From Maribacter orientalis (GTDB lineage: Bacteria; Bacteroidota; Bacteroidia; Flavobacteriales; Flavobacteriaceae), in contig NZ_FNZN01000002.1 in NCBI RefSeq assembly GCF_900109345.1, positions 1 through 64,000 of the forward strand: a DNA stretch of 64,000 bases, given 5' to 3'. Shown in pieces: positions 1-64,000 of the stretch. Both the position numbers and the translations under genes were made by a program. Each line of letters begins with the position of its first letter. The stretch's first letter is position 1. A model generated the notes under the pieces. That model saw only the letters and a program-made list of their open reading frames with translations, had not been told where the DNA came from and did not search any database.

Positions 1-210
1 GGCCCCGACTCTCGATTCAATTCCTTATATATGTAACCGAAAACTAATCCGGTCACACAGTAAATTCTATGTTTCCTTAATTCTTGTTCCTCTCGAACAG
101 GTCCTCACCCATTCTCGATTCTTATCTCCACAATATTTCAATGAACTTCCAACAAAGGACCTATGTCCTGCGACCTTCGCCCCTTCGTTCCCCCTAGGTC
201 TTTCCCTAAG
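1..210 (-). other. rRNA operon 5' leader (16S gene expected off the left edge)
   Basis: Downstream of two strong minus-strand promoters lies a stretch that is more GC-rich than the surrounding intergenic DNA and has no ORF. It reads leftward off the window edge. It contains GTTCATTGAAATATTG (minus, about 131-146), which resembles the boxA-like antitermination segment found in flavobacterial rRNA leaders. Tandem promoters, a non-coding leader and this motif together suggest the 5' leader of an rrn operon. The 16S gene itself is not in the window, so the identity is inferred. Confidence 0.6.
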
Positions 211-216
211 CGGCTG

Positions 217-246
217 CAAATATACAACTGTTTTTTAACCCGGCAA
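217..246 (-). promoter_or_regulatory. Proximal rRNA promoter (P1)
   Basis: On the minus strand a -33 TTG (244-246) is followed after exactly 19 bp by TATATTTG (217-224). This is a textbook Bacteroidota sigma-A promoter (TTG, N19, TAnnTTTG). It fires leftward into the non-coding leader. Confidence 0.82.
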
Positions 247-355
247 CTACTTTGAGAAAAAAATAAATTCTTTTTTTATCGCCCGGTAAACCAACATCTA
301 TATGAACTTGTTTCCGACCCACGATTCCGATACAATCTTCCTCGTTTGCGGGGTG

Positions 356-385
356 CAAATGTACACCCATTTTTCAAATCCACAA
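356..385 (-). promoter_or_regulatory. Distal rRNA promoter (P2)
   Basis: A second minus-strand promoter, 139 bp upstream of the first, has TTG at 383-385, a 19-bp spacer and TACATTTG at 356-363. The tandem arrangement with identical spacing is typical of stable-RNA operons. Confidence 0.78.
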
Positions 386-491
386 ACACTTTATCCAAAA
401 AAAATACGATACTTCACATACATCAGCATACAACCCTGATTTAACGCCGATTACACGGAAAAAATAATCAATAAAAATACAATGAATATTC

Positions 492-514
492 ATGTTGTTG
501 ATAATCAACAACAT
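492..514. repeat. Perfect palindrome with 10-bp arms and 3-nt loop
   Basis: ATGTTGTTGA (492-501), TAA, TCAACAACAT (505-514). No T-run follows on either strand, so it does not look like an intrinsic terminator. It lies between the 3' end of the porin gene (585) and the distal rRNA promoter, about 107 bp upstream of that promoter's -33 element. It could be an operator or a structural element; the function is unknown. Confidence 0.5.
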
Positions 515-584
515 ACATCCGGTAAAAACATTGAAACAACAATAAATAGCATGTTATCAGGCATTTACCAATACCACTAACCGT

Positions 585-2576
585 TTAAGAAAAGAAATTC
601 CAGACTAAACCAAAACGAATTACAAAATCACGATAAGGATAATTTGGCGCAGCATAGTAATTGTATCCAGAAAAAGCGGAGTTAAAATGTTCTGCCTTTA
701 AATAAATACGTGTTTGCTTGATACGTGCGTTTATGAAAAAATCCAGCAAAGGGTAACCTCCTAACTCTTCTTTGTTCTGAACATAAAACTCTCCCAAAAT
801 AGGATTGTAGGCATTCATATTATAACTGGTGAAATATTTGAAGGTAATACCTGTTTGTAAGTACATCGCTTTCTTAAAAACATCTGAAGAAAAGTATAAT
901 GTATTTCTTGTAACAATTTGAGGTAGATTCATTACTTGCTCATCTTGTGTAACGTTTTGATACATTACTGTATTGTTTAAAGCAAACATCCCGACTTTGA
1001 ATTCCTTTTCATACTTGACTTTCAAATATGAGATGCCATTATTTTCTTGTAAGGGCTTAATGTATGCATTCTCCAAACCATCTTCAATTATATTCTCAGA
1101 CACAGGAGCAAAATAAGTGTAGTTATCTATATTACTGTATTTAAGCATCAAGTTACCCCAGGCGCTAGAATTGAACTCTGCTTTAAGACTACTTATTCTT
1201 TCCTTTTCAAACACACTACTATTATCCCAGTTATAGTTTAAATATTCACTTTGATATAATAGATAATTAAAATTAGGCAACCTAGATGAAGAATGAAGAG
1301 TGAATTTTAATTTGTTATCCTTATTAATGGCATATGATGCCACAGCATTTAAAAGGTTCCCTGTCAAACTTCCAGAAATATTATATTTCAAATCGGCATT
1401 GAAATCAAAGTCTCCTATTCTTTTTTCATACTTACCTCCTATACCGAACTCCGTACCGTTTAATCTATTTGGAATAACAGTACCATCTTCCTTTATAAAG
1501 AGGCTATTGAAATAATAATCATAATTATAGACATTAATACCTCCTGTAAGTTTACCTAACGTTCTATTATAAAATTCGGCGTTTACTTCGTTGTAGAAGG
1601 TTTTTAAATATGCTTTATCATCAATATCAGAAAGAATAACATCTCCAAAAAGCGTGTCATTTTGTGATTGTATTAGCTGATAATACTTAGTTTCATAATC
1701 AAATACATGACCAATAGAGAGGGATGTCTTTTCAAACCTAGTTGAATCTAATTGCGTTCTTACCAATTTATATACTTGGTCTAAATAATAACGCTTACCT
1801 AATATCTTATTATCTGTATCATCTAAAAGCACATCAACTCTAGGTCTATTAATAAAATCTGGATCACCAGATTCGAACTGAGCTTCTTTTTCTGCCAAAC
1901 CACCATTTTCTTGAGATAAAATATTCTGCGCAGCAATATGAGCTCTTAAAGAATATCTTCCATTTTTTGACAAGTAATTGGTCGTAGTAATAAAATTACC
2001 GGACTGTATTTGACTATTATTATACTTACCCAAGGAACGATGGCCAATATAACCTATAGAAAAATTAAGCCTTCTAGAAGTATTGAACGTTAAATTCGCA
2101 TCTAACAATTGACCTTGTTCTAATGTAGTTTTAAAAAATAACTCGGTCATTGGAGTGGCAACATTATAATAATTTATCTGCTCTTTTTCCAGATATTTTC
2201 TGTCCTTTGCCGTTGCACCCAAACTTGGGTATATATTTATTCTCTCTAAATCAACACCAAGAGTATTATATGCTTGCCCAATATTTGAAAAAGACATTAG
2301 TTCAAAATCATCTTCACGAAGGTAATTATACTTATATTCTTTTTGAATGGTAAGAGTAGTATCTAGAAAGGTAGTATCTCTCTCGAAAGTGATAATTTTA
2401 TAATCTTTTATAGTTATGCCAACAGTATCTGCCTTCAACTTATCTATTGGCTTAACTGGAATTGCCTTTTTTGAAAGCGAAAGGGAATCGGTCTTTTTAT
2501 CTCTTCTATCTATTTTTTCTTGACCAATAATAATTGAAGATGTGAAAAACACTAAAACTAGTACTATATATTTCAT
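585..2576 (-). CDS. Putative porin (outer-membrane beta-barrel protein)
   Basis: A 663-residue protein with an N-terminal signal peptide (hydrophobic residues 4-17, cleavage near IIIGQ). The body is rich in alternating aromatic and polar strands and ends VWNFFS, the aromatic terminus expected of a Bam-inserted barrel. It resembles the large flavobacterial 'putative porin' family (PF14121 type) in length and in its N-terminal region carrying DTTFLDTT repeats. The substrate is unknown. A -7-like TAACTTTG (2595-2602, minus) sits just upstream of the ATG and a terminator separates it from susD, so it is probably its own transcription unit. Confidence 0.7.
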   Translation of the reverse strand: MKYIVLVLVFFTSSIIIGQEKIDRRDKKTDSLSLSKKAIPVKPIDKLKADTVGITIKDYKIITFERDTTFLDTTLTIQKEYKYNYLREDDFELMSFSNIGQAYNTLGVDLERINIYPSLGATAKDRKYLEKEQINYYNVATPMTELFFKTTLEQGQLLDANLTFNTSRRLNFSIGYIGHRSLGKYNNSQIQSGNFITTTNYLSKNGRYSLRAHIAAQNILSQENGGLAEKEAQFESGDPDFINRPRVDVLLDDTDNKILGKRYYLDQVYKLVRTQLDSTRFEKTSLSIGHVFDYETKYYQLIQSQNDTLFGDVILSDIDDKAYLKTFYNEVNAEFYNRTLGKLTGGINVYNYDYYFNSLFIKEDGTVIPNRLNGTEFGIGGKYEKRIGDFDFNADLKYNISGSLTGNLLNAVASYAINKDNKLKFTLHSSSRLPNFNYLLYQSEYLNYNWDNSSVFEKERISSLKAEFNSSAWGNLMLKYSNIDNYTYFAPVSENIIEDGLENAYIKPLQENNGISYLKVKYEKEFKVGMFALNNTVMYQNVTQDEQVMNLPQIVTRNTLYFSSDVFKKAMYLQTGITFKYFTSYNMNAYNPILGEFYVQNKEELGGYPLLDFFINARIKQTRIYLKAEHFNSAFSGYNYYAAPNYPYRDFVIRFGLVWNFFS

Positions 2577-2641
2577 GCAGCTTTGTTACCCTTGCAAAGT
2601 TAATTTTTTTGTTGCTAAGTAAATGTGAAAGTTTTAGCCAT

Positions 2642-2673
2642 AAAAAAACCCCTTTTAAATAAGGGGCTTTTTT
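2642..2673 (-). terminator. Intrinsic terminator of the susC-susD unit
   Basis: On the minus strand CCCCTT (61-66 of the 2600s) pairs with AAGGGG (49-54), with an AT loop and seven T after the stem. It lies 20 bp past the susD stop codon. Confidence 0.8.
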
Positions 2674-2692
2674 GTAAACATATAAGTTCGTT

Positions 2693-4111
2693 TTATTCAA
2701 AAGGAACAACTTGATCAGAGCTTTTATTAGCTACTAAAATATCATTTAAATTAATAGATGTAGAAGCGACACCTGTACCGATATTATAGGTAATAGCATC
2801 TAAATCTGCTACTACTGCAGAAATAAAGGATGGTATCACCGGAGTTGTTCCTAAGTCACCTTCATTGATGTTTTCATTTATCAATATCTCGTTCTCATCA
2901 ATTACTAATTTAACGCCCATATCTACAAAACGAAGACCTTCTGCAATAAACACTTCTTGCCTTGTTCTATACAACAAAGACAAACCTGCATCGTCATCTT
3001 GCATCGCAGCAATGTCATCAGTCGTTAATGATGTACCTGAAACAGATGCGATATTTACTTGACCAGACTGACGGTCTAACACTAGACCTGTTCTACCATT
3101 AACGATAATATCTGCATTATCGGGTCTAGAACCTTCATCTACTTGAGAACGCTGCTCAATTGAATCATCAATAGTTCTTACCTCCCGAGTATCAACCAAA
3201 TTAACCAATGCCGTTAAATTTGCTCTTGCAGCAACAATATCGTTATCTGACAATGCAGCTTCAGCTAAAATCAAATAAGCTTCCTCTGCTTTTAAATAAT
3301 GTACAGGCGCATCTTCATTTGGATCCAAAAATGAATATTTTGGGTCTAAAAAGTCAAGTGTTGGAAGAGGTTGCAAATCATCAAAAGTAGCTCTCTCGTA
3401 CAAAGCATCCTCAAAAGTATTACTAGGACCGTTTGATTCATCGAACAATACAGTTCTATCAAAAGCTGTATCTATTGCCAATGCAGCATTGGCAGCAACT
3501 ATGGCCTCACTTTTATTACCTAAATAATAATTAGCCCTAGCTTTTGCCAAATAATATTCAGCCTTAGCATTAATTGCTATTGCTGCATCAAAAGCGACTA
3601 CTGCATTTTGATAATGTTGTGCTGATGGTATTGGTGTACCAACTGGTTCTTGTGGTAGAGCTGAAAAATACATTCCCGAAAGTAAATAAGAAAAACCTTC
3701 AAAGAAATTGAATTCAGCTTCCGTCTCAGCATCATAGTTAGGATCACCTGGTCCTACTTCTGCGATACCAAACACAGCCAATTCTCTAAGACGTTGTATT
3801 TGTCTTTGAGTATCTCTCATGTCAGGATCAGTAATTTGAATCTCCAAACCGTCCATGAACTGATTAAAGAATGTCTGAGTATTTACATAATTATCCGACC
3901 CTAATTCAGATAACACTAAAGTTTCATTGAAAACTAGTGCCAATTGTCTTTCTAAACCTGTAAGCCAAATAGAAGCCGAATTAGGCTGCCCTACCACAGA
4001 TGTCTCAGAAAGATTTGGATTCTCAACGTCTTTAAAATCGGTCACGTCACCAAAATCACCGGTACAACTAAATATAAATATAGCCGTACAAATTATTATT
4101 ATTTTTTTCAT
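2693..4111 (-). CDS. SusD/RagB-like surface lipoprotein
   Basis: 472 residues. It has a lipoprotein signal (lysine start, IFSC lipobox with Cys about residue 16). Helical TPR-like segments in the middle (for example YYLAKARANYYLGNKSEA, about 188-205) fit the SusD fold. The gene starts 12 bp after the susC stop codon on the same strand, the usual SusC-SusD order. SusD proteins sit on the cell surface and pass oligomeric ligands to the SusC barrel. There is no glycoside hydrolase or peptidase next to the pair, so the ligand cannot be told. Confidence 0.85.
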   Translation of the reverse strand: MKKIIIICTAIFIFSCTGDFGDVTDFKDVENPNLSETSVVGQPNSASIWLTGLERQLALVFNETLVLSELGSDNYVNTQTFFNQFMDGLEIQITDPDMRDTQRQIQRLRELAVFGIAEVGPGDPNYDAETEAEFNFFEGFSYLLSGMYFSALPQEPVGTPIPSAQHYQNAVVAFDAAIAINAKAEYYLAKARANYYLGNKSEAIVAANAALAIDTAFDRTVLFDESNGPSNTFEDALYERATFDDLQPLPTLDFLDPKYSFLDPNEDAPVHYLKAEEAYLILAEAALSDNDIVAARANLTALVNLVDTREVRTIDDSIEQRSQVDEGSRPDNADIIVNGRTGLVLDRQSGQVNIASVSGTSLTTDDIAAMQDDDAGLSLLYRTRQEVFIAEGLRFVDMGVKLVIDENEILINENINEGDLGTTPVIPSFISAVVADLDAITYNIGTGVASTSINLNDILVANKSSDQVVPFE

Positions 4112-4123
4112 CTTTTCTTTTTA

Positions 4124-6940
4124 TTAAAATTCAAATCTTAATGATGCAATATATGTTCTTGGAGCAGATTCTGTTCCATAAGCGAAACCTCCACTTGCAA
4201 AACCATTCTGTGCAGAAATACCAGACCCTGTAGTTTCTGGATCAAAAGTTCCTGCAGTCCAATTAAATGGATTAGTAACCGTAACACCTAAACGAATATT
4301 GCTGAATAATGGTTTAGCTATATCTCCAAAATTATATGAAGCTCCAATATTTCTAACTTTTAAGAAATCATTATCAAAGACAAAATAATTCACATAATTA
4401 AAAGGAGAAGTTCCTAAATCAATCAATTCTTGAGGAATACCGGTATCATCGGTTCCACGTAAATGTCTCAATAAGAAACTTAAATCTGTGATTTTACCAC
4501 CGAATTGATAATCTGCAGTTGCATAGAAATTAAAATCACCATAGGTATAATTTAATCCCATTGAACCAAAGTTTGGAGCAAAAGTATCACCTAAAGCAGT
4601 ATTAGCCTCGAAAGCATAAGTTCCATCATCTTGTAATATTGCTGCCGTCCCTCTTAAGTATCCAAGACTTTGTCCTTCTTCAACAACAGAACCTAATACA
4701 GTAAATCCACCAACCACAAATGGTGGTGCGCCACCTGAATCTGTCACCAAGTTTTCATTTGTGTTATAAGATAGATTAATACTTAAATTTTGTTTTTCCT
4801 TTTGAATCAATGTCGCATTCAAAGCAAACTCATAACCTTTGTTCTCTACCTCACCAATATTCTGTATTTGATTCGCTTGTCCTGAAGAAGGAGGATCTTG
4901 AGGCGTAAACAATGCATCTTCAGTAATACCCATATATCTAGTACCACTCAAGTATAATCTATTGCTAAAAAAGCCTAACTCTAAACCAAACTCTGTGGTT
5001 TTAACTCTTTCCGACACTAAATCTTCATTACCTTGATTATCAAAAGTAAAAGAAGGTCCACCTAAAAATGGATTTTGAGCAAATGTCTTATCTTGATCGA
5101 AAGGTTGCGCAAAATTTGTGGCCTCACCATAATTAGCTCTTAACTTAATTGTAGAAACTACATCACTAATACCTGAATTGATGTAAAAATCATGATCACT
5201 TAAGTTATACGTAAGTCCGATTTTAGGTAATAATAGTGGATCTGTATTCGCACCCGAAATCGTATTCTTATCCAATCTACCTCCAAATTCTAAGAAAGCA
5301 ACATCATAAATACCTACGTTTTCTAAGAAATACAAACCGTAGTTGGAATTTTCTAATACAAAATCTGAAAAGGTTTGTTCTGAAAAGTTGTTCAAAGATC
5401 TTGTGCCATCAACACCACCAGAACCGTTCAATCTATTTTGTCTATCTGAAGATCTAAAAAATTGGCCCCCTAAAATACTTACAAAAGATAAGTTATCAGT
5501 GTATGCTTTGTGAGTAAGGTTAATGTCTGTTGTTACTGTAAAAGCAGACCTTAAAACCCTTGTTAGTTCACCTTGGTCAGTTGTACCAGGAGCAACTGAG
5601 CCTAGCTCAACTTGTAATGCATTACTTAACAATTCTTCCTGAACCGTATTTCTATTATCAATACCTAATGTAGCATTGACCTGGAAATTTTCATCAATAT
5701 CATATATGAATTTGTTGGATGCAGTAATACGATTTGTAGTACTAGAAATATCAACTAACTTTCCGATTCTTTGATACCTTGCAGTTTCTTCTGCAAATTC
5801 GGCATCAGTAAACTCATCTGTAGCCCCTCGTGCAGAACCCTCTAAATTAGAGAATCTTGAAAAACTTGTATTAGCGTTATAATCTAAATTAGACTCGAAA
5901 TTTACAAATGAGAATGAACCTTGATACCTTAACTTATCTGTTACCTTAGCGGTTAGACCAAATGTGAACGTTCTTCTAATTTGCTCGTTGATATCATTAT
6001 AGCTATCATCCTTATACAAACTACCACCGAAATTATAAGTGAATTTTTCTGAACCACCACTTAAGCCTACTCTGAATTGCTGTGACCAACCTGGCTGAAA
6101 TATCACATCAGCAGTTCTATCATATTTCAAAAAATCTTTGGTAGCATTGATAACACCTACATTACTTTCGAAAAAAGCAGCACTTTTGCCGTCCTTACCT
6201 TTTTTAGTGATTATTTGAATTATACCATTCGCAGCATCTGCTCCATATAAAGTAGTAGCGGCACCACCTTTGATATATTCAATTCTTTCAATTGACTCTA
6301 CAGGTATATCTGCCAAGGCAGAAACGTTTGCTCCACCCGTCGCAATACCTAATTGAGGGTTTGAATTTAGATTATCTACACGAACCCCATCGATAATAAC
6401 AACAGGTGTAGCAGAAGATGCAGCTGAAATAGGGCCACGTGTTCTAATAATTGCAGCAGTACCAGGTTGCCCTGAGCTTAAGCGTATTTGAGCGCTTGGG
6501 GTTGTAGACTGCAACAATTGATCTATTTGATTCGCTGGAAGCTTATCGATATCTTCCGCATCCAATACATCTACAGTTGTAGATAGTTTTCTACGAGCAA
6601 TACCAGAACCTTGTCCTGTTACAATAACTTCTTCCAAAGCCTCTGCATCTTCTTGTAATTGAACATCCATTTTAGCAGATGCCCCAACTACCATACTTAC
6701 TGTTTTCTGACCTAGGTATGAATACCTTAAGGTCTGACCTTGATTTACATTAATAGTATAATTACCATCAAAATCTGTTTGCGTACCATTAGTTGTACCA
6801 ACAACAAGTACTGATACTCCAGGTAAGGGCAACCCCCCTTGATCGGTCACAACACCGGTTACTTTTTTTTCCTGTGCAAAGGAAAATGTCATGAAGAGCA
6901 CCAATATCGGTGTCAACATCAACGTCAACTTCTGTTTCAT
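4124..6940 (-). CDS. SusC/RagA-type TonB-dependent outer-membrane receptor
   Basis: 938 residues. Order of parts: signal peptide (1-22), carboxypeptidase-regulatory-like domain (about 25-100, VTGVVTDQGGLPLPGVSV), TonB-box-like segment EEVIVTGQG near 103-111, plug domain with VVIIDGVRVD (about 180), and a 22-strand-type barrel ending LRFEF. Forms the energised import channel together with the SusD lipoprotein directly downstream. The AT-rich upstream region carries repeated TTGTTAA heptamers (see 6984-7136). No ECF sigma/anti-sigma pair or hybrid regulator lies beside it, so its control is not evident. Confidence 0.92.
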   Translation of the reverse strand: MKQKLTLMLTPILVLFMTFSFAQEKKVTGVVTDQGGLPLPGVSVLVVGTTNGTQTDFDGNYTINVNQGQTLRYSYLGQKTVSMVVGASAKMDVQLQEDAEALEEVIVTGQGSGIARRKLSTTVDVLDAEDIDKLPANQIDQLLQSTTPSAQIRLSSGQPGTAAIIRTRGPISAASSATPVVIIDGVRVDNLNSNPQLGIATGGANVSALADIPVESIERIEYIKGGAATTLYGADAANGIIQIITKKGKDGKSAAFFESNVGVINATKDFLKYDRTADVIFQPGWSQQFRVGLSGGSEKFTYNFGGSLYKDDSYNDINEQIRRTFTFGLTAKVTDKLRYQGSFSFVNFESNLDYNANTSFSRFSNLEGSARGATDEFTDAEFAEETARYQRIGKLVDISSTTNRITASNKFIYDIDENFQVNATLGIDNRNTVQEELLSNALQVELGSVAPGTTDQGELTRVLRSAFTVTTDINLTHKAYTDNLSFVSILGGQFFRSSDRQNRLNGSGGVDGTRSLNNFSEQTFSDFVLENSNYGLYFLENVGIYDVAFLEFGGRLDKNTISGANTDPLLLPKIGLTYNLSDHDFYINSGISDVVSTIKLRANYGEATNFAQPFDQDKTFAQNPFLGGPSFTFDNQGNEDLVSERVKTTEFGLELGFFSNRLYLSGTRYMGITEDALFTPQDPPSSGQANQIQNIGEVENKGYEFALNATLIQKEKQNLSINLSYNTNENLVTDSGGAPPFVVGGFTVLGSVVEEGQSLGYLRGTAAILQDDGTYAFEANTALGDTFAPNFGSMGLNYTYGDFNFYATADYQFGGKITDLSFLLRHLRGTDDTGIPQELIDLGTSPFNYVNYFVFDNDFLKVRNIGASYNFGDIAKPLFSNIRLGVTVTNPFNWTAGTFDPETTGSGISAQNGFASGGFAYGTESAPRTYIASLRFEF

Positions 6941-6983
6941 AAATTCTTTTTTTTGAATTAGCTTGCTTCAAAATTCTTAAAAA

Positions 6984-7136
6984 TTGTTAAGCCTTACAAG
7001 ACTCTTTAACAACTCAATAAGCCAATTGTTAAAAATTTATTGTTTATTATTATATTAATAATGTTAAACAAAAATATTTTTTTTATCCATAAATTTTTAA
7101 CTTAAAAAAATCTTAAAAAATTAAAATTTTTAACAA
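6984..7136. promoter_or_regulatory. Cluster of TTGTTAA/TTAACAA heptamers between susC and rnhB
   Basis: The heptamer occurs at 6984-6990, in reverse at 7006-7012, again at 7026-7032, and in reverse at 7130-7136. The first three start 22 and 20 bp apart, about two helical turns. The region is divergent (susC minus, rnhB plus) and extremely AT-rich, so chance occurrence is possible. Spacing and repetition suggest binding sites for a regulator of the SusCD unit. Confidence 0.35.
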
Positions 7137-7147
7137 CTCGAATTTGA

Positions 7148-7735
7148 ATGCTTCATAAATTCTATAAAAATCACAAGGAAACGGGAACTGATGAGGCCGG
7201 AAGAGGGTGTTTGGCCGGCCCTGTAACAGCAGCCGCTATCATACTTCCGAAATCATTCGAAAACCTGATTTTAACAGATTCTAAGCTTTTAACAGAAAGA
7301 AAAAGAGAACTATTAGAACCACTTTTGAAGAATGAATGCATCTGTTATGGCATTGCTCATATTCATCCAACAATAATTGATGATATCAACATATTAAACG
7401 CTTCAATCTTAGCAATGCACAATGCCATAGATTCTTTGTCAAAAATACCCTCTTATATTATAGTTGATGGCAATAGATTTAAACCTTATAAGGATATACC
7501 TTATATGTGCATTATAAAAGGAGACTCTAAATATACCAGCATAGCAGCGGCATCTGTTTTGGCTAAAACTGCTAGAGATGCCTATATGCTTAAATTACAT
7601 GAAGAATACCCAATGTACAATTGGAAGCAGAACAAAGGATATCCTACAAAAGAGCATCGGGCGGCGATTGCAAAATATGGCGCTACAAAATATCATAGAA
7701 TGAGCTTTAAGCTTTTGGCCAACAACCAATCTTAA
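7148..7735 (+). CDS. rnhB: Ribonuclease HII
   Basis: 195 residues, the usual length. Removes RNA from RNA-DNA hybrids, including single ribonucleotides, in the cytoplasm. The signature [14 protein letters not shown] (residues 13-26) carries the catalytic Asp-Glu pair. IVDGNRF (about 106) and the segment [18 protein letters not shown] (about 125-142) supply the other acidic and conserved positions. It is followed 37 bp later by a lipoprotein gene on the same strand. The start ATG follows the AT-rich divergent region shared with susC. Confidence 0.95.
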
Positions 7736-7772
7736 TATTACAAATAGTATAACTTTACACAAACTTTATCCC

Positions 7773-10229
7773 ATGAGGCATACATTATTATATGCATTGA
7801 TTATTTTTTCATGCATAACCTGCACTACTAAAGTAAATACAGAAAATTCTATTTTAGATATAGTGCCGAATAATGCCACTTTAGTTTTTAAGGTAAATGA
7901 TTTTGAATCTTTAAAAGACGAACTATCAAGCAATGAGATCATACAAAATCTTATAACCTTAGAACCTTTTAAAAAAATTGCGAACCAATTACAACCATTA
8001 GATTATTTAGCAAACCAAAAAAAAGGACTACTTGCCATATCACCTTTAGACAGTACCAACATAGCATACACCTACATATCTAATGACAGTCTATCATTTA
8101 ATAACTGGGAAGGTCTTGCCAATAAAAGTATTGAAACTCATTCTTATAAGAATTTGAATATTACTCAATATCAAATTAATGAATCTCTTTTTTTTAGCTC
8201 ATCTGTTGAAAATTATTGGGTAACGTGCTCATCTGAAAAATTATTACAACAGCTTATTGACGAAATTGATTCGCCGAAAATAAATTCTTCTTTGAAAAGG
8301 TTTTACGCTATTTCCAATACAAAAAAAGTGATGAATATTTGGTTTGATATTAAGCAAGGTGAACTTTTAATAAACCAAATTCTTACTCCCGACCAAAGCA
8401 TATCTAATTTTACAAGTTGGATGTCACTTGACCTTACTTTAAACGAAACAGAAATCTTATTAAATGGTGTTACAGAAATAAACATGGAAACAAACCGTTT
8501 TCTAAATCTTTTCAAAAATACAAAGCCTGTACAAAACAAAACAGCAACATTAATACCTAGTGAGGCCCATTACTATAAATCTTTTGGATTTGATGATTTT
8601 AAAAAGTTCTCAAAGAATAAACCTTCTGCCAATTACACAACTACAATTTTAGATTCACTTTTAAACACGGTTGAAGAAATTGGCTTAACTGAAGTCGGTA
8701 ATGAGAAAATTTTACTCCTACGAACATATGGTACAGCTACGCTATTAGATTATATTAATGATGAGAAAGTATCTACAGAAGAATATAACGGAAATGAAAT
8801 TTGGGAACTAAATTCAAATATTGAGATTTTCAAACCTCTTGAACCTATAATTGGTGCGGCTTCATTTACATATTCAAGTATTATTGAAAACACCTTTCTC
8901 TTTTCTAAAACCAAAAGTGCGCTCGAATCTTTACTTTCAAAATATAAAACGGGTGATACCTTCAATAAAACGAGCCTATATAAAACTGCTGAAAACAAAC
9001 TTACTTCAGCAACAAGCATCTTAACTATATCTGACTTGAAAGGCACAATTGATATTCTTGACGAAACAGTTTCTAAATCTTTGAGTAATTCATTTGATAA
9101 AAGCAACCTCAACGACTATGTTTTTGGCTCGCAATTTATTGCGGACGATGGATTCTACCATTCAAACTTTTTGATTAAAAAAATTACAGAGGAAGATGAA
9201 CAAAATACCATAACACCTGCCTTCAATGTTCAATTTAATACAGACCTTGCCATATTACCTCAATTTGTAACCAACCACAATAATCGTAAAAAGGAAATCA
9301 TTGTACAAGACCAAGAAAACAATCTTTATCTAATATCAAACAGTGGAAAGATTTTATGGAAAAAGCAATTGTCTAGCACTGTTCAAGGCAAAGTACAGCA
9401 AGTAGATCTTTATAAAAATGGAAAACTACAATTTGCTTTCACCACTAATAATGAGTTTTTAATTTTAGATAGAAATGGAAATGAAGTAAAACCATTTACC
9501 ATGAAATTCTCTGGTGGAAACTTAAATCCACTTGCTGTTTTTGACTATGAGAGTAAAAAGAATTACCGCTTTGTCGTAACACAAAATGAAAAGACCTTCA
9601 TGTACAACAGTAAAGGTGATATTGTCAAAGGCTTCAAATATGATAATGCAGAGGCAAATATCTTAGACGCTCCTCAACATTTTCGAATTGGCAAAAAAGA
9701 CTATCTCGTTTTTAAATTGGCAAATGGTCAATTAAAAATCACCGACAGGGTAGGCAAAACTAGAGTAACTGTTAAGGATAAATTTTCGTTTTCTGATAAT
9801 AGCATAAAATTGTATCAAAACAAATTTACATTTACTTCTTTAGATGGTGATTTAATTCAAGTTGATACAAAAGGGGGTATTTCTTCTACCAAACTAAATT
9901 TAGCCAAAGACCACGGAATGGATGCTACAACCAGAACCTTGGCCGTAATGAACGATAATATTTTACAAATACGTGATAAGAAAATTCAATTAGAGTTAGG
10001 AGTATATTCAAAACCTAGTATTTTCTACCTTAATGATAAAATATACGTTTCTGTAACCGATATTCAAAATCAGAAAATTTACCTTTTTGATAGTCAGGCT
10101 GAATCCATACCGAATTTTCCGATTTTCGGAAATTCAGTTATAGATATGGCTGATATCAACAATAATAAAAAAGCAGAGTTAGTTTTTAAAGACCAAGAAA
10201 ACACTATCCAGGTTTATAAGCTACGATAA
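7773..10229 (+). CDS. Large lipoprotein with C-terminal propeller-like region
   Basis: 818 residues, not assigned to a function. Lipoprotein signal with Cys in the SCITCTTK segment (about residues 13-19). The N-terminal half (about 25-480) resembles DUF3352-type envelope proteins, which begin with a 'VPNNATLVFKVND' type strand. The C-terminal part (about 495-818) has repeated short strands of the kind 'GNGKLQFAF' and ends with an FG-GAP-like DINNNKKAELVF. It follows rnhB closely. Location would be the periplasmic side of a membrane; no catalytic motif is seen. Confidence 0.6.
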   Translation: MRHTLLYALIIFSCITCTTKVNTENSILDIVPNNATLVFKVNDFESLKDELSSNEIIQNLITLEPFKKIANQLQPLDYLANQKKGLLAISPLDSTNIAYTYISNDSLSFNNWEGLANKSIETHSYKNLNITQYQINESLFFSSSVENYWVTCSSEKLLQQLIDEIDSPKINSSLKRFYAISNTKKVMNIWFDIKQGELLINQILTPDQSISNFTSWMSLDLTLNETEILLNGVTEINMETNRFLNLFKNTKPVQNKTATLIPSEAHYYKSFGFDDFKKFSKNKPSANYTTTILDSLLNTVEEIGLTEVGNEKILLLRTYGTATLLDYINDEKVSTEEYNGNEIWELNSNIEIFKPLEPIIGAASFTYSSIIENTFLFSKTKSALESLLSKYKTGDTFNKTSLYKTAENKLTSATSILTISDLKGTIDILDETVSKSLSNSFDKSNLNDYVFGSQFIADDGFYHSNFLIKKITEEDEQNTITPAFNVQFNTDLAILPQFVTNHNNRKKEIIVQDQENNLYLISNSGKILWKKQLSSTVQGKVQQVDLYKNGKLQFAFTTNNEFLILDRNGNEVKPFTMKFSGGNLNPLAVFDYESKKNYRFVVTQNEKTFMYNSKGDIVKGFKYDNAEANILDAPQHFRIGKKDYLVFKLANGQLKITDRVGKTRVTVKDKFSFSDNSIKLYQNKFTFTSLDGDLIQVDTKGGISSTKLNLAKDHGMDATTRTLAVMNDNILQIRDKKIQLELGVYSKPSIFYLNDKIYVSVTDIQNQKIYLFDSQAESIPNFPIFGNSVIDMADINNNKKAELVFKDQENTIQVYKLR

Positions 10230-10349
10230 CACATTAAATTGAAGATTTTATGGTCGGTTAGCTACCGATTATACATTAATTACAAATAATTAATTTAGTT
10301 TTTTATATTTTTAAGTAGTTATTTATTAGACCCTTAACTACTATTGAAA

Positions 10350-11042
10350 ATGAAAACTAAGTTACTTCTTATACTATTTTTTTTACTTGGCATAATTTCA
10401 CTTACCGCTCAAGACAATTGTAGCAAATTCTATCCTATGACAGAAGGTGTTGCTATGGAATACACCAATTATAACAAGAAAGGTAAAGTTGAAGGTATAA
10501 GCTCATACAAGGTTATTGAAACAAATACAGTGGGTAATACTACCAACGCGACAATGGCCATCAATCTTAAAGACGAAAAAGGTAAAGAAATTTATAACAC
10601 CGACTATAAGTTATCATGTACTGGAAACATGGTTACATTAGATTACGAATCTTTATTACCGAGCGATATGATGAAACAATATGGTGATATGGATATCGAA
10701 ATTAGTGGTAATGATATTGAAATACCTAATGATTTAAGCGTTGGTCAAAATCTAAATGATGCCAATGTGACCATGAAAATTGGCATGAGCGGTATTAATA
10801 TGAATATCGCAGTAGATATGTTAAACAGAAAAGTTGAGAAAAAAGAAAGCGTTACTACACCTGCAGGAACTTATGATTGTTACGTTGTATACAGCGAAAA
10901 TCAATCTAAGATGATGATGGCAAATCAAGTTTACCCTTCAAGGGTATGGCTAGCAGAAGGTGTAGGTATGGTAAAACAAGAAACTTATAAGAAAAATGGA
11001 GATTTAATGAGCAGTACTTTGCTCACTGCTTATAGTAATTAA
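10350..11042 (+). CDS. TapB-like secreted protein (DUF3108-like)
   Basis: 230 residues from the ATG at 10350; an in-frame TTG two codons earlier is less likely. Signal peptide about 1-20 ending LTAQD. The mature protein has a 'FYPMTEGVAMEYTNY' opening and a 'TPAGTYDCYVV' strand, both typical of flavobacterial TapB/DUF3108-like beta-rich proteins. No enzymatic motif is apparent. A strong terminator follows directly, so it is the last gene of its unit. Confidence 0.55.
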   Translation: MKTKLLLILFFLLGIISLTAQDNCSKFYPMTEGVAMEYTNYNKKGKVEGISSYKVIETNTVGNTTNATMAINLKDEKGKEIYNTDYKLSCTGNMVTLDYESLLPSDMMKQYGDMDIEISGNDIEIPNDLSVGQNLNDANVTMKIGMSGINMNIAVDMLNRKVEKKESVTTPAGTYDCYVVYSENQSKMMMANQVYPSRVWLAEGVGMVKQETYKKNGDLMSSTLLTAYSN

Positions 11043-11062
11043 TAACCAATCCGATTTTTAAT

Positions 11063-11093
11063 AAAAACCGAAGCTTAGGCTTCGGTTTTTATT
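11063..11093 (+). terminator. Intrinsic terminator
   Basis: AAAAACCGAAGC (11063-11074), loop TTAG, GCTTCGGTTTTT (11079-11090): a 12-bp perfect stem with a T-run. It separates the TapB-like gene from the hybrid kinase 20 bp further on. Confidence 0.92.
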
Positions 11094-11108
11094 CTTAAAA
11101 CAAATCGT

Positions 11109-13988
11109 ATGGCATATCAAAACTATATGGAATTTCTTTTAAATATACCGAACATTTTAAAGAGTAAAACTTGTCTCATCAACTTGGTCTTCCTTTTGCA
11201 CTTAGCTTCGTATGGACAAGATATGACGCTAACCGAACACCATCAAAAAGCTCTTGAAAAATCAGATGCCTTTTATCGAAAACAGCTTTACGACAGTGCC
11301 CATTATTATGCGACTATCAATTATAAGGCTCTTGACCATATTGCGCAAGATACCTTTGTAGTAAGTGCTTTATTACAGCTCATCAAAACCTCCCATAAAA
11401 TTCCCTTTGAAGACCGAAAGGCATACTGTAGCATGGTAGAGCAAAAGGCAATTGAAAATAATCAAAAAAATCACCTCATCGATCTTTACAAAACCATGGG
11501 AGACCTCTATTTTGAAAAACAAAATTTTGTCGATGCCATCCCCTATTACTTAAAAGTGGATTCTATATCCAAAAGTTATGGTATTAGAAATAAGACCGTC
11601 ATTGGCGCTATGCTCAATCGTGCCGAAATATCAAAATTATCATTTACCTACGAAACCACCAATATGGCGCATAGCCTGCTCTATGAGGCCTTGGATATTG
11701 CTAAGGAGATAAAGGCCGTTGAAAGTGAGCATCTGACCTATATTCAACTGGCAGACATCAATCAAATGATAAGGGAATTTAAAGAAGCCAAAAAATATAT
11801 TGATTTGGCCCTACCCTATTTTAAAAAGCAGGGCAATGATATTAAAGTCGTGCGAACTCTGTTGATGAAGTCAGCATATTATATGGGCGTTGATAGCCTG
11901 AACAGAGCGGAAGAGACCCATTTGGAAAGTATTGCCTACCTCACTAACAAAGACCTTACCCTTGACCAAGCAAAGGCAGTCTATTATTATGGGAATTTTT
12001 TAAGAAGGAAAAAAAGTGCGTATGCCAAAGCCATCACACAATTGGAAATTGCAAAAGATTTGTTCCAAAAAGCGAACAAGGACAGTATTGAACTGTACCA
12101 TCGTACCCTACGGGATTTGGCTTTTTGCAACCATCAATTGGGCCATTATAAAGAAGCTAGTGAATATTATCAGGCAGCCTATGACCTTAAAATAGATTTG
12201 CTCGAAAAATTCAATAGAAGCTCATCCAAAACCCTGGAGGCCCAATACCAGAACGGAAAAAAAGAACAGGAAATTGCTCTATTATCCTCACAAAAAGAGC
12301 TGGCCGAGCAACAGAAAAAAAGTCAACAGAATATTCTAATGGGGGTACTGGGAATGACCTCCTTGGCCGGCTTGTTCGTTTTTGTACTCTTTAAAAACCG
12401 CGCCAAAACAAGTGCCAAACTGAGGGAATTGGACGCCTTAAAGACCAATTTCTTTGCGAACATTTCGCATGAATTCAGAACCCCGCTCACCTTAATATCT
12501 TCCCCTATTGAAACGACTCTGGAGGAAACGGACCTGCCTACTGAAAAAAGAAAGCATTTTGAAATGGCCTCAAGGAATACCAAAAGGCTATTGTCCCTTG
12601 TGAATCAACTGCTCGACATTTCCAAAATAGATAGTGGGACCTTAAAACTTCAGCTGGAAAAAGGGAAGCCAGCACAGTTAATAACGGCATGGGGCGAATC
12701 TTTTTCATACTTGGCAAAACAAAAGAACATTGCATTTAGAATTACAGCCTCAGATAAGGATAAAGAAGGTTGGTTCGATAGGGATGCTCTCGAAAAAATT
12801 GCGGTCAATCTTTTGGGTAATGCCATAAAATATGTCCCAGAAAATGGTGAAATTGAAGTAAAAGTTTCATGCTCCAAAGACCAGATCGATTTGGAGGTTC
12901 GTAATACCGGAAAAGGACTCACCCAACAGCAAATAAAGACCATTTTTGATCGCTTTTACCAAACCGATGGCTTCAACGATGGAGTGGGCATAGGCCTTTC
13001 CTTGGTAAAGGAACTGACAGCGCTACACAAGGGCACCATCAAAGTATCGCAAGAAGAAGATCGGTGGACCACCTTTTTGGTGCAATTATGTACCGATAAA
13101 AAACAGTTTAAAAATGCGGTCATTATAGATGCTGGGGCGGGACAGGAAATAAAGCAGTTTAAGGCGGACATTACACAAGTCCCTCAATCCGTTCCAGAAA
13201 TATCGGAAGATGGTTTGCCCATTTTATTGGTGGTGGAAGACAACCCCGATGTTCAGTTGCTCTTGTACGATACGTTCAAAACTACCTTTAAGGTCATAAC
13301 CGCCAACCATGGAGAAGAAGGAATTAAAAAAGCCTTGAAATATGTTCCCGATATCATTGTTTCCGATGTCATGATGCCCGTTAAAGATGGCATTGAACTA
13401 ACCAAAACATTGAAAAAAGATGAACGCACTAGCCATATCCCAATTGTATTGCTAACAGCAAAAGCGGGAGATGAAAACAAGTTGGTGGGGATAGAAATGG
13501 GCGCAGACGATTATATCACCAAGCCCTTTAATCAAAAAATCCTGAAGTCGAAGGTGAACAATCTCATCGCCCTTAGGATAAAACTGCAAGCCAGATATAG
13601 CCAGGAAGTCGTATTAAGGCCCAAGGATATTGCCATTACTTCGGTCGACGAACGCTTTCTTGAAAAAGTACAAGCGGTATTGGATGTACACTTAACGGAA
13701 TCTACTTTTACTGTTGCGGCCTTTAGCAAGGCAGTGCATATGAGCCGTATGCAGCTCCATAGAAAATTAAAAGCCCTTACGGGTTTATCCGCTTCAGAAT
13801 TTGTTCGTTCGCAGCGCCTCAAACTGTCCACGCAAATTTTAGGGCAATCCGATATCAATATCTCAGAGGTTGGCTATAGTGTTGGTTTCAATGACCCTGC
13901 TTATTTTACCAAATGTTTTAGGGAAACGTATTCCTGCACCCCTTCCGAGTACGGTAATCGGACAAAATTCAAGGCGAAAACCCCATAA
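11109..13988 (+). CDS. Hybrid histidine kinase with TPR sensor, receiver and AraC DNA-binding domain
   Basis: 959 residues; combines sensor kinase and transcription factor in one chain. Parts in order: signal region about 15-38; TPR repeats about 45-385; membrane segment about 412-430 (ILMGVLGMTSLAGLFVF); HisKA with phospho-acceptor His in FFANISHEFRTPLT (about 455); HATPase with NLLGNAIKYV and GVGIGLSLVKEL; receiver with VVEDNPD, phospho-acceptor SDVMMP and LTAK, KPF (about 703-820); AraC-type double HTH (about 860-955). The TPRs sit between the signal region and the membrane helix, so they should be periplasmic. It starts a unit facing the secreted-protein genes at 14115-18933, which are its likely targets. 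ATG 11127 is an alternative start. Confidence 0.9.
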   Translation: MAYQNYMEFLLNIPNILKSKTCLINLVFLLHLASYGQDMTLTEHHQKALEKSDAFYRKQLYDSAHYYATINYKALDHIAQDTFVVSALLQLIKTSHKIPFEDRKAYCSMVEQKAIENNQKNHLIDLYKTMGDLYFEKQNFVDAIPYYLKVDSISKSYGIRNKTVIGAMLNRAEISKLSFTYETTNMAHSLLYEALDIAKEIKAVESEHLTYIQLADINQMIREFKEAKKYIDLALPYFKKQGNDIKVVRTLLMKSAYYMGVDSLNRAEETHLESIAYLTNKDLTLDQAKAVYYYGNFLRRKKSAYAKAITQLEIAKDLFQKANKDSIELYHRTLRDLAFCNHQLGHYKEASEYYQAAYDLKIDLLEKFNRSSSKTLEAQYQNGKKEQEIALLSSQKELAEQQKKSQQNILMGVLGMTSLAGLFVFVLFKNRAKTSAKLRELDALKTNFFANISHEFRTPLTLISSPIETTLEETDLPTEKRKHFEMASRNTKRLLSLVNQLLDISKIDSGTLKLQLEKGKPAQLITAWGESFSYLAKQKNIAFRITASDKDKEGWFDRDALEKIAVNLLGNAIKYVPENGEIEVKVSCSKDQIDLEVRNTGKGLTQQQIKTIFDRFYQTDGFNDGVGIGLSLVKELTALHKGTIKVSQEEDRWTTFLVQLCTDKKQFKNAVIIDAGAGQEIKQFKADITQVPQSVPEISEDGLPILLVVEDNPDVQLLLYDTFKTTFKVITANHGEEGIKKALKYVPDIIVSDVMMPVKDGIELTKTLKKDERTSHIPIVLLTAKAGDENKLVGIEMGADDYITKPFNQKILKSKVNNLIALRIKLQARYSQEVVLRPKDIAITSVDERFLEKVQAVLDVHLTESTFTVAAFSKAVHMSRMQLHRKLKALTGLSASEFVRSQRLKLSTQILGQSDINISEVGYSVGFNDPAYFTKCFRETYSCTPSEYGNRTKFKAKTP

Positions 13989-14008
13989 ATAAAGGGCCTT
14001 CTGGCCAT

Positions 14009-14036
14009 GTTACATAATTTATAGCTTCTGTTACAT
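14009..14036 (+). promoter_or_regulatory. GTTACAT direct repeats 21 bp apart (candidate operator)
   Basis: GTTACAT at 14009-14015 and again at 14030-14036, exactly 21 bp start to start, so on the same DNA face. A wider inverted pair CCATGTT (14005-14011) and AACATGG (14056-14062) encloses them. AraC-family dimers typically bind direct repeats with this spacing. The site lies between the AraC-tailed kinase and the operon that follows. Confidence 0.4.
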
Positions 14037-14114
14037 CGTTCATGATCCTTTTAGGAACATGGTACTACCTTCATTCTTATAGAAAGAGACTCCCCCAACT
14101 GTAATCTAAAAGTG

Positions 14115-14270
14115 ATGAAGCAAAAGCAAGATGGTCTTGAAGGCACACTTGATCATGTCCCCGAAAACCAAATTTACCTGAACATCAACTATTTGGAGGA
14201 TGGGCAATATCGCCTGAACATTATGCACAAAAACAAGGTTATTAAGCACACCACTTTTAAAAAGAAATAA
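14115..14270 (+). CDS. 51-residue hypothetical protein
   Basis: A small ORF (ATG 14115, TAA 14268-14270) starting MKQKQDGLEG and ending KHTTFKKK. The middle, YLNINYLEDGQYRLNI, alternates hydrophobic and polar residues as a short beta-hairpin would. No signal peptide. It opens the run of same-strand genes after the hybrid kinase, 37 bp before the next gene. Translation is likely from its position and coding character, but I do not recognise a family. Confidence 0.5.
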   Translation: MKQKQDGLEGTLDHVPENQIYLNINYLEDGQYRLNIMHKNKVIKHTTFKKK

Positions 14271-14307
14271 TAAGGGCAACAAAAATAAATATGCAAAAAC
14301 AAGAACG

Positions 14308-14652
14308 ATGAAAACATTAAAAACATTCCTTTTAGTAGCCTGTGTGGGCGCTCTTGCCACAGTCCAGGCACAGACCAATCCAAAACTGCAAACGCCGGTC
14401 ACCAATAATTTCCTAGACCTGCAGGCAGGCGAGCTCGGCGATATTTTTGGCGATTCACTTACGGGGGGTAAAGGCAAGGTCACCAATTATTTGGAACTGG
14501 TAGAAAAAAGCGATAGACCCGAAGCGGAAAAGAAACAACTGAGAGAGGCGTACTTCCTTTATTCAAAAGCGTTGGATGCCAAGGGCAAAGATTCCTTGCA
14601 AACGGTCCTTAGCAAACAGTTTTTGACCACCAAAAAAGACACCATTAAATAG
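14308..14652 (+). CDS. Small secreted protein, unknown function
   Basis: 114 residues with a clear signal peptide (MKTLKTFLLVACVGALATVQAQ, cleavage after AQA-type site near residue 20). The mature part is charged and probably helical (residues 65-110). No known domain recognised. Same strand and spacing (39 bp) as the next lipoprotein gene, suggesting an operon. Codon use with many GGC, CTG and GCC codons looks like the hybrid kinase and unlike the AT-rich genes further left. Confidence 0.6.
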   Translation: MKTLKTFLLVACVGALATVQAQTNPKLQTPVTNNFLDLQAGELGDIFGDSLTGGKGKVTNYLELVEKSDRPEAEKKQLREAYFLYSKALDAKGKDSLQTVLSKQFLTTKKDTIK

Positions 14653-14691
14653 ATGCCCCCAACGAAAACAATACTTTAAAAATAGAATACG

Positions 14692-15306
14692 ATGCAAAAA
14701 ACAATAGGTAGTGCATTAATGCTTTTGGCAGTTATCTCCTGTGGGGAAACTGCGGAAAAGAAGGTCGACCAGAACACCAATCAAACCAGCCCTAAAAATG
14801 AAGAAAGCGGTAAGGTATTGCCTAGTGGCGATTACAGCTCTCTCCTGCTAAACTATGAATGTGACATGGATGCTGCGGAAGTCGCCAGAGTGCTCAATAT
14901 CCCTGAAACAGATGTTAGTATTCCAGAATTTACCCAGGCGGGCAACTGTAGTTTTGAAATTAAAGGGTTTGGCGAAAATGCCTTAGGTGGAACGATTCTG
15001 TCATGGGGTGCTACGCCATTTAGCAAAGCAGATAGCAAAAAAGAAATTCAAAGTGCTTTAAAAGACAAAGAGAAAAACGAAAATATCTTCGGCATGGACA
15101 TCGAACTCAGTGAAACAGGGGATTGCTATATACGAATCTTACCACATGTTGGTCGCGTTATCATATACAACGAGAACTACGACCACGCCTTCTTTTTTAC
15201 TTATTCTCAAAGGGGAATTTACAAGAGAACCGAGGAAGAACACGCCGCATTGGGAGCGAAAACCATTGCACTGGCCAATTATTTATTGAAAAAACATAAA
15301 AGATAA
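14692..15306 (+). CDS. Lipoprotein, unknown function
   Basis: 204 residues. Lipoprotein signal with Cys in AVISCGET (Cys about 17). The mature part has two separated Cys-containing segments (NYECDMD, AGNCSFE) and another Cys at DCYIRI, so disulfides are possible. No family recognised. It lies 11 bp upstream of the next gene, so the two are likely co-transcribed and perhaps co-translated. Confidence 0.62.
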   Translation: MQKTIGSALMLLAVISCGETAEKKVDQNTNQTSPKNEESGKVLPSGDYSSLLLNYECDMDAAEVARVLNIPETDVSIPEFTQAGNCSFEIKGFGENALGGTILSWGATPFSKADSKKEIQSALKDKEKNENIFGMDIELSETGDCYIRILPHVGRVIIYNENYDHAFFFTYSQRGIYKRTEEEHAALGAKTIALANYLLKKHKR

Positions 15307-15317
15307 ATCTATTCCCA

Positions 15318-17522
15318 ATGAAAGAGGTGAAAAATATATGGATGGGCACAATACTGGTTTTTGTGTTATCATCAAGTGCTTTTGCTCAAAATAAAAAAAT
15401 ACTAATCCCAGAATTAGATGCTAAGAAAAACACTTACATCTTAAAATTCACTCCCGATCCCCAGAATGAAAAAGTTATTTCAGCTTATATGGAAGGGGAA
15501 ACAGAATTAGATAGTTTAAGATTTAAGGCAGAAATTTCAAAAGTTGTAGAGCGAGTTATGGTAACCGTTATAACTAAAGATCCGAGTCAAGAAATAAAAA
15601 TAGACATCGTAAAAAACAATTGGCACGATGTTAAAAGAAGTGGTAAGACAACAAATGGTATTTATCAGATTTCATTTGATACTGCCGAAAAATTCGGGAT
15701 AGTTCTTACCAGTTCGGACAGTAAGGTGCCATTTAACCTAGGAGTATGGACCAGTGGGGCAATTATACCGAAATCAAATTTATTTTATGCAGTAAATAAC
15801 TCAAATTCGGTAGTAAATACGAATTTAATATCAAGTGAGGATACAGAACAAGTTGAAAATAATGGAAGTCAAGAAAATAATAAAACGCTATACTATATAG
15901 TAGCATTGCTGGCTATAATAGTGATTTTATTGGTCTTTATTTTATTAAAAAAGAAGTCTAATAAAAGCAGTCTGCTACTTATACTATTTCTTTTAAGCCA
16001 AACAATAATTTATAGCAATGCCAGGAGATCAAGTTCCGGGGGTTTTCAACAAGCAATAGTGAATGCAATGAAAAATAGCGATGAATTTATGGAGGTAATC
16101 TTTAAAATGGATGACTATGCCAGTGCATTAAATGCACTTCAACAAGGAATGGACGATATGAAAAACTATCTGGATGAAATGGATAAAGATTCGAAAGTCG
16201 ATATGGATCCCGCCGGTCAACCTAGCTTACCTTCCTCTTGCTTAAGCTCGTACACCAATCGCGATCCAAATATCCAAGAATCAGATGGAAATGAGAATGA
16301 TGTCATTGAGAATGAAAACGACGATACTAATTTTAATGATTCGGCAAACGAAGGATCTAACCGTCAGAATGAAAACCAACCTATTGTAGCCTCTGGAAAC
16401 AACGCTAATGACAAACCTGATAATGGTCCGGGTGTATTACAAAATCCAGGGAATTCAAAACCACTTCAATTGCCACAATATGATACACAAGGAAACTTGA
16501 AAAACCCGGGAGATTTTCCAAATGCACCCTCAAAAATAAATCCAACAAGCAATTCCCCATTAGAAAACCCGTTTATTGAAGGCGGAACTGAAAGCACCAC
16601 AAAATTAATATCCCCCGAATATGATCGCAACGGTAATCTTAAAGATCCGGGAGATTATCCAAATGCACCTTTAAGGGTTGATCCTGAGACTGGAATTCCA
16701 ATTATGAATCCATTTGTAGACGGTTCGGAAAGTACAAGTGTTCACGTAAGACAACCGAAATATAGTAAAGAAGGCAATCTTATTGATCCTGGTGACTTTC
16801 CTGATGCACCACAAAAGATAGATCCGAATGCACTTAATAGCCAAGTCAATCCATCAACTAACGATGAATCTGAGCAATCGGAAAACAGTATAAAAACAAA
16901 GGCAATTAGCAGTTCAGGAAATGGCGGCACCTCGGGCTCCCCTAACTTGTCTTCCAACAACCCCAATAATACTAGCGGTGGAAATAGTCCTGGTTCTGGA
17001 GGGGGAAGAGGATCAAGAAATCCTGAGGGTGGGAATGGTCCTAATCCTGGAGAAGTAGGAGGACCGGGAAACCCAGGAGATGGAAAGGGTCCTGGTTCTG
17101 GAGGCCCGGGAAGTTCCAGAGGACCAAGAGACAAAGATGATACCGATAAAAAATCAGGTTGTACGTGTTTAGAAAAAGCCTACAAAAAATTAGACAATAG
17201 AAGATTTTTACTAGAACAATTGCGCATTATTACCGCAAATATAGACCGTTACACAGATTATAAAATAAAATTTGGCGATGATGTATCATCAGTACATGGG
17301 GTAGTTGGTATTGTTTGGCAGAATCAGAAAATTGAAATTCTGAAAGCCATGAAGCAATTTGATATCACTTATGAAAAAAAACATGAAGAAATGATAGCTG
17401 ATCTCCATCAAATTCTTCTTGAAATAGATAGATGCGAAGCTATGCTGGGTTTTGAAAATTGGTATAGCAATTCAGGTTTTATCTACTATTCATTTATGAA
17501 GGATAAATATAAAAGAAACTGA
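15318..17522 (+). CDS. Large envelope protein with ~55-residue repeats and Gly/Pro-rich linker
   Basis: 734 residues, no known family. Signal peptide 1-23 (ends SAFAQN). An N-terminal beta-rich region about 25-170 is followed by membrane segment about 192-211 (YYIVALLAIIVILLVFILL) and a second hydrophobic stretch about 218-231. Then about 390-540 comes a three-fold repeat with core YD-GNLKDPGD-PNAP and a trailing NPF-G. A Gly/Pro/Ser-rich linker follows (about 545-610), then a CTCLEK-containing helical domain to the end. Its base composition is more AT-rich than the genes on either side, which suggests a different history. It starts 11 bp after the lipoprotein gene and ends one base before the OmpA-like gene. 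Confidence 0.6.
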   Translation: MKEVKNIWMGTILVFVLSSSAFAQNKKILIPELDAKKNTYILKFTPDPQNEKVISAYMEGETELDSLRFKAEISKVVERVMVTVITKDPSQEIKIDIVKNNWHDVKRSGKTTNGIYQISFDTAEKFGIVLTSSDSKVPFNLGVWTSGAIIPKSNLFYAVNNSNSVVNTNLISSEDTEQVENNGSQENNKTLYYIVALLAIIVILLVFILLKKKSNKSSLLLILFLLSQTIIYSNARRSSSGGFQQAIVNAMKNSDEFMEVIFKMDDYASALNALQQGMDDMKNYLDEMDKDSKVDMDPAGQPSLPSSCLSSYTNRDPNIQESDGNENDVIENENDDTNFNDSANEGSNRQNENQPIVASGNNANDKPDNGPGVLQNPGNSKPLQLPQYDTQGNLKNPGDFPNAPSKINPTSNSPLENPFIEGGTESTTKLISPEYDRNGNLKDPGDYPNAPLRVDPETGIPIMNPFVDGSESTSVHVRQPKYSKEGNLIDPGDFPDAPQKIDPNALNSQVNPSTNDESEQSENSIKTKAISSSGNGGTSGSPNLSSNNPNNTSGGNSPGSGGGRGSRNPEGGNGPNPGEVGGPGNPGDGKGPGSGGPGSSRGPRDKDDTDKKSGCTCLEKAYKKLDNRRFLLEQLRIITANIDRYTDYKIKFGDDVSSVHGVVGIVWQNQKIEILKAMKQFDITYEKKHEEMIADLHQILLEIDRCEAMLGFENWYSNSGFIYYSFMKDKYKRN

Positions 17523-17523
17523 T

Positions 17524-18933
17524 ATGAAAAAGTCAATATTAACAGCTTCACTGATAGTAATATTTAGTTTCTCTTGTAAAAAAGAGCTCAAAAATACCGA
17601 GCCTAATATTGAAACTAAAACTACCCTAGAAAATACCGATGGACCGGTGGATGGCGCTGAACCTGAAATCGATATGGGCGATATTATGAATGTTGTGGGA
17701 GGGCTATTAAACCCGAGCACTGCCCCAGATTCTAACAGCAAAAGCCTGTTCACCCCAAGTGGTGCGCTCAATATAGCCTACCTAAAAAGTGAGGAGGGCA
17801 AGTCGCTTCGCAAGACTTTTGCCGACATCGCAGGGGTCTCCGAGGAGGAAGTGGACCTTTCCCTGACCTTGATGCCCGATGACAATATTGTGAGTGTAAA
17901 ACATGCCGAGGCCATTGAGAAAGATTTGAACAATCCCGAAGTGGAAGCATACATTAAAAGCGGGAAGGCTTCCAACAATTTTTTGGATTTGATCAAGGAA
18001 AGTAAGGAGAAGGCGATGGTGCGCACGGCAAGTTTTAAAAAAAGGGCCCAAAAAGCGAAAGAACAGTTTTATAAAGACAATCCTTCTTGGTTTGCTTTGG
18101 ATGAAACGACTGAAGACACCTTCATCGATTCACGGAAAGAAATGGTTTATTTGCCCTTGGGGAATTTATCCTTTGCAGATTCAGTTATAGTTTTTTCCCC
18201 CGGAGAACCATCGGGCCGCTCGCCCGAAAAAGGTTTAGGTCCTTCGCAAGGGGACGCAAGTCTCCAGACAGATTGCGCCTTATTAGGCCTAGGTGGATCG
18301 GTAATATACTTTTTTAAGGACAATGCGATTACAGATATTAACGGTCCAGATCTTTATGTATTTGAAATGGGACAAAATATAGAAGCAACCAATCTTGAAA
18401 TTTCCAAAGATGGTGTCAATTGGGTCGACCTAGGTAAGATCGAAGGTGGAACAGCTAGTTTAGATATTTCGAATTTTGCAAAAAAAGGTGAACGCTTTAA
18501 TTACATAAGGCTAACCGATCTAAAATCCGGTTTTGGCCCTCCCCCTGGAGCTGATATCGATGCTGTCGCCGCGATTGGAGGTGCCTTGCGCATGAACCTA
18601 GACAGTGCGGTACTCTTTGAAACTGGAAAACATGAACTCAAAGAGGAGGGTAAAATGGCCATCAAGATCCTTGCCGAACAAATGAAAAATTTGCAAAAGG
18701 GCGCCATTACCGTCGAAGGCCATACCGATGATATGGGCAGTGACACCACCAATAAAACCTTATCGCAAAAGCGGGCTGCCAGTGTTGCCGCAGAACTTAA
18801 AAAGGCTATCAACAAGCCTGCTTTTAAATGGAAAGAAGTGGGTTATGGGGAATCCAAACCATTGGTAGAGAACAACTCTGATGAAAACAGGGCAAAGAAC
18901 AGAAGGGTAGAGATTTTGGTGACGCCTTATTGA
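17524..18933 (+). CDS. OmpA-family lipoprotein with discoidin-like middle domain
   Basis: 469 residues. Lipoprotein signal with Cys in FSFSCKKE (about 18). Residues about 205-355 look like a galactose-binding/discoidin-type cell-surface domain (VFSPGEPSG, LGLGGSVIYFF, GPDLYVFEMG, EISKDGVNWVDLG). The C-terminal OmpA domain (about 360-469) shows VEGHTDDMGS, LSQKRAASV and RRVEILV, the peptidoglycan-binding core. It should tether the outer membrane to the cell wall while holding another domain. The ATG follows the previous stop after a single base (TGATATG), so translational coupling is likely. Confidence 0.78.
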   Translation: MKKSILTASLIVIFSFSCKKELKNTEPNIETKTTLENTDGPVDGAEPEIDMGDIMNVVGGLLNPSTAPDSNSKSLFTPSGALNIAYLKSEEGKSLRKTFADIAGVSEEEVDLSLTLMPDDNIVSVKHAEAIEKDLNNPEVEAYIKSGKASNNFLDLIKESKEKAMVRTASFKKRAQKAKEQFYKDNPSWFALDETTEDTFIDSRKEMVYLPLGNLSFADSVIVFSPGEPSGRSPEKGLGPSQGDASLQTDCALLGLGGSVIYFFKDNAITDINGPDLYVFEMGQNIEATNLEISKDGVNWVDLGKIEGGTASLDISNFAKKGERFNYIRLTDLKSGFGPPPGADIDAVAAIGGALRMNLDSAVLFETGKHELKEEGKMAIKILAEQMKNLQKGAITVEGHTDDMGSDTTNKTLSQKRAASVAAELKKAINKPAFKWKEVGYGESKPLVENNSDENRAKNRRVEILVTPY

Positions 18934-18958
18934 TTCATAGAATTTACACTTCGGTTTT

Positions 18959-19660
18959 TTATTCTATCAACTCTGCCTCAAAAAAAGATAAAAAATGACT
19001 GAGAAGTCTTTCTTTCACTTCATTTATATCAATTTCTTTCTTACCTAATTCTACGTTTAAAGAAGTTACTGCCTTGCCTTTAATTCCACAAGGGATCATC
19101 ATATCAAAATATCCTAAATCAGCATTTACGTTTAAAGCAAAACCGTGCATTGTAACCCATCTACTGGCACGAACACCCATGGCGCAAATCTTACGTGCAA
19201 ACGGAGTACCTACATCTAGCCAAACACCTGTTTCTCCTTTAGAACGTTCAGCATTTAATCCATAATCGGCTAAGGTTAGAATAACCATTTCTTCTAAAAA
19301 ACGTAGGTATTTATGAATGTCTGTGAAAAAATTATCCAAATCTAAAATAGGGTATCCAACAATCTGTCCAGGACCATGATATGTGATATCTCCTCCTCTA
19401 TTTATCTTATAAAACGAAGCACCCTTTTCCTCTAAGACCTTTTCATCGACCAGTAAATTAGAAATATCACCACTTTTGCCAAGCGTATACACGTGAGGGT
19501 GTTCAACAAAAATAAAATAGTTAGGAGTATCTATACTTTCCTCTTCTCGCCTATTCTTAATTTTAAGATCGATGATTTCCTTAAAAAGTTTCTCTTGAAA
19601 ATCCCAAGTTTCCTTATAGTCTTTTAACCCTAAATCTTGAAGTTGAACCCTTTTATTCAT
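18959..19660 (-). CDS. lipB: Octanoyltransferase (lipoate biosynthesis)
   Basis: 233 residues from the ATG at 19660; an in-frame TTG at 19675 falls inside the promoter and is rejected. Transfers octanoyl from acyl carrier protein to lipoyl domains. Seen: FVEHPHVYTLGKSG, the family's RGGDITYHGPGQ signature (substrate lysine-lid region), and the catalytic Cys-Lys pair in IPCGIKGKAVTSL near the C-terminus. Convergent with the OmpA-like gene (26 bp between stops). Confidence 0.94.
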   Translation of the reverse strand: MNKRVQLQDLGLKDYKETWDFQEKLFKEIIDLKIKNRREEESIDTPNYFIFVEHPHVYTLGKSGDISNLLVDEKVLEEKGASFYKINRGGDITYHGPGQIVGYPILDLDNFFTDIHKYLRFLEEMVILTLADYGLNAERSKGETGVWLDVGTPFARKICAMGVRASRWVTMHGFALNVNADLGYFDMMIPCGIKGKAVTSLNVELGKKEIDINEVKERLLSHFLSFFEAELIE

Positions 19661-19664
19661 AATA

Positions 19665-19672
19665 CAAAGATA
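19665..19672 (-). promoter_or_regulatory. -7 element of the lipB promoter, almost touching the ATG
   Basis: TATCTTTG on the minus strand ends 4 bp before the lipB ATG. If transcription starts the usual 5-7 bp downstream, the mRNA would be leaderless or nearly so. No TTG at the ideal 19-bp spacing is seen (a TTG lies 22 bp upstream). Confidence 0.5.
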
Positions 19673-19686
19673 CAAAAAGCAGTTGC

Positions 19687-20424
19687 CTATTTTTCAAGTT
19701 CTACTTCTATCAATAACGATTCTGGGTCTTTCATCATATCCAAGAAATTCACCTCATGTATCATCGTCTTACCATCCATCGAAAAAGTAGCTTCTTCAAT
19801 GTTAGTTGACTTTACACGCTTTGGGAAATGATATTTGAAGGTGTAGGTAGAACTTGATAGAAACATTTCAGCACTAGCAAGACTATCTATGCTTTTCTTA
19901 AACATTTCTTGGTTTAGAATAACCGTTTCTCGTTTAAATTTATTCTTCTTAAAACTATAATTAACTTCTGTAGTCTCGTCAGCTACATTTTCGGGCATTG
20001 ACTGCCCACCAGCAATAGGACCAACTGAACTGGCATTCTGAAATGCATTAAATGCATCATTTACTTCTGACACATCTTTAAAATCAGTATACATGTCAAA
20101 ATTCATTATACCGTTCTCTGGCTCTACTTTCATATGAAGACTAAATGGCTCTAACCTTTTTAACTTGGCTTGCTGTTCGGTAGATAATTGAGAAATACTA
20201 TCTTTCTTATCCCGTAGTAAATCTTTGAAAACAAGTGTAGAGTCTATTGCCTTGTCTAACTGTGTAGAATCTGTCGAAGGTAGCATCTGCATCATTTCAC
20301 CACCGTCAAAACTGATACTCATTTTACCAGTTCCGTCTTCATTGAAGTAAATTTCTTCTGTAAAATTACAAGCAACAAAAAGTGTTGCGATAAAAATCGT
20401 AGTTAATACTTTAAAAAATCTCAT
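19687..20424 (-). CDS. Lipoprotein, unknown function
   Basis: 245 residues with a lipoprotein signal (LFVACNFTE, Cys about 19). The start of the mature protein, EEIYFNEDGTGKM, is typical of a flavobacterial lipoprotein group of unknown role. No catalytic motif. It lies 11 bp downstream of the Pmp3-like gene and is probably co-transcribed with it; lipB has its own promoter in the 27-bp gap after it. Confidence 0.62.
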   Translation of the reverse strand: MRFFKVLTTIFIATLFVACNFTEEIYFNEDGTGKMSISFDGGEMMQMLPSTDSTQLDKAIDSTLVFKDLLRDKKDSISQLSTEQQAKLKRLEPFSLHMKVEPENGIMNFDMYTDFKDVSEVNDAFNAFQNASSVGPIAGGQSMPENVADETTEVNYSFKKNKFKRETVILNQEMFKKSIDSLASAEMFLSSSTYTFKYHFPKRVKSTNIEEATFSMDGKTMIHEVNFLDMMKDPESLLIEVELEK

Positions 20425-20435
20425 GGAATATGGTT

Positions 20436-20591
20436 CTAATTAGGATTGTTCAAAATTACCAATGCGGCTATGACACCAGGCACCCAGCCACAAAAAGTCA
20501 AAAGCAGAACAATTAGAAAAGACCCACAACCTTTGCCTAAAACTGCCAAGGGTGGGAAAAAAATAGCGAGCAAAACTCTTAATAAACTCAT
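20436..20591 (-). CDS. YqaE/Pmp3-family small membrane protein
   Basis: 51 residues from the ATG at 20591; a longer in-frame reading from 20630 is not needed. Two membrane helices (LLRVLLAIFFPPLAVLG and GSFLIVLLLTFCGWVPGVIAALVIL) with the family motif FFPPLAV and a GWVPG turn. Such proteolipids affect membrane potential and salt or stress tolerance in other organisms. A minus-strand TAAATTTG (20628-20635) could be its -7 element. Confidence 0.85.
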   Translation of the reverse strand: MSLLRVLLAIFFPPLAVLGKGCGSFLIVLLLTFCGWVPGVIAALVILNNPN

Positions 20592-20683
20592 TTGATTATT
20601 ATTTTGATTGATGTACCTTATAGGTCGCAAATTTAACCGCTTTGTTACAAAATCATTTATTTTAGAGGTTCATTATCTATTCT

Positions 20684-21736
20684 ATGTATAGAAAGTTAAT
20701 TTTCATTTTATTTATTCTACAAAGCACAAAGGGTTTTTCTCAGTATAGTTTTAAAGGTCAAATTGCAGATAAAGCAACTAACAACACTATATATCTTTCC
20801 ATTATTGAAGATTATAGGAAGTTAGGCCGAATATCTATGGAGCAAATTCTAAAGAAAACCACCACTGATTCTTTAGGTAATTTTAATTTCGAAGGTAACA
20901 ACCTGATTAATGAAAATCGTATCTATAGAATTCATTTAGATGAATGCCCCGAGACTGTTTTGAATTCAGAGCACTTTTTCGGAAGTTGTGAAAACAGCAA
21001 AAGTATTTTATTCATTGCCAATAACAACGACACCATTACTTTCCCTACATCATTTGCCAATGAAGCACTTTGCGAAATCATATCTACCAACAAACAATCT
21101 GCCTTGTTGCTTGAAATTGACATCTTGAAAGAGCAAATGGCTTTTGATTTTAATGATTTTAGAAGTGATGCCAACAGAAAGCTAAACTCTAAAAAATGGT
21201 TTTCTACTTTTCAAAATTTTGGGAAAAGTATAGATGAGCCTTTGGCCGAACTTTACATCTTCAATTTTTTATCTGATAAAAGAAATGAAACATATAGCTA
21301 CTATCAGAAAGACATTACCACCACCGATTATTACTCAGGCCTAGGTGAGCGGTTAACATCAAAATACCCGAACGCACCATTTACCGAATTGTATACATCA
21401 GAAATTACTATTGACCAGCAGTTGACAAAAAATAGAACCCCAGAGAATACTATTTGGAAATGGTTATTACCTTCTTTATTAACATTGTCAATTTTCCTAA
21501 ACATTTTCTTGGTTCTTAAACAAAAGAGGCTTGCGAAAAGTATGCTAAATAATTCTTTAGAAAAGCTGACTGAACAAGAACAAAACATTGCGCAGGAAAT
21601 TCTTAAAAACAAAACGAACAAAGAAATTGCTATTGACATGTTTATCAGTGTAAGTACCGTAAAAACTCATATTAATAATCTTTATAAAAAACTAAACGTC
21701 AATTCGAGGGAAGAAATAAAGCAACGTTTTCAGTAG
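20684..21736 (+). CDS. Membrane-anchored LuxR-type transcription regulator
   Basis: 350 residues. Signal peptide about 1-19 (ends KGFSQ), a beta-rich periplasmic part (about 20-250, DUF4369-like opening YSFKGQIAD), a single membrane helix (about 258-277, WLLPSLLTLSIFLNIFLVL), then a short cytoplasmic tail with a LuxR/GerE HTH (about 290-350: LTEQEQNIAQEIL, NKEIA, VSTVKTHINNLYKKL). There is no receiver or kinase domain, so signalling would go directly through the membrane. The gene is followed by a 16-bp palindrome that could be its own target. Confidence 0.8.
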   Translation: MYRKLIFILFILQSTKGFSQYSFKGQIADKATNNTIYLSIIEDYRKLGRISMEQILKKTTTDSLGNFNFEGNNLINENRIYRIHLDECPETVLNSEHFFGSCENSKSILFIANNNDTITFPTSFANEALCEIISTNKQSALLLEIDILKEQMAFDFNDFRSDANRKLNSKKWFSTFQNFGKSIDEPLAELYIFNFLSDKRNETYSYYQKDITTTDYYSGLGERLTSKYPNAPFTELYTSEITIDQQLTKNRTPENTIWKWLLPSLLTLSIFLNIFLVLKQKRLAKSMLNNSLEKLTEQEQNIAQEILKNKTNKEIAIDMFISVSTVKTHINNLYKKLNVNSREEIKQRFQ

Positions 21737-21752
21737 ATTTCGAATATCCATC

Positions 21753-21768
21753 TAGGGACTAGTCCCTA
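21753..21768. promoter_or_regulatory. 16-bp perfect palindrome TAGGGACTAGTCCCTA
   Basis: Perfect two-fold symmetry, 16 bp after the stop of the membrane-tethered LuxR gene and 73 bp before the thioredoxin-like gene. No T-run follows, so it is unlikely to be a terminator. It may be an operator for the upstream regulator acting on the downstream gene. Confidence 0.45.
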
Positions 21769-21841
21769 TTTCCACCCCATCAAATCAAGATTCAATCAAC
21801 AATTTCTAGAATTTTCAGATCTAATACTAAAACTGAAAATC

Positions 21842-22402
21842 ATGAAATCATTATTTCTTTTTACCTTTTTTATTTTTACCTCAACTATTATTTCTTCTCA
21901 AAAAATCAATCAAGAAATTAGTATTGAAAATCAGCAGCCCTTTTTAGTAGGTGAAATCAATATTGAAGGACTCTCGTCTAACTCATACAAAGAATGGTTT
22001 CAACCTAATTCAGCATCCTACTCTGTAAGCACGACTAATTTAGAGCAGATAAAAGATAAAATAGCAGAACACCAAATTCTTATCTTCATGGGTACGTGGT
22101 GCGGTGATAGTAAACGAGAAGTACCACGATTCATTAAAATTTTAGAATCTGTCGATTATCCTATGGAAAACCTTAAAATAGTTGCAGTTGATAAACGGAG
22201 AGATTTCTACAAGAAAAGCCCACAAGGTGAGGAGTGGGGACTTAACATACGTCGTGTACCAACATTTATTTTCTATAAAAATGGAAGAGAAATAAATCGA
22301 ATTATTGAAACCCCTGTAACCACATTAGAAGTAGATATTGTTTCAATAGTTTTACAACAAGAATACACCCCAAACTATTCTAAATCTCTTCACTACGATT
22401 GA
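21842..22402 (+). CDS. Secreted thioredoxin-like protein with CGDS site
   Basis: 186 residues with a signal peptide (about 1-19, TIISSQ). Thioredoxin fold at about 75-175: ILIFMGTWCGDSKRE is the active-site strand and helix, and RRVPTFIFYKNG holds the cis-Pro. The active site reads CGDS, so the second Cys of CxxC is missing. That argues against ordinary dithiol oxidoreductase activity and for a monothiol or binding role. It follows the LuxR-like gene on the same strand. Confidence 0.72.
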   Translation: MKSLFLFTFFIFTSTIISSQKINQEISIENQQPFLVGEINIEGLSSNSYKEWFQPNSASYSVSTTNLEQIKDKIAEHQILIFMGTWCGDSKREVPRFIKILESVDYPMENLKIVAVDKRRDFYKKSPQGEEWGLNIRRVPTFIFYKNGREINRIIETPVTTLEVDIVSIVLQQEYTPNYSKSLHYD

Positions 22403-22475
22403 ATTTAAACACCAAGATGAAACTTCGTCGATTTAATGTACTTTATAAAAACCTTATTATCTTAGTTTACGTTAT

Positions 22476-23207
22476 ATGATTATGAAATTGACAACTATGA
22501 TATTCAAGCTACCCTTATTAATTATATTATTAGGGTTAATGCCCTCATGTAGTGATTCTGATATTGAACGCTCAGAACCTACCATAAATGATGAATCCAA
22601 TTTAGAAATATTAACCTATTTAGCCCTTGGCGATAGTTATACCGTTGGTGAAAGCGTTGTTTATGAAGAAAGTTTTCCTGCACAATTGAGCACTCGCATT
22701 GAAGAATACGAAGATGTTAGGGTAAACACTACGGTTATAGCACAAACGGGATGGAGAACTGATCAATTACTATCAGCTATTGGCAATCGAGAATCTGCTA
22801 ATTATAATTTAGTCACTTTATTGATTGGTGTAAACAATCAGTTTCAATCACGACCATTTTCACAATACCAGACCGAATTTACAATTTTGGTGGACAAAGC
22901 TATCAATCTGGCTGGTAACGATTCTAACCATGTTGTTATACTTTCAATTCCAGACTATTACTATACAACTTATGGTCAAAACAATGGCTCTTTAGAAATC
23001 TCTACTGAAATAGACCGCTATAATGATTTTGCAAAATCAATAGCAAAATCTAGAGGGATAACTTTCTTAGATATTACCGATATCACTAGAAAAGGATTGG
23101 AAGAACCTGAACTTGTAGCCACAGACGGATTACATCCATCAGGTATTGCCTATGAAAAATTTGTTGAAAGACTATATCCTTTAATACGTTCGAAATTGAA
23201 AGATTAA
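22476..23207 (+). CDS. SGNH/GDSL hydrolase lipoprotein
   Basis: 243 residues. Lipoprotein signal with Cys in LMPSCSDSD (about 26). Catalytic blocks visible: GDSYTVGE (Ser, about 53), a Gly in QTGWRT, GVNNQ (GxND block with Asn), and DGLHPSG (Asp and His, about 217-220). Probably an esterase or lipase acting on acylated substrates in the periplasm or at the surface. The start may be the ATG at 22476 or at 22482. Confidence 0.82.
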   Translation: MIMKLTTMIFKLPLLIILLGLMPSCSDSDIERSEPTINDESNLEILTYLALGDSYTVGESVVYEESFPAQLSTRIEEYEDVRVNTTVIAQTGWRTDQLLSAIGNRESANYNLVTLLIGVNNQFQSRPFSQYQTEFTILVDKAINLAGNDSNHVVILSIPDYYYTTYGQNNGSLEISTEIDRYNDFAKSIAKSRGITFLDITDITRKGLEEPELVATDGLHPSGIAYEKFVERLYPLIRSKLKD

Positions 23208-23226
23208 ACCATATCGATTATATTTG
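23196..23226 (+). promoter_or_regulatory. lysS promoter
   Basis: TTG (23196-23198), 20-bp spacer, TATATTTG (23219-23226), ending 20 bp before the lysS ATG. It overlaps the 3' end of the SGNH hydrolase gene. Confidence 0.65.
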
Positions 23227-23246
23227 CCAGCTAAATAAACGTCGGC

Positions 23247-24938
23247 ATGCAATTATCGGAGCAAGAGCTTATCAGAAGGGAAAAATTGGAGAAATTAAGA
23301 GCATTGGGTATTAATCCTTATCCAGCAGCGTTATATCCATTAAATGCCACATCGGCAAGTATAAAATCCAATTATGAGGAAGGCAAGCAAGTAATTGTTG
23401 CCGGAAGACTTATGTCTCGTCGTATTCAAGGTAAAGCATCATTTGCTGAACTTCAAGATAGTTCGGGGCGTATACAAGTTTATTTCAACAGAGATGAAAT
23501 TTGTACTGGCGAGGATAAAACTTTTTATAACGAAGTCTACAAAAAATTACTTGATATAGGTGATATCATCGGTATTGAAGGATACCTTTTCACCACTCAA
23601 GTTGGTGAAAAAACTATTATGGTAAAGAAATTTACTATGCTCAGTAAATCGTTAAGACCATTACCATTACCTAAGAAAGATGCTGAAGGTAACGTATATG
23701 ATGAATTCAATGATCCTGAATTGCGCTATCGTCAACGTTATGTTGATTTGGTAGTCAACCCAAAGGTTAAAGAAACATTTATTAAAAGAACTAAAATCAC
23801 TAACAGTATTCGTGAGTTTTATAATAGCAAAGGGTACTTGGAAGTTGAAACTCCGATTTTACAACCGATTCCTGGTGGTGCAACTGCACGACCATTTTTA
23901 ACACATCATAATGCGCTCAACATGCCTTTATATTTAAGAATTGCCAATGAGCTTTATCTTAAAAGATTAATCGTTGGTGGTTTTGACGGTGTATATGAGT
24001 TTTCAAAAGATTTCCGTAATGAGGGAATGGACCGTACGCACAACCCAGAATTTACCGTAATGGAATTGTATGTTGCTTACAAGGACTACAATTGGATGAT
24101 GGACACCACGGAAAAGTTGTTAGAGAAAATAGCCATGGATGCTAATGGCACCACATTAGTTACAGTTGGCAAACATGAAATAGAATTTAAAGCTCCGTAT
24201 GCACGTATACCTATTTTAGAAGCCATTAAAATTCATACCGGTTTTGATGTTGCAGGAATGCCAGAAGATGAACTTCGCGAAACTGCCAAGAAATTGGGTA
24301 TAGAGGTTGATGACACGATGGGCATCGGTAAATTAATCGATGAAATTTTTGGAGAAAAATGTGAGCATCACTACGTGCAACCAACATTTATTACCGATTA
24401 CCCAAAAGAGATGAGTCCGTTAACGAAAGAGCATAGAAACAATCCTGCTTTAACCGAGCGTTTTGAGCTTATGGTGAACGGCAAAGAGTTGGCAAATGCC
24501 TATTCTGAGCTAAATGACCCCATAGACCAAAGAGAACGTTTTGAAGAGCAATTGAAACTCTCTGAAAAAGGCGATGACGAAGCCATGTTCATTGATCAAG
24601 ATTTCCTTAGGGCCCTTGAATACGGTATGCCTCCTACCTCTGGTATTGGTATCGGTATTGACCGTTTGGTAATGTTAATGACCAATAATGCATCTATACA
24701 AGAAGTATTGTTCTTTCCTCAAATGAGACCAGAGAAACAGCCTCTTCAGTTATCTGATAGTGAAAAAGTAATTTTCGAAATCTTAAAGACTGAAAAGAAA
24801 ATGGAACTTGATATTCTTAAAACTAAGGCAGATTTAAGTAATAAAGCTTGGGATAAAGGCATCAAAGGCATCACAAAACATCAACTAGCCAAAATCTATA
24901 AAGATGGCGATGTTCTTTTTGTTGAAATATTAAGTTAG
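23247..24938 (+). CDS. lysS: Lysyl-tRNA synthetase (class II)
   Basis: 563 residues; charges tRNA-Lys. An OB-fold anticodon-binding domain is at about 45-150 (VAGRLMSRRIQGKASFAEL). Class II motifs: motif 2 in FRNEGMDRTHNPEF (about 258-271) and motif 3 in GIGIGIDRLVMLM (about 470-482). It extends about 60 residues beyond the core; such a C-terminal extension is common in Bacteroidota LysS. Own promoter directly upstream. Confidence 0.97.
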   Translation: MQLSEQELIRREKLEKLRALGINPYPAALYPLNATSASIKSNYEEGKQVIVAGRLMSRRIQGKASFAELQDSSGRIQVYFNRDEICTGEDKTFYNEVYKKLLDIGDIIGIEGYLFTTQVGEKTIMVKKFTMLSKSLRPLPLPKKDAEGNVYDEFNDPELRYRQRYVDLVVNPKVKETFIKRTKITNSIREFYNSKGYLEVETPILQPIPGGATARPFLTHHNALNMPLYLRIANELYLKRLIVGGFDGVYEFSKDFRNEGMDRTHNPEFTVMELYVAYKDYNWMMDTTEKLLEKIAMDANGTTLVTVGKHEIEFKAPYARIPILEAIKIHTGFDVAGMPEDELRETAKKLGIEVDDTMGIGKLIDEIFGEKCEHHYVQPTFITDYPKEMSPLTKEHRNNPALTERFELMVNGKELANAYSELNDPIDQRERFEEQLKLSEKGDDEAMFIDQDFLRALEYGMPPTSGIGIGIDRLVMLMTNNASIQEVLFFPQMRPEKQPLQLSDSEKVIFEILKTEKKMELDILKTKADLSNKAWDKGIKGITKHQLAKIYKDGDVLFVEILS

Positions 24939-24993
24939 ATTTTAAAAGGATAATTAAAAAATAGTAGCTTAGAAGCTGGCAAAACCAACCAGC

Positions 24994-26424
24994 ATGAATT
25001 TAAGTAGCAAAATAGGTCTGTTTACGGGCCCTATGATATTTTTTATACTCATTTTTTTACCTAATGTTCTGATTACCGAAAATGCAGATGCCGTAATAGC
25101 TGTTGCACTTTGGATGGTCATTTGGTGGGTTACCGAAGCGGTCTCCATTTCGGTAACCGCGCTCCTACCATTGCTACTTTTCCCTATTTTAAAGGTTATG
25201 CCCATTGGCGATGTAGGTGCAAATTATGGCAGCCCTATTGTATTTCTGTTTTTTGGCGGCTTTGTTATGGCATTGGCTTTAGAAAAGGTAAAGCTTCACA
25301 AACGAATTGCCTTAAATATTATTCGCCTTACCGGCACAACAGCCAATAAAGTGGTGCTAGGTTTTATGATCGCTACCGCTGTTTTAAGCATGTGGATCAG
25401 TAATACGGCAAGTACCGTAGTTATGCTTCCCATTGCCATGTCGGTCATTAATTTACTGATTGAAGATGAAGACGGATTCACAAAACGGGACCGTAATTTT
25501 GCATTAAGCGTTATGCTAGGTATCGCTTTTGCGGCAAATGCCGGTGGTATTGCGACGGTTATTGGCACACCACCAAACTCTGTATTAATAGGTCTATTGG
25601 AAAATGAATATAACATTGAAATATCCTTTTTAAAATGGATGATTATTGGGCTACCTTTTTCACTCTTCATGATTGCCATTTGCTATTTTGTGCTGGTGAA
25701 AGTGTTTTTCCCTACTCAAAATTTAAAGTTTAAAGCATCTAAAACAATCATTCATGAGGAACTTGAAAAACTAGGACCTACCTCTGGGAAAGAAAAAATG
25801 GTGCTTGCCATATTTGGGGTAACTATATTCCTATGGGTATTTAGAACCTTGATCAATTCCATCTTCCCGAGTTTAGGTTTGTCAGATACGCTCATTAGTA
25901 TTTTTGCTGCTATAGCTCTATTTACCTTACCCTATAATCTTAAAAAAGGAGATTTTATCTTGAAATGGCAAGACACTCAAAAACTGGCTTGGGGAATATT
26001 AATTCTCTTTGGTGGTGGATTATCATTAGCCAACGGCATGTCGGTCTCTGGTATTGTCGATTTAGTCGCTGATGGTATTGCACAAAGCAATCTAAGTATT
26101 CTCTTAACCGCATCACTTCTAATTATTTTAATGCTCTTCATGACCGAATTGATGAGCAATGTCGCCTTAGTGGCCGTACTTGCCCCTGTAGTTGCGGGTA
26201 TCGCCATTGGTCTAGGTATACCCATCACCTATTTACTTATACCTATTACTATTGCAAGTAGTTGTGCTTTTATGTTACCTATGGCAACGCCACCAAATGC
26301 AATAGTCTTTGCTAGTGGATATATCAAAGTGCATGAAATGGCACGTGCCGGTCTTATTTTAAATTTAATTGCAGTTTTATTATTAATAGGATTGTTTCAA
26401 TTTATACTTCCTCTTTTGTTCTAA
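24994..26424 (+). CDS. SLC13/DASS-family sodium-coupled transporter
   Basis: 476 residues, multispanning. Two conserved hairpin motifs of the divalent anion:Na+ symporter family are visible: MWISNTASTVVMLP (about 131-144, SNT) and LPMATPPNAIVFASGYI (about 428-444). The N-terminal WWVTEAVSISVTALLP is also diagnostic. Likely imports di- or tricarboxylates or sulfate; the substrate cannot be read from sequence. It starts 55 bp after lysS and ends at a strong terminator. Confidence 0.88.
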   Translation: MNLSSKIGLFTGPMIFFILIFLPNVLITENADAVIAVALWMVIWWVTEAVSISVTALLPLLLFPILKVMPIGDVGANYGSPIVFLFFGGFVMALALEKVKLHKRIALNIIRLTGTTANKVVLGFMIATAVLSMWISNTASTVVMLPIAMSVINLLIEDEDGFTKRDRNFALSVMLGIAFAANAGGIATVIGTPPNSVLIGLLENEYNIEISFLKWMIIGLPFSLFMIAICYFVLVKVFFPTQNLKFKASKTIIHEELEKLGPTSGKEKMVLAIFGVTIFLWVFRTLINSIFPSLGLSDTLISIFAAIALFTLPYNLKKGDFILKWQDTQKLAWGILILFGGGLSLANGMSVSGIVDLVADGIAQSNLSILLTASLLIILMLFMTELMSNVALVAVLAPVVAGIAIGLGIPITYLLIPITIASSCAFMLPMATPPNAIVFASGYIKVHEMARAGLILNLIAVLLLIGLFQFILPLLF

Positions 26425-26439
26425 ATACTACCAAAAAAA

Positions 26440-26472
26440 ATAAAGCCTTTGCAAATGCAAAGGCTTTATAAT
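26440..26472 (+). terminator. Intrinsic terminator
   Basis: ATAAAGCCTTTGCA (26440-26453), AA, TGCAAAGGCTTTAT (26456-26469): a perfect 14-bp stem just after the transporter gene. The A-run before it would also allow function on the minus strand. Confidence 0.85.
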
Positions 26473-26618
26473 TGACTAATTCAGAATGTATAAAATGATT
26501 ATTCCTATTTAATAGACACCTTCTACCTTCTATTGTTACAAAATAGGCTTAAGAAATTATTAACTATTTGTTTCATATATTATTTCAATCTTTGAAAGTT
26601 TACCAAACTAACTCACAA

Positions 26619-29108
26619 ATGAAAAGAAAATTATTATTAAAATTATTGCTATTACTATTCGTTTTCGGCTGCCAAACTGCAGAAGCACAAATTTTCAAAA
26701 AAAAGAAAAAAGACACTGAAAAAGAAGCGAATACCTCATCTAAAGATAAGATTCAACCTTACGACAAGGTCATAACAAAAGATGCAGTTTCTGATGAAGG
26801 GCTATTTACCAGCCATCTAGTCGAAGAAAATTATTTTTTCGAAATACCAGATTCCCTATTTAATAAAGAGATGTTGATGGTAAGTCGCATTTCTAAAACA
26901 GCTTCTGGTATTGGTTTCGGTGGAGGTAAAATAAACACCCAAGTATTGCGATGGGAAAAAAAAGATAAGAAAGTATTATTACGGGTTGTTTCACATGATG
27001 TAGTCGCTGCAGATTCCTTACCCGTTCATGAGGCAGTTATCAACTCTAATTTTGAGCCAGTACTTTATGCATTTGACATAAAAGCTTTTAAGAAAGACTC
27101 ATTAAACCCAAGTACGGTAATTGAAGTCAATGATATTTTCATAAAAGACACCAAACCATTTGGCATGCCCGAACGTTATCGCAAACAATATAAAGTTTCA
27201 CGTTTAGACGAGGGTAGAGGATATATTGAATCTATAAAAAGTTATCCTTTAAATGTTGAAGTCCGTCATGTAAAAACTTACCTAGCTAGTGAAGCTCCAA
27301 GTAATGAAAGTTTAGGTTCTATTTCTGTTGAAATTAACAATTCTATGGTATTATTACCAGAAAAACCTATGAAGCGACGTTATTTTGATGAACGTGTTGG
27401 ATGGTTTGCTAGAGGACAAGTAGATTACGGTCTAGACGCACAAGAAAGTAAAACGATTAAGTTTTTAGACAGATGGCGTTTAGAGGTCAAAGATGAAGAT
27501 TTAGAAAAGTATAAGAACGGTGAACTCGTAGAGCCTAAAAAACAGATTATTTATTATGTAGATAGAGCTACACCAAAGAAATGGGTACCGTTCATAAAGC
27601 AAGGTATTGAAGATTGGCAAACTGCTTTTGAAGCGGCTGGTTTTAAAAATGCAATTATTGCAAAAGAACCACCAACCAAAGAGGAAGATCCAGAATGGTC
27701 ACCAGAAGATGTACGTTATTCTGTTGTTCGCTATTTGGCATCACCAATACCAAATGCAAATGGCCCACATGTTAGTGACCCCCGTAGTGGTGAAATACTA
27801 GAATCTGATATTAATTGGTACCATAATGTCATGACACTACTAAGGAACTGGTATTTTGTTCAAACTGCCGCCATAAATCCAGCTGCTAGAGGAGTCTCTT
27901 TTGATGATGATATTATGGGGCGGTTAATTCGATTCGTATCGTCACATGAGGTTGGGCATACTCTAGGGCTACCACATAACATGGGTAGTAGTGTTGCCTA
28001 TCCGGTAGATTCTCTTCGCTCGAAGACTTTTACCGAAAAAAATGGGACCGCTCCATCAATTATGGATTATGCACGTTTTAACTACATCGCACAACCAGGA
28101 GACGATGGTGTGGCTTTGATGCCAGATATTGGTGTTTATGATAAATATGCCATTCAATGGGGATACAAGCCTATCTTAAATACAACTGCCGAAGAAGAAA
28201 AATCAACTTTAGATCAGTGGATTATGGCACATTCGGGAGATCCTCTCTATCGTTTCGGACATCAACAAGTAGGCGATATTGTTGACCCTAGTTCACAAAC
28301 AGAAGATTTAGGGGATGATGCTATGAAAGCTGGTGCGTATGGTATTGCCAACCTTAAAAGAATTGTTCCTAAATTGATTGAATGGACTGCTGAAGACGGA
28401 AAAAATTATGAAGACCTGAATAAACTTTACGGACAAGTATTTTCTCAGTTTAATAGGTATATGGGACATGTTTCTAATAATATTGGAGGTGTTTATGAGA
28501 ACCATAAAACATACGACCAAGAAGGTGCTGTTTATACTGCTGTACCAAAAGCACACCAACAAAAAGCAATGGCATTCTTAAATGAGCAATTGTTCAAAAC
28601 CCCATTATGGATGTTAGACCAGAATATACTGGAACGTACCGAATACTCAGGATATTTAGAACAAATGCGTTCAATGCAAGTACGTACATTAAACAATGTA
28701 TTAAGTCTAGGAAAAATGGCCCGACTTATTGAATTTGAAACATCTAACCCTAAAGAGGCATATTCCTTAATACAAATGATGAGCGAAATTCGAAAGGGTA
28801 TTTGGTCTGAACTTAGAAATGGAGTTGCCATTGATACGTATAGAAGAAACCTACAAAAAGCCCATGTCGACCGTTTAGAATATTTATTAACGGCAGATAA
28901 CCAGACTAAAGCATCTGATTTCGGTGGCTACAGAAAATCAACAGTTGTCAACACTAGTCAATCTGATATTAGAACCATTGCAAGAGCAGAATTAAACATA
29001 TTAAATAGGGATATTAAAAATGCACGAAACCGAGTGTCTGATATGATGACAAAATATCACTTAATCGATGTTTCTGAACGCATTAACCTCATTTTAGAAC
29101 CAAAATAG
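26619..29108 (+). CDS. Zinc-dependent metalloprotease (DUF5117/DUF4953 type)
   Basis: 829 residues from the ATG at 26619; the upstream in-frame reading from 26568 lacks a signal sequence at its start. Signal peptide about 1-24 (FGCQTAEAQ; the Cys could also be lipidated). A Lys-rich segment about 26-45 follows. The metal site SHEVGHTLGLPHNMGSS (about 441-457) is an extended HExxHxxGxxH zinc motif of the metzincin type. The C-terminal DUF4953-like region extends to the end. Such exported proteases are widespread in Bacteroidota; the physiological substrate is unknown. Ends at a terminator. Confidence 0.88.
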   Translation: MKRKLLLKLLLLLFVFGCQTAEAQIFKKKKKDTEKEANTSSKDKIQPYDKVITKDAVSDEGLFTSHLVEENYFFEIPDSLFNKEMLMVSRISKTASGIGFGGGKINTQVLRWEKKDKKVLLRVVSHDVVAADSLPVHEAVINSNFEPVLYAFDIKAFKKDSLNPSTVIEVNDIFIKDTKPFGMPERYRKQYKVSRLDEGRGYIESIKSYPLNVEVRHVKTYLASEAPSNESLGSISVEINNSMVLLPEKPMKRRYFDERVGWFARGQVDYGLDAQESKTIKFLDRWRLEVKDEDLEKYKNGELVEPKKQIIYYVDRATPKKWVPFIKQGIEDWQTAFEAAGFKNAIIAKEPPTKEEDPEWSPEDVRYSVVRYLASPIPNANGPHVSDPRSGEILESDINWYHNVMTLLRNWYFVQTAAINPAARGVSFDDDIMGRLIRFVSSHEVGHTLGLPHNMGSSVAYPVDSLRSKTFTEKNGTAPSIMDYARFNYIAQPGDDGVALMPDIGVYDKYAIQWGYKPILNTTAEEEKSTLDQWIMAHSGDPLYRFGHQQVGDIVDPSSQTEDLGDDAMKAGAYGIANLKRIVPKLIEWTAEDGKNYEDLNKLYGQVFSQFNRYMGHVSNNIGGVYENHKTYDQEGAVYTAVPKAHQQKAMAFLNEQLFKTPLWMLDQNILERTEYSGYLEQMRSMQVRTLNNVLSLGKMARLIEFETSNPKEAYSLIQMMSEIRKGIWSELRNGVAIDTYRRNLQKAHVDRLEYLLTADNQTKASDFGGYRKSTVVNTSQSDIRTIARAELNILNRDIKNARNRVSDMMTKYHLIDVSERINLILEPK

Positions 29109-29208
29109 TGGAACGAATATAAGGTCACTTTTTTGACTCTATCGATGAAAAACCAATATCATCGATGAATGAAATCACCTTACCACAATTTAAATATCAC
29201 TGACATCA

Positions 29209-29241
29209 AAAAAGGCCCATTTCACAACAATGGGCTTTTTT
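29209..29241 (+). terminator. Intrinsic terminator of the metalloprotease gene
   Basis: GCCCAT (29215-29220) and ATGGGC (29230-29235) flanked by an A-run and a T-run. It sits 100 bp after the metalloprotease stop codon. Confidence 0.82.
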
Positions 29242-29288
29242 ATGCGTTTATGTTGTATAGATTAGTGAAAAATAAAAAACCCCAAATC

Positions 29289-29468
29289 ATGACCAATAAA
29301 TTAAAAAGTCTTATTTATTTAGCTTGTTTCATATGTGCTTCAGTGGTATATCACCAAAATACTAATACAGAGGTGCAAAAAGAAATAGTAACCAATTCCT
29401 ACGAGCAAGATGCTGATATTATAATTAATCCATATAAAAACCTTGAGAGTAGAAATCAAACCAATTAA
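29289..29468 (+). CDS. Small exported protein
   Basis: 59 residues starting at the ATG at 29289, after the terminator at 29209-29241; a longer frame from 29169 would run through that terminator and is rejected. A hydrophobic segment (LKSLIYLACFICASVVY, residues 5-21) acts as signal or anchor, and the rest is polar. No family recognised. Enclosed between two terminators, so it is a monocistronic small gene. Confidence 0.45.
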   Translation: MTNKLKSLIYLACFICASVVYHQNTNTEVQKEIVTNSYEQDADIIINPYKNLESRNQTN

Positions 29469-29492
29469 AATATCTACAAAACTTACCTACTT

Positions 29493-29524
29493 AAAAGCGC
29501 GGCCTAAAAGCCGCGCTTTTTGAT
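29493..29524 (+). terminator. Intrinsic terminator
   Basis: AAAAGCGCGGC (29493-29503) and GCCGCGCTTTT (29510-29520), 11-bp stem with T-run, GC-rich core. Confidence 0.92.
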
Positions 29525-29629
29525 TTTAAACATTGTACAAATGGAGTTAAATATTTACTAAAAAGAATTTCAGCCTTAAACCTATCTGAAAAATTCATGT
29601 CAAAGAAACAAATACATAAAACAATTAAT

Positions 29630-30076
29630 ATGAAAAAAATAGTAATGGCTATTTTAGTAATGGCAGCAATATCGGTAACGGCACAAGATCATAATAAGAA
29701 GGGAAAAAGAGGTGACATGAAAGATTTAACTCCTGAACAGGTAGCCACTCTACAAACCAAAAAAATGACTTTAGCCTTAGATTTAAATGAATCTCAACAA
29801 TCAAAAATAAAATCTATACTTACAGAAGATGCAAAGGCTCGAAAGTCAAAAATGGAAGCATTTAAGGAAGAAAGTAAAAAAGTGATGACTACTGATGAAA
29901 AATATACTAGGCAAAATGAAAGATTAGATCATCAAATTGCTCGTAAGAAAGAAATGAAATCTATACTTACCCCAGAGCAATTCGAGAAATATGAAAAAAT
30001 GAGCCATAGAAAGGATATGCGCGGACATATAAAAAGAGAAGGCGGCAGAAAAGGAAAACGAACTGAAAAAAAATAG
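29630..30076 (+). CDS. Small secreted basic protein, Spy/LTXXQ-like
   Basis: 148 residues from the ATG at 29630, preceded in frame by an unneeded 11-residue extension. Signal peptide about 1-19 (AAISVTAQ). The mature part is highly charged and helical, with two TPEQ-type motifs (DLTPEQVATLQ about 34-44 and LTPEQFEKY near 117) as in Spy/CpxP-like or LTXXQ proteins. The tail is very basic (KREGGRKGKRTEKK). A periplasmic chaperone-like or metal-stress role is possible but unproven. Terminator follows. Confidence 0.6.
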   Translation: MKKIVMAILVMAAISVTAQDHNKKGKRGDMKDLTPEQVATLQTKKMTLALDLNESQQSKIKSILTEDAKARKSKMEAFKEESKKVMTTDEKYTRQNERLDHQIARKKEMKSILTPEQFEKYEKMSHRKDMRGHIKREGGRKGKRTEKK

Positions 30077-30093
30077 ATTAATTGATTGGTTAA

Positions 30094-30124
30094 AAAAAAG
30101 ACCTGCTGAAATCAGGTCTTTTTT
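30094..30124 (+). terminator. Intrinsic terminator
   Basis: AAAAAAGACCTG (30094-30105) and CAGGTCTTTTTT (30113-30124), a 12-bp stem with T-run. Confidence 0.92.
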
Positions 30125-30326
30125 GCATTTAAGCGTACGCTACTTATTTTCAATTAACCACCTATATCTATATATTTTAATGAATTGATTCATTCATGGG
30201 TAAAATTGTATACTTGGCCAATATTTTAGATTGAATAAGGTTATAAGGTACTTAGTGGGTTCAAATTTTAGGTTAAGGTGAAATCGCCGAACGTTCTCAA
30301 AAATTGAGCTTTGAAAATTAAGCCTT

Positions 30327-31472
30327 ATGATAGCAAAGAGATTATGTTATTTATCACTTATAATAGTTTTAAACTTGTTAACGAGTTGCCAACAAGAGCT
30401 ATACAAATATAATATTCCTGAAAAGAGTACGAAGAGCCTCTTTTTCTAGGAATGCAAGGTCGTAGTTTTGATAATAAAACAGTACACCGAGGTTTTGAAG
30501 GCTCCAACTTCTCAAGTAATGTTAATGTATTGGTTAGTGCATATAACCATAATGATTACCCTGTAATAATTGAGAATAAAGTAGGAAATGGTAAACTAGA
30601 AAAAAGAAGGGTCACTCCATAGGCTTTACTTCGTCTGCAGTGGCTGATAAATTTAATCCTACCTTATTTAATAATATCTTCCATTTTGGTTTTTATAATA
30701 AAAATTAGACATGCACCGTTTTTGAATAGCACAGGGTACTACTTATTAAGTTCTTAAAGACACCATTGTACTTAACGATATTGATAGGGATGTACTCGGC
30801 ATAGAATATTTATACAAAACAGAGTTTAGTTTAAAAAGTCCTATTTATATTGGGGCAAGAATAGAACTAGATAATTTCAACAAAATATTCATTCACTTTA
30901 AATCAGGCATAGAGTTTATTGGTAAAACCAACATAACCTCTTTAGAACTTAAAGATAACCCGGTTACCACAGGACCGGGATATGATTTAAAACTTTATGA
31001 CCTAGGAGTAAAAGCAGCTCAAGAATTTGAATATTCGTCAAACTTAAAACTCGTGTTTTCAATTAAAGGAGATTACTACACCGATAGTCAATACTATACT
31101 ACTGGTGGCACACGATTAGAATAAAATCCTATAAATCTTGATAAGTTTAAACTTGGCCCATTGACAGAAGGCGCTTATGCTGTTGGCTCAGAGGATAGGA
31201 TAAATGGTTTCCCATATCGGCTAACCAAAGACCGACTTTATGCAGGAGGTGGATTACTATTGCAAATTGGCGATAATGATTCTGCTTTTAATTTAAAGAG
31301 TGATTTCTCAATTTTCGCAGAACAAGATGAAGCCACCTTTCAACGCTATGAAGGAATACTCTTTTACCGAATAAAAAATTTCACTACAAAAAATTTGAAT
31401 TATACGTATTTCACCATATATCAGCTTTTCTCAAGCGCTTTTCAATTGGGTATTCAATATAATTTCAAATAG
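30327..31472 (+). pseudogene. Decayed envelope (beta-barrel-like) lipoprotein gene
   Basis: Starts with an intact lipoprotein signal (ATG 30327; LLTSCQQEL) but hits TAG after 40 codons. Coding sense continues in another frame from about 30453 (MQGRSFDNKTVHRGFEG) to a stop near 30621. It resumes in another frame (GFTSSAVADKFNP) and again from about 30800 (EYLYKTEFSLKSP) as strand-rich sequence, with an in-frame TAA at about 31122. The last part ends SAFQLGIQYNFK, a barrel-like C-terminus. At least two frameshifts and several stops; intact ancestor about 380 residues. Family not recognised. Confidence 0.75.
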
Positions 31473-31828
31473 AAAACAACAATTTCAGAAAAACTAAATA
31501 AGTTCTCTATTAAAGGGCTTATTTAAGTTTGTAATTTTTTTAATTATAATGGTATTCTAACCTATATTTTTTTTGATGTGAAATAAAAATTGTCTTCTTA
31601 CCAAAGTTTTAATCATATTCAAAGATAAACCCTAATATTTATTGTTCCGCAGAAATGGCCGGTACATCAATATCTTTAAGCGGATAACATATTCAATCGG
31701 ATACCATTCCTAATTTAAAATTAGGTAGAAATGTAGCTAAGGAAGCGCGGAGTTTTTACATAAAACACATTGGAGAATAAATTATTTTTAAAATGCTACC
31801 TTAGATTGAAAACAATAAACCAACCAAC
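31473..31828 (+). other. Intergenic stretch with a decayed ORF remnant
   Basis: No intact gene. A short coding-like frame at about 31630-31781 (ending KEARSFYIKHIGE, then TAA) is broken by an in-frame TAA after SISLSG, so it may be the tail of a lost gene. It includes the small palindrome CCTAATTTAAAATTAGG. Otherwise AT-rich with nothing recognisable. Confidence 0.35.
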
Positions 31829-32203
31829 ATGAAAATATTTCAACTTATAGTACTTTTTATTTTAGCTTTTTTAATGCTCGCAGGGGCTTTTAATCATCTT
31901 TACGCTCCGGAAACTTACAAAGAATTTATACCCGAATTTTTTCCTGAAACTCTTGCCCATATGTTATCGGCTATTGCTGAAGCAGCTATAGGATTTGCCC
32001 TTTTAATCCCAAAGTACAGAAAATGGGGCGGCCTTGGTCTTTTTATACTTATGATAGCTTTCTTACCAATTCATGTATGGGACCTAACTAAAGACACACC
32101 GGCGATAGGGTCTAAAGTCGCAGCGATGATTCGTATTGCTGTTCAATTTTTATTTATAGCTACAGGATGGTGGATATATAAAACTTACCGAACAAAATCT
32201 TAA
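31829..32203 (+). CDS. DoxX-like small membrane protein
   Basis: 124 residues with four membrane helices (about 4-20, 46-62, 69-85, 97-117). The pattern of helices with NHLYAPETY after helix 1 and HVWDL in loop 3 resembles DoxX-like proteins. Function unknown. It converges on hemL, and the last 4 bp of the two genes overlap. Confidence 0.7.
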
Positions 32204-33480
32204 AGTTGTATCCCTTCTAAAGCTTTAATGGTAGCATCTAAATCAGCATAGGTTAAGGCATCATTTAAAAAATAGCTTTCAAATGCACTTGGCGGTAAGT
32301 AAATACCTTTCGCTAACATACCATGAAAATAAGCTTTAAAAGTCTCATTATCACCCTTAGCAGAAGAAGCAAAATCAACTACCGGCTCATCAGTAAAATG
32401 AACTGAAATCATACTGCCAAATCGATTAATTTGGTGGTCTACACCTTTTGCCGTTAAAACTTTGGCAATGCCTTTATGCAAGTATTCGGTCTTATCAGAT
32501 AAACTTTGAAATACGGCTGGCTTATTGTTCAGTTCGGTCAACATTGCCAAACCTGCACTCATTGCCAATGGGTTACCACTTAATGTTCCCGCTTGATAAA
32601 CAGGACCATCTGGCGCTAAGAAATCCATAATCTCCGATTTAGCAGCAAAGGCACCTACCGGTAAACCTCCACCGATTACCTTCCCGTAAGTAACGATATC
32701 TGCTTTTACATTCAAAACCTCTTGTGCACCACCTCTCGCTAAACGAAAGCCCGTCATCACCTCATCGAAAATTAACAGAATATTTTCTTGGGTACAGATT
32801 TCACGTAAGCCCTTCATAAAAGAATCTGTTGGTACAATGCACCCCATATTACCAGCAATCGGTTCAATTATGATTGCAGCTAACTCTCCTTTATTAGCTT
32901 TTACTAGTTTTTTTACACCTTCTAAATCGTTATAATCCGCAAGCAAAGTATCTTTAGCCGTACCTTGTGTTACACCAGGACTATTAGGACTACCAAATGT
33001 AACCGCACCACTACCCGCTTGAATTAAAAACGAATCTGAATGGCCATGGTAGCATCCTGCAAATTTTATAATTTTATCCTTACCAGTATACCCTCTAGCT
33101 AAGCGTACCGCACTCATACAAGCCTCGGTACCACTATTGACAAATCTAATTTTATCCATATTAGGCACCATGGAAATCGCCAATTTAGCCAGTTCTGTTT
33201 CAATCTCGGTCGGCATGCCAAATGAAGTTCCATTTTTTGCCTTTTCGATTACAGCATTAATAACTGGTTCGTATGCGTGACCTAAAATTAATGGGCCCCA
33301 TGATGCTATGTAATCAATTAACTTATTACCGTCTTCGTCATATAAATAAGCTCCTTTTGCCTTCTTTACAAAAATGGGATCTCCGCCTACAGCTTTAAAA
33401 GCTCTTACTGGAGAATTTACTCCTCCTGGTATATATTTTTTTGCCTCTGCGAATAAAGCACTACTTCTTTGATAGATCAT
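32200..33480 (-). CDS. hemL: Glutamate-1-semialdehyde 2,1-aminomutase
   Basis: 426 residues; converts glutamate-1-semialdehyde to 5-aminolevulinate, the C5 route to tetrapyrroles, using PLP. Seen: [11 protein letters not shown] near the start (residues 18-28), [15 protein letters not shown] (about 115), [12 protein letters not shown] (about 235), and the PLP lysine in [16 protein letters not shown] (about 265). Closely followed on the same strand by the glucosaminidase gene upstream (5 bp gap), so probably the last gene of that unit. Confidence 0.96.
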
Positions 33481-33485
33481 TTCTC

Positions 33486-34322
33486 TTAATTGATTTTGCT
33501 AAGTTTCACCTTAACTCGCTGTCCTATTGATAAATCGGAGCTTCTTAAATTATTCATTTGCATAATTTCATCAACACTCATATAATATTTTCTAGATAAT
33601 GAATATAAGGTATCTCCCTTTTCAACGGTGTGCATTTTATCAGATTCGGTCGAAACAATTGTAGTGTTGTTATAGCCAGCATTTTTAATTTGCTTGTCAT
33701 ACTTATGCAGACCGTGTTTCTCTATTAAATAAATAAGTTTTTGTGGATATTTTGGATCGGTAGCATATCCTGCTTTTCTCAGCCCTTTGGCCCATCCTTT
33801 ATAATCATTATGCTTTAAATTGAATAGAAAGGCATACCTAGACCTAGTAGTCAAGAATATACTATGGTCTCGAAAAGAATACATTGGGTGATTATATTTT
33901 CTAAAACATTCGCCCTTTTCATCATCATCATGAAAGTCATAATCACCCTCCCAACCTTTATGGCATTTAATACCAAAATGATTATTTGTTTTCATGGCAA
34001 GCTCACCCTTACCATACCCACTCTCTAAAAGACCTTGAGCTAATGTAATACTTGCTGGTATACCATAACCCATCATCTCTACCTGTGCGGTTTCGGCAAA
34101 AGTTTCTATATATTCGGAAGGAGTTTCGATTCTAAATGGAATAAATTTAGATGGCTCTGTAGGCAACACAACTTCTCGCGATATTAGTGGCTTAACGTCT
34201 TCTGATTTCTTTCGTTCATTGAGTACATTCTTTGTACGCAACTGATCTGAGTACGCTTTTTTAGATTTACAGGAAGCAAAACTGATTCCTATAATTAACA
34301 GCAATAATATTTTCTTCTTCAT
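33486..34322 (-). CDS. Lipoprotein glucosaminidase with LysM domain
   Basis: 278 residues. Lipoprotein signal with Cys in SFASCKSKK (about 18). Glucosaminidase (FlgJ/mannosyl-glycoprotein type) domain about 75-215, with catalytic Glu in [12 protein letters not shown] and the NNHFGIKC segment. LysM peptidoglycan-binding module about 230-275 ([16 protein letters not shown]). Cleaves the glycan backbone of peptidoglycan, so a role in growth or turnover of the wall is likely. It overlaps the ACC deaminase-like gene by 4 bp. Confidence 0.88.
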
Positions 34323-35224
34323 ATATCTAACAAAGGTAATTTTTTCTTTTTCAGTACACTATTCATGCCAGCAATACCTTGTAGACCACCAGTATGTATT
34401 GCTAAAATTTTAGTTCCTTTTACAAAAGTATCACGCAAAACCATATCGAACAACCCAAACATCATTTTTCCAGTATAAATAGGGTCTAACGATATGTTGG
34501 TTTTTTTTTTAAAATCGTTGATAAAGATAATTAGCTCTTGAGAAATTTTAGCATACCCTCCAAAATGATACTCTGAAATTAAGTCCCAACGGTTATTAAC
34601 AGTTAATCTCTTAATATCCTTATTTAAAAAATCTCCTTTTAAAGATGAAAATCCTAGTACTTTCTGATGCGGAAATGATGAATTTATCAATCCTGCTGCC
34701 GTTCCGCCAGTACCCACACTAGTGCAAATAAAATCAAATCGCTCATCCCCGCTTACTAATATCTCTTCGCAACCCTTTATAGCTAGTTTATTTGTTCCGC
34801 CTTCAGGTATAAGATAAAAATCACCAAATTCTTTCCTTAAATCAGCTAAAAAGCCCTCCTCTTCTTTTTTTCTATAATCCCCTCTATTTACGAATTTGAA
34901 AATCATTCCATCCTCATGGGCTTTAAGCAAAGTTGTATTTTGACGCCATGATTCTTTCAGCTCTTCACCACGAATGATTCCTATTGAACTAAATCCTTTT
35001 TCGTTAGCCGCATAAGCGGTCGCTGCAATGTGGTTTGAGAAGGCACCTCCAAAAGTCAAAATGGTGTGACACCTCTTTTTGTTGGCCTCCAACAAATTGT
35101 ATTTCAATTTGCGATACTTGTTACCTGAAATAAATGGGTGTAGTAAGTCTTCCCGTTTAAGGGCAAGTGTCACTTGCTTTTCTACAAATAACGGTATTTG
35201 AACAAGTTGATTCTCTATTTGCAA
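34319..35224 (-). CDS. PLP enzyme, ACC deaminase/D-cysteine desulfhydrase family
   Basis: 301 residues. PLP lysine in LHPFISGNKYRKLKYNL (Lys about 37). FGGAFSNHIAATAYAAN (about 57-73) and the glycine loop SVGTGGTAAGLI (about 168-179) are the family's cofactor-binding segments. Members deaminate 1-aminocyclopropane-1-carboxylate or desulfurise D-cysteine; which one cannot be decided here. Its stop overlaps the start of the LysM gene by 4 bp (ATGA), so both are translated from one message. Confidence 0.85.
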   Translation of the reverse strand: MQIENQLVQIPLFVEKQVTLALKREDLLHPFISGNKYRKLKYNLLEANKKRCHTILTFGGAFSNHIAATAYAANEKGFSSIGIIRGEELKESWRQNTTLLKAHEDGMIFKFVNRGDYRKKEEEGFLADLRKEFGDFYLIPEGGTNKLAIKGCEEILVSGDERFDFICTSVGTGGTAAGLINSSFPHQKVLGFSSLKGDFLNKDIKRLTVNNRWDLISEYHFGGYAKISQELIIFINDFKKKTNISLDPIYTGKMMFGLFDMVLRDTFVKGTKILAIHTGGLQGIAGMNSVLKKKKLPLLDI

Positions 35225-35236
35225 ACGCGTCGTAAT

Positions 35237-35566
35237 TTAACGACAAAGATATTTAATAAAGCTGAAGGATTTTCTGTTTGACAAATAGTCTAAGTTATTC
35301 TCATGCGAATATGCCTCTCGCTCAAAACTAAGATTCTGATACGCCTTGTAAGAATCTAAATACCAAATAGTACGAACGCTCCATTCTGATAAGTACAGAA
35401 TATAAAATGGAATAATCAATAATTCTTTTTGCTGTCGTAAATGAATTTTTTCATGATTAATTAGAACCCCGTCATTTTTTAAACTTCTATTTTTTAAAAA
35501 TATAAAGGGCCATAGTGATAACCCCACATAATTTTTGTAAAAGAAATGTCTAAAAACTAAAATCAT
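35237..35566 (-). CDS. Small HExxH membrane-associated protein
   Basis: 109 residues, function unknown. A zinc-peptidase-like HEKIHLRQQ (His-Glu-x-x-His, about 38-46) is followed by a hydrophobic segment (LLIIPFYILYLSEW) and a second acidic cluster SFEREAYSHE (about 79-88) that could supply the third ligand. This order (HExxH, helix, downstream Glu) mimics a stripped-down M48/M56-type core. It lies 12 bp upstream of the ACC deaminase-like gene. A minus-strand TATCTTTG (35591-35598) is a candidate -7 element. Confidence 0.6.
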   Translation of the reverse strand: MILVFRHFFYKNYVGLSLWPFIFLKNRSLKNDGVLINHEKIHLRQQKELLIIPFYILYLSEWSVRTIWYLDSYKAYQNLSFEREAYSHENNLDYLSNRKSFSFIKYLCR

Positions 35567-35760
35567 AAATTTACTTTGGGTATTCTATGACAAAGATAAG
35601 GCCAAATAGCAGTTGTAAGAAAATTACTAGATTTTGTTGCCAACAATGCCGACAAAAGGTTAAAACGCTACACAAGCTCTATTTCACCTAGAACCAAAGG
35701 AATGTAGTTTAGGTTATCAACAGAATAAAGTAACTTTATACCATTAAAATATAACTGTAG

Positions 35761-35919
35761 ATGAAAGAGATTATTCCTATTGAGGAAGGTGATTTTTATT
35801 GGTCTGAAAATGGCTTTAGAGTTTTTACAGCGCAATACCACTATAAACGTGGCTATTGTTGTGAAAGTGGTTGTAGGCATTGCCCTTTTGGTTATGACTT
35901 AAAAACCAATACACAGTAG
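35761..35919 (+). CDS. DUF5522-type Cys-rich mini-protein
   Basis: 52 residues (ATG 35761, TAG 35917-35919). The core RGYCCESGCRHCPFGYD (about 30-46) has four cysteines in CCxxxCxxC spacing, characteristic of the short DUF5522 family. This suggests a metal site. The opposite strand has a longer but implausible reading frame here. Function unknown. Confidence 0.72.
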   Translation: MKEIIPIEEGDFYWSENGFRVFTAQYHYKRGYCCESGCRHCPFGYDLKTNTQ

Positions 35920-35993
35920 CTTCGAACTCGCTCATTCGGCATGATTATTGTAACTATTTAAATAGAAAATTTAGTACTTAAAAAAATAAGCTT

Positions 35994-36563
35994 ATGAAAA
36001 AAATTAAACTCCTTGGTTTTCCATTATTGCTTCTGGTATTCATTACTTCATGCACATCGATAAGAGTTTTATCTGATTATGACCAGAAAGCAGATTTTAA
36101 AGGGTATACTTCGTACGCCTTTTACAAAACAGGAATCGACAAAGCACAGATATCAGATTTAGATAAAAAACGAATTCTTAGAGCAATTGAAACTGAAATG
36201 AGTTCTCGAGGTTTTGTAAAATCTGAGAACCCAGATTTGTTAGTCAGCATTTTCACCAAAGAACAAGAAAGAGTAGATGTGTACACCAACAATTATGGTT
36301 GGGGTGGCGCTTGGGGGTGGGGTTATAACCCATGGGCATGGGGACCGGGTTTTGGCTGGGGCGGAAGCACAGTTAGCGCAAGTACCCAAGGCTCTTTATA
36401 TATAGACCTAATAGATAACAAGACAAACGAACTGGTTTGGCAAGGTAAAGGTGAGGGAACGCTTCAAAGCACAAGTAATGTAGCTAAGAAAGAAGCACGC
36501 ATTAAGGAATTTGTATCTCAAATATTAGAGCAATATCCACCAAATACTGTTGCTTTAAAATAA
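35994..36563 (+). CDS. DUF4136 lipoprotein
   Basis: 189 residues. Lipoprotein signal with Cys in FITSCTSIRV (about 20). The mature start, SDYDQKADFKGYTSYAF, and the C-terminal half, LIDNKTNELVWQGKGEG, are characteristic of DUF4136. A Gly/Trp-rich insert about 102-125 (GWGGAWGWGYNPWAWG) lies between them. Function unknown. Followed by a terminator shared with the convergent Lrp-type gene. Confidence 0.85.
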   Translation: MKKIKLLGFPLLLLVFITSCTSIRVLSDYDQKADFKGYTSYAFYKTGIDKAQISDLDKKRILRAIETEMSSRGFVKSENPDLLVSIFTKEQERVDVYTNNYGWGGAWGWGYNPWAWGPGFGWGGSTVSASTQGSLYIDLIDNKTNELVWQGKGEGTLQSTSNVAKKEARIKEFVSQILEQYPPNTVALK

Positions 36564-36582
36564 TACACCCCAATTTTAATAG

Positions 36583-36624
36583 AAGCGATAGTTAATAATA
36601 ACCTTATTAACTATCGCTTTTTTT
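36583..36624 (+). terminator. Intrinsic terminator
   Basis: AAGCGATAGTTAATAA (36583-36598) pairs with TTATTAACTATCGCTT (36604-36619): 16-bp perfect stem, then a T-run. It serves the DUF4136 gene and overlaps the end of the convergent regulator gene by 2 bp. Confidence 0.92.
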
Positions 36625-37090
36625 ATAATAACGGAAATGTTGTATTATTCTTTACCTCATTTAAAACGAATGCACTTTTTACACTACCTATACTGGGTAA
36701 TGAAGCTATCTTAAACTTTGCGAAATCGTAATACGCATCTAGATTTTTCACTACTACTTTCAGAAGAAAATCAAATTCACCACCCACCACAAAACATTCA
36801 ACGACTTCAGGATAACTTTTAACATCTTCAAAAAATTCATCCATCATTGCACCTTTCTGTGTTTCCAATGAAACAAAACTAAAGACCGTAATACTTTCTT
36901 CAATTTTATCTTTATCCAAGATGGCAACATAATTCTTAATGAACCCATCTTGCTCTAAACGTTTTATACGCTCATAGACTGGCGTTTTTGTCAGCCCTAG
37001 TTCTTCAGCAATTGATTTTGCTACTGTTTTAGCATCCTTTTGGAGGATTTTTAAAATCGATCTATCAATTTCATCTAATTTAACTGCCAT
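36623..37090 (-). CDS. Lrp/AsnC-family transcription regulator
   Basis: 155 residues. N-terminal winged HTH (LDEIDRSILKILQKDAKTVAKSIAEELGLTKTPVYERIKRL, about 4-45) and a C-terminal RAM ligand-binding domain (about 65-145, FSFVSLETQ, VVGGEFDFLLKVV). Such proteins sense amino acids. It is divergent from the DUF3291 and aromatic amino acid hydroxylase genes, so those are its likely targets, with Phe or Tyr as possible effector. Confidence 0.93.
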   Translation of the reverse strand: MAVKLDEIDRSILKILQKDAKTVAKSIAEELGLTKTPVYERIKRLEQDGFIKNYVAILDKDKIEESITVFSFVSLETQKGAMMDEFFEDVKSYPEVVECFVVGGEFDFLLKVVVKNLDAYYDFAKFKIASLPSIGSVKSAFVLNEVKNNTTFPLL

Positions 37091-37236
37091 AATTTTTCCT
37101 ATTTATTACAATAAATCAATCTCTTATTATTACTAATTCCTATTTTATCATAACAATATAGTTTTTTTTACCAATCATATGATTATTAACAAATATTAAA
37201 TACTGTTTCCTTAAATTTATTAGAAATATCACATGA

Positions 37237-37701
37237 ATGTACTACTTAGCTCAAGCCAACATTGCCCGTTTTAAAGCACCATTAGACAACCTCCTAATGA
37301 AAGAATTTACAGATTTTTTAGAGCCTGTAAATAAGTTAGCTGAGGAAAGTAAAGGATTCATATGGAGACTAACTGATACCGATGGCAAGTCGGCTTCATA
37401 CATAGAGTCTCCATTCAAAGATGAATTAATGGCCATCAATGTTAGTGTTTGGGAAGATTACGATTCTCTCTCTAATTTTGTTTACAGTTCTGTGCATAGT
37501 TACTTTCTACGAAATAAAAAGAAATGGTTCGATTTAGGCGGGCCCTCTCAATTCATTATGTGGTGGATTCCGGTCGGAGAAACCCCTACCTTAGAAATGG
37601 TTAAGAAAAAACTACTCCACCACGAAAAACATGGTGATACACAGAGTGCATTTTCAATCAAAGAAATGTTTGATACTCAAGGTAATAAAATAAAAATATG
37701 A
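37237..37701 (+). CDS. DUF3291 protein
   Basis: 154 residues. Opens YYLAQANIARFKAPLD and contains SVWEDYDSLSNFVY and FIMWWIPVGETPTLE, the conserved features of DUF3291, an antibiotic-monooxygenase-like ferredoxin fold. No catalytic residues are known. It overlaps the next gene by 4 bp (ATGA), so it is translationally coupled to the hydroxylase, suggesting a shared aromatic-compound role. Confidence 0.8.
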   Translation: MYYLAQANIARFKAPLDNLLMKEFTDFLEPVNKLAEESKGFIWRLTDTDGKSASYIESPFKDELMAINVSVWEDYDSLSNFVYSSVHSYFLRNKKKWFDLGGPSQFIMWWIPVGETPTLEMVKKKLLHHEKHGDTQSAFSIKEMFDTQGNKIKI

Positions 37702-39470
37702 AGCAGATGACCGGAAAAGGCTATGAGAGTAATCCTATTTTAGATAAACTCCCAAAACATCTTATACAGTACATTAAGCCTCAAAACTATGAGACGTATA
37801 CACCCATTAACCAAGCGGTATGGCGTTATGTAATGCGTAAAAATGTTGCTTATCTAAGTAAGGTGGCTCATAAATCGTATTTAGAAGGATTAAGAAAAAC
37901 AGGTATTTCTATTGACAACATCCCCAACATGTACGGCATGAACCGTATTCTTAAAGATTTAGGTTGGGCCGCGGTAGCCGTTGACGGATTTATTCCACCG
38001 GCTGCATTTATGGAGTTTCAGGCCTATAATGTTTTGGTCATCGCTTCTGATATTCGTCAGCTTGAAAATATAGCTTACACCCCAGCACCAGATATTATTC
38101 ATGAAGGAGCTGGTCATGCCCCAATTATAGGAAATCCCGAATATTCAGCCTATTTAAGACGATTTGGCGAAATTGGCTGCAAGGCCATATCAAGCGCAAA
38201 AGATTTTGAATTATATGAAGCGGTAAGGCATTTATCAATTATTAAGGAAGCAAAAGGAACAGCATTAGAGGAAATTGAAAAAGCTGAAAAACACATTGAA
38301 TTTTTACAAGAAAATATGGGTGAACCAAGCGAGATGGCGCTTATTCGAAATCTTCATTGGTGGACCGTTGAATACGGACTCATTGGCACAGTAGAAGACC
38401 CTAAGATTTATGGTGCAGGACTTTTATCTTCTATTGGTGAAAGTCAATGGTGCATGACCGACAAGGTTAAAAAACTACCTTATTCTATTGATGCAGCTAG
38501 AACTTCATTCGATATCACAAAACCACAACCTCAACTTTTCGTAACTCCAGATTTTGCTTTTTTAAGTCAGGTGTTAGAAGATTTTGCCAACACTATGGCA
38601 CTACGTAGAGGTGGTCTTAGTGGTTTGCAAAAATTAATCACCTCTAAAGAACTAGGAACAATTGAACTAAGTACGGGTTTACAAGTATCTGGAAATTTCG
38701 AAACGTTAATTGAACATGACGGCAAACCAATCTACTTTCAAACCAAAGGAAAATCTGCACTTGCCTTTAGAGAGAAAGAATTAGTAGGTCAAGATATTAA
38801 CCAACATGAAACTGGGTTTGGTTCGCCAATAGGTAGGTTAAAAGGTATCAATATTCCTATTGAAGAAATGAGTCCAAGAGACCTTAAGGCCTACAAAATT
38901 TATGAAGGTGAAGTCGTATCGTTAGATTTTACAGGAGGCATTAATGTTACAGGTAAAATAGTCACAGGCACACGTAATCTGCAGGGGCGTATCATTTTAA
39001 TCACCTTCGAAAATTGCAAAGTTACCCATAATGGCAAAATTCTTTTCGAATCGAACAACGAGTTATATAATATGGCAATTGGTGAAGAAATTGTTTCTGC
39101 ATACCACGGGCCAGCAGATTTAAAAAGTTTTGATTTACTAGACCACACACTAAGTACTGGGTCTTTAAGTAATGACAATACCAACTTAAGTGAGCTTGAA
39201 TCGTATTATAAATTAATACGTGATTTTAGGGAAGGCAAAAACACTATCATATCTAGAACTAAGGTGTTTCAAGAAATACAACTGAAATATCCGTCAGATT
39301 GGTTATTGCCTATAGAAATATATGAATTGGCCGAAAAAAGTGGGGACAAGGTATTGACTAACAGTATAAAAATACATCTTGAAACCATTAAACAAAAGCA
39401 GCCTAACTTAGGTCGATTGATAGATGATGGCTTGGAATTAGCTTCCCCAGAGCCTAAAACTACGGCTTAA
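37698..39470 (+). CDS. Aromatic amino acid hydroxylase (phenylalanine 4-hydroxylase type)
   Basis: 590 residues. Hydroxylates an aromatic amino acid (probably Phe to Tyr) using non-haem iron and a pterin. Iron ligands: two His in DIIHEGAGHAP (about 136-146) and Glu in WWTVEYGLIG (about 226). The catalytic domain ends near 330. The remaining about 260 residues form an extension with FTGGINVTGKIVTG, which bacterial PhhA proteins of about 270-300 residues lack but Bacteroidota homologues commonly carry. Coupled to DUF3291 and divergent from an Lrp regulator. Its end overlaps the convergent DUF4230 gene by 11 bp. Confidence 0.88.
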   Translation: MKQMTGKGYESNPILDKLPKHLIQYIKPQNYETYTPINQAVWRYVMRKNVAYLSKVAHKSYLEGLRKTGISIDNIPNMYGMNRILKDLGWAAVAVDGFIPPAAFMEFQAYNVLVIASDIRQLENIAYTPAPDIIHEGAGHAPIIGNPEYSAYLRRFGEIGCKAISSAKDFELYEAVRHLSIIKEAKGTALEEIEKAEKHIEFLQENMGEPSEMALIRNLHWWTVEYGLIGTVEDPKIYGAGLLSSIGESQWCMTDKVKKLPYSIDAARTSFDITKPQPQLFVTPDFAFLSQVLEDFANTMALRRGGLSGLQKLITSKELGTIELSTGLQVSGNFETLIEHDGKPIYFQTKGKSALAFREKELVGQDINQHETGFGSPIGRLKGINIPIEEMSPRDLKAYKIYEGEVVSLDFTGGINVTGKIVTGTRNLQGRIILITFENCKVTHNGKILFESNNELYNMAIGEEIVSAYHGPADLKSFDLLDHTLSTGSLSNDNTNLSELESYYKLIRDFREGKNTIISRTKVFQEIQLKYPSDWLLPIEIYELAEKSGDKVLTNSIKIHLETIKQKQPNLGRLIDDGLELASPEPKTTA

Positions 39471-40074
39471 TTACCTGCAAACCCTTTAAAGATTCAATGG
39501 TTTGTTCTTGATACGTTAATCGCCAACCCATAGAATTTGTAAGAATATAGAACTTCTGTAATTCACTTAAAAGTCTATTTTCTGCATTGCTTCGAAGCGA
39601 AGAGGCTTCCACCTTTTTCATCAATGAAGCGTTTACCGTTTTTTTAATTTTATTGTAGTCGGCTGCATCGAACTGATTCAGATAGTCTGCGGTAACATCA
39701 TAATATTGAAAATCTGGATTCAACTTAATCTCTGCTTCTGGTATGCTATTTATTTTAACCGTTTTAGTTTTTTCATCAATTTCAAAATCTATTTGACTTA
39801 AATCGTAAGCAACAGTAACGTCGGCGTTTACAACCACCAGTGCTTTCTTCTCGGCACGCAATAGTTGACCAAAAAGCTCTTTAGAGTCTTTATAATTATA
39901 CACCTCAGCAAAATGACCTTCAGTAACTATCAATTTAGAAACGTTCGTAATTTCTTGCTGAATTAGCATAGAGTTCTCTTGCAGAATCGACTTATCTACT
40001 TTACCGTCATTACAAGAACGAACAATAAAAACAATTGCCAAGGTAATTATGACGCCAGCTATAAATTTTTTCAT
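39460..40074 (-). CDS. DUF4230 membrane-anchored protein
   Basis: 204 residues from the ATG at 40074; an in-frame reading from 40122 runs back into the GSCFA gene. One N-terminal membrane segment (FIAGVIITLAIVFIVRS, about 4-20). The rest matches DUF4230 (VSKLIVTEGHFAEVYNY, about 40-56, and VNADVTVAYDLSQIDF). Function unknown. The start overlaps the GSCFA gene stop by 4 bp. Confidence 0.82.
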   Translation of the reverse strand: MKKFIAGVIITLAIVFIVRSCNDGKVDKSILQENSMLIQQEITNVSKLIVTEGHFAEVYNYKDSKELFGQLLRAEKKALVVVNADVTVAYDLSQIDFEIDEKTKTVKINSIPEAEIKLNPDFQYYDVTADYLNQFDAADYNKIKKTVNASLMKKVEASSLRSNAENRLLSELQKFYILTNSMGWRLTYQEQTIESLKGLQVIKP

Positions 40075-41030
40075 GCCTCGGGAAGTTTGAAATCCATAAA
40101 CGGATAGGTTTGTTTTATACACGCAATTTTACCCCGTAACGATGTTAAAAATTTTTGATGAGCCAGACCTTCCGGATTAAAAGCCCGATGCCCCAATCCT
40201 CGCTGTATCTCATCAATCTTAGTCATTGCATCACCAAGACTATCATCAATCCAAACCTCACAGAATTTTTCCCAAATATAATCGACAGCTATTTCATTAG
40301 GATGCAGCATGTCTTTGGTATAAAAACGATAATCACGCAACTCGTCCATCATTAGCTCATAACTTGGAAAATAAGAAATCTTATCGGTATCAACTACTTG
40401 ATGAATAGCAGAAATCAAATGCGCCTTGCTCAATTGATTCTGAACAAACCCATCTTTTAAATGCCGTACCGGAGAAACCGTTAAAATACATTGAACTGCC
40501 GGATTTACTGAATGAACCAACGCGATAGTCCGCTTTAAACTTTCTTTTAGCTCTTCAACACCCAATAATTCTTTCGTAAAATTTGACTGAGGTACTTTAT
40601 GACAATTTGCAACTACTTGCTTGGTAGAAGTATTTCGATATACCCAGGCGGTACCAAAAGTGATGATGACGTGACTTGCCTTTTTCAATTGAACCAATGT
40701 ACGTTCAACCGCAAAATTCAAATCGGTTATTAATTTCTCTTTAGACGGATTACTTATCTCTGAGTGCGCATCAAAACAATGCCATTGCTCATTTATATAG
40801 AACACATCATTTTCAACATAAACATCTTGTTGAAACGCCTTTTGAATTAATTTTTCAATTGCCAATGGATGAAATAAAATCCCAAACGGATTCTGTAACT
40901 CTTGAAACTTATAATGCTTAAGTTTTGCTCCAATATTTTCAGAAAAGCAAGAACCCAATAGAAATAATTGACTTGAATAATCAATTGTAGATTTTGCTCT
41001 TGAAAGTGGAATTTGGGTTAAAAGTTTCAT
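40071..41030 (-). CDS. GSCFA-domain protein
   Basis: 319 residues. The name-giving motif is seen as FLLGSCFSENIGAKL (about 23-37). ITFGTAWVYR (about 122) and MLHPNEIAVDYIWEKF (about 246) are further conserved blocks, resembling the Asp/His of SGNH-type hydrolases. A hydrolase-like fold of unknown substrate. Part of a three-gene overlapping operon (TPR lipoprotein, GSCFA, DUF4230) with ATGA overlaps at both ends. Confidence 0.85.
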   Translation of the reverse strand: MKLLTQIPLSRAKSTIDYSSQLFLLGSCFSENIGAKLKHYKFQELQNPFGILFHPLAIEKLIQKAFQQDVYVENDVFYINEQWHCFDAHSEISNPSKEKLITDLNFAVERTLVQLKKASHVIITFGTAWVYRNTSTKQVVANCHKVPQSNFTKELLGVEELKESLKRTIALVHSVNPAVQCILTVSPVRHLKDGFVQNQLSKAHLISAIHQVVDTDKISYFPSYELMMDELRDYRFYTKDMLHPNEIAVDYIWEKFCEVWIDDSLGDAMTKIDEIQRGLGHRAFNPEGLAHQKFLTSLRGKIACIKQTYPFMDFKLPEA

Positions 41031-41872
41031 TTTGGTCGCACACTTTCGTTTAGCTTATGAAAAACTTGATATGGATAAATCTCATAAATAACGTTATCCT
41101 CATTAATCGTATTATCCCCATTTTCAAATGCCAGTTTCTCCCACTTCACCCCTTCTTCCACATCACCTAACTTAGTCATGCTCCTACCTTTAAAATAAAG
41201 TGCATCTGCAAAATTTTCATAGACCATTAAAGACATATTAAAAGATTCAATTGCCTCTTGATAATTACCAAGCTCAAAATCTGCAATACCCAAATAATAC
41301 CAATCTAAATAATGACATGCCTCTTGTGGCGGGTCTTTAGGAAAATCTTTAAATTGCTGTTCTTTACTCAACAATAAAAACTCTTTTGCTTTAGAAAATT
41401 CATTTAATTGAAGGTAATCTAAGCCGATGTAAAAATTATAGGTATGGTCCATTACATAACCATCGCCATACTCTTTTTTGGCTCTCATGAATTCCGAGAT
41501 AGATTTTATATAATCCTTAGAAAATATACATTTCATAAATCCGCTATAATCCAACCATTTTTTAGGATCATGCTCAACAGCTTTCTCTAAAAATGGCTTA
41601 CCCAACTGATACTTTCTTGCCTTATATAATGGCATAGCCTTTTGCTGCCAAAGCCAACCGTTGTCTGGCTGAATGGCAAGAGCTGAATCTAAATATTGTT
41701 GATGTTCTAAAGAATGTAAAGGCGTGCCGAACGCTTTTTGAATAAAACCTTTAATCTGCATTGAATCGATAGAAGTAAGTGCTATAACTTCAGAACCTAC
41801 TGTACTATTTTGGTCTTTGGTTGCCAGATTGCATGAGACAACACTCAGTAAAATAATTAAATACTTTTTCAT
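41027..41872 (-). CDS. TPR lipoprotein
   Basis: 281 residues. Lipoprotein signal with Cys in LSVVSCNLA (about 15). TPR-like helices run from about 60 to 255 (NGWLWQQKAMPLYKARKYQLG; YYLGIADFELGNYQEAIESFN; ALYFKGRSMTKLGDVEEG). A scaffold or adaptor function is likely. First gene of the TPR-GSCFA-DUF4230 operon; 4-bp overlap with GSCFA. Confidence 0.75.
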   Translation of the reverse strand: MKKYLIILLSVVSCNLATKDQNSTVGSEVIALTSIDSMQIKGFIQKAFGTPLHSLEHQQYLDSALAIQPDNGWLWQQKAMPLYKARKYQLGKPFLEKAVEHDPKKWLDYSGFMKCIFSKDYIKSISEFMRAKKEYGDGYVMDHTYNFYIGLDYLQLNEFSKAKEFLLLSKEQQFKDFPKDPPQEACHYLDWYYLGIADFELGNYQEAIESFNMSLMVYENFADALYFKGRSMTKLGDVEEGVKWEKLAFENGDNTINEDNVIYEIYPYQVFHKLNESVRPK

Positions 41873-42019
41873 AAAACTATCAAGTTATATAGCTTCTTCA
41901 AATTAAGAAAAACGAAGTGCTTCTATCTACATTTTGAAGATAGTCTTAAATTTTTATTTAATAGGATTACCGCGCATGAACGAATCTTCATCTATGTAAA
42001 ACATCAGAACAAATAAGTT

Positions 42020-44635
42020 TTATTGTAAATATTGCTTGGCTGTATCTAAGGCCTCACTTATACCGTCAGGATTCTTGCCACCCGCCGTTGCAAAGAAAGG
42101 CTGACCACCACCGCCACCTTGAATATATTTACCCAATTCCCTTACAATCGTGCCGGCATTCAACCCTTTAGAGGACACAAGTTCTTTTGACACATAGCAA
42201 GACAATAAAGCTTTACCATTTTGTTCCGTTCCAAAAAGCAGAAAAAGGTTGTCCTTATTATTGCCCATTTCAAAACAAAGGTCTTTTACACCACCTGCAT
42301 CTAAATCAATATGTTTGGCTAAAAACTGCACTCCATTCACTTCTTGAAGCTCCTGTAACAATTCTCCTTTAAGATTCTTTGCCTTGTCTTTCAACAATTC
42401 GGCAACTTGCTTTTTAAGATTGCTATTTTCATCTTGCAAACTAACCACACTTTTTACAGGGTCTTGAGAATTTCCCAAGACATCTTTTATTTTAGACAAA
42501 AGCTTATCATTATCAAGATGAAAATCTTTCACTGCATCGCCTGTTATAGCTTCGATTCTTCTAATACCAGCTGCAACCGCACCTTCCGATTTAATTTTAA
42601 ATTGCCAGATATCGCCTGTATTTTTCACATGGGTTCCTCCACATAATTCAATGGACTGTCCAAATCTTATCGTACGAACCGCATCACCATATTTTTCACC
42701 AAACAATGCCATCGCACCTGCTTCTACAGCATCTTTCATTGGTACATTTCGCTGTTCCTGCAATTGTAAATGACCATCTATTCGTGCATTCACAAAATTT
42801 TCAACATCACGTAGTTCCTCAGCGGTAAGCTTAGCAAAATGAGAAAAATCGAAACGTAAATATTTTGAATGCACCGAAGAACCCTTTTGCTCAACATGTT
42901 TACCTAAAATTTCACGCAATGCTTGATGTAGCAAATGTGTTGCCGTATGATTCGACTCTGTTCTACTACGCTGCTTTTTATCTACTACAGCTTTAAAACT
43001 TTCACCTAAATGTTTTGGTAAGTTCTTAGCAAAATGAATGATTTCGTTATTCTCTTTTTTGGTATCTGTTATATAAACCACATCACCATGTGCATCTTCT
43101 AAATAGCCCTTATCCCCTACTTGACCTCCACCTTCGGCATAAAATGGGGTTAGATTAAAGACCATCTGAAACTGAGTTCCTTCTTTCTTTGAAACTATTT
43201 TACGATACTTTGTAATCTTCACCTCAACATCAAGTAAATCATAACCAACAAATTCTTGCTCGCTATCATCTACTAAAATTTCCCAATCTTGCTTTGAAAC
43301 AACCGATGCAGATTTAGACCTATTCTTTTGTTGCTGCATAGCGGTATCAAAACCAGCTTCATCTAATTCATAACCTTTTTCACTTAAAATCAATGCAGTC
43401 AAATCTATAGGAAATCCGAATGTATCATATAATTCAAACGCCTTACTACCATCAATAGTTTTACCTTGTGTATTTGCTATTATGGTATCAAGTAAGACCA
43501 ACCCTTGATCAAGGGTTTTTAAGAATGAAAACTCTTCTTCTTTTATTACGTTTTCTATTAATTGCTTTTGTTCTTTCAATTCTGGATAAGCATCCCCTAA
43601 AGAATCGGTAAGCACATTCACCAAACGATACATAAATGGCTCTTTCGTATTCAAAAACGTAAAACCGTAACGTACTGCTCTTCTCAGAATTCTTCTTATC
43701 ACATATCCCGCACCTGTATTGCTAGGCAATTGACCGTCGGCAATAGAAAAAGATACCGCGCGTATATGATCGCTGATAACACGTATTGCAATATCAACTT
43801 CTTCATTTTTACCATAATCAGAATTAGTTATCGTTTCAATTTCACGAATCAGCGGTGTGAAAATATCGGTATCATAATTGGATTGTACCCCTTGTAAAAC
43901 CATACAAAGGCGTTCGAAGCCCATACCCGTATCTACGTGTTTTGCTGGTAAACTTTCTAAGGAGCCATTAGCTTTTCGGTTGTACTGCATAAATACCAAG
44001 TTCCAAATTTCTACAACTTGAGGATGATCTTGATTTACTAAACTGGCACCAGAAACTTTAGCCTTCTCTTCTTTCGAACGAATATCTACATGAATTTCGG
44101 AACATGGCCCACACGGACCTTGATCCCCCATTTCCCAGAAATTATCCTTTTTGTTTCCCATGATAATTCTATCTACAGGAACAATTTTTTTCCATAAAGC
44201 ATAAGCCTCATGATCTTTTTCTAATTTATCGGCATCGTCACTTCCTTCAAAGACTGAAACATACAAACTTTCTTTATCGATTTTTAAAACTTCCGTCAAT
44301 AACTCCCAAGCCCAAGTAATCGCTTCTTCTTTAAAGTAATCACCAAAACTCCAGTTGCCCAACATTTCGAACATGGTATGATGGTAAGTGTCTTTACCTA
44401 CTTCTTCTAGGTCATTATGCTTACCACTCACCCTTAAACATTTTTGCGTATCAACAACCCTTGTATTTTTAGATTGACTAATGCCCAAAAAATATTCTTT
44501 AAATTGGTTCATACCCGCATTTGTAAAAAGTAGGGTCGGGTCATCTTTTATGACCATTGGCGCTGAAGGAACGATTTTATGTCCTTTACCTTTGAAAAAA
44601 TTCAGAAACTGGGTTCTTGTATCCTTGGAATTCAT
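42020..44635 (-). CDS. alaS: Alanyl-tRNA synthetase
   Basis: 871 residues, standard length. Catalytic domain with [17 protein letters not shown] and [20 protein letters not shown]. The editing domain has [11 protein letters not shown] and the C-x-x-x-H-type zinc site [11 protein letters not shown]-terminal oligomerisation/DHHA1 domain ends with [16 protein letters not shown]. Divergent from the M23 peptidase gene (104 bp between starts). Confidence 0.97.
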
Positions 44636-44739
44636 CTAAAATGCTAAGCTTTTACAAATTTTAACGGTTTATATAAAACTATTTTTATATTTGTTTGTTG
44701 CGTTAAAATTAAATAACAAAAATAGGATAAATAACATTC

Positions 44740-45717
44740 ATGTCTAAGGTAAAATACTATTACGACCCGGACACCCTGTCGTACCGTAAAATAGAACCCG
44801 AAAAATCTAAGCGTTATAGAAATATAACTTTCTTTATTTTGGGATCATGCCTTTTTGGATTTTTAGCACTTATTCTTCTTTTAAACACAAACCTCGTTAA
44901 TACCCCTAGGGAACTTTCTTTATCTCGTGAAGTAAAAAATTACGAGCTTCAATATGAACTATTGAATAAAAAAATGGCCCAAATCGAGGAGGTACTAGGA
45001 AATATTGAAGAACGCGACAACAATATCTACCGACTATATTTTGAAGCAAACCCAATACCAGACGAACAAAGAAAAGCAGGTTTTGGAGGTATTAATCGTT
45101 ACAAATCATTAGAAGGCTTCAACAATTCAGAAATGATAGTGTCTACCACAAAAAGATTAGATATTATAAAAAAACAAATGGCCATACAATCTAAATCTTT
45201 AGATGAGATTACTAAGTTGGCGGAAGAAAAAGAAAAATTATTGATGTCTATTCCTGCAATTCAACCGATTAACAACGAAGACCTTACTCGTATGGCTTCT
45301 GGTTATGGCTGGAGGTCAGACCCTTTCACCAAAGCAAGAAAGATGCATTACGGCATGGATTTTACAGCACCGAAAGGCACACCTATTTATGCAGCAGGTG
45401 ATGGAAAGGTAACTCGTGCCGATAACAATTCTTCAGGATACGGTAAACATATACGTATTGAGCATGGATATGGGTATTTAAGCCTATATGCTCATTTGAG
45501 CCAATACAACGTTAAGAAAGGGCAAAAAGTTAAACGTGGTGATTTAATAGGTTTTGTAGGTAGCACAGGACGTTCAGAAGCACCACACGTACATTATGAA
45601 GTCTGGAAAGACACAGACAGAATCAACCCAATCAATTTCTACTATGGCAGTTTATCTCCAGAAGAATTTGAAAACATGTTGAAATTCGCTAATCAAGAAA
45701 ACCAATCATTGGATTAA
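44740..45717 (+). CDS. M23-family peptidoglycan endopeptidase, membrane-anchored
   Basis: 325 residues. One membrane helix near the N-terminus (about 27-46, FFILGSCLFGFLALILLL), a coiled-coil stretch about 70-175, then LytM/M23 domain about 205-305 with zinc residues in MHYGMDF (His, Asp) and HVHYEVW (His-x-His). Cleaves peptide cross-links in the cell wall. A TATATTTG at 44686-44693 is a candidate -7 element. Its stop overlaps the MerR-type gene start (TAATG). Confidence 0.9.
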   Translation: MSKVKYYYDPDTLSYRKIEPEKSKRYRNITFFILGSCLFGFLALILLLNTNLVNTPRELSLSREVKNYELQYELLNKKMAQIEEVLGNIEERDNNIYRLYFEANPIPDEQRKAGFGGINRYKSLEGFNNSEMIVSTTKRLDIIKKQMAIQSKSLDEITKLAEEKEKLLMSIPAIQPINNEDLTRMASGYGWRSDPFTKARKMHYGMDFTAPKGTPIYAAGDGKVTRADNNSSGYGKHIRIEHGYGYLSLYAHLSQYNVKKGQKVKRGDLIGFVGSTGRSEAPHVHYEVWKDTDRINPINFYYGSLSPEEFENMLKFANQENQSLD

Positions 45718-46046
45718 TGCAAATAGAACTTCCAGAAAAAAGGTATTACGGCATCGGCGAAGTGGCCCGTGCTTTTAAAGTCAACGCCTCTTTAATTCGG
45801 TTTTGGGAGAAAGAATTCGATGTGCTTCAGCCTAAAAAAAATGCGAAGGGCAATAGAAAATTTACACCCCAAGACATTAAAAATCTTCAACTCATCTACC
45901 ATTTGGTAAAAGAAAGAGGATTTACCCTTGATGGTGCCAAAACACATCTTAAAGAAGAAAAACAGAAAACACTTTCAAATTTTGATATTATTCAAAAATT
46001 AGAACGGGTAAAAGCGGAATTAAATAAAATTAAAGACCAATTATAA
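45717..46046 (+). CDS. MerR-family HTH protein
   Basis: 109 residues. N-terminal winged helix (YYGIGEVARAFKVNASLIRFWEKEF, about 9-33) with the second wing GNRKFTPQDIKNLQLI. A C-terminal coiled coil follows. No effector domain, so a small MerR-like DNA-binding dimer. Translation is coupled to the M23 peptidase (1-bp overlap). Confidence 0.88.
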   Translation: MQIELPEKRYYGIGEVARAFKVNASLIRFWEKEFDVLQPKKNAKGNRKFTPQDIKNLQLIYHLVKERGFTLDGAKTHLKEEKQKTLSNFDIIQKLERVKAELNKIKDQL

Positions 46047-46056
46047 CACAACCATT

Positions 46057-46656
46057 ATGAAAAAAGGAATTATTGCATTAATAGTAATTGCTGTCATAGC
46101 ATTTGGGCTATACCAATGGGGCGTAGGCTTTAACAATACTGCCGTAGCATTGAAAGAAACATCTACCAAAACCTGGGCCAATGTGGAGAGTGCCTATCAA
46201 CGGAGAAATGACTTAATTGGTAATTTGGTAAAAACCGTACAAGGTGCAGCCGATTTTGAAAGAGGAACATTGACCGATGTCATAGAAGCAAGAGCAAAAG
46301 CTACTTCAGTTAGTATTGACCCGTCGAATATTACTCCAGAACAGTTAGCACAGTTCAATCAAGCTCAAAGCGGACTTAGTAGTGCCTTAAGCAGATTATT
46401 GGTAACCGTAGAGCGTTATCCTGATTTAAAGGCCAATCAAAATTTTCTTGAACTTCAATCTCAATTAGAAGGTACTGAAAATCGAATAAATGTAGCTAGA
46501 GATCGATTCAACGCAACTGTTGAACCTTATAACTTACACATTAAAAAATTCCCGAATTCGATACTGGCAAGCTTCTTAAACTTTAATGAATTGGCTTATT
46601 ATAAAGCAGATACAGGTTCTGAAAACGCACCAGATGTGAATTTTGAATTTGATTGA
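46057..46656 (+). CDS. LemA-family protein
   Basis: 199 residues. N-terminal membrane helix (IIALIVIAVIAFGLYQWG), then the helical LemA body with WANVESAYQRRNDLIGNLVKTVQG (about 37-60, the family hallmark) and ENRINVARDRFN. It forms a conserved flavobacterial operon with the two TPM-domain genes that follow. Function in envelope homeostasis is suspected but unproven. Confidence 0.93.
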   Translation: MKKGIIALIVIAVIAFGLYQWGVGFNNTAVALKETSTKTWANVESAYQRRNDLIGNLVKTVQGAADFERGTLTDVIEARAKATSVSIDPSNITPEQLAQFNQAQSGLSSALSRLLVTVERYPDLKANQNFLELQSQLEGTENRINVARDRFNATVEPYNLHIKKFPNSILASFLNFNELAYYKADTGSENAPDVNFEFD

Positions 46657-46663
46657 TTCACTT

Positions 46664-47101
46664 ATGTCCAAAGTAGAAGATTTTTTGACCGTAACAGAAG
46701 AGCAAGAAATAGTTGACGCTATTTTAAAGGCTGAAAAAAACACTTCTGGTGAAATAAGGGTACACATAGAAGCGCATACCCAAAAAGACCATTACAAACG
46801 TGCTAAAGAAGTATTCCACTTGCTGAAGATGGACAATACCAAGCAAGAAAATGGCGTACTCATCTACGTTGCCGTAAATGATAGAAAGTTTGTTATTTGT
46901 GGTGATAAAGGGATTGACAAAGTAGTTCCTTCAAATTTCTGGCAAACTACTAAAGATACCATTCAAAGCCACTTTATTAAAGGAGCATACAAAGAGGGCA
47001 TTATAGCCGGTATTTTAAAAGCCGGTACGGAATTGAATAGCCATTTTCCATGGCATTCAGATGACACCAACGAATTAAGCAATGAGATATCTAAAGGTTA
47101 G
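46664..47101 (+). CDS. TPM-domain protein (short)
   Basis: 145 residues from the ATG at 46664; the frame opens earlier with a TTG inside lemA, which is rejected. A TPM_phosphatase-type domain (about 10-130): NTSGEIRVHIEAHTQ, NGVLIYVAVNDRKFVICGDKGID. No signal peptide, so cytoplasmic. It overlaps the following TPM gene by 20 bp, the two reading in different frames. Confidence 0.85.
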   Translation: MSKVEDFLTVTEEQEIVDAILKAEKNTSGEIRVHIEAHTQKDHYKRAKEVFHLLKMDNTKQENGVLIYVAVNDRKFVICGDKGIDKVVPSNFWQTTKDTIQSHFIKGAYKEGIIAGILKAGTELNSHFPWHSDDTNELSNEISKG

Positions 47102-47873
47102 CCTTATACTACTTTTTCTTTGGTGCAAACCTGTTTGGAGTCAATTTGAGATTCCTGAAAAGCCAGCGCTACAAACAAGTGTTTATGACTACACTAATTT
47201 ACTGACGGACCAACAAAAAAAGGAGTTAAGCCAGAAGTTGGTTCGATATTCTGACAGTACTTCTACACAAATAGTAATCACTATTATCTCAACCACTAAA
47301 GGAGAGGATATTAATTATCTCGGTGCTAACTGGGGACAAAAATGGGGTATTGGCCAAGAAGGAAAAGACAATGGCATTTTAATCATTTTAGCCCAGGATG
47401 ATAGAAAAATCGCCATTAGTACAGGCTATGGCGTTGAAGGTTCATTAACCGATGCTCTTTCGAAAAGAATTATTGAAAATATTATTCTACCAGAGTTTAG
47501 AACTGGTAATTTTTATGGTGGCTTAGATAAAGGATCCGATGTTATTTTTCAAGTACTGAATGGAGAGTTTCAAGAAGAGCGAATCTATGATGATAAAGAT
47601 GGTTTCCCTTTTTCGTCAATCTTACCTTTTATCATTTTTATTGTCATTTTATTTATTCTTTGGAATAGAAAAGGTGGCAACAACAATGGCCGTGGTGGAA
47701 GACGTGGAGGTTTAAGTCCGTGGGACATTATTATACTTAGCAATATGGGCCGCTCAAATGGCTCTGGTGGCTTTGGTGGCAGCAGCGGAGGCGGAAGCTT
47801 TGGCGGTGGCGGATTCGGCGGAGGTTTTGGCGGAGGTGGCTTCGGAGGTGGTGGTGCTTCAGGCGGATGGTAA
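47082..47873 (+). CDS. TPM-domain membrane protein (YgcG-like)
   Basis: 263 residues. Signal peptide about 1-20, TPM domain about 32-155 (VYDYTNLLTDQQ, NGILIILAQDDRKIAISTGYGVEG), a membrane helix about 180-193 (ILPFIIFIVILFIL), and a Gly/Ser/Phe-rich tail (about 196-263). The domain order of TPM, membrane helix and Gly-rich tail is typical of the YgcG group. It is the last gene of the lemA operon. Confidence 0.9.
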   Translation: MRYLKVSLILLFLWCKPVWSQFEIPEKPALQTSVYDYTNLLTDQQKKELSQKLVRYSDSTSTQIVITIISTTKGEDINYLGANWGQKWGIGQEGKDNGILIILAQDDRKIAISTGYGVEGSLTDALSKRIIENIILPEFRTGNFYGGLDKGSDVIFQVLNGEFQEERIYDDKDGFPFSSILPFIIFIVILFILWNRKGGNNNGRGGRRGGLSPWDIIILSNMGRSNGSGGFGGSSGGGSFGGGGFGGGFGGGGFGGGGASGGW

Positions 47874-47895
47874 ATATTGGTTGTTGTTTAACCAA

Positions 47896-47921
47896 AATAA
47901 AATTAGTCAAATAATTTTATT
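47896..47921. terminator. Possible bidirectional AT-rich terminator
   Basis: AATAAAATTA (47896-47905) and TAATTTTATT (47912-47921), 10-bp stem of weak pairs between the convergent TPM and der genes. The only candidate in that 88-bp gap; it has no clear long T-run. Confidence 0.3.
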
Positions 47922-47961
47922 CACATAAAACTACTTGACCAATTATTAATTCTCAAGAATA

Positions 47962-49266
47962 CTACTTCTTACGCATAAATACCGTAATCGGTACTCCTGT
48001 AAAATCGTATTCCTCTCTAATCTTATTCTCTAAATAACGCTTGTAAGGCTCCCTAACATATTGAGGAAGATTACAGAAAAACGCAAATTGAGGATATGGT
48101 GTAGGCAACTGAGTACAGAATTTTATCTTCACAAACTTACCTTTGTATGCTGGTGGTGGATAATGCTCTATAATTGGTAACATGGTTTCATTAAACTTAC
48201 GTGTAATGATTTTCTTGCTCCTATTATTATAGACCTCTACTGCTGTTTCAATGGCCTTAAAAATTCGTTGTTTTGTAAGCACTGAAACAAAAAGAATTGG
48301 AACATCTGTAAATGGCTCAATTGCTTTTTTGATTTTATCCGTGTAGTGTTTTATGGTATTGGTTTCTTTGTCTTCTACCAAATCCCACTTATTCACTAAA
48401 ATGACAATTCCTTTATGATTACGTTGGGCAAGCCAGAAAATATTCTCTACCTGGCCATCAAAACCCCTGGTAGCATCCAAAAGTAATATACAAACATCAC
48501 AATGTTCTATCGCTCGAACAGAACGCATTACCGAATAAAACTCTAAATCTTCCTTTACCTTAGATTTACGACGTATACCTGCCGTATCGACTAAATTAAA
48601 TTCAAACCCGTAACGATTGTATTTTGTATCGATACTATCTCTTGTAGTACCTGCTATATCTGTGACAATATATCTTTCTTCACCAATCAGTGCATTTATA
48701 AAAGATGATTTACCCGCATTAGGCCTACCAACTACTGCAAATCTTGGCAACTCACTTTTCTCCTCAACAACATCTGGCAATTCCTTAACTAGCGCATCCA
48801 ATAAATCACCAGTGCCACCACCATTAATACTTGATAATGTATAATATTCCCCTAATCCTAGTGAATAAAATTCAACAGCATCCTCTGCACGTTTTGCATT
48901 ATCTACTTTGTTTATTGCTAAGAAAACTGGTTTTTTAACTTTACGTAGTAATTTCGCAACATCTTCGTCCATGCCGGTTACACCGGTTTCAACATCTACC
49001 ATAAAAATAATGGCATCGGCTTCATCAATAGCCAACTCAACTTGCTTATCAATCTCCTTTTCAAAAACATCATCACTACCGATAACATAACCCCCAGTAT
49101 CAATAACCGAAAACTCTTTGCCGTTCCAATCACTTTTACCATAATGACGGTCACGTGTTACACCACTAACGGCATCAACAATAGCTTCGCGTCTCTGAAT
49201 CAATCGATTAAATAAAGTAGATTTACCTACATTAGGTCTTCCTACAATGGCAACAATAGCACTCAT
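47962..49266 (-). CDS. der: Ribosome-assembly GTPase Der (EngA)
   Basis: 434 residues. Two GTPase domains in tandem: P-loops GRPNVGKST (about 8-16) and GRPNAGKSS (about 180-188), each with DTAG/DTGG, and NKVD/NKWD specificity motifs. The C-terminal KH-like domain is about 350-434. Acts in 50S subunit maturation. It lies 51 bp after the neuD-like pseudogene on the same strand. Confidence 0.97.
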
Positions 49267-49317
49267 AGCTTAAATTTGGCGCAAAGGTAGTACTTAAAGT
49301 GGCAAATACAATAAAAC

Positions 49318-50048
49318 TTAAATAGAGAGATTAGACCTAAGCTCTTGAAGATTTCTTAAACTTGATAAGGATTGTTTTTTAGAGGTTGACAAATAAGGCT
49401 CTCCAATTATTCTTTTTCGGATTATTTTAGCAGGTGAACCGTAGGCCACTATATTATCGCCAAAGCTTTCTACTACCAAAGAACCGGCCCCAATAACTGA
49501 ATGTCTCCCTATTTCAATTCCATTAATAATATTAACTCCTAAACTAACAGCAGAAAATTGACCAAGATATAAGTTACCTCCACAACATACTGAAGGCGCA
49601 AGACTTGAATAAGATTCCATTAGTCCATCATGCCCTAGGGAAGAATTCGTATTTATTATACAGAAATCATGAATTGTACAATTGGCATTAACTATTGCTC
49701 CTGGCATAAAAACGTTACCACATCCCAAAAGCACATCTTTACCCAATATAGACTTCGGATGCACTGTATTTACAAAATTAAAATTGGGAACTATTTTTAA
49801 TATTCTATCAACAATTAGTTTTCTTATCCAATTGTCCCCGACCGCTACAATACCACCAACTATGTTAAACCTATTAATTAAATATGGAAGGTCAAACTCA
49901 CTACCAAGAACCTCATATCCATTAATTATTGAACCTTTTTTTTTGTATGAATCAACAAACCCAATAAGGTTATATTTACCTTCTTTTTCTAAACAATCCA
50001 GAACAACACTACCATGGCCAGAGGCTCCAAAATAATCACATTCTGCAT
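49318..50048 (-). pseudogene. NeuD-like sugar O-acyltransferase gene with a single-base frameshift
   Basis: The C-terminal 148 residues (from 49764) form a left-handed beta-helix acetyltransferase with hexapeptide repeats (NVFMPGAIVNANCTIHDFCI, SVIGAGSLVV). Upstream, the same frame continues as a typical NeuD N-terminal domain (GASGHGSVVLDCLEKEG) but has no start codon. The natural start ATG (50048, MQNVII) is in a neighbouring frame. One missing A/T in the four-base run at 50029-50032 separates MQNVII from the FGASGHG expected next. Restoring one base gives about 243 residues. Either a recent inactivating mutation or a sequencing error in a homopolymer. Confidence 0.8.
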
Positions 50049-50292
50049 TTCATCGGGTTTTTTGTGCACTTAATCGATGATTCAAATGTAAAACATTCTT
50101 TTCTATTCAAATAATTTAAATCTTGATTAAGGCAATTATTTTATTTTGAAGGTCAAAAAAAAATATACAAATCCATACTACCCAATTGATTATTGGAAAG
50201 AAAAAAAATAGCCTTAAGACCCTAAAAGCATAGTAATAAAGAGAATGTAAAAAAATCGTTCTGAAGTCTGAGCAATATTATGGACTATTGAA

Positions 50293-51177
50293 CTACTTAT
50301 TATACCCAAAACGTCTGAGTTGCCTAGAATCACTTCGCCAATTCTTATTCACCTTAACATACAGTTCAAGATGAACTTGTTTGCCAAAGAATTTTTCCAA
50401 ATCTTTTCTAGACTCAACACCAACCCGTTTTAATGCGGCACCTTTATGACCAATTATAATTCCTTTTTGGGAATCACGCTCAACCATAATTACAGAGCGC
50501 ATGCGAATAATATCCTCATCTTCAAAAAACTCCTCTGTTTCTATTTCTACTGCATATGGGATTTCTTTTTTGTAGTTTAAAAGGATTTTCTCACGAATGG
50601 TCTCATTAACGAAAAAACGCTCAGGCTTATCAGTTAACTGGTCTTTTGGGTAATACGCTGGCGAATTGGGCAACAATTCTATAATACGCTCAAATACACC
50701 TTTGACATTAAAATTAGATAATGCAGACAAAGGGTGTATTTCAACATTTGGTAACATTTCTTGCCAATATTGAACCTGCTCTTCTAACAACTCTTGAGTA
50801 GCAGTGTCTACTTTATTCAATAATAGCAAAACGGGAATTTTACTATTCTTTATTTTTTCAAAGAATGCCTCATCCTTCAGGGCCTTTTCCCCTATTTCAA
50901 CCATATACAGTAACACATCGGCATCTTCAAATGCAGACTTGACAAAATCCATCATACTACTCTGCAACTGGTATGCTGGTTTAATAATACCAGGAGTATC
51001 GGATAGAATCATTTGAAAATCATCCCCATTAACTATACCCAATATACGATGCCTAGTTGTTTGGGCCTTTGAAGTAATTATTGACAATTTCTCACCCACA
51101 AAGGCATTCATCAAAGTAGATTTACCAACATTAGGGTTTCCGATAATATTTACAAAGCCTGCCTTATGATCTGCCAT
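50293..51177 (-). CDS. era: Ribosome-maturation GTPase Era
   Basis: 294 residues. GTPase domain with GNPNVGKST (about 13-21), DTPG (about 59), NKVD (about 122), and a C-terminal KH domain with IIGHKGAALKRVG (about 240-252). Binds 16S rRNA 3' end during 30S assembly. Its start overlaps the symporter gene by 14 bp. Confidence 0.97.
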   Translation of the reverse strand: MADHKAGFVNIIGNPNVGKSTLMNAFVGEKLSIITSKAQTTRHRILGIVNGDDFQMILSDTPGIIKPAYQLQSSMMDFVKSAFEDADVLLYMVEIGEKALKDEAFFEKIKNSKIPVLLLLNKVDTATQELLEEQVQYWQEMLPNVEIHPLSALSNFNVKGVFERIIELLPNSPAYYPKDQLTDKPERFFVNETIREKILLNYKKEIPYAVEIETEEFFEDEDIIRMRSVIMVERDSQKGIIIGHKGAALKRVGVESRKDLEKFFGKQVHLELYVKVNKNWRSDSRQLRRFGYNK

Positions 51178-52528
51178 CCTTATATTTTATTATATATTTT
51201 TTCAATTCCACATTTACTTTTGGAGCCAACAAAAGTACGGCAATCATATTCGGTATCACCATTAGCGCATAAGACAAATCAATTAAATTTTTCACTAACT
51301 CTAAAGAGGCAACTGCAGCAAAGACAATCATAATTACAAAATACCAATTGTAAAACTTTCCAATTTTAGCATTGGTTAAAAATGAAAGTGATTTAACACC
51401 ATAATATGAATACGTAAACAAGGTAGATAGCGCAAAGGCAGTAACAATCACCATTAATAGTATATCTCCCCATCCAAACAATGTCGTTTCAAATGCCGAC
51501 AAGGTCATAACTATACCACTAGAATCTTCTAGGTACGCCCCGCTTAATATAATTACGATTGCAGTGAAAGTACACACCAATATAGTATCTATAAATGGAC
51601 CTAGCATGGCAACCAACCCTTCTCGAATAGGTTCGTCATTTTTAGACTGGCCATGATACATAGGTGCACTACCTAAACCTGCTTCGTTAGAAAACATCGC
51701 TCTACGAACTCCGATGATAACAAGACCCCAAAAACCACCAGTTGCTAATGATTTAAAATTCCAAGCCTCGGTAATTATCATTTTTAAAGAAGGAAGAATT
51801 TGTTCTGAATTCAAGGCCATGACCACTATTACCGCCACCAAGTATACCGCTACCATAAAAGGCACAATAGCTGAGGCCACTTTAGCTATTTTGGTTAACC
51901 CCCCAAAAATCACGAAAGATGTTATGATAGCCAAAATAACACCTATTGTCCATTTCCAATTCTCATCGCCCATATCAAATAAGGTTGTCGAAGGCTCCAC
52001 TACACTCATAAACGTTTCAGTAAATTGATTCGCAGTAAAAACCCCTAAAAAACCAAATATGCCACATACTGCGAAAAAAGTTGCCAACGGACGGGCCCTT
52101 TCACCTAAACCTTTAGTAATATAATACATTGGTCCGCCTTGCATTTTACCATCAGAATCTGTGCCCCGATACATAATTGCCAAAGTACAGGAATAGAACT
52201 TTATACACATACCTATTAATGCTGTCATCCAAATCCAGAACACTACACCCGGACCACCATCATGTATAGCAATGGCAACCCCTGAAATATTTCCCAGACC
52301 CACAGTTGCCGCAACTGCGGCCGACAATGCCTGAAAAGAACTCACATCTCCTTTTGAGTTTTTATTGTCATATTTACCAGCAGTAATAGCAATAGCATGT
52401 CCAAAAAAGCGATATGGCATTAACTTGGAATAAAAAACGAGGAAGAGTCCGCCGCCTATTAACAAAAGAAACATAGGCCATTCTGTATACGGTAGCGCGT
52501 TTGCAATAAAATCATTGATTGTGTCCAT
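51164..52528 (-). CDS. AGCS-family amino acid (alanine/glycine):Na+ symporter
   Basis: 454 residues with about 11 membrane helices. Family signatures: AVAATVGLGNISGVA (about 72-86), GGPGVVFWIWMTALIGM (about 90-106), MQGGPMYYI (about 130), and FSNEAGLGSAPMYHG. Likely imports alanine or glycine. It lies upstream of era on the same strand, overlapping by 14 bp. Confidence 0.9.
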   Translation of the reverse strand: MDTINDFIANALPYTEWPMFLLLIGGGLFLVFYSKLMPYRFFGHAIAITAGKYDNKNSKGDVSSFQALSAAVAATVGLGNISGVAIAIHDGGPGVVFWIWMTALIGMCIKFYSCTLAIMYRGTDSDGKMQGGPMYYITKGLGERARPLATFFAVCGIFGFLGVFTANQFTETFMSVVEPSTTLFDMGDENWKWTIGVILAIITSFVIFGGLTKIAKVASAIVPFMVAVYLVAVIVVMALNSEQILPSLKMIITEAWNFKSLATGGFWGLVIIGVRRAMFSNEAGLGSAPMYHGQSKNDEPIREGLVAMLGPFIDTILVCTFTAIVIILSGAYLEDSSGIVMTLSAFETTLFGWGDILLMVIVTAFALSTLFTYSYYGVKSLSFLTNAKIGKFYNWYFVIMIVFAAVASLELVKNLIDLSYALMVIPNMIAVLLLAPKVNVELKKYIIKYKDGRS

Positions 52529-52606
52529 AAAATAGTAAAAATCCGAAGTTATGGATTTTAAGTTTTTTAAAAGATACTGGTCCTAAAAAGATTCTTTAAA
52601 TAAGTT

Positions 52607-52637
52607 TTGAATATAGAGAAAATGTATTGTATCTTTG
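52607..52637 (+). promoter_or_regulatory. Promoter of the initiator tRNA gene
   Basis: TTG (52607-52609), 20-bp spacer, TATCTTTG (52630-52637), 79 bp upstream of the tRNA. Fits the Bacteroidota consensus. Confidence 0.7.
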
Positions 52638-52716
52638 TCGCCCGTTACAAATAGTAGCGCTCATCTTGTCAGCGTAATGAACTGAAGTTGTAAAACAGGA
52701 AAGATGAAACCCATAT

Positions 52717-52790
<74 letters not shown>

Positions 52791-52812
52791 TAAGTTTAAA
52801 GTATTCAAGAAC

Positions 52813-52843
52813 AACGGTTTAGTTTTCGCTAAACCGTTTTTTT
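52813..52843 (+). terminator. Intrinsic terminator after the tRNA
   Basis: AACGGTTTAG (52813-52822) and CTAAACCGTT (52829-52838), followed by a T-run up to the ATG of the integrase remnant. Confidence 0.88.
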
Positions 52844-53488
52844 ATGCCTAGTTTTAACGAGTTACTTACCTTTGAATACGAAAGTGCATACGATTTGTCT
52901 GTAAAGAGAAGCTTTTCCATCCCTAAAATATATTCCGCGAATGGCGATTTGAAAAAACGCTGGTATATGTATTTTTCTTTCGCGACCCCAAAAACGAAAA
53001 ATTAGAACGGCAGACTCCGTTCTATGGAAACGCCAATAAATATAAGACCAAGGAAGATAGAATGTCCGTACTGGTTACCTATAGAAATGTTTTATTAAGA
53101 CTTCTAAAACAAGGTTGTAATCCTTATTCCGATAACTTAGAGTTACACCAAAGTTTACTCACTAAAAACAATATAGCTGTTACTTCAGTTTCGCCCGATA
53201 AGGATTACAAAAAATCCGACCCTACACCGGATAAAACAATAATGACCGTTCAAGAAGGGTTTGATTTTGAAATAAAGCTCAAAGAAAAGATAGTAAACCA
53301 AACAACCAAAAGGGGGTTATGAAAATAAACTAAAGATTTTTTTAGAGTGGCTTTCAGTTAATCACCCAGAAATAAAGTTCATCTCCGAACTTAAAAAGAA
53401 ACTTATTGTAGAATTCTTAAATGATGTTTTGAACAGGAATAGTGCACGAACAAGAAATAATTACAAAACCGACTTAAGACGTGTATAA
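52844..53488 (+). pseudogene. Tyrosine-type site-specific integrase, N-terminal remnant
   Basis: ATG at 52844 (MPSFNELLTFEYESAYDLSV). A one-base loss near 52981 shifts the frame (YMYFSF then RDPKNEKLERQTPFYG). An extra G in the run at about 53315 shifts it again (TTKRG then YENKLKIFLEW). The last frame carries the SAM-like core-binding domain (ARTRNNYKTDLRRV) and ends at TAA (53486-53488). That TAA belongs to the palindromic repeat starting at 53481. The whole catalytic domain with R..HxxR..Y is gone. Intact relatives are about 400 residues. It is a fossil of an integrase that probably inserted at the tRNA-fMet gene. Confidence 0.82.
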
Positions 53489-53648
53489 AACATAGCTAAT
53501 AATTCATAAACTCTAAGATTCGTGAGTATTTGTAAAGTCCGCCAAATTTTTAATTTCGCTATATTTAGAAAAGAAAATTAAACATAAAAATTAGGATTGT
53601 GCTATATCTGAAAAGTTATCGCTTATTTTCATGTACGAGACGTTGTGC
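53481..53648 (+). repeat. Cassette-boundary palindromic repeat, copy A
   Basis: Left arm starts GTGTATAAAACATAGC and the right end reads GCTTATTTTCATGTAC then GACGTTGTGC, so the ends pair imperfectly. It contains the inner GCCAAATTTTTAATTTCGC hairpin. The left 71 bp match copy D with a single difference. The right half is about 11 bp shorter than in D. It lies directly after the integrase remnant and 17 bp before the next gene. Confidence 0.82.
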
Positions 53649-53665
53649 TTTATGATGAATAACCA

Positions 53666-54430
53666 ATGATAAAATTATTTAGAACAATTAGACAAAACTT
53701 GCTTTCAGAAGGAAAAACTGGTAAGTATCTCAAATATGCCATTGGCGAAATTATACTGGTGGTCATTGGTATTTTAATTGCGCTACAAATTAACGATTGG
53801 AATGAAAACAGGATTAACCGAAAACAAGAACATCAAATACTGTTGCAACTGAAAAGTGAATACACCGAGAACTTAAACGAACTTGACAATAAAATTACGA
53901 TGCGAAATAACACGATTGACGCTTCGTATAGAATATTTTCGGTTAAAGAAGGACTGAATGAAAACGTTCCTGTTGACAGTATTGCATTAGATTTAATAAC
54001 TATAAATAGCACACCAACTTTTGATCCCGTTACTGGAACAACAAATGAAGTATTATCATCGGGTAAATTGTATCTATTAACCAATGATATGCTCAAAACC
54101 TTGCTGACCAATTGGTCCGGACAAGTAAATAGGCTTACGGAATACGAGCAAGATTTACGCAACTATAGCATTAATCATTTTTATCCGTACCTAACAAAAA
54201 ACCATAACATTAAATTATTGTTTAACGGATTGTGGTGGATAGATAAATTCAATTTCAAAAATAAAGACAAACGTATTGCGGTCACTAAAATAATTGAAGA
54301 TGATGACATTGACGATTATATTTTGACCATAACGGAACAATGTGGCATTACTAATAATGAGGCAGTACATGTTAGAAACAATATAGAATCCATTTTGCAA
54401 TTGATAAACGCTGACCTTGATAAAAAATAA
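53666..54430 (+). CDS. DUF6090 membrane protein (cassette gene 1)
   Basis: 254 residues. N-terminal cytoplasmic motif FRTIRQNLLSEGKTGKYLKYAIGEIILVVIGILIALQINDWNE (residues 5-47 region) is the hallmark of DUF6090: a Lys/Arg-rich start and one membrane helix (about 27-41). The rest is a helical periplasmic domain of unknown function. It begins 17 bp after repeat A and ends 7 bp before repeat B, with no visible promoter of its own, like a gene cassette. Confidence 0.85.
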   Translation: MIKLFRTIRQNLLSEGKTGKYLKYAIGEIILVVIGILIALQINDWNENRINRKQEHQILLQLKSEYTENLNELDNKITMRNNTIDASYRIFSVKEGLNENVPVDSIALDLITINSTPTFDPVTGTTNEVLSSGKLYLLTNDMLKTLLTNWSGQVNRLTEYEQDLRNYSINHFYPYLTKNHNIKLLFNGLWWIDKFNFKNKDKRIAVTKIIEDDDIDDYILTITEQCGITNNEAVHVRNNIESILQLINADLDKK

Positions 54431-54437
54431 CGAAAGT

Positions 54438-54642
54438 ACAACACCATGTATAAAACATAGCTAGTAGGTGCTAAATTAAAAGGTTTGTGTTTATTTGCGA
54501 AGACCGCCAGATTCTTAAATTTGGCTTTTAAAATTGATAAAGTAAAAACAAAATATAATCCCGAAGCGTCGGGACGGCTATGTGTTAATCCAAAAAATTA
54601 GTGCCTTTTTACACGCTACGTTTTATGCTCAAACCGTTATAC
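54438..54642 (+). repeat. Cassette-boundary palindromic repeat, copy B
   Basis: Left end ACAACACCATGTATAAAACATAGC is mirrored by right end GCTACGTTTTATGC, then CAAACCGTTATAC: (C/T)AAC, about 7 bp, TATAAAACATAGC pairs with GCTACGTTTTATG, about 7 bp, GTTA. The inner hairpin is GCCAGATTCTTAAATTTGGC. Also contains the extra hairpin CCCGAAGCGTCGGG (54561-54574). It starts 7 bp after the DUF6090 stop and ends 13 bp before the next ATG. Confidence 0.88.
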
Positions 54643-54655
54643 TCAATTGAAAAAA

Positions 54656-56182
54656 ATGAAAATGAAAATATTCTTCTTTACCATAATTGGGTTATTGTTC
54701 TCTTCCAATTCAATCTCCCAACAAATACAATTAGATTCACTTGATTTACAAATTCATAAACTCATAAATGACTTTGATATACCCGGTCTTTCTATTGGTA
54801 TTGTTCGGAATGATTCTATAATATTTTCCAAAGGTTATGGAAACTTGGAAATTCATAAAGAAAGAAAAGTTGATGAAAATACAATTTTTGGAATCGGCTC
54901 AATCTCCAAGTCATTTACTGCTTTAACATTGGGAATATTAGTAGATGAAGAAAAAATAGATTGGGATGATAAAGTTAAAGCATATCTACCTTACTTTGAA
55001 TTGTACGCTCCCTATGTAACGGATAATTTTACAATTAGAGATTTACTCACCCATAGAAGTGGTCTTAAAGATGTTAGTGGAGGAACACTATGGTACCACT
55101 CGGATTATTCAAGAGAAGAAATAATAAAGCGTCTTAAATATTTGGAACCAGCATCGGGCTTTCGAGAAAAACCAGCATACCAAAATGTGATGTATGTAGT
55201 TGCTTCTGAAATAGTAGAAAAAGTTTCTGGAATGTCGTGGGATGATTTCCTTAAAACAAAGGTGTTTGATAAACTGAAAATGAATAATAGCACACCTCTT
55301 TCAACTGAAAGAGAATCTAATAGAAACCTAGCCCAACCACATATTTGGAATGAAGATTATGAAAAAGTTGCAATAAAACAGGAAAAGGGAGATAATCTTG
55401 CTCCAGGTGGCTTTATATACTCTTCGTCAAACGAAATGTCAAATTATATGAGACTCTTGCTGAATAATGGAACATTTGATAATGATACTATTGTTAGTCC
55501 GCAAATAATTAATGAAATTTTCAAACCTCAAATTATATATCCTATAGGTGGTGCTCCATTTTACAATGAATTCACATCTTACGGATTTGGTTGGTGGCTA
55601 ACCCCAAAAAAAGGACATAAGATAATTGAACATAGTGGAGGTATTGATGGTATGTCTGCTAATCTTGTTATGATAAAAGATATGAACCTAGGGTTTGTAA
55701 TACTTACCAACGAAGCGGAAGAGCCCGCAACTTTTTTATTGACAGCTAAAATATTGGAAGAGCTATTTGATGATGAGTCGTTTGATATATATTCCAGAGT
55801 AATGGATTATAGAAACCAGAATTTAAAAAAGAAAAAAGAATCACCTGTTCAGATTTTTAAAACCCCTAAAACAAAACCTTCATTAAAAATTCAAAATTAC
55901 GCTGGAAAATACATCGACAAAATGTATGGAGACATTTTAATAAATTATACCGAGAGTGGTGGATTAGAAATTTCATTTTCTCATTCACAAGTATTTAAAG
56001 GAAAATTAGAACATTGGCATTTTGATACGTTTAAAATAGATTGGAATGACATACGAGTTCCTGATGGCTTTTTAACTTTCAACTTTAATTCAAAAAGAGA
56101 AATATTAGGGTTCTCCGTCGATCAAGAAAATCTACTTGATGTTGATTTCGGAGAACTGAACATTCTGAAAAATAAAAACTGA
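54656..56182 (+). CDS. Serine hydrolase (class C beta-lactamase/DD-peptidase fold) (cassette gene 2)
   Basis: 508 residues from the ATG at 54656; the in-frame TTG at 54647 is less likely. Signal peptide about 1-23 (SNSISQQ). Catalytic signature residues: SISKS (SxxK, about 85), YQNV (YxN, about 181), and HSGG (HxG, about 330). The C-terminal beta-domain (about 415-508) is a DUF3471-like extension. Possibly an esterase or peptidase rather than a beta-lactamase. It lies between repeats B and C, ends 2 bp before C, and carries no flanking promoter. Confidence 0.88.
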   Translation: MKMKIFFFTIIGLLFSSNSISQQIQLDSLDLQIHKLINDFDIPGLSIGIVRNDSIIFSKGYGNLEIHKERKVDENTIFGIGSISKSFTALTLGILVDEEKIDWDDKVKAYLPYFELYAPYVTDNFTIRDLLTHRSGLKDVSGGTLWYHSDYSREEIIKRLKYLEPASGFREKPAYQNVMYVVASEIVEKVSGMSWDDFLKTKVFDKLKMNNSTPLSTERESNRNLAQPHIWNEDYEKVAIKQEKGDNLAPGGFIYSSSNEMSNYMRLLLNNGTFDNDTIVSPQIINEIFKPQIIYPIGGAPFYNEFTSYGFGWWLTPKKGHKIIEHSGGIDGMSANLVMIKDMNLGFVILTNEAEEPATFLLTAKILEELFDDESFDIYSRVMDYRNQNLKKKKESPVQIFKTPKTKPSLKIQNYAGKYIDKMYGDILINYTESGGLEISFSHSQVFKGKLEHWHFDTFKIDWNDIRVPDGFLTFNFNSKREILGFSVDQENLLDVDFGELNILKNKN

Positions 56183-56184
56183 GT

Positions 56185-56378
56185 TTAACCATGCTTATAT
56201 CAAATAGGACATAAAGTAATAAATTTAGAGGCTTGTCTATATTTGCTAATCCTGCCAAATCTTTTGGATTTGGCTTTTAAATTGAAAAAGATAAAAACGA
56301 AACAAAAAGCTTTGGCTACGAGCGTAGACGAAAATGAAAGGTTTCCTTGCCTGCCCTACTCGCCATAGGCACAATTAG
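56185..56378 (+). repeat. Cassette-boundary palindromic repeat, copy C (diverged)
   Basis: Ends TTAACCATGCTTATATC...TAGG (56185-56208) and CCTACTCGCCATAGGCACAATTAG (56355-56378) are reverse-complement partners in which most differences are transitions, which keep G-T pairing. The inner hairpin is GCCAAATC-TTTTG-GATTTGGC, with a compensating change relative to the other copies. It starts 2 bp after the serine hydrolase stop and ends 13 bp before the permease ATG. Confidence 0.7.
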
Positions 56379-56391
56379 CCCAAAAAACTGA

Positions 56392-57687
56392 ATGGAGGAT
56401 AATAAAGAAAATTTAAAAAGAGTAGTTGGAATTTTTGGATTCAGTACTAACATCATTAATATGGTGGTTGGTTCCGGAATATTCGTACTACCAGCAATTG
56501 TTGCTGCTGGACTTGGCACTTCGAGCATTTTTGCATATTTACTATGTGGATTTCTTGTGGCACTTGTTATGCTTTGTTTCGCAGAAGCTGGAAGTAGAGT
56601 AACAGATTCTGGAGGTGCTTATATCTACATTAAAACAGCTTTTGGTCCATATTTTGGTTTTCTCACTTCTATACTTTTTGTTTTGGCAACTATTTCGGCT
56701 GATGCTGCTGTAGCCAATGCTATCGTCGATATAATTGGCTCTATAATTCCAGAATTCAAAATAACATATATCAAAATACTTATATTCCTTATCCTTTTTG
56801 CAGGTTTTGGGTTTGTCAATATAAAGGGAGTTAAAAACGGAGTTAAGGTTGTTAAATTCGTAACTGTTGCAAAATTAATTCCATTACTGTTGCTAGTTTT
56901 ATTTTCTTGGGGCGATGTCTCCCTTGATAACCTTTCAATCGGAACTGTATCACCTTTCAATGATATAGCAAAAATGTCTTTAATTCTATTTTTCGCATTT
57001 CAAGGAGCTGAATCTGGATTTTCTATTAGTGGCGAGGTCAAAAACCCCAAAAGGAATATTCCTAAAGGAATTTTCTTAAGTATTATTATCATACTAATTA
57101 TTTATATCCTTATACAAGTTGTATCACAAGGAGTACTTGGGGATTCATTGGTTACTTTTAAGGAAAATCCTTTAGGTGCTGTTGCAAATCAAATCTTTGG
57201 GCCTATTGGATTCACCGCAATGACATTAGCAGCAGCTGTTTCTATGCTAGGCTACTTAAGTAGTTCAATATTGAGTATGCCAAGGATACTGTTTCGTGCA
57301 TCAAAAGACAATGTTCTACCTATTAAATCTCTGACTAAAATTCATTCAAAATTTAGCACACCATACATCTCTATAATTTCTTATGCATCTGCTGGATTCT
57401 TATTTGCCTCCATTGGTGGTTTTGAACAGTTAGCAATTATTTCGAGCGCGACTGTTTTATTAATCTATCTAGGAGTGTCATTGTCTGTAGTTAAATTGAG
57501 AAAACTAAATATTGGCTCTGGAAATGAATTTAGAATTCCAGGTGGTTATTTAATTCCAGTTTTGTCCAGTTTGACTATTCTTTATTTATTATCTAACCTT
57601 GCTCGAAATGAATTTATAATTATTTTAATAGCTATAATTATTTTGACCTTTGTTTATTTTTTAAAAACTAAACCGAATAAAAAATAA
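56392..57687 (+). CDS. APC-family amino acid permease (cassette gene 3)
   Basis: 431 residues, about 12 membrane helices. The N-terminal motif GFSTNIINMVVGSGIFVLPAIV (about 16-37) with the substrate-binding GSGIF turn, and a SGGAYIYIKTAFGP segment, are typical of amino acid-polyamine-organocation permeases. The substrate is unknown. The gene sits between repeats C and D (13 bp after C, 2 bp before D), which makes it the third single-gene cassette. Confidence 0.88.
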   Translation: MEDNKENLKRVVGIFGFSTNIINMVVGSGIFVLPAIVAAGLGTSSIFAYLLCGFLVALVMLCFAEAGSRVTDSGGAYIYIKTAFGPYFGFLTSILFVLATISADAAVANAIVDIIGSIIPEFKITYIKILIFLILFAGFGFVNIKGVKNGVKVVKFVTVAKLIPLLLLVLFSWGDVSLDNLSIGTVSPFNDIAKMSLILFFAFQGAESGFSISGEVKNPKRNIPKGIFLSIIIILIIYILIQVVSQGVLGDSLVTFKENPLGAVANQIFGPIGFTAMTLAAAVSMLGYLSSSILSMPRILFRASKDNVLPIKSLTKIHSKFSTPYISIISYASAGFLFASIGGFEQLAIISSATVLLIYLGVSLSVVKLRKLNIGSGNEFRIPGGYLIPVLSSLTILYLLSNLARNEFIIILIAIIILTFVYFLKTKPNKK

Positions 57688-57689
57688 CT

Positions 57690-57895
57690 GTGCCTAACAA
57701 AGAACTGAGGTATAAAACATAGCTAATAATTCATAAACTCTAAGATTCGTGAGTATTTGTAAAGTCTGCCAAATTTTTAAATTTAGCTTTTAAATAAAAA
57801 TGTGAAAACAAAGCATAAAAATTCGGCTCTGTGTTAATCCGAAAAGTTAGCGTCTTTTTACACGCTAAGTTTCATACACAATACCGTTATATGCA
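57690..57895 (+). repeat. Cassette-boundary palindromic repeat, copy D
   Basis: Left end GTGCCTAACAAAGAACTGAG then GTATAAAACATAGC; right end GCTAAGTTTCATACAC then ACCGTTATATGC. The left GCCTAAC resembles an integron R'' box (RYYYAAC); the right GTTATAT only partly resembles the R' box (GTTRRRY). 71 bp from 57710 match copy A with one mismatch. Starts 2 bp after the permease stop. Confidence 0.88.
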
Positions 57896-58021
57896 AGCCA
57901 AACAGAAATCTCCGAATTCAATAACTTAACGCAACAAATCAGAATTTTAGATTTGTTGTATGAACACAAAGGACTTTCACTTAAAGAGCATGTCATTATC
58001 CAGACACTTTTGGAAGACTAA
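57893..58021 (+). pseudogene. Gene fragment after repeat D
   Basis: A coding-like frame (ASQTEISEFNNLTQQIRI..., ending IIQTLLED then TAA at 58019-58021) of about 42 codons without a start codon. The ATG in repeat D's end (57891) is in another frame and stops after 12 codons. Looks like the 3' remnant of a former cassette gene whose body was deleted. Family not recognised. Confidence 0.4.
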
Positions 58022-58079
58022 CCATATTAAGCATACCTTTAATAATCAGATACTATTAATTTTTAAAAAATAAAATCTT

Positions 58080-58505
58080 ATGAATAAAAATGGCGCAATA
58101 GTATTTATTGAAGACGACATTGACGACCAAGAACTAGTGGCGGAGGTATTTGAAGAACTTGATTATAAAAATGAATTACTTTTTTTTGGAGATGGTGAAT
58201 TAGCATTAGAGCATTTAATAAGCAATCGAATAGAACCCTTCATTGTTTTTTCTGACATTAATATGCCAAAACTCAACGGCTTGGAACTAAGAGAAAAAAT
58301 TCACAACAATGAGGATTTAAGATTAAAGTGCACACCGTATTTGTTTTTTTCTACAAGTTCTGAACAGCAGCATGTAATTGATGCATATTCAAAATCAATC
58401 CAAGGTTTTTTTGTTAAACCCAATAGTTATTCTGACTTAAAAAACACTTTAAAAATTATAATTGATTATTGGAAAGAATGTGTTTCTCCAGATTATGTAA
58501 AGTAG
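58080..58505 (+). CDS. Single-domain response regulator
   Basis: 141 residues consisting of a receiver domain only. Acidic pocket at EDDIDD (about 11-16), phospho-acceptor Asp in FSDINMPK (about 60), Thr/Ser in FFSTSS (about 95), Lys in FVKPNS (about 115). This is the Rcp1-like group that pairs with a bacteriophytochrome or another kinase. No kinase is in the vicinity. It is 59 bp after a gene fragment and 289 bp before repeat E. Confidence 0.88.
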   Translation: MNKNGAIVFIEDDIDDQELVAEVFEELDYKNELLFFGDGELALEHLISNRIEPFIVFSDINMPKLNGLELREKIHNNEDLRLKCTPYLFFSTSSEQQHVIDAYSKSIQGFFVKPNSYSDLKNTLKIIIDYWKECVSPDYVK

Positions 58506-58793
58506 TCAGAATCGAAAATCCAAAGGAATTACGACTGAAATGTAGTTGCGGAATTGAAACCGAAATAAAAAACACAGCGAAATTTTTTGCTGAATATCTC
58601 ATCCGAAGTCCCTTCAACAAATCGAAAATTTAGCTTTCACCAAGTTTCGGCTGAATAACAGGAATGACAAACATTACGGCTGAACTGTGCGCTGAAAGGA
58701 TTTGAAAAGGTCAGTTCATTATATCTAACATTGTGAAAACCAAAAAAGTTTAGGTTGAAAAAAATGGAATTTACTGAGAATCAAACTTAAGAA
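58506..58793 (+). other. Non-coding stretch with probable gene remnants
   Basis: No ORF of note. The sequence contains coding-like pieces in several frames (for example around 58520-58700), so it may hold a decayed cassette gene between the response regulator and repeat E. I see no motif that identifies it. Confidence 0.3.
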
Positions 58794-58940
58794 GAACTGA
58801 GGCATTTAAGATAGTTAATATAGGCTTCCCAAGAGGTCTGTATATATTGGAAAAGTCTCCAAATTGAAAAGGTAAAACAAAAATTCAGCTCTGTTTTAAT
58901 TCGAAAAGTTAGTGCCTTTTTACATACTACTTATAATATT
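58794..58940 (+). repeat. Cassette-boundary palindromic repeat, copy E (degenerate)
   Basis: Shares GAACTGAGG with the left end of D, then AAAAGTCTCCAAATT, CAGCTCTGTTTTAAT, CGAAAAGTTAGTGCC and TTTTTACATACTAC, all aligned with the other copies. The inner GCCAAA/TTTGGC hairpin is lost and the copy is about 50 bp shorter. Probably a dying copy marking the right end of the array. Confidence 0.65.
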
Positions 58941-59399
58941 GAAAACATATGTGTGGTAGATGATAGTTATCATTGATTACCTCTTACAACATTAATATAA
59001 TTATCTATTAATTTTTCTTTAGGAACCCCTTACCAAATGCACTCAGTGGGTTTTCTATTCTAAACCATTATTTTGACCAGAGCGATATTTAATATCCGCT
59101 TTTTTCTTTATTTTAAGTTTTTACTTTATAACTATCACTTTATACTTCTGGGCGTTCAACCATAAACGTAATGCAAATAGCAGCCAAATGGCTGCTATTT
59201 ATAGTTAAAAAAGAAAAAAGGCACTAAATAGTGTATATGTAACCTTAGTCTTAATAGAAATCGACAAAATTACAAGCCTACCACATACATAAAAATATGG
59301 CTTCTACTGTTTCCCAAAAAAAACTTCCCTTAAAGAATTCTAAGAAATGGATTTGGGAACCTACCCCTGACTTTTACTAGTTTTGATAACCTAATATTC
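58941..59399. other. Gene-free stretch with one strong hairpin
   Basis: No gene seen. At 59175-59200 AAATAGCAGCCA and TGGCTGCTATTT form a perfect 12-bp stem, probably a transcription terminator at the right end of the cassette region or for the minus-strand gene at 59400. The rest is AT-rich and featureless. Confidence 0.5.
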
Positions 59400-59882
59400 T
59401 TAAAACCTATATCGTATCCCTAATGCAATATCCAGTCCCAAATCGTCACGATAATTATCGTTGAACGCCAATTCTGGTCTAAAATCCAACGAAAATTGTA
59501 AAGGCACATTTAAATTATATTCAATGCCAATATCCCCTGCTAATAAAGCAAATGACCCATCATTAAAATTATCTTTAGAACGGTTATTAAAAGAACCTAT
59601 TCCTCCTCCAAGACCAACATACCAATTAAAATGGTTTTCCAATGGCATAACCCATTGATGGAGTCCAACTAATTTATATGCCTCTATATCATTTGAATCT
59701 CTCCATCCCAAATCCAATTCCAAACGTGTTTTGGAGCTTAGACGTGGTTGATATGAGATTTCGCCTCCAAATCCGTCATTATCTCCTAATCTAAGCCCTA
59801 ATGCATTTTTTGAGATATCCTGGGCATTGATAGTAAAACCTATTGCTAATGCTATTACGGCTGTCATTATTGATCTTTTCAT
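59400..59882 (-). CDS. Small outer-membrane beta-barrel protein
   Basis: 160 residues with signal peptide about 1-20 (GFTINAQ). The mature protein alternates aromatic and polar residues in strands, has Gly-rich turns, and ends LGIRYRF, an aromatic terminus typical of OmpA-like or OmpW-like small barrels. Function unknown. The gene lies alone; no operon partner. Confidence 0.72.
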   Translation of the reverse strand: MKRSIMTAVIALAIGFTINAQDISKNALGLRLGDNDGFGGEISYQPRLSSKTRLELDLGWRDSNDIEAYKLVGLHQWVMPLENHFNWYVGLGGGIGSFNNRSKDNFNDGSFALLAGDIGIEYNLNVPLQFSLDFRPELAFNDNYRDDLGLDIALGIRYRF

Positions 59883-60288
59883 GTTTTTTAATTATTTAAG
59901 TTGATTTTAATTAATATTATTTTTGTGAGACTGAAACAGTTAGAGTTGTCCAAAATGAAAGAGTGTGAAAAGCTCTTCTAATTCAAATAGATTACCATAC
60001 TTGAGGCCTATATTTGACCAATTATTGTTTCCCTACTTTCATTTTAAATTGATTTATATTTTTAATTTGGTTAATCTCATTTTTTAAATAAAACCAGCAG
60101 CAATATGACCGCCAGGTAGCCAATAAAAAAAGTGAAACATTTTCGCATAAGGAGTATGTATTAATAATAATTGAGGCTTTTTTATTGATTTGTTTTGGAT
60201 GTTTCCAAAACAAAATTGGTTAACACCTCATTTTGGAGCTTCCCAAAAAGATGTGCACTATAGTGCTCATGATGTAAAAACTTTAATC
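59883..60288. other. Gene-free stretch
   Basis: I find no convincing gene. A 63-codon minus-strand frame (60022-60213) has no ribosome-binding site, unusual residue composition and no family resemblance. No repeats or hairpins of note. Confidence 0.4.
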
Positions 60289-60450
60289 TTACACCTTATC
60301 AATTTGTTTACCACTCTTTAAATCAAGTAGGACTGTTTTTAGGTCTTTGGCAAATTCCTTCTCCTTTAAAGTTATGGAGCTACCGTTATAATATATTGGT
60401 CTAAGAAAAGCCATTGTATAATTCAAAATTTCAAAAAAATCTTTTTTCAT
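60289..60450 (-). CDS. 53-residue hypothetical protein
   Basis: ATG at 60450 (MKKDFFEILNYTMAFL), TAA at 60289-60291. Balanced amino acid composition with a charged C-terminal half (TLKEKEFAKDLKTVLLDLKSGKQIDKV region). Plausible small cytoplasmic protein, but the family is not known to me. It stands alone. Confidence 0.4.
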   Translation of the reverse strand: MKKDFFEILNYTMAFLRPIYYNGSSITLKEKEFAKDLKTVLLDLKSGKQIDKV

Positions 60451-60972
60451 TATTATCACAAGTGTCACTTAATTAGGAAACTGCATATCTAAATATAACA
60501 GCAGTCAAAAGTGCGATATGATATCAATGGAATTACTATATAACTATTTTTAAAAATTACATAAATCACATCTTTTTATATTATTTATTCACTTTCCTGA
60601 TTTGGAGCTAAAACTTAAATAAAACAAACTCTTCTTCTTTTAAAATTCCTGTAGTCCTTTATGGTTTCTTACAAATACCTTTAGATTTGGCCCTATTAAA
60701 GGTTTAAAACATGCTTCAAGTTTGTTGACGAAATTATGTAAGAGGTTATATTTTATATAGAGCCCTTTTTCGATAAAAATAACGTACCTTAAAAAGGAAT
60801 GATAAGGGTTAAAAAATCTTTCAAACCAGTATCATGTTTTTTATTCCTATGATGTACTTTCCATCAAAAAACTTTACATCCCTTTGTTTTTTGATTAGGA
60901 ACAAGAGTAATTTACATCACATTTTTTTAGACAACGTTCCATTTGCTTGCGGACAATTAATATTAAACCCCA
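60451..60972. other. Gene-free stretch upstream of the AraC gene
   Basis: About 520 bp with no ORF I can support on either strand. Probably contains the regulatory region of the AraC-type gene at 60973, but no clear promoter consensus stands out. Confidence 0.4.
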
Positions 60973-61533
60973 ATGATTATATATGTAAAATACATGGTGA
61001 GTTTACGCTGTAAAATGGTCGTAAAGCAAGAACTTCAAAACCTTGGCTTACATTGTATAAATATAGAACTCGGGAAAATCGAAATTCTTGAAAAAATCAC
61101 TGATGCCCAAAAAGAAAAACTAGGTGAAAAACTAATATCCTATGGACTTGAGTTGCTAGATGATAAGCGGAAGATTTTGATTGAAAAAATCAAATCAGTG
61201 ATTATCGAAATGGTGCATTATTCGGATGAAATACACAAGGTCAACTTTTCTGAACATATAAGCGAAAAATTGAGTTATGACTATACCTATTTGGCAAATA
61301 TCTTTTCCGAAGTTAAAGGAGTTACTATTCAGCAATATATCATTTTACATAAGATAGAAAGGGTAAAGGAACTGTTACTCTATGACGAGTTGAGTCTAAA
61401 GGAAATATCATATCTGCTAAACTATAGCAGCATTGCCCATTTATCTTCGCAGTTTAAAAAAGTTACAGGGCTTACCCCATCGTATTTTAAAAAACTAAAA
61501 GAAAAACGCTTTGTTAACCTAGAGGATTTGTAA
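60973..61533 (+). CDS. AraC-family regulator with ferredoxin-like N-terminus
   Basis: 186 residues. The N-terminal part (about 1-75: YMVSLRCKMVVKQELQNLGL, GLELLDDKRKILIEKIKSVI) looks like a heavy-metal-associated ferredoxin-like fold without the CxxC metal site. The C-terminal AraC HTH pair is about 95-180 (YDYTYLANIFSEVKGVTIQQY, LSLKEISYLLNYSSIAHLSSQFKKVTGLTPSYFK). A recognisable small flavobacterial AraC group; targets unknown. Ends at a perfect hairpin terminator. Confidence 0.88.
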   Translation: MIIYVKYMVSLRCKMVVKQELQNLGLHCINIELGKIEILEKITDAQKEKLGEKLISYGLELLDDKRKILIEKIKSVIIEMVHYSDEIHKVNFSEHISEKLSYDYTYLANIFSEVKGVTIQQYIILHKIERVKELLLYDELSLKEISYLLNYSSIAHLSSQFKKVTGLTPSYFKKLKEKRFVNLEDL

Positions 61534-61541
61534 TGCCTAGT

Positions 61542-61587
61542 AACATTATATCTAAAATCAATCTTGATTTTAGATATAATGTTTTTA
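61542..61587 (+). terminator. Intrinsic terminator of the AraC gene
   Basis: AACATTATATCTAAAATCA (61542-61560) and TGATTTTAGATATAATGTT (61565-61583): a perfect 19-bp stem with a 4-nt loop and T-run. Confidence 0.9.
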
Positions 61588-61782
61588 AAAGCGGAATTCT
61601 TCCTTCATCTTCCTAATCCTATAAATCCAAATCAGCCAGATTATTTTAAAAACCGAGCCAAAACAGAACTTTCAAAACGTGGTATTCCGAAGGCAGGCTA
61701 CAGGTACAGACTAGTTCTCAAGATTATAAATTTTTATGGTAAAATGTACTCTGAAAAAATTGAAACATTTTTAAACAATTGA
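61588..61782 (+). pseudogene. Possible gene fragment
   Basis: An open frame (ends FYGKMYSEKIETFLNN) whose only upstream ATGs (61564 and 61579) lie inside the terminator hairpin, so the apparent start is not credible. The internal sequence KTELSKRGIPKAGYRYR is coding-like. Most likely the 3' end of a lost gene; could also be chance. Confidence 0.25.
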
Positions 61783-61942
61783 AACTTATGTGCTTTAATA
61801 GCTAAAATTTAATATTTCAGTTTATAATAGAAATCGTGAATTTTAACCTTCTCAAACAATTTAGGCTATCATTGATTATTATTCTATAGCTTCAATAAAC
61901 TTCTGTTGCAATGGGTAATCTTTTACTAAAAGCAACTTCTTT

Positions 61943-62041
61943 TTATTTTGCTTTTTTCAATCTCTTTTCTTCTTTCTTTTCCTTAGCGGTTTTTACCGGT
62001 GCTTTTTTGACATTCTTCTTTGAGTCTTGACTTTTTGCCAT
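61943..62041 (-). CDS. 32-residue Lys/Ala-rich peptide
   Basis: ATG at 62041, TAA at 61943-61945. It begins MAKSQDSKK and ends EEKRLKKAK; half the residues are Lys. Similar MAKSQ-starting basic peptides are common in flavobacteria, often near cold-shock genes. A nucleic-acid-binding or charge-shield role is conceivable; unproven. Confidence 0.55.
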   Translation of the reverse strand: MAKSQDSKKNVKKAPVKTAKEKKEEKRLKKAK

Positions 62042-62680
62042 AGTATTATTTATTAATAGTTTAATTATTTTTTCGCGTATTTACTATCAATCTTTTAATT
62101 TTAATTTATTCTAAGATTTTCAAAATTTCATAACCACCTAACCTTATTGAAAAACATCAATTCCATTATAAAAGAATAAATTTGTAACTCTAAATTCTGT
62201 TCATTGGTACCCAGAAGACATACCTCAAAATCATACTTATTTGTTCAATTTAGAGTTAAAGTACAAACTATTTAATTGGCACTTTAAATTAAACGCTATT
62301 AACTGAAAGAACAGAAACATCTATTTTTATTTTATGGGCATTTATTGCGGATTATTATACTAACCAAGAAACACTAAAATAGTTGGAGTATTACAAATTT
62401 TCACCCCTACCCCTAAAAAATACTAACACTCTTATCGAATACTGACGAAAAAAATCAGAAACATCTTAAGCTATTTAGACGAAAAAAGTTTTACAAATAA
62501 CCCTATCATTATCTTTCCATTCAAGAAAGGAGAGTCATTTGAAGAATGTGCTTTTACGCTCTAGTCAAATTTCAAATACTAAACGTTAAGTAAAGATGCA
62601 ACACTCATAACTGCTGAAACTATCTAAATTGGTGGTGTCAAGCTTTAGGAGGCTAAAACAAAAATATTACATAAGTATTG
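62042..62680. other. Gene-free stretch with decayed coding traces
   Basis: No intact gene in about 640 bp. Short coding-like pieces in the plus frames (around 62320-62390 and 62500-62565, for example IIIFPFKKGESFEECAFTL) end in stops. Looks like the remnants of at least one lost gene. Confidence 0.35.
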
Positions 62681-62717
62681 AAAAAAGCGTTATTGTAAAT
62701 TACACTAACGCTTTTTT
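62681..62717 (-). terminator. Intrinsic terminator of the lacI-type gene
   Basis: AAAAAAGCGTTA (62681-62692) and TAACGCTTTTTT (62706-62717). On the minus strand the stem is followed by T, immediately at the end of the repressor gene. Confidence 0.88.
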
Positions 62718-63732
62718 ATTCAGAAGAACTTCTAATAATCAATTCTGAATCTAAAATTATTTTATTCAAAGATTGAACAACAATATCCTTTTCTATATAG
62801 CCTAAAAAAGTTTCCGCAGCCAATCTACCAATTTGCTCACTATGTTGACTAACACTGGTAATGGAAGGTGTAACCAGTGAAGTGAACGGTTCATTACCAA
62901 AACCTACCAATTTAATATCCTCCGGTACCTTTATATTTTTTTCCTTCAAAACTTGAAGTGCTCCTAAAGCAGCATAATCACTTGCTACATAAACAGCATC
63001 AGGTCTATTTTCCAATGCCAATAATTTTTCCATCTGGCGCCTACCATCTTCTAAAGTCAGACTACTTTCAATCAATAATTCATCATCATGTGGCAAGTCG
63101 TGCTTTTTTATCGCATCAACATAACCGCGTATCCTGTTATTAAAAATTCGTGTTCTTCTATATCCACCAATATGTGCAATACGTTTACATCCTTTAGACA
63201 CTAAATGTTCAATAATCATATGGCTGCTATCATAGTCATTAATACCTACATAATCGACATTTAAATTGTTCTCTCCCCTATCAAAAAGAATTAAAGGAAT
63301 TCCATTGGATTTTATTTTTTCATAATATGATAAATCGACCGTTTCATTGGCCATTGAAGCTATGATACCATCTACTTGTGTATATAACAGCGTATCAATA
63401 TTTTTACACTCCTTTTCAAAAGACTCATTAGATTGGGTAATAATAATATTATACCCAGCTTTGTTAAGTACCTCTTCCATATTTTCAACTACAGAAGAAA
63501 AAAAACTGCTATTAGTTCTAGGTACTATTACGCCCACCAAATTACTTTTCCCTTTTCTAAGCGCACTTGCCAAATGATTAGGCTGATAGTTCAATTCCTT
63601 GGCCACTTGCTTAACCGCTTTTTTTGTTTTTACGCTTATGCGCGTGTCATCGTTCAAAGCTTTGGAAACCGCTGCGGTAGAAATACTTAAAACATTGGCT
63701 ATGTCTTTTAAAGTTGTTCTTTTTATATTCAA
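62716..63732 (-). CDS. LacI-family repressor
   Basis: 338 residues. N-terminal HTH (TTLKDIANVLSISTAAVSKALND, about 6-28) and hinge (PNHLASALRKGKSNLVGVIVP, about 51-71), then a periplasmic-binding-like sugar domain to the end. It is divergent from a KdgK-type sugar kinase, with two operators between them, and its own -7 element overlaps one. This suggests control of uronate or ketodeoxygluconate use and autoregulation. Confidence 0.93.
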   Translation of the reverse strand: MNIKRTTLKDIANVLSISTAAVSKALNDDTRISVKTKKAVKQVAKELNYQPNHLASALRKGKSNLVGVIVPRTNSSFFSSVVENMEEVLNKAGYNIIITQSNESFEKECKNIDTLLYTQVDGIIASMANETVDLSYYEKIKSNGIPLILFDRGENNLNVDYVGINDYDSSHMIIEHLVSKGCKRIAHIGGYRRTRIFNNRIRGYVDAIKKHDLPHDDELLIESSLTLEDGRRQMEKLLALENRPDAVYVASDYAALGALQVLKEKNIKVPEDIKLVGFGNEPFTSLVTPSITSVSQHSEQIGRLAAETFLGYIEKDIVVQSLNKIILDSELIIRSSSE

Positions 63733-63747
63733 CTTCTTTATATATAT

Positions 63748-63767
63748 TTGTTTAATCGATTAACCAA
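63748..63767. promoter_or_regulatory. LacI operator O1
   Basis: TTGTTTAATCGATTAACCAA, a near-palindrome centred on TTAATCGATTAA. It is the exact reverse complement of the second site at 63827-63846. It covers the -7 region and start site of the repressor gene's own promoter. Confidence 0.8.
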
Positions 63768-63794
63768 AAGTAAGGCTTTAATTCCCGTAATCAA
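63765..63794 (-). promoter_or_regulatory. Promoter of the lacI-type gene
   Basis: On the minus strand TTG (63792-63794), 19-bp spacer, TACTTTTG (63765-63772). The operator overlaps the -7 element by 3 bp and spans the predicted start. Confidence 0.72.
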
Positions 63795-63826
63795 AAAATG
63801 TCTTTTTTGGTTATTTTTTATGATAA

Positions 63827-63846
63827 TTGGTTAATCGATTAAACAA
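63827..63846. promoter_or_regulatory. LacI operator O2
   Basis: TTGGTTAATCGATTAAACAA, mirror image of O1, 79 bp centre to centre. It lies 36-55 bp upstream of the kinase ATG. The pair could support looping. Confidence 0.8.
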
Positions 63847-63881
63847 CAATATTTTATTACATTTCAAACTTAATAGTCAAC

Positions 63882-64000
63882 ATGAAAAAAGTAGTAACAT
63901 TCGGTGAAATTATGCTTCGTTTAGCACCACAAGGATTTTTAAGATTTTCACAAGCCAATAGTTTTGATGTAGTTTACGGAGGAGGAGAATCTAACGTAGC
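63882..64000 (+). CDS. Sugar kinase, 2-keto-3-deoxygluconate kinase type (partial)
   Basis: First 39 residues and part of the next codon only; runs off the window. Begins MKKVVTFGEIMLRLAP and continues FDVVYGGGESNVA, the N-terminal signature of PfkB-family KDG kinases (GE-ML-R, then GG-x-NVA). Would phosphorylate 2-keto-3-deoxygluconate in the alginate or pectin uronate pathway. Placed next to a LacI repressor with operators upstream. Confidence 0.85.
   Translation, partial: MKKVVTFGEIMLRLAPQGFLRFSQANSFDVVYGGGESNV

Follow-up and report, generated by a model that had tools for sequence, protein, structure and literature searches.

Within the window (the whole 64-kb stretch of DNA that was analysed), positions 53481-58949 hold single genes set between attC-like sites, and this segment is very probably the decayed remnant, without a recombinase, of an integron-like island whose cassettes, to judge from sequence, would be moved by a tyrosine recombinase lacking the I2 part of the integron integrase IntI. 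In more general terms, a recombinase of marine flavobacteria likely shuffles rows of single genes, set between repeats with a predicted hairpin fold, as an integron does, though without the part thought essential for it. We read the system as a class of integron that lacks I2 and has gone unnoticed, its catalysis being predicted. The features concerned are listed below; R1 denotes the covariance model of the site.

52717..52790, + strand: tRNA-Met (CAT), found with ARAGORN and Rfam; the island is inserted here in sister genomes
52844..53480, + strand: broken pieces of the 439-aa tyrosine integrase belonging to the island itself, found by tblastn with the intact copy on contig C8; they end at site A
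53481..53651, + strand: attC-like site A; R1 53489-53651, 64 bits; R'' lost, R' GTTGTGC kept, G at 53642
53666..54430, + strand: cassette gene 1, DUF6090 protein (PF19578, 2.3e-9); cassette ends match at 6/7
54433..54645, + strand: attC-like site B; R1 54440-54638, 132.5 bits; R'' GTACAAC, R' GTTATAC
54656..56182, + strand: cassette gene 2, serine hydrolase of the beta-lactamase family (PF00144) with DUF3471; cassette ends match at 6/7
56180..56381, + strand: attC-like site C; R1 56187-56376, 128.8 bits; R'' GTTTAAC, right end decayed, without GTT there
56392..57687, + strand: cassette gene 3, amino-acid permease (PF13520, 9.4e-44); cassette ends match at 1/7
57689..57895, + strand: attC-like site D; R1 57703-57887, 126.1 bits; R'' GCCTAAC, R' GTTATAT
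58080..58505, + strand: response-regulator gene (PF00072, 4e-14), located between sites D and E without the snug fit of a cassette
58795..58949, + strand: attC-like site E, degenerate; R1 34.6 bits, E 2.9e-6

The R1 model was built on 46 sites from this and related genomes, including B and D and excluding A, C and E. At its thresholds it matched exactly five places in the window, all on the plus strand, with E-values from 2.8e-30 (B) to 2.9e-6 (E) in a search of 301 kb, and direct repeats common to all five copies tie them together, so that the five co-oriented repeats described in the initial annotation are real. They are imperfect palindromes of 150-210 bp lying in AT-rich spacers. The attC-like character of their ends, suggested there in part, goes further than proposed for B and D, which carry both R''...AAC and GTT...R' in full, whereas A keeps R' only, having lost its left end, C keeps R'' only, and E is degenerate. 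The distances between genes and repeats were recounted and agree (17, 13 and 13 bp at the start codons, 7, 2 and 2 bp at the stop codons) if gene 2 starts at the ATG at 54656. The tight fit thus holds for three genes and fails for the fourth, which sits loosely, and in the window the cassette model describes site E and this gene poorly. Regarding the inverted-repeat cassette ends, two of the three testable window cassettes match, while the C-D pair around gene 3 agrees at only one of seven bases because the right end of site C has decayed.

No copy of the integron recombinase was found within the window. Two copies are encoded on other contigs of the same genome, C8 and C11, each heading a complete unit in which the tyrosine recombinase is followed by an attI-like palindrome, just 3' of its stop codon, and then by cassettes. 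The same recombinase family lies directly upstream of the same sites in related genomes as well, which bears out the main hypothesis of the initial annotation, namely that flavobacteria have a system for mobilising cassettes whose recombinase is encoded outside the window. Two points need amending: the sites resemble attC even in their GTT/AAC ends, and the array in the window has likely decayed. Searching Flavobacteriaceae genomes with the covariance model, as had been suggested, gave sites in 286 of 397, and a recombinase family does co-occur with them, since sites are present in 64 of the 67 genomes with a close recombinase relative vs 222 of the 330 others. A recombinase match at E<=1e-60 is present in 200 genomes, 24 of them without sites. 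Among recombinase loci with at least 1 kb downstream, 27 of 29 show at least one site, and loci L043 and L047 hold none at the R1 threshold. Strong sites (n=66) end R'' in AAC in 65 cases and start R' with GTT in 63.

Around G|TT, the left and right ends of a cassette agree with each other as inverted repeats: in 35 of 45 neighbouring pairs, at least 6 of the 7 variable bases match. An additional site accounts for 5 of the 10 pairs falling below 6. The match reaches 5.64 of 7 vs 2.63 after shuffling, the observed total being attained by none of 10,000 shuffles. Circular cassettes with a junction at G|TT would be expected to leave such matching ends. Moreover, in 12 of 15 loci the attI-like site agrees with the end of the first cassette at no fewer than 6 of the 7 bases, its palindrome covaries, and palindrome and G|TT stand at a near-fixed distance from the recombinase stop codon across species. 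As for cassette content, the longest ORF runs in the sense direction in 32 of 35, with a median coding fraction of 0.93.

The origin of the window array is suggested by its surroundings. In two sister genomes, L144 and L151, a complete island is headed by the same tRNA-Met, and a second tRNA-Met heads the island on C8. In the window, the island integrase survives as three overlapping pieces with 54-65% identity to the intact C8 copy (tblastn) and the integron recombinase is absent; therefore, what is left is likely the decayed remainder of an integron island and not a functioning system. In L144 and L151 the I2-less recombinase is found at the same tRNA-Met, and it was likely this enzyme that the window array lost. 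A deletion would have taken part of the island integrase, the integron recombinase, the attI-like site and the left end of site A, leaving a fixed array behind at the tRNA-Met. Sister genomes carry other genes at this tRNA-Met, or no array, and at the SDR-cupin-Mpl locus the flanks are conserved and the cassettes differ between genomes. Different genes at the same locus in sisters had been proposed as the mark of a mobile array, and an unchanging gene order as evidence to the contrary; turnover was seen at both loci, with the repeats co-oriented.

According to extracts of PMC7790495, cassette capture requires the I2 of IntI, which confers recombination of single strands and is found in no other protein. 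The flavobacterial recombinase lacks the insertion of about 42 residues that includes helix I2 (23 vs 65 residues relative to IntI4), and the distance between two motifs is 56 aa in all 37 measured family members vs 98 aa in all 10 measured IntI. It scores below the TIGR02249 (IntI) cut-off, carries an extra N-terminal domain in an extension of about 100 residues, and its best structural matches, an archaeal Xer and IntI4, are nearly tied. In the tree, the 50 recombinases form a separate clade (50/50, support 99) and the 13 IntI group together (13/13, support 100). Regarding the site, the stem covaries over the 46 sites, the stronger fold is that of the bottom strand in 29 of 35 sites and that of the top strand in the other 6, and two A:C mismatches, T.G on the likely folding strand, are conserved at fixed places amid covarying pairs. 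Within the covarying stem, no conserved protruding (extrahelical) base was found.

The most serious competitor accepts the same system and holds that its sites are recombined as double-stranded DNA, in the manner of Xer, the hairpin being a by-product of inverted boxes with no role. We regard it as unlikely, though well short of negligible. The absence of I2, the part that extracts of PMC7790495 tie to single-strand recombination in IntI, the position of the recombinase outside IntI and the palindromic attI-like site, of the kind that a double-strand recombinase would bind, all speak for it; the covariation of an attC-like stem, the better folding of the bottom strand and the retention of T.G mismatches, which would be needless for duplex use, speak against it. 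It is far less probable that the host Xer moves the cassettes and the adjacent recombinase is a passenger, even though two shorter Xer-type tyrosine recombinases are encoded on contigs C7 and C22 of this genome and 110 of the 197 genomes without a recombinase match at E<=1e-60 nonetheless have sites. The attI-like palindrome and its G|TT keep their place relative to the recombinase stop codon and take the end of the first cassette, which tells against this account.

An equally improbable account takes the array for a CALIN, a cluster of attC sites of the usual IntI type, whose canonical IntI is missing or has been lost. The five window sites, with no recombinase gene found in the window, answer the CALIN definition (at least two attC sites without integrase), provided that they count as attC; the GTT/AAC ends and the arrangement of the cassettes fit an integron, and elsewhere in the GTDB phylum canonical IntI occurs in 105 of 395 genomes. 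Nevertheless, no canonical IntI over the TIGR02249 cut-off was found in this genome, nor any own-family genome among the matches listed, a different recombinase heads the arrays, R1 had no match in 12 canonical IntI loci, and the flavobacterial sites are unmatched by anything tested from IntI loci. As to MITE-like elements inserted between genes, the alternative in the initial annotation, the imperfect palindromes, their length and their AT-rich spacers would suit them, but hardly any credit can be given to this account: at 49 recombinase loci, 98 of 99 site matches lie downstream of the recombinase and on its strand, and the end of a copy agrees with the opposite end of the adjacent gene unit (5.64 of 7) rather than with the other end of the same copy (2.89), a pattern that transposition of the repeat does not predict.

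For the I2-less integron, the following mechanism is proposed. Two neighbouring attC-like sites would recombine at G|TT, circularising the cassette, and the circle would be re-inserted at the G|TT of the attI-like site or at another attC, the attC-like site presumably acting as a folded bottom-strand hairpin. With neither I2 in the recombinase nor a conserved protruding base in the site stem, recognition may depend on the stem box and the conserved T.G mismatches, and perhaps also on the extra N-terminal domain. A more specific version, to which we give somewhat less than an even chance, sees a second, I2-less kind of integron across Flavobacteriaceae, in which the folded, single-stranded attC hairpin is read by an N-terminal domain of the XPB/UvsW/HARP distorted-DNA type, this domain and the T.G mismatches replacing the I2 helix and the protruding bases, and in which the attC stem box and the attI box are variants of one half-site. 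On this version, structure-directed cassette capture would have arisen twice, or before I2.

With IntI integrons the system shares a recombinase gene with an adjoining attI-like site, co-oriented one-gene cassettes, AAC...GTT site ends, a putative G|TT crossover, inverted-repeat cassette ends and a likely bottom-strand hairpin. It differs, apart from the recombinase itself, in that the recombinase gene reads toward the cassettes, the site stem bears T.G mismatches and no conserved protruding base, and the attI-like site is palindromic. Integron surveys, according to extracts of PMC9668308, require overlap with an IntI-specific domain profile to call IntI, and extracts of PMC9024848 on the IntegronFinder 2.0 survey name one complete integron in Bacteroidetes, in Salinibacter. 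If our reading is correct, an abundant class of integron has escaped notice in a large group of marine bacteria, given that, of 397 family genomes, 67 have a close recombinase relative and 286 have sites. A large unread pool of cassette genes would then open up, and a natural I2-less system would allow direct tests of how the use of folded single strands by integrons came about.

Two other groups of recombinases resemble the family. XerA-type proteins (NF040815, 'site-specific tyrosine recombinase/integron integrase') are approached at their 220-bit cut-off (223.9 bits for the C11 copy, 219.9 for C8), the flavobacterial recombinase differing by its N-terminal extension and linked cassette array. 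Tyrosine recombinases adjacent to insertion sequences on three Alphaproteobacteria plasmids are 37-42% identical over the matched core part, but they group with IntI (support 87) and not with the flavobacterial family, and no R1 sites were found near them. One of the three adjoins an IS91-family transposase and one an unnamed transposase.

Judged by its architecture and by the cassette footprint in the sequence, the system is predicted to work like an integron. Complete units occur in the same genome as the window (4.16 Mb in 26 contigs): contigs C8 and C11 each encode a tyrosine recombinase (375-380 aa, 76% identity between the two), whose gene is followed by a palindrome, by G|TT, the probable crossover point, and then by gene-site units, and several sites lie on each of C12 (5.6 kb), C13 (5.6 kb) and C19 (7.2 kb). 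In the stretches fetched from this genome, R1, the covariance model of the attC-like site, derived from 46 sites, gave 39 matches, including one reverse-strand shadow. The arrays of C8 (L021 11466-11816) and C12 (L023 1-97) enter, by eye, the same sequence, at which both contigs end and which is likely to be one insertion element.

The link between sites and recombinase was assessed over 49 loci, left after four distant ones had been excluded from the 53 found by scanning genome contigs for the recombinase. R1 matched 103 times, four of these being reverse-strand shadows of stronger matches; 98 of the remaining 99 are co-oriented with the recombinase and downstream of it (187 kb), and one is upstream (442 kb). 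Where the contig continues for 1 kb or more past the recombinase, 27 of 29 loci have a site, no R1 site being found in L043 and L047. The contig ends inside the recombinase, or within 300 nt after it, in 16 of the 49 loci. Contig ends fall at GTT itself in L075, one base past it in L055, a few bases short of it in L063 and, on C11, at the last site's GTT. One would expect breaks of this kind if a single crossover point were followed by several cassettes.

The initial annotation had supposed a flavobacterial system with its recombinase elsewhere, and the wider search agrees with it: R1 matched at E≤1e-5 in 286 of 397 Flavobacteriaceae genomes (six candidates scored per genome), and the recombinase at E≤1e-60 in 200. 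Sites were found in 64/67 genomes whose best recombinase match reached E≤2.4e-113, versus 222/330 others (p = 2e-7), and at the 1e-60 cut-off in 176/200 versus 110/197 without (p = 6e-13). As a control, 20 tRNA-Met loci of the genus were scanned, and 17 (one only 695 bases long) had no R1 match; the three with a match each hold a recombinase or a recombinase-like fragment. Nor did R1 match 12 canonical IntI loci (two covering one gene) or three plasmid loci with other recombinases. Directly upstream of the recombinase, and divergent from it, a zinc-ribbon-like small gene with paired cysteines was seen in 68 of 89 recombinase loci, including most close relatives (e.g. L021 7482-7880, minus strand); it has no significant Pfam match and may be a partner or regulator of the recombinase. 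A Persicobacter plasmid (Cytophagales; L188) carries a relative of the recombinase (43%, 11986-13134) and, 5 kb further downstream, a single weak site (18202-18323), so the system may extend to plasmids and to bacteria outside Flavobacteriaceae.

Among 66 strong sites, the right end, R', begins GTT in 63 and the left end, R'', ends AAC in 65. In 45 neighbouring site pairs less than 3.5 kb apart, the 7 bases after the starting GTT of a cassette were compared with the 7 before its final AAC: the mean match was 5.64/7, with 6 or 7 of 7 in 35 of the 45 pairs, which are not fully independent because some cassettes are near-copies (L081). Shuffled pairs averaged 2.63/7, none of 10,000 shuffles attaining the observed total, and the two ends of one site matched each other at only 2.89/7. 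Matching cassette ends are the expected trace of past circles joined at G|TT. Five of the ten pairs below 6/7 contain a further internal site. In the 36 pairs with at least 5/7, the match is at least 94% across nine bases, 69% at the 10th and 0% at the 11th, and 83-92% at bases 12-14. The longest ORF is sense-oriented in 32/35 cassettes (median coding fraction 0.93), and two related pairs occur among 29 cassette proteins. Single matches to a ParE-type toxin, Gp49, Cass2 and DUF6090 were obtained with 33 such proteins, two of which matched candidate defence families. In L081 (12321-13325), cassettes of about 223 bp, nearly identical and lacking a long ORF, follow one another in tandem.

In 15 loci that have a strong site, the sequence following the G|TT located 44-47 nt past the recombinase stop codon were compared with the first strong R'', and 12 matched at 6-7/7; the other three (L048, L049, L060) have an earlier, weaker site. 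The palindrome preceding this attI-like G|TT varies in its arms between species, yet these stay paired (93.8% of cells in 31 loci; covariation 0.559, versus 0.130 when shuffled and no more than 0.092 when slid). The best fit of the attI half-site profile is the attC stem box in 20/46 sites, equalled by 2 of 300 shuffled profiles. The box stands 7 nt from GTT in all 29 attI-like sites whose GTT could be read; in 39/46 attC-like sites the spacing is 8 nt.

In IntI systems, attC folds and is recombined in single-stranded form, I2 docking its protruding bases (PMC7790495), and the bottom strand is the recombined one (PMC2117344). Here the stem near the site ends covaries (95.0% of cells paired; covariation 0.483, versus 0.133 when shuffled and no more than 0.061 when slid), and two of its positions show A:C on the top strand (41/46 and 45/46 sites), thus T.G on the bottom strand, as is a third at the cassette end (27/35). 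When each cassette's own ends were placed together, the bottom strand folded better in 29/35 (mean -34.3 versus -31.8 kcal/mol, p = 8e-5; shuffled control for the difference -0.4, sd 1.7). No conserved protruding base was found in this stem. The I2 insertion, tested for in the recombinase, is absent, so the system is not an IntI integron. According to PMC8138268, conservation of the insertion is incomplete in the integron-like subgroup of that study, although integron function requires it; recombinases without it had therefore been seen before. A link of these to cassette arrays was not found in the portions of literature searched.

In the 64-kb window, R1 gave exactly five matches, which together with direct repeats bear out the five same-orientation copies initially described:

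53489-53651, plus strand, site A, left end missing
54440-54638, plus strand, site B, attC-type AAC ... GTT ends
56187-56376, plus strand, site C, right end missing
57703-57887, plus strand, site D, attC-type AAC ... GTT ends
58795-58949, plus strand, site E, degenerate

The attC-like ends noted initially are complete in B and D, and not in A, C or E. The intervening genes encode, in order, a DUF6090 protein, a beta-lactamase-family serine hydrolase, an amino-acid permease and a response regulator; the tight fit of genes between repeats holds for the first three. Cassette ends match at 6/7 for A-B and B-C, and at 1/7 for C-D. DUF6090-type proteins recur in arrays, that of the window (53666-54430) having relatives at 41% (C13, L193) and 35% (C10, L192) identity.

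At the window's tRNA-Met, L144 (G412) and L151 (G397) have the tRNA, a 439-aa island integrase, proteins of 245, 140 and 132 aa, the integron recombinase and sites (in L151 a single R1 match), an order repeated at a second tRNA-Met on C8. L140 has the first part of the island but no site; in L149 the integrase is broken and an array is present, and 12 of the 20 tRNA-Met loci have neither integrase nor site. In the window (C15:1-64000) the integrase lies in three broken pieces that end at site A, and the search for the integron recombinase gave no match on C15; this is most simply explained by a deletion running from within the integrase gene into site A. The four array genes matched nothing in the other 20 loci except a response regulator in L155 (31%). 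The position of the C11 recombinase between SDR-cupin-Mpl flanks is also occupied by a recombinase in three other Maribacter genomes, and C11, L048 and L073 (1, 3 and 9 ORFs compared) have no common cassette protein at E≤1e-8. Since different genes stand within constant flanks at both loci, content turns over, as had been anticipated.

Elsewhere on C15, at about 124-125 kb, R1 detected a partial attC-like site (L025 8090-8213), and 1 kb beyond it an attI-like string ending CAATTG|TT (L025 9284-9312) was noted by eye, with no recombinase seen beside it. Within the window, a terminator-like inverted repeat (61542-61583; perfect, 20 bp, 2-bp loop) directly follows an AraC-type gene, and two 26-bp arms, 92% complementary and each containing TTAATCGATTAA, form an operator-like element (63742-63852) upstream of a LacI-type gene.
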